A DNA stretch of 23,351 nt from IMG/VR virus record IMGVR_UViG_3300032213_002563, positions 1 to 23,351 of that record; one strand, given 5' to 3'. The position numbers and the translations under genes are program-made. This document shows positions 1 through 23,351 of the stretch, in pieces. Origin of the DNA: a virus. Under the pieces are notes generated by a model. It worked only from the letters and a program-made list of their open reading frames with translations, did not search any database and was not told where the DNA came from. Position 1 is the stretch's first letter. Every line of letters begins with the position of its first letter.

Positions 1-991
1 AGATGTTTGTTTGTATCTGTGCTTGGTCAATAACTTTAAGTAAAACTTCATCTTTAGTTATTGGTCTTTGTGTTAAATTATTTTCTGTAAACCCTGATGA
101 TTGCTCAAAAAATATTGTAGTCCCATCAACATAATCATAAAAATTAACATCATTTATTGTATAGGCGGTAAATAAAGGATTCATGTCTGTTACCACACCC
201 CATATCTGACCATTTTTAATTACAGGTGCTCCAACAATATATTTTACAGAACCATATAACGCTAAATCAGTTATACTTGACCTAGTCAACCCTGAAATCG
301 TATATGGTATTGTTACATAATTTACTGATGTTTGAGCGGATACTTCATTAACAGCATCACCTGAAAATATATAATCATAACTTACAGGTGTTCCTGCCCA
401 ATTACCTCCAGCAGGAATGAAGAATGCCTCCCCATTTGGATTTGTTGGTGTAACCAAACTATACGGTGTAGTGATAGTTTTAGAAACTCTAGTTATACCC
501 CACGGATTTGTTTGCTCTAATGAAATAGTATAAGTTGTATTTGCGGTTGGGTAAGTATGACTCAACGAATTTGGCGCGTAAGTGGTTATTGTTTGTTTTG
601 GTGACCCGTCACCCCAATCTACTTTATATGCGGACAAATCAAGGAACTTTTGAAACTCACTTGATGTGTTATAAATGTTATATACATAAGGATTTGAAGT
701 TGTTGATGAAAATATAAAATTAGCAACAACATCTTTTTGTAATACGGCACCGTCAAATGGACTATAATATCCAACATCAATTGCGGTTTGTCTGATTAAT
801 ATTGGAACGGTCAATCCTGTCAACAATGAAGTATTATTTGGTCCTGAACTAACTACTTTGGTCATAGCAGAATAAACCCCAACAGTTTGACCTGAGTAGG
901 TATTATTAACATTCTGACCATTAAGATTTACAAGAAATAAATCTCCAAAAATGGTTTCAGGTGATACTATAATTTTATAAAAATCTTCCAT
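1..991 (-). CDS. Partial PKD-domain structural protein (3' end outside window)
   Basis: Translating the minus strand from the ATG at 991 gives 330 codons without a stop up to the window edge, so this is the N-terminal part of a longer protein. The start is MEDFYKIIVSPET. A PKD-like (immunoglobulin-fold) signature is visible: VDWGDGSPK around residues 127-135, followed about 15 residues later by SHTYPTANTTYTISL, the usual WGDGS...HTY pair. The rest is rich in Thr, Ser, Asn and Tyr, as in beta-structured phage tail or fibre proteins. The start codon overlaps the stop of the preceding gene by one base (TAATG), which suggests translational coupling and a shared complex. No signal peptide is visible. 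A virion or host-attachment role is inferred from the domain type and the position downstream of baseplate genes; the exact function is unknown. Confidence 0.8.
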   Translation of the reverse strand, partial: MEDFYKIIVSPETIFGDLFLVNLNGQNVNNTYSGQTVGVYSAMTKVVSSGPNNTSLLTGLTVPILIRQTAIDVGYYSPFDGAVLQKDVVANFIFSSTTSNPYVYNIYNTSSEFQKFLDLSAYKVDWGDGSPKQTITTYAPNSLSHTYPTANTTYTISLEQTNPWGITRVSKTITTPYSLVTPTNPNGEAFFIPAGGNWAGTPVSYDYIFSGDAVNEVSAQTSVNYVTIPYTISGLTRSSITDLALYGSVKYIVGAPVIKNGQIWGVVTDMNPLFTAYTINDVNFYDYVDGTTIFFEQSSGFTENNLTQRPITKDEVLLKVIDQAQIQTNI

Positions 992-1833
992 TATTTCGGA
1001 TTAACATATTCGTACCATTTTATGGGTATTGTTGCTCCCGCTCTACCACCCAAGTTACTATAAAATGTTTGTTCTGGGTTCATATTAAAAACTTGATAAT
1101 TTTGTTTTTCATAATCTAATTCAACCCTATAATAGAAATATTTTGTACTATCAAAAATGAACGTATTTCCTGAAATTGATGATTGTGGCATGTTCATCAT
1201 TTTAGTAAAATATCCATTTTTTGCATCATAGAACTTAGCGGTCATGAAGAAAGTTTTTATATTTAAAAAGTTTCTCTTTTTCAACCAATAAATAAAAAAC
1301 CCTTCTTTATCTCCAACATAATCTAAAATAAAATAAGGTTTTTTAATGTTGACGGGGGTTCTTTGCATAATTGCAGGCATTGTTAACCCCTGTTGTGTTG
1401 GTATAATAATCGTTATATAATTTGTTTGACGTTTTTCATCTACATTATCATATAAATCCAATTTAAAAAACGAATTTGAAAAATTATTGGTATAATAATA
1501 TATTTCATCGGTAGTAAAACCTTCAGACATATAATTGTTCCTCCAACTGGTTGTTGCACTTAAAGAACCTCCTGAATAAAAATTAAATTCATATTGAATG
1601 TCAGTAACTTCAAAAGCACTATCGGTATAAGGGTCGGTTATCGCAATCGGAGCATGAGCAAATCTTGTTACTTCAAAATCACCATAACCACCAGTAACTT
1701 TTTTTATTATATCCACCTCATACTCATCAATACTTTGGTCTAAACCTAAATAGTCCCAAGTTAATTCTATTGGTATTACTAATTCTTGATTAATAAATCC
1801 GTCTCTTTTTATTTGTATTTTATTCACATCCAT
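991..1833 (-). CDS. Beta-rich presumed virion protein, 280 aa, function unknown
   Basis: Complete 280-residue ORF starting with ATG at 1833 and ending with TAA at 993-991. I do not recognise the family. The sequence is rich in Tyr, Phe, Asn and Thr, has no membrane segment or signal peptide, and alternates polar and aromatic residues in the way of beta-sandwich phage structural proteins (for example VELDYEKQNYQVFNM near the C-terminus). It overlaps the preceding gene by 14 bases and the following PKD gene by one base, so it lies inside a tightly coupled cassette downstream of the baseplate wedge genes. A baseplate, tail-fibre or adapter role is inferred from context only. No Shine-Dalgarno sequence is seen; initiation may depend on coupling to the upstream gene. 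Confidence 0.8.
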   Translation of the reverse strand: MDVNKIQIKRDGFINQELVIPIELTWDYLGLDQSIDEYEVDIIKKVTGGYGDFEVTRFAHAPIAITDPYTDSAFEVTDIQYEFNFYSGGSLSATTSWRNNYMSEGFTTDEIYYYTNNFSNSFFKLDLYDNVDEKRQTNYITIIIPTQQGLTMPAIMQRTPVNIKKPYFILDYVGDKEGFFIYWLKKRNFLNIKTFFMTAKFYDAKNGYFTKMMNMPQSSISGNTFIFDSTKYFYYRVELDYEKQNYQVFNMNPEQTFYSNLGGRAGATIPIKWYEYVNPK

Positions 1834-3514
1834 CTATCAAAGGTTTAACAGGGTACGGAACTCCAAGTAATCCAGAGTTGTAGTTTATTCCTTCAGGTAC
1901 TAATCTAAATTGGGTTGCTTTAAATGGGTATTGAGAAAAATTTAAAAATGGGTAATTAACACCCCTATCTAAATTATCAATAAATCCATAACTATATAAA
2001 TCTCTCCATCTAAACTGTTGGTCAGAATTTGAAAAATATGCGTAACTTGGAATACCTTCAATAAATTGTAAATCACCTGTTTCAACATAGTCCGAAAATA
2101 CTCTAATGGTCATTGGAGTATGTGGTTCATAATAAAACCCAGGTGGGTCTGTAGTAGGGTCTTGAGTTATTTGGAATATATTTTGATTATATCTTATCTT
2201 TTGATAATATGGTGATACAACCCTTTCCAATTGTTCATAATCATTCCACTCACAAAAATCTCCATCTACGGTATCTCCTGACATTAAATTTTGGTTATAG
2301 TAAAATGTTTTTGTAACTCCACTTGTTAAAGTATAACTTGAAGTTAATATCTTAGTGTTTGAGTCTAAATTAGTAGAATCCCACCAAAAGTTAGATGTGT
2401 TAGTTAAATTAAACTTCCACCCTTGTTTTATCGCAATACCATTCGTTGGTTTATTAAAATATCCTGTATATCCTTTATTAATTATTGTTAAAAATAATTC
2501 ACTAACAGGTCGTTTTTGATTATCCAACACATTATTTAAATCTATATCACGAGCAACTGTTATGTTATATGAATTACTACTATTTTTTTGTGAAATTCTA
2601 GACACTTGATTTGGAGTTATTGAACTATATTCAAATTTTTTATTCTCATTAAATATATTTTTTTCAAATCCATTTTTTGTGATAATACAATCTTCAAGGT
2701 TTGTCAAAATTTTATGTTCTCTAACATAATATTTTGATTTTGTTTCCAAAATATTTTCAGGGTTAATTACCCTTTTAAAAGTACCTCTAACTTTATTTGC
2801 AAATGTTAAACCTGTATATCCAACATTATAAATATTAAACACGTATTCATCACTATCAAATAAACCATTACCCAAAGAATAGACTTGAAACAAATTTATC
2901 CCGTTATAGTTAAAGGATAATTCCACATATTCTCCAACACTCAATCCATGTGGTGATATACATTGAAACGCTATCACGTTATTACCATTTTGAACCGCAT
3001 TATTAATATAAAATGGTATACCTTCGGATGATAACCAATTTAAACTGGTTCCATTTAATTCATATGATAGTTGTTTATTGTAATTATTTTGATAAGCATA
3101 GCTAATATAATATGTCCAATTATAGGTATAAGCACTTTTTGCCTGATATCTAATGTGTTGGTCAGTTACGTCAGGTCTGTAAAAATCAAATTCATAATAT
3201 TGGGGATATCCTTTCCAAATATTATTAACGGTAGATTGTTCAGGTTCAACATAATATAATCTATTCATAAATGGTAGATATTTAGTTGTCCCAACATAAG
3301 TGTTATCGTATAAATAATTAACTTTAAATGTTGGTCTAAATGTTGTACATGCTTGTCTTTCATTATCATATATTTGGGCAAGACTAATACTTTGACTTCT
3401 ATCATATTCAGTTATTTCTTGACTTTGTTGTTCTAAAGACAATGAAATTTCTTGGTCAACAAATGGAGCTGACTTATATTCTAAACTACTCGGTATTATC
3501 GTATACTTATTCAT
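1820..3514 (-). CDS. Large Tyr/Asn-rich presumed virion protein, 564 aa, function unknown
   Basis: The ATG at 3514 gives 564 residues (MNKYTIIPSSLEYKS...). An in-frame TTG lies directly before it at 3517; ATG is preferred because it is the stronger start and neither has a Shine-Dalgarno sequence. Around residues 182-199 there is a segment FQCISPHGLSVGEYVELSF. 'HGL..G..V' stretches of this kind recur in beta-structured phage virion proteins and hint at a fibre- or baseplate-type repeat fold. Aromatic residues, especially Tyr, are very frequent. No membrane segments or enzyme motifs are seen. The gene overlaps the end of the 1750-residue gene by 8 bases and the start of the 280-residue gene by 14 bases. 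The function is unknown; a tail or host-contact role is inferred from position. Confidence 0.8.
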   Translation of the reverse strand: MNKYTIIPSSLEYKSAPFVDQEISLSLEQQSQEITEYDRSQSISLAQIYDNERQACTTFRPTFKVNYLYDNTYVGTTKYLPFMNRLYYVEPEQSTVNNIWKGYPQYYEFDFYRPDVTDQHIRYQAKSAYTYNWTYYISYAYQNNYNKQLSYELNGTSLNWLSSEGIPFYINNAVQNGNNVIAFQCISPHGLSVGEYVELSFNYNGINLFQVYSLGNGLFDSDEYVFNIYNVGYTGLTFANKVRGTFKRVINPENILETKSKYYVREHKILTNLEDCIITKNGFEKNIFNENKKFEYSSITPNQVSRISQKNSSNSYNITVARDIDLNNVLDNQKRPVSELFLTIINKGYTGYFNKPTNGIAIKQGWKFNLTNTSNFWWDSTNLDSNTKILTSSYTLTSGVTKTFYYNQNLMSGDTVDGDFCEWNDYEQLERVVSPYYQKIRYNQNIFQITQDPTTDPPGFYYEPHTPMTIRVFSDYVETGDLQFIEGIPSYAYFSNSDQQFRWRDLYSYGFIDNLDRGVNYPFLNFSQYPFKATQFRLVPEGINYNSGLLGVPYPVKPLIDGCE

Positions 3515-6500
3515 CAATAGAATATTTTGTTTTAAATTTATCTAACGCAGTTTCACCATTTATTAATCCAAAATAAAAATGATATGGTGCACTGACTAAA
3601 AAATTATCAGGATATGTTCCAGCGCTATAAGAAAATTTTCCTAAATTATCAACATTAAAAATATAACCTCTTTGATAAATGTCACCTAGCCCTGCAGGAA
3701 ATGAACCTATGAAATAACTTGGGACTCCAATATTTCTTCTACTTAAAGATTGATATTTATATCCAAAAATACCTGAAGCACTAATAGTAGAACTTTGGTT
3801 TGTTTTCCAATTATTTTTTTCACTGCCAAATATTGAGGTGGGACTTCCTTGGTTTAATTGCCATTGATAAAATGGTACAGTTTGCGATTTAATACCGTAC
3901 TCATATGTAATTGCATTTGCATTATTTGTAGGTCTAAAATCAATAATACCAGGTGTTAAAAAATCTTTATTTTGTAAATCCACCGTTGTTGATGAAAAGA
4001 ATACACCCATTGTTGGATTGTCCAAAGAACCTAAAATAACCACAGGGTCTGTACTTACCCCATAAACACTATAATATTCAGGTGAAAATGGTATTACACC
4101 ATATTCTGAATTTATTGACATAGTTTGAGCCAAATCTCCGTCAATTCTTAATTGTGGTCTTGAAAATAATTTATTTAAACTACCATTTAAACCAGATAAT
4201 AATTGACCCAAAAATCCACCACTTGTTATTCTACTAATCACAAATAAATTTACTAAGTCAGAAGTATCAGAATAACTTGTAGGTTGTAAACTTTTCATAA
4301 TATAAGCCTTTGCTGACGCATCAAATATAATTTCTTGATAAAAATCGTCTTTAATCCCTAAATTAATAATTGTTGTTGGGAATAATAAATTTCGGTCATT
4401 AACAGGTGATATTAAATCTCCAGTTGGACTTCCAATAAACCTATTATTAAAATAAGGTGAACTTCTATAATAGAAATTACTTGTATCTTTATCAAAATAA
4501 ACAAGTTTTTTTGCAAACTCAGGAGGTAACGGTTTATTATCACTACCAAAAAAGGTATCAACTTGAATCGGGAATGTATATAAGGAACCATTTACCCAAT
4601 TATTAGTAAATGTTTGGGCTAAAACTCCTCTACACAAACCATAAAAAAATCTAAACCTATATCCCCATTCAGCAAATGTCCCTAAATCGTTACCTAAACC
4701 GATTAATGGTTTTGTCATCAAAACATAACACCCATTTTCAACACTATCTGAAGACTGACATCCTGTTTTTACACCAAAATTAACACCATTACCACTATAA
4801 CAATCAAGTCCAACCATGTTTTCACATGAACTCAATGTTCTTATAACATTTCCTTCTGCAATTTGTCCTCCAATGTCTGCAGTAGCTTGCTCTGCACCTG
4901 TAGAAAATCCAGGTGATGAATAAAAATCTCCCCCACCTTCAATTGGATAAACCGCAAATCCTAAATTTTGTTGTAATAAACTAACACTACCATTTAAATT
5001 ATTGTTATTATCAATATAATCTGATGAAGGTAATCTATCAGTTCTCATAACCATTTTATCCGAATTAGTAATACTAAGTTGGGTGGTAAACCCTGTCATA
5101 TATGGATATAATATTGGACTGAAGTATAGATTAAACGGACTATCTTGTTCTAACCAATATCTAACAAATGGTGGGTCACCATAACCACCATTGGTTGTAA
5201 ACGGTCCTCTAAACATATAGGCAGCGCCTGATAAATCTTCAGCCCCATCATATTTACCACTTACTCCTAAAGTACCTGAGAAAAAAAGATTATTAGTAAC
5301 AGATTTTACTCCATTTGTAAGAGCGAAAGAAAAAGGTAAAACCCCATAATTGACTGAAGTACCCTTAAATGTAACAGTACCATTACTGTAATATTGTAGT
5401 CCAACGTTTGTTGTTATTTTATTTAAAGTTGGTGTAAAACTAGAATCTAAAGCTCCATAATATCCAACATTACTTGTTGTATATGATGAAAACTGCAATC
5501 CTGGTGTTGTTGAAGCACTAGGAAATAAAGGTGAACTTGGTATACCTGGACTATAAAAATGTGACGTAGAATAGATATTGTCTTGATTGTTGTGTTTTTG
5601 AACTGAGGTTGTAGAACCTGTTAGTTTTTGAATTGGTATATTCATTCTTGTCATACCTGTAATAACCACAGCATCAGGATTAGTATGACCCATAATTTGA
5701 CCAATACCATACCTGTTTGGTAATTTAGGTGAATATGGGTCAACACCTCTTTGTAAGATTAAAACTTTTTGTTCCGCAAAATCATTAAATATAGATGTTG
5801 GATAATTAAAATCAAAATTTGATGGAGTATTAATACTATTTGTGGCACCAAATATCCAACCTCCACCGTCCTTTTTCTCTTGAAGATAATACCCTGTATT
5901 TGGTGAATTTAGTTCAGCCCAAAAACTAGGTCCTGCGGTACCAAGATTAGGTATAGAATACGAAGTTCCACTTGGAGACGTAGTCGTTGTTATAGTTATT
6001 GCCGTTAGTACTTGATAATATTCTATATCTGATGGGTAAATGTATCTTTGACAAGCCTGTCCTTTTATTGTATTACTTGCATTATAGGTTGCAGTACCAC
6101 CAATAGAAGTTATGTTAATACCATTTGAGTTTGATATAACATGTGGTCCTATTGTAGTTGCAGTGGTTGTATATTTAACACCAACACAATCTAAATAAGT
6201 TGTTGTACCTGAAGTTTGAATATCTAAAGTTAAACTTAAAAAACATTGTGAATCCCCACTTGGTATATCATAAACAGTAAAAGTATCCGATGTTTGTGAT
6301 GTTGCCCAATGTACTGTTGCAGGAAAAGGATTGTTTTTAATGACACCATTAATACCTCTTAAAGTTACTCCACCAATAGTTGTCGAACCTGTCCATAAAT
6401 AATTTTTATCCTTTGTTTTATTTGGGTTAACAAAAGCCAATAAAGTACCAACCTCCAAATCTCGTGTGGATAAAACAGTTAAAGTATTATCATAGTGAAA

Positions 6501-8759
6501 TTTTCCAACATTACCAGGTTCGTTGAACGTAACTTTTATTTTATTAACATTATCAAAATATTTTTTTCTTGTATTATATATGTTAATTCTTTCTCCTGGA
6601 GGTAATGTAACACCATAAGCATAAAATCTAGATTGGTCTGAAAACGTGAATACTTGTGATTGAGTTGACTTTAATTGTTGTGGATTACGGCTACTGCTTC
6701 CACGACCAGCAACTGCCTGAGCATACATAGCTCCATTTAGTTGTGCGTCAGACTCATTCGCAGGATTAGAAATTAAAAACTGACTTTCAATATATTCTGA
6801 ATATAAACCAGAATTAGATAACTGAGTTATTAATCCCGCAGATGGAATTGATTCACTTGTTCCATCTTCTGAACCAGGTGCGGTTGTTTCTGGGTCACAT
6901 TCACACGCCTGACACTCAGGATATGTTATCATTGGTAATTTAAGCCTACCAAATTTATAACTTATAATTTTATTAAAGGCAAAGACAAGAAACGCAACTG
7001 CGGCAGTATATAATATTGCTTGAGCCGCAAATCCGACAGTCATACCAGCGGTTGCTCCAAACACCGCACTACCAAACACAGCTCCAATAAATAATGACCA
7101 ATAATTGATTGCTTCAAGTGCCCATCTTACTCCAAAATAAATTACAATTGGGACCGCAAAATTATTCCAAAGAAATGCAATAAAATGATATGCAATTAAT
7201 AATGGGACACCAATAATTTGGAGTACTTGAAATATAATTGCGAATAAAAAATATAATAAATCAAAATTTCTAAACCCTTCGTTAACAGGAAATTTATTTA
7301 CATTACTATCACATTCTTGACTATCAATCTCTTTAATACCAATAAACCTTCCTCTACCACCATTTTTAAATTCGTCAATTAACCCTGAAACAGTATACAC
7401 CCTATTATATTGAAACTCATAAAAAGTATCTTCACAATTAATAACTTCATTTAATCTGTTTAATTTTTGAGGTGGGTTTGTAAATCCATTAGTATATCCA
7501 CTCCAAGCTAATCCAAAATAATAAGAACTTTTTAATTGGTTAGGCGGTGAGGAGTCATTTGGGTCCGATTCAGTACTTGTCCATCCGTATTCTTTAACAT
7601 TAGGTACTAAATAATATGGTCTTCTAACTTGTTCAGTTAATGTTGGTGGTTGTTGCCATTTAACTTTAAATCTGTATTTGGCTTTAGTAGGGATACCAAC
7701 AGTAGGGTCATTAGATAAAACTTTATCACCAAATTCATTTGTAATATAATAATCCAAATTCATTGGTAATTCAGTCAACCAAACACCGTTACCATCAATA
7801 ATATTTCCAGATTGTTCTAATTCATAAGTTTCTAAACCAGGATTACCGTCAGAATCTTGGAATATTGTTTGTCGTATCGCAATAATTTGACCAGGTCCTG
7901 ATGTTAATGAACATAGATTACCCATGTCATCCGCTGGTTTTGAATTTTTCTTAACCCTAAAATTATCTGCGGTAGAATATATTGAACCCATGAACGTTGA
8001 TGTTGGTTGGATGTCAATATTTGCATCATCTCTTAAATCAAAATCAACACGACTGATTGCAATATCACACAATTCTGGGTCACCCCAAAGCGGAGACACT
8101 TCTAAATCCTTAACAATATTAATAATCTGTGGTAATGAATTTAAGTCAGTTGAGGTTCTAAATCTATTACCCGCAACTTGACTTTCACTAGCAAGACCCA
8201 TTCTAATTAAATCTTGTGGTGTTAATGAAAATTCTCCGATGTCAGATAAATCAACATCCATTACTATGGTACGTTGACCTTGTGGTACTCCCATTATCAT
8301 GTAATCACCACTTTCATTGGTTTTTACACTAAACTTGTAATATTTGTCATAGATTTCAATAGCGGTACTACCAGTTAAAACATCTAATCTTGTTGGTAAT
8401 GTACCTGTGGCTGCGTGAGTTGAGTATGATTGTTCATAAGGAAGTAAATTATATCTATACCCATCTTCGTTTTTATCGTTAGGTGATTTGTAAGGGTATA
8501 TACTTGATATCAAAGGATTAGATTCATCTATTGATTCTATTGGAATAAAAATAGATACTCTTGCATTTGGAAGTCCAAATCCGTTATTTGCGGTTACTCT
8601 ACCAACAACTACACCATATTCCGCACAACTTTTTGCATAAACATCTTCTTGTTGAAGTTTTAGTGATAAAATTTCTAAAAATTCAAACTCTTGGTCTAAT
8701 TGGATATTAATAGATTTATTAATACCCGTCTGTGTTCTTATTCTATATGATTGACCCAT
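3507..8759 (-). CDS. Giant (1750 aa) presumed baseplate/tail protein with N-terminal Ig-like domain and internal hydrophobic cluster
   Basis: ATG at 8759, TAA at 3509-3507. Residues about 48-70 (GVVVGRVTANNGFGLPNARV) together with about 142-168 (FSVKTNESGDYMIMGVPQG) read as a carboxypeptidase-regulatory-like beta-sandwich, split by a roughly 70-residue insertion. Residues about 500-600 form three or four strongly hydrophobic stretches (starting LLYFLFAIIFQVLQIIGVPL and ending near AVAFLVFAFNKIISYKF). A Cys cluster PECQACECD follows (C616, C619, C621). The remaining 1100 residues are Ser/Thr/Asn/Gly/Tyr-rich and look beta-structured. The gene lies directly after gp6, where T4 has gp7, but I see no clear gp7 similarity. 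It is the first of four end-overlapping genes. A virion role is inferred; a membrane-active stretch inside a baseplate-linked protein is unusual. Confidence 0.85.
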   Translation of the reverse strand: MGQSYRIRTQTGINKSINIQLDQEFEFLEILSLKLQQEDVYAKSCAEYGVVVGRVTANNGFGLPNARVSIFIPIESIDESNPLISSIYPYKSPNDKNEDGYRYNLLPYEQSYSTHAATGTLPTRLDVLTGSTAIEIYDKYYKFSVKTNESGDYMIMGVPQGQRTIVMDVDLSDIGEFSLTPQDLIRMGLASESQVAGNRFRTSTDLNSLPQIINIVKDLEVSPLWGDPELCDIAISRVDFDLRDDANIDIQPTSTFMGSIYSTADNFRVKKNSKPADDMGNLCSLTSGPGQIIAIRQTIFQDSDGNPGLETYELEQSGNIIDGNGVWLTELPMNLDYYITNEFGDKVLSNDPTVGIPTKAKYRFKVKWQQPPTLTEQVRRPYYLVPNVKEYGWTSTESDPNDSSPPNQLKSSYYFGLAWSGYTNGFTNPPQKLNRLNEVINCEDTFYEFQYNRVYTVSGLIDEFKNGGRGRFIGIKEIDSQECDSNVNKFPVNEGFRNFDLLYFLFAIIFQVLQIIGVPLLIAYHFIAFLWNNFAVPIVIYFGVRWALEAINYWSLFIGAVFGSAVFGATAGMTVGFAAQAILYTAAVAFLVFAFNKIISYKFGRLKLPMITYPECQACECDPETTAPGSEDGTSESIPSAGLITQLSNSGLYSEYIESQFLISNPANESDAQLNGAMYAQAVAGRGSSSRNPQQLKSTQSQVFTFSDQSRFYAYGVTLPPGERINIYNTRKKYFDNVNKIKVTFNEPGNVGKFHYDNTLTVLSTRDLEVGTLLAFVNPNKTKDKNYLWTGSTTIGGVTLRGINGVIKNNPFPATVHWATSQTSDTFTVYDIPSGDSQCFLSLTLDIQTSGTTTYLDCVGVKYTTTATTIGPHVISNSNGINITSIGGTATYNASNTIKGQACQRYIYPSDIEYYQVLTAITITTTTSPSGTSYSIPNLGTAGPSFWAELNSPNTGYYLQEKKDGGGWIFGATNSINTPSNFDFNYPTSIFNDFAEQKVLILQRGVDPYSPKLPNRYGIGQIMGHTNPDAVVITGMTRMNIPIQKLTGSTTSVQKHNNQDNIYSTSHFYSPGIPSSPLFPSASTTPGLQFSSYTTSNVGYYGALDSSFTPTLNKITTNVGLQYYSNGTVTFKGTSVNYGVLPFSFALTNGVKSVTNNLFFSGTLGVSGKYDGAEDLSGAAYMFRGPFTTNGGYGDPPFVRYWLEQDSPFNLYFSPILYPYMTGFTTQLSITNSDKMVMRTDRLPSSDYIDNNNNLNGSVSLLQQNLGFAVYPIEGGGDFYSSPGFSTGAEQATADIGGQIAEGNVIRTLSSCENMVGLDCYSGNGVNFGVKTGCQSSDSVENGCYVLMTKPLIGLGNDLGTFAEWGYRFRFFYGLCRGVLAQTFTNNWVNGSLYTFPIQVDTFFGSDNKPLPPEFAKKLVYFDKDTSNFYYRSSPYFNNRFIGSPTGDLISPVNDRNLLFPTTIINLGIKDDFYQEIIFDASAKAYIMKSLQPTSYSDTSDLVNLFVISRITSGGFLGQLLSGLNGSLNKLFSRPQLRIDGDLAQTMSINSEYGVIPFSPEYYSVYGVSTDPVVILGSLDNPTMGVFFSSTTVDLQNKDFLTPGIIDFRPTNNANAITYEYGIKSQTVPFYQWQLNQGSPTSIFGSEKNNWKTNQSSTISASGIFGYKYQSLSRRNIGVPSYFIGSFPAGLGDIYQRGYIFNVDNLGKFSYSAGTYPDNFLVSAPYHFYFGLINGETALDKFKTKYSIDE

Positions 8760-8850
8760 CAGGTTACTTTAATTTATAAATAGTTTATGTGGAATTTTTA
8801 AAGAGTCCACACAACTAAATAATAAACTAAATAAAGATAAAATAAACTTG
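8760..8850 (-). promoter_or_regulatory. 91-base gap before the giant structural gene: weak promoter-like box and short hairpin
   Basis: This is the second-longest intergenic gap and separates the gp6 gene from the giant-protein cassette. On the minus strand it holds TATCTTTA (8839-8832), one mismatch from the Bacteroidota -7 consensus TAnnTTTG, but no convincing TTTG box lies 19-21 bases upstream. A 6-bp inverted repeat (TGTGGA/TCCACA, 8788-8793 with 8806-8811, 12-base loop) has no U-run after it, so it is not a convincing terminator. TATTTATA follows 15 bases before the ATG. A promoter or mRNA processing point is plausible but not shown. Confidence 0.25.
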
Positions 8851-10689
8851 TTATGAAAAAGTTACAGATTGGAAATTTTTAACTGAAACTCTAATGTCCT
8901 TATTTGGATACCTAATTTCATAAACTTGTGACGGTTGTGCAAAAATTGTGTCGTCAACAGGTAAAATTAATTTTGTTTCAGGATTGGCATATGTCATAGA
9001 TGTTTCCGCTGAAGAATATTGCCCACCAACTTCATTGAATACATCAATATTTGCAACGGTTAATACTCCATTCGTATTTTGTATTAAACTTCTAACTTCA
9101 GATAGATAAACATTCTGACCTAATTGTCTTGTTTGAGGATTAAAATATGCCGATATTTTATCCACAACACTTGAAATTACTTGTCCTGAGTTCTGAGCGG
9201 AATCTAAAACAATAGAAATATCCATACTTAAATCAATTACTTCAGCACTAAAAATAGAAATATAATCATTCATCATTCTATAGTTTGATAAATAATTTGC
9301 AATGTTCTGTCTTAAAGTATTTGAAACAACATTAGTTAATTTACCTGAGGTATCGTAAGATAATATTTGAATTAATATCTTATTATCATTTTCGGTAATA
9401 GATACTTTTGCAGGTGCCCCGAATTGAGCTGGCATGTTTCTAATTAATGATTCGTAATCTTGAACGGTAACCGCTCTTTTCTGAGCAGCAAAGTTAAATG
9501 ATACATAATTTCTAATTTCCTCTAATGAAGGAATTCCCGCCCCACCAACTGCCGCGGTTACGTTAACACATCTTAATGAATTAACCACTGATGAGTTTGT
9601 TGTCTCTGAAGGTCCGTTAACAAAGAATGACACCGTACCTAACGCATTAATAACATTCGTACCTAAGTTTGTTGCCAAACCACCACCAACTCTATACTGA
9701 ATAAACAAAGTTGAGTTTGGAGTTAATGTCGCTCCTAATGAAAGGTTATTTGAGTATCTTTGTAAATCTAATGTTGCCCCTAAAGTTGTGAATTGATTTA
9801 ATTGGTCTTGAGCAGTATTTGTTCCACCACCAAATGTCATTTTTTTAAATCCTTCAGGAGTATACTCAGTAATAAATCTATCTTGAGTTTGGATATACCT
9901 ACCAACTTTAATACCAGGTTGGTCAGATACTTTTGTAGGGTCTTCAACAAACACTCTATCTTCCGCCAACGCATCTACTTCATACCATCTATTATCTAAA
10001 CCTAAGAACTCAGCAGTTGTTGGAGTATTTGTGTAGTTGGTACCATTTTTTAATAACACACTTGTAATACCTAACACATTCTTTTCAGGTAGAAATAATT
10101 CAAAGAATGGTTTAACATCATTCGCGGCGATAACTTTTTTGAAAACCTTGGTTATACCATTAACAACAAGTTCTCTTTTTGTTATGGTGTAATTAATTAA
10201 TACGTTGTTTGCATTAAAGTTTGGAATCTTTAATCTATTTGGAAATCCTTGAGCATTATATGGTGAAGCGAAGTCAATGTCATAAACATTTTCAAATACT
10301 ATACCAGCACCAACAACTTGAGACCCTCTAGCCAATATTCCAAGATATCTTTCATCTTCTTTATCTCCGAACGCAGGAACCGTAATTGAGAAATCAACTA
10401 ACGATACTGATGGTCTTTGACCTGGCAATTTTAACCCATATGTTCTTGCTATGTTGTAAATTGAAGACCTTTGTTGTGCGTATTGTAATACGGTTTCTTG
10501 GATACTTCTATCTATATTATAGTGTAAATTGTCCGCAACCGCAGCATTCAAATCAATGAATACCGAGAATACTGATGCGTCATTAAAATCCTGAATCAAG
10601 TCAGGATAATAAGTTTTTGTGTAATTTAGGAGTTCAGTTCTTATTGACTGATAATCTCTACTTGCATATGATATTCTATTGTTTGCCAT
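8851..10689 (-). CDS. gp6: Baseplate wedge subunit, T4 gp6-like (baseplate J family)
   Basis: 612 residues, ATG at 10689, TAA at 8853-8851; T4 gp6 is of similar size (about 660). The N-terminus carries the family signature ISYASRDYQSIRTELLNY followed by YPDLIQDFNDASVFSVFIDLNAAVADNLHYNIDRSIQETVL, and then ARTYGLKLPGQRPS. The central segment FAAQKRAVTVQDYESLIRNMP is the second hallmark of gp6/baseplate-J proteins. In T4, gp6 dimers form the continuous inner ring that links the wedges round the hub and drives sheath contraction. The gene follows gp25 with a 5-base gap, the same functional pairing seen in T4 and other contractile systems, where gp25 and gp6 bind each other. Cytoplasmic assembly; no signal peptide. 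The family call is secure; its similarity to any particular phage is not assessed. Confidence 0.93.
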   Translation of the reverse strand: MANNRISYASRDYQSIRTELLNYTKTYYPDLIQDFNDASVFSVFIDLNAAVADNLHYNIDRSIQETVLQYAQQRSSIYNIARTYGLKLPGQRPSVSLVDFSITVPAFGDKEDERYLGILARGSQVVGAGIVFENVYDIDFASPYNAQGFPNRLKIPNFNANNVLINYTITKRELVVNGITKVFKKVIAANDVKPFFELFLPEKNVLGITSVLLKNGTNYTNTPTTAEFLGLDNRWYEVDALAEDRVFVEDPTKVSDQPGIKVGRYIQTQDRFITEYTPEGFKKMTFGGGTNTAQDQLNQFTTLGATLDLQRYSNNLSLGATLTPNSTLFIQYRVGGGLATNLGTNVINALGTVSFFVNGPSETTNSSVVNSLRCVNVTAAVGGAGIPSLEEIRNYVSFNFAAQKRAVTVQDYESLIRNMPAQFGAPAKVSITENDNKILIQILSYDTSGKLTNVVSNTLRQNIANYLSNYRMMNDYISIFSAEVIDLSMDISIVLDSAQNSGQVISSVVDKISAYFNPQTRQLGQNVYLSEVRSLIQNTNGVLTVANIDVFNEVGGQYSSAETSMTYANPETKLILPVDDTIFAQPSQVYEIRYPNKDIRVSVKNFQSVTFS

Positions 10690-10694
10690 CTTAT

Positions 10695-11165
10695 TTAAAT
10701 ATTAATAATAACAAAATCACTCTGACCAAATGTTGAACCATTGGTTGAATAATCTATTCTTATTTTTGCAGTATACTCTGATGTTCCTTTACCAGGGAAC
10801 CTATATATTGATGATTCACTAGTACCAACTGAGTTTTGCCCTGTCGCAATGTCCAATTCTTCTTGTGGGTCTGCTGGTGTAATACTTAAACTGTTAACCA
10901 ATAGGTTTGGCATAAAGTTTTCAATAGCATCCCTAATGTCAGATTCAATTGCATTAAATGTTAATCCGTCAAATGGTTCAAATAAAAATTCATATAATCT
11001 AGTACCAAATTCTGGTAAAAAATATCTTGAACCTTTTCTTGTCAACAACAAATGAATTAAGTCAGCCTTAATTTCCTGTGATTGAAGTTCTGTTAATTCT
11101 AAATAATCCCCTCGTCTAGAATCTCTAAAGGGAAAATTTAAACCATATGTTACACCATTTGCCAT
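10695..11165 (-). CDS. gp25: Baseplate wedge subunit, gp25-like
   Basis: 156 residues, ATG at 11165, TAA. The segment YGLNFPFRDSRRGDYLELT, then IKADLIHLLLTRKGSRYFLPEFG and TRLYEFLFEPFD, is the typical layout of the GPW/gp25 family. In that family the short loop around LPEFGTRLYEFLFEP contacts the sheath initiator and the gp6-like subunit. It is longer than T4 gp25 (132 residues) because of a Ser/Gly-containing extension near residues 100-130 before the last beta strands. The protein sits in the inner baseplate wedge and links the wedge ring to the tail sheath. It is the first gene after the nrdA terminator and is followed 5 bases later by gp6, so the two are co-transcribed. No ribosome binding site of the GGAGG type is present. 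Confidence 0.93.
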   Translation of the reverse strand: MANGVTYGLNFPFRDSRRGDYLELTELQSQEIKADLIHLLLTRKGSRYFLPEFGTRLYEFLFEPFDGLTFNAIESDIRDAIENFMPNLLVNSLSITPADPQEELDIATGQNSVGTSESSIYRFPGKGTSEYTAKIRIDYSTNGSTFGQSDFVIINI

Positions 11166-11214
11166 ACCTATAAATATAATACTATCTATTTTTCTTTAAA
11201 TAGCTTAAAAATGA

Positions 11215-11239
11215 AAAATCCCGATTGTATCGGGATTTT
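11215..11239 (-). terminator. Rho-independent terminator after nrdA
   Basis: An 11-bp perfect stem (11215-11225 pairs with 11229-11239; core ATCCCGAT/ATCGGGAT) with a 3-base loop lies 4 bases past the nrdA stop codon. On the minus strand the descending arm ends in GGGATTTTTC, giving a U-run partly inside the stem. The position directly after the last gene of the replication unit fits an intrinsic terminator. The A/T flanks would also allow some activity in the opposite direction. Confidence 0.85.
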
Positions 11240-11243
11240 AAAA

Positions 11244-13664
11244 TTATGAACTACATCCAAAACATTCAAAAGGACTATCCTCAGGTTTGTTTGTTAATTT
11301 TGTTATTTCAACTTTTGGTATTTCAACTTTAGCTCTTGGTTGTTGTATTTTTGAAACGTCAACCGCCAAGTGTTTTGCTCCTGTTGAAATCGCCTTAGTT
11401 CTTACATAATAACATAAAGTTTTTAATCCTTTTTCCCATGAATGGAAATGTGAAGAAGTAATCTTTGATAATGTTGGATTTGCCATATAGATGTTCATTG
11501 ATTGTGATTGGTCAATGAATGGTGCTCTATCTGCCGCCATATCAATAAGTGCTCTTTGTGAAATCTCCCAAATTGTTTTGTACTTAGAGATTAAATGTTC
11601 AGTTCTTTTAACTTTCTTAGTGTAGTTTTTATCTTCAGGGTCAAGGTGATTATTAAAGTTAATGTTTTGAATTGACCCTTCGTTCATGATGATTTCGTTT
11701 TTCAAATCTTCACTCCAAATACCAAGTTTTTCAAAATCGTTAATCAAATACTTGTTAACAATCATAATCTCACCACCAACAACTCTTCTATTAAATAAAG
11801 CTGAGTGTGCAGGTTCGGTCATTTCAAATGAACCTGTAATCTTAGCAGATGATGCCACAGGCATTTGTGCTGTGAACAATGAGTTACATACTCCATATTG
11901 TTTAACATCCTCTTTTAAAGATGCCCAATCCAAGAATAAGTCAGACTCATTTAATCCCCACATATCAAATTGGAATATACCTTTTGACATTGGTGAACCT
12001 TTGAAATGTTTGTATGGTTCTCTTCCACCTGATTTACACAACTCCATACTTTCAGTAATAGCCGCGAAATAGATGGCTTCAAAAATGTTTTTATTCAATG
12101 TTCTTGCTTCTTCAGAAGTGAAAATGTAGTCCATTAAATAGAATACGTCAGCTAAACCTTGTGTTCCAATTGCAATTGCTCTTTGTTCTAAACCACCTTT
12201 CAATCCTTTTTCGGTTGAGTAGTTATTTTTGTCTACAACATTATTCAAAGCTCTAACAACTTTTCTTGTTTCATCAATTAACAATTTGTAATCAAATTTA
12301 CCGTCTTTAATGAAGTTTTTTAACACCATTGAAGATAATGTACAGATTGCTGTAGTTTCTTCATCTGTGTATTGGTAAATCTCGTTACATAGGTTTGATT
12401 GTTTAATCACCCCAATGTTTTGGTGGTTAGTTTTCTTATTTGCGTTGTCTTTAGAACATAAATAAGGAACACCTGATTCAATTTGTGATTCAACAATTTT
12501 AGTCCAAACATCTTGAGCTTTGATTTTCTTACCAAGACCCATTTCAACCGCTTTGTTGTAGTTTGATTCGTACTCATCACCATAACATTCTTGAAGTGGT
12601 TTAATACCCGCTTTCAAGATATCATTAGGACAGAATAGGTACCAATCACCACTTTCCTTAACCGCTCTCATAAAGTTATCAGGTATCCATAGAGCTGTGA
12701 ATAAATCTCTTGCTCTTAACTCTTCAGCTCCTGTGTTCTTTTTAATTTCAAGTAAGTCCATGATGTCTTTGTGCCATGGTTCAAGATAAATCGCAGCACT
12801 ACCAGGTCTTCTACCTTGTTGGTTAAAGAACCTTAATGATTCGTTAACAATCTTTAAGTACTTCAATAAACCACCAGCAAATCCACCTGATGAGTTAATT
12901 CTACTTTCTTTACTTCTAATATTAGACATTGATAATCCAATACCCGCAGCGTCTGAAGAATATGTTGAAATATCATTCAAGGTTTGTAGTAAACCATTAC
13001 GTGAATCTGAATTATTGTAATGTAACACACATGAAGCCAACTGAGGTACTTTAGTACCAGCATTAATCATGATTGGTGTTGCTGGTGAAATAAGTTGATT
13101 AGATAATGATTTGTAATAGTCTACAGCTTCTTCAAATGTATTTGTAACCCATAGAGCAACTCTCATATACATGTGTTGTGGTCTTTCAATTACTCTACCT
13201 TGAGGTGTCTTTAATAGATACATCTCTTGTAATGAACGCCAAGCAAAGTAATCAAAGTTATAGTCGTTTTCGTGATTAATAACCGTATCAATATTTTCAT
13301 GACCGTAGTTATCCATAATCTCAATTAACTTTTCGTTAACAACACCTGTCTCATATAACTCCATAATAGTTTCAGAAAAACTATCTTTGGTTTCTTTATG
13401 GTAAGCAGAAATTGCAACTGACGATGCTAATCTTGAATAGTCGTGATGACTACCAGTGTAAGCAGCAGCGATTTCGTATACAAGTTTATCTAACTCTTTA
13501 GTTGTAATTAATCCTTCAGTTGGTACCGAAGTTATAACTTTAATAAAAATCTCGTCCGAATTAACATTTAATCCTTTCGCAGCTCTTTTAATTCTATTGT
13601 AAATTTTTTGTGGATTAAAAGACGCATCCTCACCACTTCTTTTTTTAATTCTTAATGACATCAT
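11244..13664 (-). CDS. nrdA: Class I ribonucleoside-diphosphate reductase, large (alpha) subunit
   Basis: 806 residues from ATG 13664 (a second ATG follows at once at 13661). It reduces ribonucleoside diphosphates to deoxy forms for phage DNA synthesis, with NrdB. The N-terminus (about 4-95) is an ATP-cone allosteric domain (LRIKKRSGEDASFNPQKIYNRI). The catalytic set is complete: C212 in LASCVLHY, N424-L-C426-N-E428 with thiyl-radical C426, and C441, the partner of C212. The pair Tyr-Tyr in LKTLCYYVR is the radical-transfer pair. The C-terminal tail FECFGCSS holds the CxxC (C801, C804) that is re-reduced by thioredoxin/glutaredoxin. Length and motifs indicate an intact enzyme with no intein or intron. 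The gene begins 12 bases after nrdB and ends at the terminator at 11215-11239. Confidence 0.97.
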   Translation of the reverse strand: MMSLRIKKRSGEDASFNPQKIYNRIKRAAKGLNVNSDEIFIKVITSVPTEGLITTKELDKLVYEIAAAYTGSHHDYSRLASSVAISAYHKETKDSFSETIMELYETGVVNEKLIEIMDNYGHENIDTVINHENDYNFDYFAWRSLQEMYLLKTPQGRVIERPQHMYMRVALWVTNTFEEAVDYYKSLSNQLISPATPIMINAGTKVPQLASCVLHYNNSDSRNGLLQTLNDISTYSSDAAGIGLSMSNIRSKESRINSSGGFAGGLLKYLKIVNESLRFFNQQGRRPGSAAIYLEPWHKDIMDLLEIKKNTGAEELRARDLFTALWIPDNFMRAVKESGDWYLFCPNDILKAGIKPLQECYGDEYESNYNKAVEMGLGKKIKAQDVWTKIVESQIESGVPYLCSKDNANKKTNHQNIGVIKQSNLCNEIYQYTDEETTAICTLSSMVLKNFIKDGKFDYKLLIDETRKVVRALNNVVDKNNYSTEKGLKGGLEQRAIAIGTQGLADVFYLMDYIFTSEEARTLNKNIFEAIYFAAITESMELCKSGGREPYKHFKGSPMSKGIFQFDMWGLNESDLFLDWASLKEDVKQYGVCNSLFTAQMPVASSAKITGSFEMTEPAHSALFNRRVVGGEIMIVNKYLINDFEKLGIWSEDLKNEIIMNEGSIQNINFNNHLDPEDKNYTKKVKRTEHLISKYKTIWEISQRALIDMAADRAPFIDQSQSMNIYMANPTLSKITSSHFHSWEKGLKTLCYYVRTKAISTGAKHLAVDVSKIQQPRAKVEIPKVEITKLTNKPEDSPFECFGCSS

Positions 13665-13676
13665 AGTTTTTATATT

Positions 13677-14624
13677 TTAGAAATCTTCATCAAATGAAAT
13701 TGTTTCGTTTAATTTAGCTTTTTGGTACTCTACGGTTCTTGACTCAAAGAAGTTTCCTTTAGTCTCAACCGCAATTTGTTCCATGAATTTAAATGGTTGT
13801 TCAACATTAAACTCTTTTTTACAACCAAGCTTAATTAATAATCCATCAACAACAAACTCAAGATATTGTTTCATTAAGTTTGAATTCATACCAATAAGTG
13901 AAACTGGTAATGATTCTGTGATGAATTCTTTTTCAATCTCCAATGCAGATAATAAGATTTCTTTAATTCTTTTTTCACTTGGTTTGTCCTCTATGTGATT
14001 ATTCAACAAGTGAATTGCAAAATCACAATGTAAGTTCTCGTCTTTAAATATTAATGAATTGGCGTTACACAACCCTTGCATGATTCCTCTTGATTTCAAC
14101 CAAAAAATTGAACAGAATGAACCTGAGAAGAAGATACCTTCAACTGCTGCAAACGCAACTAATCTTTCTTGGAAAGATGCGTTCTTAATCCAATCAAGAG
14201 CCCATGCAGCCTTCTTTTGTACTGCAGGTAATCTATCAATCGCATGGAAACATTCATCTTTTTCTTCTGGATTTGAAACATAAGTATCAATTAGAAGTGA
14301 ATACATTAATGAATGGATATTTTCCATCATAAGTTGAAACCCATAAAAGAATTTAGCCTCAGGATATTGTACTTCTTTTAAGAAGTTTTCTGCCAAATTC
14401 TCGTTTACAATACCATCGGAAGCCGCAAAAAATGATAATACATTCTTAACGAAATACTTCTCATTATCCGATAAGTTTTCCCAATCACGAATATCATTTG
14501 TTAAATCAATTTCTTCTGCAGTCCAAAACGCTGCTTGATGTTGTTTGTAATATTCCCATATGTCGTTATGTTCTATTGGGAAGATAACAAACCTATCAGG
14601 GTTTTCTTTTAAAATTTTTTCCAT
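13677..14624 (-). CDS. nrdB: Class I ribonucleotide reductase, small (beta) radical subunit
   Basis: 315 residues, ATG 14624, TAA at 13679-13677. It generates and stores the tyrosyl radical used by NrdA. The di-metal ligands are all visible: D70 ([13 protein letters not shown]), E101 and H104 ([10 protein letters not shown]), E162 ([10 protein letters not shown]), E196 and H199 (KDENLHCDF). Y108 in HSLMYSLL is the expected radical tyrosine. The C-terminal tail ISFDEDF resembles the acidic/aromatic peptide by which R2 docks on R1. The [17 protein letters not shown] block resembles the eukaryote-type and Bacteroidota-type R2 rather than E. coli NrdB. The gap to the helicase gene is 19 bases and the leader is A-rich with no Shine-Dalgarno sequence. 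Confidence 0.97.
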
Positions 14625-14643
14625 AATTATTTTTCTTTTTTAT

Positions 14644-16017
14644 TTACGATTGTTGTTCTCTTTGTTTCCTTTTTTCCAAAAGTTCTTTAACACGGTCACG
14701 TTTTCTTTCTTCCTGTTGTTCTTCAAATCCCAAGAATGTTACCGAACTTTCAGTATCAATTTCAAGTAGTTCATTGTTGAACTTACAGTTTTCAAATACG
14801 ACCCCATCTTTACCGATACGTGACTTAGTAATTGCGATGGTTGCCAAATTCATTTCTTTTTGTTGTAAAGTTTTAGCCACGGAAATGATAACGTGTCCAA
14901 CTTGTGCTTTTTTAATTGAACCACCCATTTGGTCAGTAGTCACAACCTCAGAAGAGATTGATGACCTGTTACCTTGTGTTGCTGTCCAACCTACCAATGA
15001 TAACTCATGACACATAGCCTCAAATCCTCTCATAACCGAACCTTCAGCTTTCCATTCATCTTTACTTGTACTTTCAGGAACCACACAATCAATATAGTCC
15101 AAAAGAACTAAATCAATTTTTGTTCCGTCCGCAATCATTTTTCTGATTTGATTTTTGATTTGATTCATAGACATAGAATCTGAAGGGAGTTTCTTTAAAA
15201 TTAACTCATTCTTCATTGTCTCTTTAATCTCAGTGATTTTACTCATTACCACTTCTTTGTGTTGAACCAAGTTATCAGGTTCAATACCAGTCCAAAGGGT
15301 AAAGTGTTTACGTTGAACAATCTTTGGGTTGTCTTCAAAAAAGATTTGAAGTACATTATATCCAAGATTAAAAGCGGTGTTAGCAATCTTAGTAAGGATG
15401 GTAGTTTTACCAACACCCGTAGGAGCTAATATAACACCTATCTCACCCTTTGCAAGACCACCCTTAAGTAATCTGTCAATTCCTGGTATTCCGATTGGAA
15501 TAGGGTGTCTAAAATCCTCGTCTAATACTGTTTCAAGATTAGAGAAGATATCGGTTGTACCCAAATCTCTTTCTCCAACTTGTAATGCCAAACGAATCAA
15601 TCCCTCAACCTTATCATAAGATTCAAAATCACCTTCAGTAATAATCTTTTGTGATTTATCCATAGCCTTTTGAAGTTCTTGTTGTTTACAAAACTTCAAT
15701 GCTTTTTCTTGAACAAATTGGGTACCCTCAAATGGTGCGTCTTTGATTTGTTTAATGGTATCAAGAACGATTTTAGCAACCAATTCTTGTGAGATTTCGG
15801 ATTTAACGATTTGCTCAAGAGTATCAAAGTTAGGGGTTGATTGGTATTTCGCATGATACTCCTTAGTCATCTGCAAGATGATTTTAAAATACTTGTTGTC
15901 AAAATAAGCACTTTCAATAACATCCATAATTGATGTTGAAAATTCTTTATCTACAATAAGTTGGTTTAATAGTTGTATCTGGAATGTGTTCCCTAAGTAA
16001 TCAAAATTCTTGTTCAT
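14644..16017 (-). CDS. gp41: Replicative DnaB-like helicase (T4 gp41 type)
   Basis: 457 residues, ATG 16017. It unwinds the replication fork as a hexameric 5'-3' helicase. Residues 1-150 form a divergent helical N-terminal domain. The RecA-like domain begins around IPIGIPGIDRLLKGGL and has Walker A APTGVGKTT (K204, T205), a catalytic Glu in FFEDN (E228), Walker B DLVLLD (D307), Q348 in WTATQGNRSS (motif H3/H4) and the arginine finger in TKSRIGKDG (R400). The C-terminus is a charged, probably helical tail (about 433-457, many Glu, Arg and Lys). It sits in a run with uvsX, the FEN nuclease and SSB, as expected for a fork module. A primase gene is not in the window. The KaiC/DnaB class is certain; the gp41-equivalent role is inferred from context. 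Confidence 0.92.
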   Translation of the reverse strand: MNKNFDYLGNTFQIQLLNQLIVDKEFSTSIMDVIESAYFDNKYFKIILQMTKEYHAKYQSTPNFDTLEQIVKSEISQELVAKIVLDTIKQIKDAPFEGTQFVQEKALKFCKQQELQKAMDKSQKIITEGDFESYDKVEGLIRLALQVGERDLGTTDIFSNLETVLDEDFRHPIPIGIPGIDRLLKGGLAKGEIGVILAPTGVGKTTILTKIANTAFNLGYNVLQIFFEDNPKIVQRKHFTLWTGIEPDNLVQHKEVVMSKITEIKETMKNELILKKLPSDSMSMNQIKNQIRKMIADGTKIDLVLLDYIDCVVPESTSKDEWKAEGSVMRGFEAMCHELSLVGWTATQGNRSSISSEVVTTDQMGGSIKKAQVGHVIISVAKTLQQKEMNLATIAITKSRIGKDGVVFENCKFNNELLEIDTESSVTFLGFEEQQEERKRDRVKELLEKRKQREQQS

Positions 16018-16052
16018 ATATCGTTTTTGTAAACCCCTGTTTTATTAAATAC

Positions 16053-16505
16053 TTACTTGTTTAGGTCAACGCCCAAATATTCAAAACTTAATTTTGGGGC
16101 TGAAAAAATGTCAGTCAATTCACGTAGAACATCTTTCAAAAATGGTCTTACGTCAACCGTATAACGAACTTTTGGTGGGAATAATTTTCCGTCAAAGTAT
16201 CTATGACAGATTGTCTGCTCTCCAATTCTAACGTAAAGGTTGAATTGTTCACTACCTTCGGTGAATGATGTATCCATAATTGCTGGGTCAGCAGAAATAG
16301 CGTCTTTGTTATCAATCATATAGATAACTGTTTTCATCTTTAAATGATATTGAAGTTCCTCCTTCAATTGTCTCATAAAGTAATACAATTCCAACGAATT
16401 TTTTGCCTCAGGATTAAACCCTCTAACATTAAAGAATCTCTGAACTACGATGTTGTCATTCAACGTCAATAGGAATTCCATTTTGGTGCTCTCTTGTTCT
16501 TTCAT
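16053..16505 (-). CDS. Conserved-looking 150-aa protein of unknown function in the replication operon
   Basis: 150 residues, ATG 16505 and TAA at 16055-16053; a second in-frame Met at residue 9 (KMEFLLTLND) could be the true start. I do not recognise the family. It is a soluble, mixed alpha/beta protein without membrane segments. It contains NIVVQRFFNVRGFNPEAKN near the N-terminus and a C-terminal half with VRYTVDVRPFLKDVLRELTDIF. It begins 3 bases after the nuclease stop and lies 35 bases before the helicase gene. Position and spacing suggest a replication accessory role, for example regulation or loading of the helicase or nuclease, but nothing in the sequence proves it. It does not look like T4 gp59 or gp61. 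Confidence 0.75.
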   Translation of the reverse strand: MKEQESTKMEFLLTLNDNIVVQRFFNVRGFNPEAKNSLELYYFMRQLKEELQYHLKMKTVIYMIDNKDAISADPAIMDTSFTEGSEQFNLYVRIGEQTICHRYFDGKLFPPKVRYTVDVRPFLKDVLRELTDIFSAPKLSFEYLGVDLNK

Positions 16506-16508
16506 AAT

Positions 16509-17510
16509 TTAAATTTTATTTGTTTTTCTTTTTTCTTTTCTGGTTAATTTCATAAATGGTTTGAGGAAGTTGACCCAAGCTTCGTCATTCTTGGGTAGAT
16601 ACTTAAATAGACCGTCTTCCATCATCATTCTCATTAAGTTTTTGTATCCCCTATCTGTGGGGTCTATACTGTCCGTCAATATCTGTTCCACTAATTCTTT
16701 TCCATCATCTGTTATTAAAGGGTTACCAAGGTCTACAATAGTTTTATTTGTAAGGTAAAACTGTTCTCCAAATATAGTTGATTTTGTTTTACCTTCCAAA
16801 AGATTTACCAATGTTTTTATAGGTTTCTTTTGCGGGATATTTCGTGCACAATCCAAGATTTCTTCTATTGTGCATGGTTTCTCCTGCACCTGAGGGAAAT
16901 ATTTGATTAATGTTTTCTCCCCAAGTCCTTCAATTCCACTGATGTTATCGGATTTGTCCCCTGTAAAGATTTTAGTTAGCAATACATTATAGTGGGGGAT
17001 ATCAACCTTATTAATTGTTATCATATCCCCATTCTTAAAATATTGTTTTGATATTGGTGAATAGATTGTAACTCTTTCTGAAATAAGTTGGGTGAGGTCT
17101 TTATCTGCAGAGAAGATAATAATATCCTCATCTTTAGATATCTTACAATAATAAGCAATGAGGTCATCCGCCTCATTACTAACCATCTCAACTTGACGAA
17201 CAAACACTTCTTCCAAGTATTGTTTAACACGAGACTTTTGGTACAAATATGATTCGTACTTATACTCATTCATGTCTTGTCGTCTGTTCGCCTTATATGG
17301 AGGGTATATAGATTTTCTGATAGATGAGTTTGAATCCCCATCCCAAAACACCACAACTTTGTCATGGTTATGTTCTTCAAGGAATTTGCGGAGTATGTTC
17401 ACAAAGTGAAATACTCCACCCACATGAGCTCCGTCGTTATACACGTCTTTTGCTCCGTGGAATCCTATCTTGAATAAATTATCTCCGTCTACTAATAATG
17501 TTTTAATCAC
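16509..17510 (-). CDS. FEN-family 5'-3' exonuclease / T4 RNase H-like
   Basis: 333 residues from a GTG start at 17510 (no ATG upstream in frame before the uvsX stop). In this family the enzyme removes RNA primers and 5' flaps from lagging-strand fragments. Metal-binding acids are present in order: D8 and D10 (LLVDGDNLF), D57 (FWDGD), E113, D115 and D116 (NEADD), D136 and D138 (SADKD), D185 and D188 (TGDKSDN). The basic arch region SIRKSIYPPYKANR (about 63-76) matches the FEN/T4 RNase H pattern. A helix-hairpin-helix GIEGLGEKT (192-200) binds DNA, a sign of a canonical FEN fold. It lies between uvsX (29-base gap) and the 150-residue gene (3-base gap). T4 RNase H equivalence is inferred; the FEN nuclease class is well supported. 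Confidence 0.9.
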   Translation of the reverse strand: MIKTLLVDGDNLFKIGFHGAKDVYNDGAHVGGVFHFVNILRKFLEEHNHDKVVVFWDGDSNSSIRKSIYPPYKANRRQDMNEYKYESYLYQKSRVKQYLEEVFVRQVEMVSNEADDLIAYYCKISKDEDIIIFSADKDLTQLISERVTIYSPISKQYFKNGDMITINKVDIPHYNVLLTKIFTGDKSDNISGIEGLGEKTLIKYFPQVQEKPCTIEEILDCARNIPQKKPIKTLVNLLEGKTKSTIFGEQFYLTNKTIVDLGNPLITDDGKELVEQILTDSIDPTDRGYKNLMRMMMEDGLFKYLPKNDEAWVNFLKPFMKLTRKEKRKTNKI

Positions 17511-17521
17511 AAGGTGTGACT
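17505..17521 (-). promoter_or_regulatory. Small hairpin enclosing the GTG start of the nuclease gene
   Basis: On the mRNA, AGTCACA (17521-17515) can pair with TGTGATT (17511-17505) around a 3-base CCT loop: six Watson-Crick pairs plus one G-U. The GTG initiation codon (17510-17508) lies in the descending arm. This could lower initiation, but a 7-bp stem may arise by chance. Confidence 0.3.
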
Positions 17522-17539
17522 TAAATGGTGAACAATATA

Positions 17540-18544
17540 CTAATCCTCTTTCTCTTCTTTTAAATCAAAATCTAAAGATGTAACTCCAAGAATATCTTTC
17601 CAATAGTCAGCATATTCTTTTTTGTACGATTCAATAGATGCCTTTTCTTCCGAAGCTTCTTTTCCTGCCAAGAAACCGTGTGGTGTTACGATTATCTTTC
17701 CGTCTTCATAACCCAATCCATTGATGTGGTTTTTCATAACAGAAACTTTTGTTCTAATCGCAAACTTAACGCTTCTTTTGTCTTTTGTTGCAGTAATCTT
17801 GTTTGTTCCCGCACCTTTTTGGTTACCAAATAAAAATACCAATGATGAGTTTAACCAAATGGCTTCACCACCTTTAGCTTTAATCTTTGGTTGACCAAAT
17901 GGATTGTCAGGTAACTCAACCCAAGGTTGGTTAACAATAACCAACGTGTTTTCGTATTTTGAATCAGCTTTACGAGAACCTGAAATACGTTGGTTGATAC
18001 CCATACCAATTTTGTCCGCAAGTGTAGATGCGTTGTGTTGTTTACCACCTTTACCTTCAAAGGTCATCTTACAAGGAACTGAACCAACAGAATCCCATAA
18101 GAACAACAAACTATAATCTAACTCACCTTTTTCTTGTGCATCTAACAAACTATTGATGTAATCTGTAATTTGTTCAATGTAATCAAAGTCATTGTTAAAG
18201 ATGTAGAATCCATCCCAATCAACCTCACCTGTAGATTCATCAACAACTTCTTCACAATCAAAACCCATAAGTTTTGCGTGTTCAAAAGACCACTTTTGTT
18301 CTGTGATAATGAATACAGGTAGAATACCTTTCTTCTGAGCATCAACGGCAGTTTTAACCAACGCTGTAGTTTTTCCTGTATCTGAGTGACCCAAGAACAT
18401 ATTCAAATGTCCGATAGCGGGACCAGGTAATCCAACCGCATCTAAGAAATCTTGTCCTAAGTCAAAGAATCTTTGGGGTTTGTATTTTGCAGAAGTTGAG
18501 AATTTCTTCTTAACTGAACTGAAATCGTTTTTCTTTATTGCCAT
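17540..18544 (-). CDS. uvsX: UvsX/RecA-type recombinase
   Basis: 334 residues, ATG 18544, TAG at 17542-17540. It is a strand-exchange ATPase for recombination-dependent replication and repair. The Walker A box is GHSDTGKTT (52-60, K58), the catalytic Glu is probably in FIITEQKWSFE (E82), and the Walker B box is LLFLWD (146-151). VIVNQPW around 203-208 corresponds to the Gln switch segment. IKAKGGEAIWLNSSLVFLF matches the conserved GGxAlxxxxS block after the DNA-binding loop L2. The C-terminus is acidic (DLKEEKED). It is shorter than T4 UvsX (391) and close to RecA (about 350). It follows gp32 after a 63-base gap that holds a strong inverted repeat, and precedes the nuclease gene. gp32, UvsX and the helicase act on the same strand-invasion intermediates in T4. 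Confidence 0.92.
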   Translation of the reverse strand: MAIKKNDFSSVKKKFSTSAKYKPQRFFDLGQDFLDAVGLPGPAIGHLNMFLGHSDTGKTTALVKTAVDAQKKGILPVFIITEQKWSFEHAKLMGFDCEEVVDESTGEVDWDGFYIFNNDFDYIEQITDYINSLLDAQEKGELDYSLLFLWDSVGSVPCKMTFEGKGGKQHNASTLADKIGMGINQRISGSRKADSKYENTLVIVNQPWVELPDNPFGQPKIKAKGGEAIWLNSSLVFLFGNQKGAGTNKITATKDKRSVKFAIRTKVSVMKNHINGLGYEDGKIIVTPHGFLAGKEASEEKASIESYKKEYADYWKDILGVTSLDFDLKEEKED

Positions 18545-18558
18545 AATGATATAAATTA

Positions 18559-18594
18559 ATCATGTATGGTACCATACAAGATACCATACATGAT
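18559..18594 (-). promoter_or_regulatory. Three-copy inverted/direct repeat (hairpin) between gp32 and uvsX
   Basis: The plus strand contains TGTATGGT (18563-18570), its inverse ACCATACA directly adjoining (18571-18578), and a second ACCATACA (18583-18590). Two exclusive pairings result: a 16-base perfect palindrome (18563-18578), or a 13-bp stem (18559-18571 with 18582-18594) with a 10-base loop. The minus-strand sequence after the stem (ATTAATTTATATC) lacks a U-run, so a standard terminator is unlikely. An operator, an RNA processing site, or a translational switch for uvsX are all possible. Confidence 0.7.
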
Positions 18595-18607
18595 GTGTTT
18601 TGTTTTA

Positions 18608-19468
18608 TTAGAAAGGTAATTCTGTGTCAACCTCGTCATTTGCTTGAGGGTCAATGATAGGTGTTTTTGTTTCAGCTTTTTTAGCTCCACCCATAGATGT
18701 TGTAGATTCGGTATCGTTACCGTATACATAACCACCTTTATCACTATCCCATTTTGGAGTTTCTCCACGAGCAATCGCTTCAAGATAGTCAACAGGTTTT
18801 TTAGAATATACGTCCAACCAAGTCAACTCGTCATTAATCCAAGAATCTCCTTGAACTTTTTCTTCGTGTATTGCAGTTGGGTCGTCATACATAATAGTAG
18901 ACACACTTGTGTATTCTTTACCTGCAGGTGTTTTAGATTTTGTCAATTCAATGATAAGGTCACGTCCTTTTTCAGGGTCAGTGATATCACCTTTGTTTCT
19001 CCAAATTGGAATGATTTTGTCCAAGATACCATCGTTCTTGTAATTGTGTTTAAATCTCCAAAATTTTGGACCGTCTTCTTCTCGGTCTCTGTCAATAACT
19101 TTTACGATATAGAATTTACGAGACTTGTATTGTTTCGCTAACTCTTTATCAGATTCTTTACCTGTTGACATCAACTCTTCATAAACCTCGTTTAAAGGAG
19201 AACGCTCATTGTCATTCTTTCCTGGGTCATAAAATTTTTGCCATTGCCCACCTACTTGGATTTCGTGATACCAAGCTTCTTTAAATGGTGAAGAACCATC
19301 TGGTGTAGGTAGGATACGTACTCTACGTTGTCCTGATTTCTCTTTATCTCCTAAGATTAAAGCGAAATACTTTTTCATTCTTTCGTCTTGCGACATTTTG
19401 CTTTGGGCCCCGCCCCCTTGTTGTGCTTTTTCGTACTGTGCCAATACGGCGTCTAATGAACTCATCAT
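18608..19468 (-). CDS. gp32: Single-strand DNA-binding protein, T4 gp32-like
   Basis: 286 residues, double ATG at 19468/19465. It coats single-stranded DNA at forks and recombination sites. The core begins with RRVRILPTPDGSSPFKEAWYHEI, then YKSRKFYIVKVIDRDREEDGPKFWRFK, the gp32-type OB-fold layout. The acidic C-terminal tail ends DPQANDEVDTELPF. Two features are odd. There is no cysteine anywhere, so the zinc site of T4 gp32 (one His, three Cys) is absent. Also, the ending ELPF after acidic residues resembles the IPF tip of bacterial SSB. It is the first gene after the Bacteroidota-type promoter at 19502-19533, with a short A-rich leader and no Shine-Dalgarno sequence. uvsX follows. The gp32 assignment rests on motif order, size and context, not on an alignment. 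Confidence 0.85.
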   Translation of the reverse strand: MMSSLDAVLAQYEKAQQGGGAQSKMSQDERMKKYFALILGDKEKSGQRRVRILPTPDGSSPFKEAWYHEIQVGGQWQKFYDPGKNDNERSPLNEVYEELMSTGKESDKELAKQYKSRKFYIVKVIDRDREEDGPKFWRFKHNYKNDGILDKIIPIWRNKGDITDPEKGRDLIIELTKSKTPAGKEYTSVSTIMYDDPTAIHEEKVQGDSWINDELTWLDVYSKKPVDYLEAIARGETPKWDSDKGGYVYGNDTESTTSMGGAKKAETKTPIIDPQANDEVDTELPF

Positions 19469-19501
19469 GTTTTTTATTTTTTAAATTGTTAAGTTGTCTT
19501 A

Positions 19502-19533
19502 CAAAGATAGTCTAATTTTCTGGTTTTGTCAAA
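19502..19533 (-). promoter_or_regulatory. Bacteroidota-type promoter for the replication operon
   Basis: On the minus strand TTTG (19533-19530) is followed after exactly 20 bases by TATCTTTG (19509-19502), a full match to the Bacteroidota -33/-7 consensus (TTTG, about 19-21 bases, TAnnTTTG). It lies just downstream of a terminator and about 34 bases before the gp32 start, giving a predicted leader of roughly 30 bases that is A/T-rich. Position and match make it the main promoter of the gp32-to-nrdA unit, read by the host primary sigma factor. Confidence 0.85.
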
Positions 19534-19537
19534 TAAA

Positions 19538-19560
19538 AAAGCCACCTTTTGGGTGGCTTT
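19538..19560 (-). terminator. Strong Rho-independent terminator after the coiled-coil protein gene
   Basis: A 9-bp stem AAAGCCACC/GGTGGCTTT (19538-19546 with 19552-19560) with a 5-base loop is followed on the minus strand by a T-run (TTTTTTATTTG). It lies 20 bases past the stop of the 223-residue gene and ends the hub-containing unit just before the gp32 promoter. The T-run abuts the -33 box of that promoter. Confidence 0.92.
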
Positions 19561-19580
19561 AAGTTGTATGTTATTTAATA

Positions 19581-20252
19581 TTATTTATATTGAAATTCAT
19601 CTTTAAACCCGTTTCCTTGGAAAGAACTTTTGATGTCATTAACGTTAATGTCAGTTACATCTTCAGGAGTTAAAACATAATCATTTTTTCCCGTTTTTTC
19701 CATCTCTTCAGATTTATCATCAAAAAATTGTGAAAGTTTTTGATTAAATGGATATGAATCATAACTTCTTAATTCTAATTTTTCTTGAGGCGTCTTTTCT
19801 CTATACTTCTCAATTTTATTTTCAAGAGCGTTAAGTTTATTCATAATCGCATCCATCTCACCTAATCTTGACTCCAATTTATTCAATTGACCAAATAGGT
19901 TTTCAAAATAATCATCTTGTTTAGTTTGAATATCTTTTTGAGCCGTAACCAATTCTGTAATGTCTAATTCTTCTGAATCAGATGAATCATCTTTCTTTTC
20001 GTCAGATTTACCTTCGTCATCAATTTTTTCAACATCAGGGTCATTCTCAACATCAATTGGTTCTGAACCAGTTGGTGCTGCTGGAGGTGGTGGAGGAGTT
20101 GCTCCTGCTTCTGCTGGAGGTGGTGGAGGAGTCGCCCCTGCCTCAGGAGCTAACGCCCCTAAATCTGGTTCAACCGCTTCTTGTTCCATTATATAGTTGT
20201 TGATACTTCTGTATCTATTAATTTCACTTAATATTTTTTTATCTAAACCCAT
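19581..20252 (-). CDS. Acidic Pro-rich coiled-coil protein, 223 aa, function unknown
   Basis: ATG 20252, TAA. Residues 1-25 form a short helix (MGLDKKILSEINRYRSINNY). Residues 37-59 hold two copies of EAGATPPPPPA, a proline-rich linker. Residues 62-100 are highly acidic (many Asp, Glu and Ser). Residues about 100-158 look like a heptad coiled coil (FENLFGQLNKLESRLGEMD, then MNKLNALENKIEKY). The rest (160-223) is a folded-looking charged tail ending FQYK. No Cys and no membrane segment. I do not recognise the family. The layout (short helix, flexible linker, coiled coil) would suit a scaffold, chaperone or virion-internal protein. It is the last gene before the terminator at 19538-19560 and begins 4 bases after the 74-residue gene. 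Confidence 0.85.
   Translation of the reverse strand: MGLDKKILSEINRYRSINNYIMEQEAVEPDLGALAPEAGATPPPPPAEAGATPPPPPAAPTGSEPIDVENDPDVEKIDDEGKSDEKKDDSSDSEELDITELVTAQKDIQTKQDDYFENLFGQLNKLESRLGEMDAIMNKLNALENKIEKYREKTPQEKLELRSYDSYPFNQKLSQFFDDKSEEMEKTGKNDYVLTPEDVTDINVNDIKSSFQGNGFKDEFQYK
20080..20145 (-). repeat. Two tandem 33-base repeats encoding the proline linker
   Basis: Two adjoining 33-base units (20080-20112 and 20113-20145; plus-strand core GCTGGAGGTGGTGGAGGAGT) differ at only a few positions and encode EAGATPPPPPA twice in the 223-residue protein. The high identity suggests a recent in-frame duplication, so copy number could vary between related phages. Confidence 0.9.
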
Positions 20253-20256
20253 AATA

Positions 20257-20481
20257 TTATCCGTTTAATAATTGTTTTATACCGTTAGCAGTTTCAACTC
20301 TAACTTTTCTGTTGGCAGTTGTTTGGTGTCCAGCTCTTTCAATAAGACCGTCTCTTTCTCTTACAGTATAACAATCTCCTGTATCTAAGTCACAAACTTG
20401 TTTAGTTCCGTCACCGTTATCTTCTTGGGAGAATCTGGTAGATTTACCAAGATAGTTATCTAATGCTGTTTTAATATCCAT
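20257..20481 (-). CDS. Small protein, 74 aa, function unknown
   Basis: ATG 20481, TAA at 20259-20257. The protein is soluble and charged. Its two cysteines (C30 and C37 in QVCDLDTGDCYTVRERDGLIER) could form a small hairpin or metal/disulphide unit. The C-terminal half (VRVETANGIKQLLNG) is polar. I do not recognise it. It sits 31 bases downstream of the large hub-like gene and 4 bases upstream of the 223-residue gene, so it belongs to the same transcription unit and may be a minor virion or assembly protein. Its separate start, absence of overlap and in-register spacing support it as a real gene. Confidence 0.75.
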   Translation of the reverse strand: MDIKTALDNYLGKSTRFSQEDNGDGTKQVCDLDTGDCYTVRERDGLIERAGHQTTANRKVRVETANGIKQLLNG

Positions 20482-20512
20482 AATAATGTTTCTATATAAA
20501 TATACGATTAGT

Positions 20513-23351
20513 TTATAAAGTGAATGGTGGACCAGTCACTGTTTGAGTTAATACTTGTCCTCCACTTGGGTAACTATTTCCATAAGGACGGTATTTAACA
20601 ACTAATCTAAATTCACCTTTACCTTTTATATCATACACATAAGTGTAATTAGTACTTGCACCACCTCTACCATCAACTGCTGCTCTCTGCCCTGTGGAAT
20701 CTATGAAATATCTATCAGAATAATTTTGGTCTTCAAAAGTTGGTGCGTTGAATCTAAATGTTATATAACCACTATTATCAGGTTTTTTGATGTTGATATA
20801 CTCGGGTCCGTTTCCTGCAATACTACTATTTGTACCTTCATATGTTATTGAAAGTGGTTGTTCTGGAAATGTTGGAGTTGTTGATGGTGTTGGAATAAAA
20901 TTAAAATTAAATGTTTGTTGAACGTTTTGAGGGTTTTTAACTTTATCAGTAGGAACTGCAGTAACAGTAAATTTAATTTTAACAGTTTGACTAGAAGTAA
21001 CAGGAGTTGTTTTAAATTCATCAATTGGGTTAGTTATTAACATACTTTGAACATTTGCATATGTTATAGTAAACGTATTACTTGAAACATAACTTGATGT
21101 TTTTGTGTTTACACTTCTGTTTAATGTTTCAGTTTTAACATTATTAACAACATTATTATCATAAACAGATATTTCCATCTCAACTTCTTGTTGTAATGTC
21201 CAAGTGTTGGTTGATGCGGCTTGAGGGTTAACATTCACAACTAAACTTGTAGTTGACCCGTTTGGAGATGTTTGTGTTTGGTCAATTAATGTCACACTAC
21301 CCGTCTGTTGTGGTTGACTATTTGTATTATTTGGATTGCTTGATGTTGGCGTTACTTGAGCTGGGTTATAAGTGAAATTACCTAAACTTGTACCGTTACC
21401 ATGAACACCTCTCAATATTATTGGAGTACTTTGAGCAACAACAGTATTACTACGTGGGACAACAACGGAAATTCTAGTTTTACTGAAAATTGTAATACCT
21501 GTAGTTGTTAATACATTATTAATAGTCGCACCTGTAACCTCATCTAAGTTATTTCCAACAATAGTTAAAATAGTGCCGCTCACACCTGTTAATGGTGAGA
21601 AAGATGTTATAGTTGGTGGAGGACATGATGGTACTACATTTGTAGTTGTATTCAAATTGTTTGGTTTTGGTGTAACACCAGCATTGGCTTCTGCAGTTTT
21701 TTTCTTTTGTTTTGCATCATCAGCTCTTGCTTGTGTTACTGATTCAACATTTAATCCCGCGGGTCCTGCAGATTTAAATGCCGCCCTAAAAGTCGCATCT
21801 AATTTTGTAAACTCACTTAAATGGCTATCATAATATGATTCCGTAATATTTGATACAGGCCAATAACATACATAATATTTAGTAATACCAATCGCATTTT
21901 CACCAAAGACTCTATTAACATTTTTACGTAATTTAGATATCATAAAATCAAAAAATCTGTCAATATTATCAAAATTAGCCACTGGTTGTGGTGTCTTATC
22001 CGTTAAACCTGGTATATTAACACATGAATATTTTTTAGAACTAAAGAATCCACTATTGTCATTATAGTTATTTGTTAATGGTACATTCGCAAAATTGTTA
22101 TTGTAACCAACAAAAGTATTTTGGTTAAATGTGTTAGCGTAACATATTGCATAAATAAGAACCTGTAAATTAGTATTACTTGGAATTTTATTTTTAAGTG
22201 CGGTAACAAATTCATCTTGGGTTATTTTAGTCGCCGTTGCAGGTTGACCGTCACCCCAGAATTCATACTCACTCGCTAATTTATTACGACATGAATTTTG
22301 TGCCGCAGCGGTACTATCGCCAGCCTGAGTAATAAATTTAGATTTATCAATATTTGTTATCGCCTTTCCTGCAACACCATCTTTTGAATTCTTAACAAGA
22401 CCCTCAATTTTAGTTAATAGATTTTGATTAATGCTTTGTAAGTAATTGTCAACCGTAGGTAAATCATATATACCTTGTCTAGTACCGTTAAATGTTGTCA
22501 CAAAATTACCAGGAGTAATATTATGGTTAACTTCTGTTATAAAATATGGACCGTTAAACATTGGGACATGTCTAAGATTAAAATACATTGTTGGTTGTAA
22601 TAACGCATTACCTAAAGACTGAACTTGGCATTGATAACTTCTTTGTTTGTATAAGTTATATAAACTAACGTTTTGAGTTGCAACATTTCTACCCGAAGCT
22701 TGGTCAACCATGTTTAATTGTGTTTGAATTGTTTCAGAAGTTGCTTTACCTCCATCCATTGCAACGTTAAATGAAAAAAAGATATTTTGATTTCTAACCC
22801 CAATATCCACATTGAATCCAACACATTTATTTGAAGTTGAGTAGTCTTTTTTACCAACAAGATTTTCAATTAAAGGATTGTCAGAAGCTCTTCTTAAGTC
22901 AAAAGAATCATCCCTAAATCTTGAATTACCTTTCGGTAAATCTAAATGTGTTGATGGTTGCCCAGCATAAAAACAAACCATTTTAGGTCCCGATTTTCTA
23001 TAATCAACATCCAAAAATGTTCCCCACATATTATCAGCAAATTCTAACTTACCTTCAGGTTGTGGTATTGTTGTACCATCTACGTCTTGTATGTTATAAA
23101 AGTTAACATATGCTGGTAATGGCATAACGTTAAATTTATTCTTAATTAACATTCCACTTATGAACACAAAAACACTCATTTCCATGTTTAGTGAATTCAT
23201 ACTTAAGGTATCTTTTAAGTCAAAAATATCTACAACAATTGTATCTCCAATGTTTCTTGATGCTCTATCTAAAAACATGAAATCTTCAAATAATGTTTTT
23301 GTTGTATAATCTGAACCAGCAACCCATTTATCATTTAACGCTTTAAAGACT
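20513..23351 (-). CDS. Partial large baseplate-hub/tail-like protein with IPT/TIG domain (5' end outside window)
   Basis: The frame is open to the right edge: 24 more codons (ending SDYTTKTLFEDF) precede the ATG at 23278, so the true start lies outside and at least 945 residues are present. Numbering from that ATG, residues about 213-275 contain SYQCQVQSLGNALLQPTMYF and FNGPYFITEVNHNITPGNFVTTF. This 'G.y.I.eV.H.i..g.f.T.f' pattern resembles contractile-tail hub (gp27/gpD-like) proteins. Residues about 352-455 (YNNNFANVPL, then KYSCVNI and VANFDNIDRFFDFMI) vaguely resemble glucosaminidase/lysozyme folds. Residues 554-639 (PPTITSFSPLTGVSGTILTIVGNNL to GNFTYNP) are a clear IPT/TIG immunoglobulin-like domain. 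More beta-rich segments follow, with Asn/Thr/Gln linkers. A hub or host-contact role is inferred. Stop TAA at 20515-20513. Confidence 0.85.
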   Translation of the reverse strand, partial: VFKALNDKWVAGSDYTTKTLFEDFMFLDRASRNIGDTIVVDIFDLKDTLSMNSLNMEMSVFVFISGMLIKNKFNVMPLPAYVNFYNIQDVDGTTIPQPEGKLEFADNMWGTFLDVDYRKSGPKMVCFYAGQPSTHLDLPKGNSRFRDDSFDLRRASDNPLIENLVGKKDYSTSNKCVGFNVDIGVRNQNIFFSFNVAMDGGKATSETIQTQLNMVDQASGRNVATQNVSLYNLYKQRSYQCQVQSLGNALLQPTMYFNLRHVPMFNGPYFITEVNHNITPGNFVTTFNGTRQGIYDLPTVDNYLQSINQNLLTKIEGLVKNSKDGVAGKAITNIDKSKFITQAGDSTAAAQNSCRNKLASEYEFWGDGQPATATKITQDEFVTALKNKIPSNTNLQVLIYAICYANTFNQNTFVGYNNNFANVPLTNNYNDNSGFFSSKKYSCVNIPGLTDKTPQPVANFDNIDRFFDFMISKLRKNVNRVFGENAIGITKYYVCYWPVSNITESYYDSHLSEFTKLDATFRAAFKSAGPAGLNVESVTQARADDAKQKKKTAEANAGVTPKPNNLNTTTNVVPSCPPPTITSFSPLTGVSGTILTIVGNNLDEVTGATINNVLTTTGITIFSKTRISVVVPRSNTVVAQSTPIILRGVHGNGTSLGNFTYNPAQVTPTSSNPNNTNSQPQQTGSVTLIDQTQTSPNGSTTSLVVNVNPQAASTNTWTLQQEVEMEISVYDNNVVNNVKTETLNRSVNTKTSSYVSSNTFTITYANVQSMLITNPIDEFKTTPVTSSQTVKIKFTVTAVPTDKVKNPQNVQQTFNFNFIPTPSTTPTFPEQPLSITYEGTNSSIAGNGPEYINIKKPDNSGYITFRFNAPTFEDQNYSDRYFIDSTGQRAAVDGRGGASTNYTYVYDIKGKGEFRLVVKYRPYGNSYPSGGQVLTQTVTGPPFTL

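Follow-up and report, generated by a model that had tools for sequence, protein, structure and literature searches.

The stretch of DNA analysed here (the window, 23,351 nucleotides of an IMG/VR virus record) carries on its minus strand the wedge genes gp25 and gp6, followed by a long gene whose 1,750-residue product we call BIG, a name used for the whole protein. Its reading frame is intact and is separated from the end of gp6 (position 8851) by 91 nt, in agreement with the original prediction of a 1,750-residue protein encoded directly after gp6, and it overlaps the next gene by 11 nt. The features discussed below are these:

10695-11165, minus strand: gp25 wedge gene (Pfam GPW_gp25), which precedes gp6 (context)
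8851-10689, minus strand: gp6, the baseplate J-like wedge gene (PHROG 219 and 6, Pfam Baseplate_J; context)
8760-8850, minus strand: gp6-BIG intergenic leader, conserved in length, containing promoter-like motifs and a hairpin that covaries
3507-8759, minus strand: BIG, an intact open reading frame with an ATG start, present in a single copy in the contigs of nine large relatives
7290-8759, minus strand: conserved N-terminal region, residues 1-490, where nearly every 50-residue block has a major-residue frequency of 0.79-0.92
7311-7313, minus strand: invariant C483, just before the hydrophobic block (81/81 sequences)
6960-7271, minus strand: hydrophobic, predicted helical block, residues 497-600 (four Kyte-Doolittle windows above 1.6; AlphaFold helices; 52-127 aa in relatives)
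6897-6914, minus strand: CxxCxC motif at residues 616-621, closely following the block (81/81 sequences)
5520-6842, minus strand: predicted middle domain composed mostly of beta strands, residues ~640-1080, with pLDDT mostly 80-95
6045-6254, minus strand: optional insert of ~64 aa, residues ~836-905, with C839 and C858, present in some relatives and absent from others
3510-5042, minus strand: conserved C-terminal region, residues ~1240-1750, which includes the invariant C1312, C1344 and C1376 (from conservation and the AlphaFold model)
1820-3517, minus strand: gene for a 565-aa protein of unknown family, next in the operon after BIG (found after BIG in 115 loci)

A further open reading frame, at 20513-23350 on the minus strand, runs off the end of the window. 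It is probably only the C-terminal part of a larger protein, because its positional counterpart in a 165 kb relative encodes 2,516 aa.

Scans of IMG/VR uncovered hundreds of loci related to BIG. An alignment was built from 93 distinct full-length relatives and the window protein, and 81 sequences (the window protein included) were left after diversity filtering. The aligned relatives are 41-91% identical to the window protein, and all come from metagenomic viral contigs. In 129 of ~134 loci BIG directly follows gp6, which bears out the suggestion that its gene is part of the baseplate cluster and gives it the place that gp7 occupies in T4. The order gp25, gp6, BIG and the 565-aa gene is near universal, and in most loci genes for 280 and ~370 aa continue the series. 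The setting is that of a T4-like contractile-tail baseplate cluster, as judged from the gp25 and gp6 neighbours and from a tail-sheath domain in the contigs of four large relatives, detected at E values of 4e-7 to 6e-8 that lie below the family's curated cut-off. A search of 50,697 phage records with the window protein and a 44%-identical relative gave no homologue at the sensitivity used, and a pattern-based scan of 84,980 prokaryote species genomes gave no prophage or host copy. The hosts of BIG-carrying phages are probably Bacteroidota, because a gene downstream in one relative (L004) encodes SprB repeats, a kind of repeat that occurs in Bacteroidota adhesins, and because comparison of UvsX places a Flavobacterium phage nearest among the cultured phages. 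Some relatives also carry a 214-aa endonuclease VII-like gene amid their late structural genes (L004:18941-19585, plus strand).

The leader between gp6 and BIG is itself conserved, being found in more than 80 relatives with a length of 85-98 nt in most of them. In order, it contains GTTTATTT, a spacer of ~16 nt, TATWATTT and a hairpin, with AA[CG]TATTTAT, which is nearly invariant, preceding the ATG. The 7-bp stem of the hairpin, which was picked by eye, covaries (score 0.306, with 0 of 500 shuffles as high and 37 cells changed on both sides), and the covariation also exceeds that of slid controls; RNAalifold predicted no pairs in the leader, and Rfam gave no match to it. Both the window and the 165 kb relative contain the promoter-like pair a single time. 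The AA[CG]TATTTAT motif is also located just upstream of several other genes in G001 (loci L149-L157), for example at 69678-69687, 106554-106563 and 150225-150234 on the minus strand, and it is possibly a late promoter of this phage clade.

Consecutive hydrophobic stretches had been predicted at about residues 500-600, and four non-overlapping 19-residue windows above a Kyte-Doolittle value of 1.6 are indeed present at residues ~497-600. In a protein of this length a single such window could arise by chance: the best one scores 2.49, against a 99.9% quantile of 2.81 in shuffled sequences, and is unexceptional. The clustering of hydrophobic residues could not, since the best 100-residue hydropathy is 1.55, compared to a mean of 0.50 (SD 0.13) and a maximum of 1.09 in 5,000 shuffles. 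Among the proteins of at least 250 aa in the 165 kb relative, BIG alone reaches three hydrophobic windows. A hydrophobic block occupies the same slot across the relatives, between strongly conserved regions that in most sequences carry KFPVN[DE]GFRNFD on one side and LPMITYPxC on the other; a divergent relative (L127) has a weak block only.

The hydrophobic character of the block is conserved while its sequence is not. Residues 531-600 have a mean major identity of just 0.38-0.41, yet 65-68% of their residues are VILMFWYCA, against 35-40% elsewhere. The block comes in two forms that are about equally common among the relatives, a long form of 104-127 aa with two to four hydrophobic windows and no cysteine, and a short form of 52-94 aa with one or two windows and often with cysteines. 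One form has repeatedly replaced the other. A tree built from the first 480 residues shows about 10 switches, of which well-supported branches force at least five, and recombination of the block could account for them. The charge of the flanks is asymmetric, in that the N-terminal flank is never net positive and the C-terminal flank is net positive in 87% of cases. In short-form blocks (L062, L069, L077 and others), the second hydrophobic part is often replaced by a cysteine-bearing stretch, C..C....PF...C...C, which is absent from long-form blocks.

The cysteine motif at the far side of the block, also part of the original prediction, begins as PECQACECD at residue 614 and thereby gives C616-x-x-C619-x-C621. 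All 81 diversity-filtered sequences have these three cysteines, and the same holds for C45, C231, C283, C483, C1312, C1344 and C1376. The block and the motif are nearly universal features of the family. A more variable element is the optional insert within the middle domain: at one fixed position the relatives have a segment of either 16-17 or 77-95 aa, with no intermediate lengths. Block form and insert are loosely correlated (r 0.48, counted across sequences rather than on the tree).

AlphaFold monomer models were built on the 81-sequence alignments in two pieces, residues 1-1190 (mean pLDDT 71, pTM 0.51) and residues 611-1750 (mean pLDDT 79, pTM 0.60). Structure prediction had been proposed as a check on the hydrophobic stretch, and it returned long helices (residues 497-563 and 568-593, at a moderate pLDDT of mostly 70-88) rather than a soluble beta core; the confidence is poor around the block, at 444-503 and 609-635. 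The hydropathy, flank charge and predicted helices of the block are at most compatible with membrane insertion. Residues 1-45 are conserved yet unfolded in the monomer model (pLDDT mostly <50), which suggests that they fold on a partner.

Profile searches, the other proposed check on whether this is a new kind of baseplate protein, matched no baseplate family: BIG has no match in PHROGs, no Pfam family above its cut-off, and nothing in a PDB sequence search, and a PDB fold search with the moderate-confidence monomer models gave no match at E<=0.001, including for the domain at ~640-1080. The carboxypeptidase-regulatory-like N-terminal domain originally proposed comes down to a sub-threshold resemblance. 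Residues ~45-170 resemble the CarboxypepD_reg fold (PF13620), with a weak match at residues ~142-166, but the window protein scores 12.4 bits, far below the curated cut-off of 32.3; among 25 relatives a weak match is seen in 12, with a best E value of 7e-4.

The reading of these properties that we tentatively prefer, at somewhat less than an even chance, is that BIG is a baseplate-associated structural tail protein of an uncultured clade of T4-like contractile-tailed phages, probably infecting Bacteroidota, and that it bears an exchangeable membrane-active helical module. Its location in the virion, docking on the wedge, and membrane insertion and the timing of that event are candidate features in this model. 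The N-terminal ~490 residues would dock on the wedge near gp6, the beta-rich remainder would form a peripheral body, and the exchangeable alpha-helical block would sit between the two. C483 and C616/C619/C621 would frame the base of the block, possibly as a metal or disulfide clamp. The block would be shielded in the free virion, and on tail attachment and contraction it would insert into, or anchor to, a membrane of the host envelope. A broader proposal, more doubtful still, is that an entire clade of contractile-tailed phages possesses a dedicated baseplate membrane-insertion module, an exchangeable block of one to four helices clamped by invariant cysteines that anchors the tail or helps to open the envelope at ejection. 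Literature searches gave nothing relevant for a membrane-type baseplate protein, and neither virion proteomics nor imaging was found for the BIG-carrying clade.

The strongest rival is that BIG is indeed a structural protein of the baseplate, with its hydrophobic helices buried as an inter-subunit helical bundle that never meets a membrane, and we regard this as quite possible, though again short of probable. The premise that the structural proteins of the T4 baseplate region include no membrane proteins turned out to be a weak one. T4 gp7 reaches a Kyte-Doolittle value of 2.07 at residues 886-904, in a stretch that is conserved in distant gp7s, and its record bears the note "C-terminus is predicted integral membrane domain", yet gp7 is part of solved baseplate structures; membrane-like hydropathy by itself is therefore no proof of membrane insertion. 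Furthermore, the predicted 67-residue helix exceeds one membrane crossing, as in a long bundle, and the conserved but unfolded residues 1-45 point to tight assembly contacts. What burial accommodates less well is the extent and the freedom of the block. The T4 stretch is a single segment of ~20 residues (100-residue maximum of 0.18) compared with ~100 residues (1.55) in BIG, and a length of 52-127 residues combined with poor sequence conservation would be unusual for a precisely packed core.

BIG could instead be anchored through the block in the host inner membrane during phage production, serving as a scaffold for assembly or as a membrane protein that stays out of the virion. The sequence holds no proof of presence in the virion, and the charge asymmetry of the block flanks would suit such an anchor. 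Nonetheless, we consider this unlikely: BIG resides within the baseplate cluster in almost all relatives, and its 1,750 aa, largely beta-rich fold and many invariant cysteines would better fit a component of the particle than a scaffold.

That BIG is a highly diverged gp7-type wedge protein is very improbable in spite of its gp7 gene position, since profile comparison (hhalign) gave no signal against T4 gp7 alone (E 0.8) or five gp7s including that of T4 (E 0.53), which led us to reject the identity, and since a gene of 994 aa further downstream better fits the large wedge slot. BIG likewise failed to match PHROG 964, the gp7 family. The 994-aa gene is the better candidate because it has relatives in Flavobacterium phage immuto and Microcystis phage Mel-JY01, where they come third after gp6 (hhalign E 2e-9; tblastn 6e-5); its own link to gp7 was not significant by profile comparison.

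The way in which contractile tails handle host membranes is still partly open, and on the preferred reading of a membrane-active baseplate protein the BIG block would offer a defined and testable segment for this step. If the helices prove to be buried instead, BIG would become a clear case of hydropathy being misleading in baseplates. The BIG family is common, uncharacterised and linked to the baseplate, its block stays membrane-like while changing in sequence and length, and the abundant phage group that carries it was not represented in the cultured phages searched.

Outside IMG/VR, the searches gave a single confident relative, A0A8S5LA66 (Uncharacterized protein, Myoviridae sp. ctPuP5). 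This BFVD entry shows 42% identity across 364 aligned columns, with a Foldseek E value of 1.3e-24, but is itself an unannotated metagenomic protein. The nearest cultured relatives by gp6 also encode a large protein a few genes after gp6 (KNV73_gp109 in immuto and WWT39511 in Mel-JY01). Unlike BIG, these proteins have no membrane-like block; they have no detectable relation to BIG, and are related instead to the 994-aa gene. Nor is BIG related to the genes between gp6 and the large protein in immuto, Mel-JY01 and LR756508. The parallel with T4 gp7 is one of setting and general character: both are large proteins of contractile-tail systems, both have their gene next after gp6, and both include a membrane-like stretch. 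They differ in size (1,032 aa for gp7 against 1,750 aa for BIG) and in the extent of that stretch, and BIG, unlike T4 gp7, is marked by its invariant cysteines.
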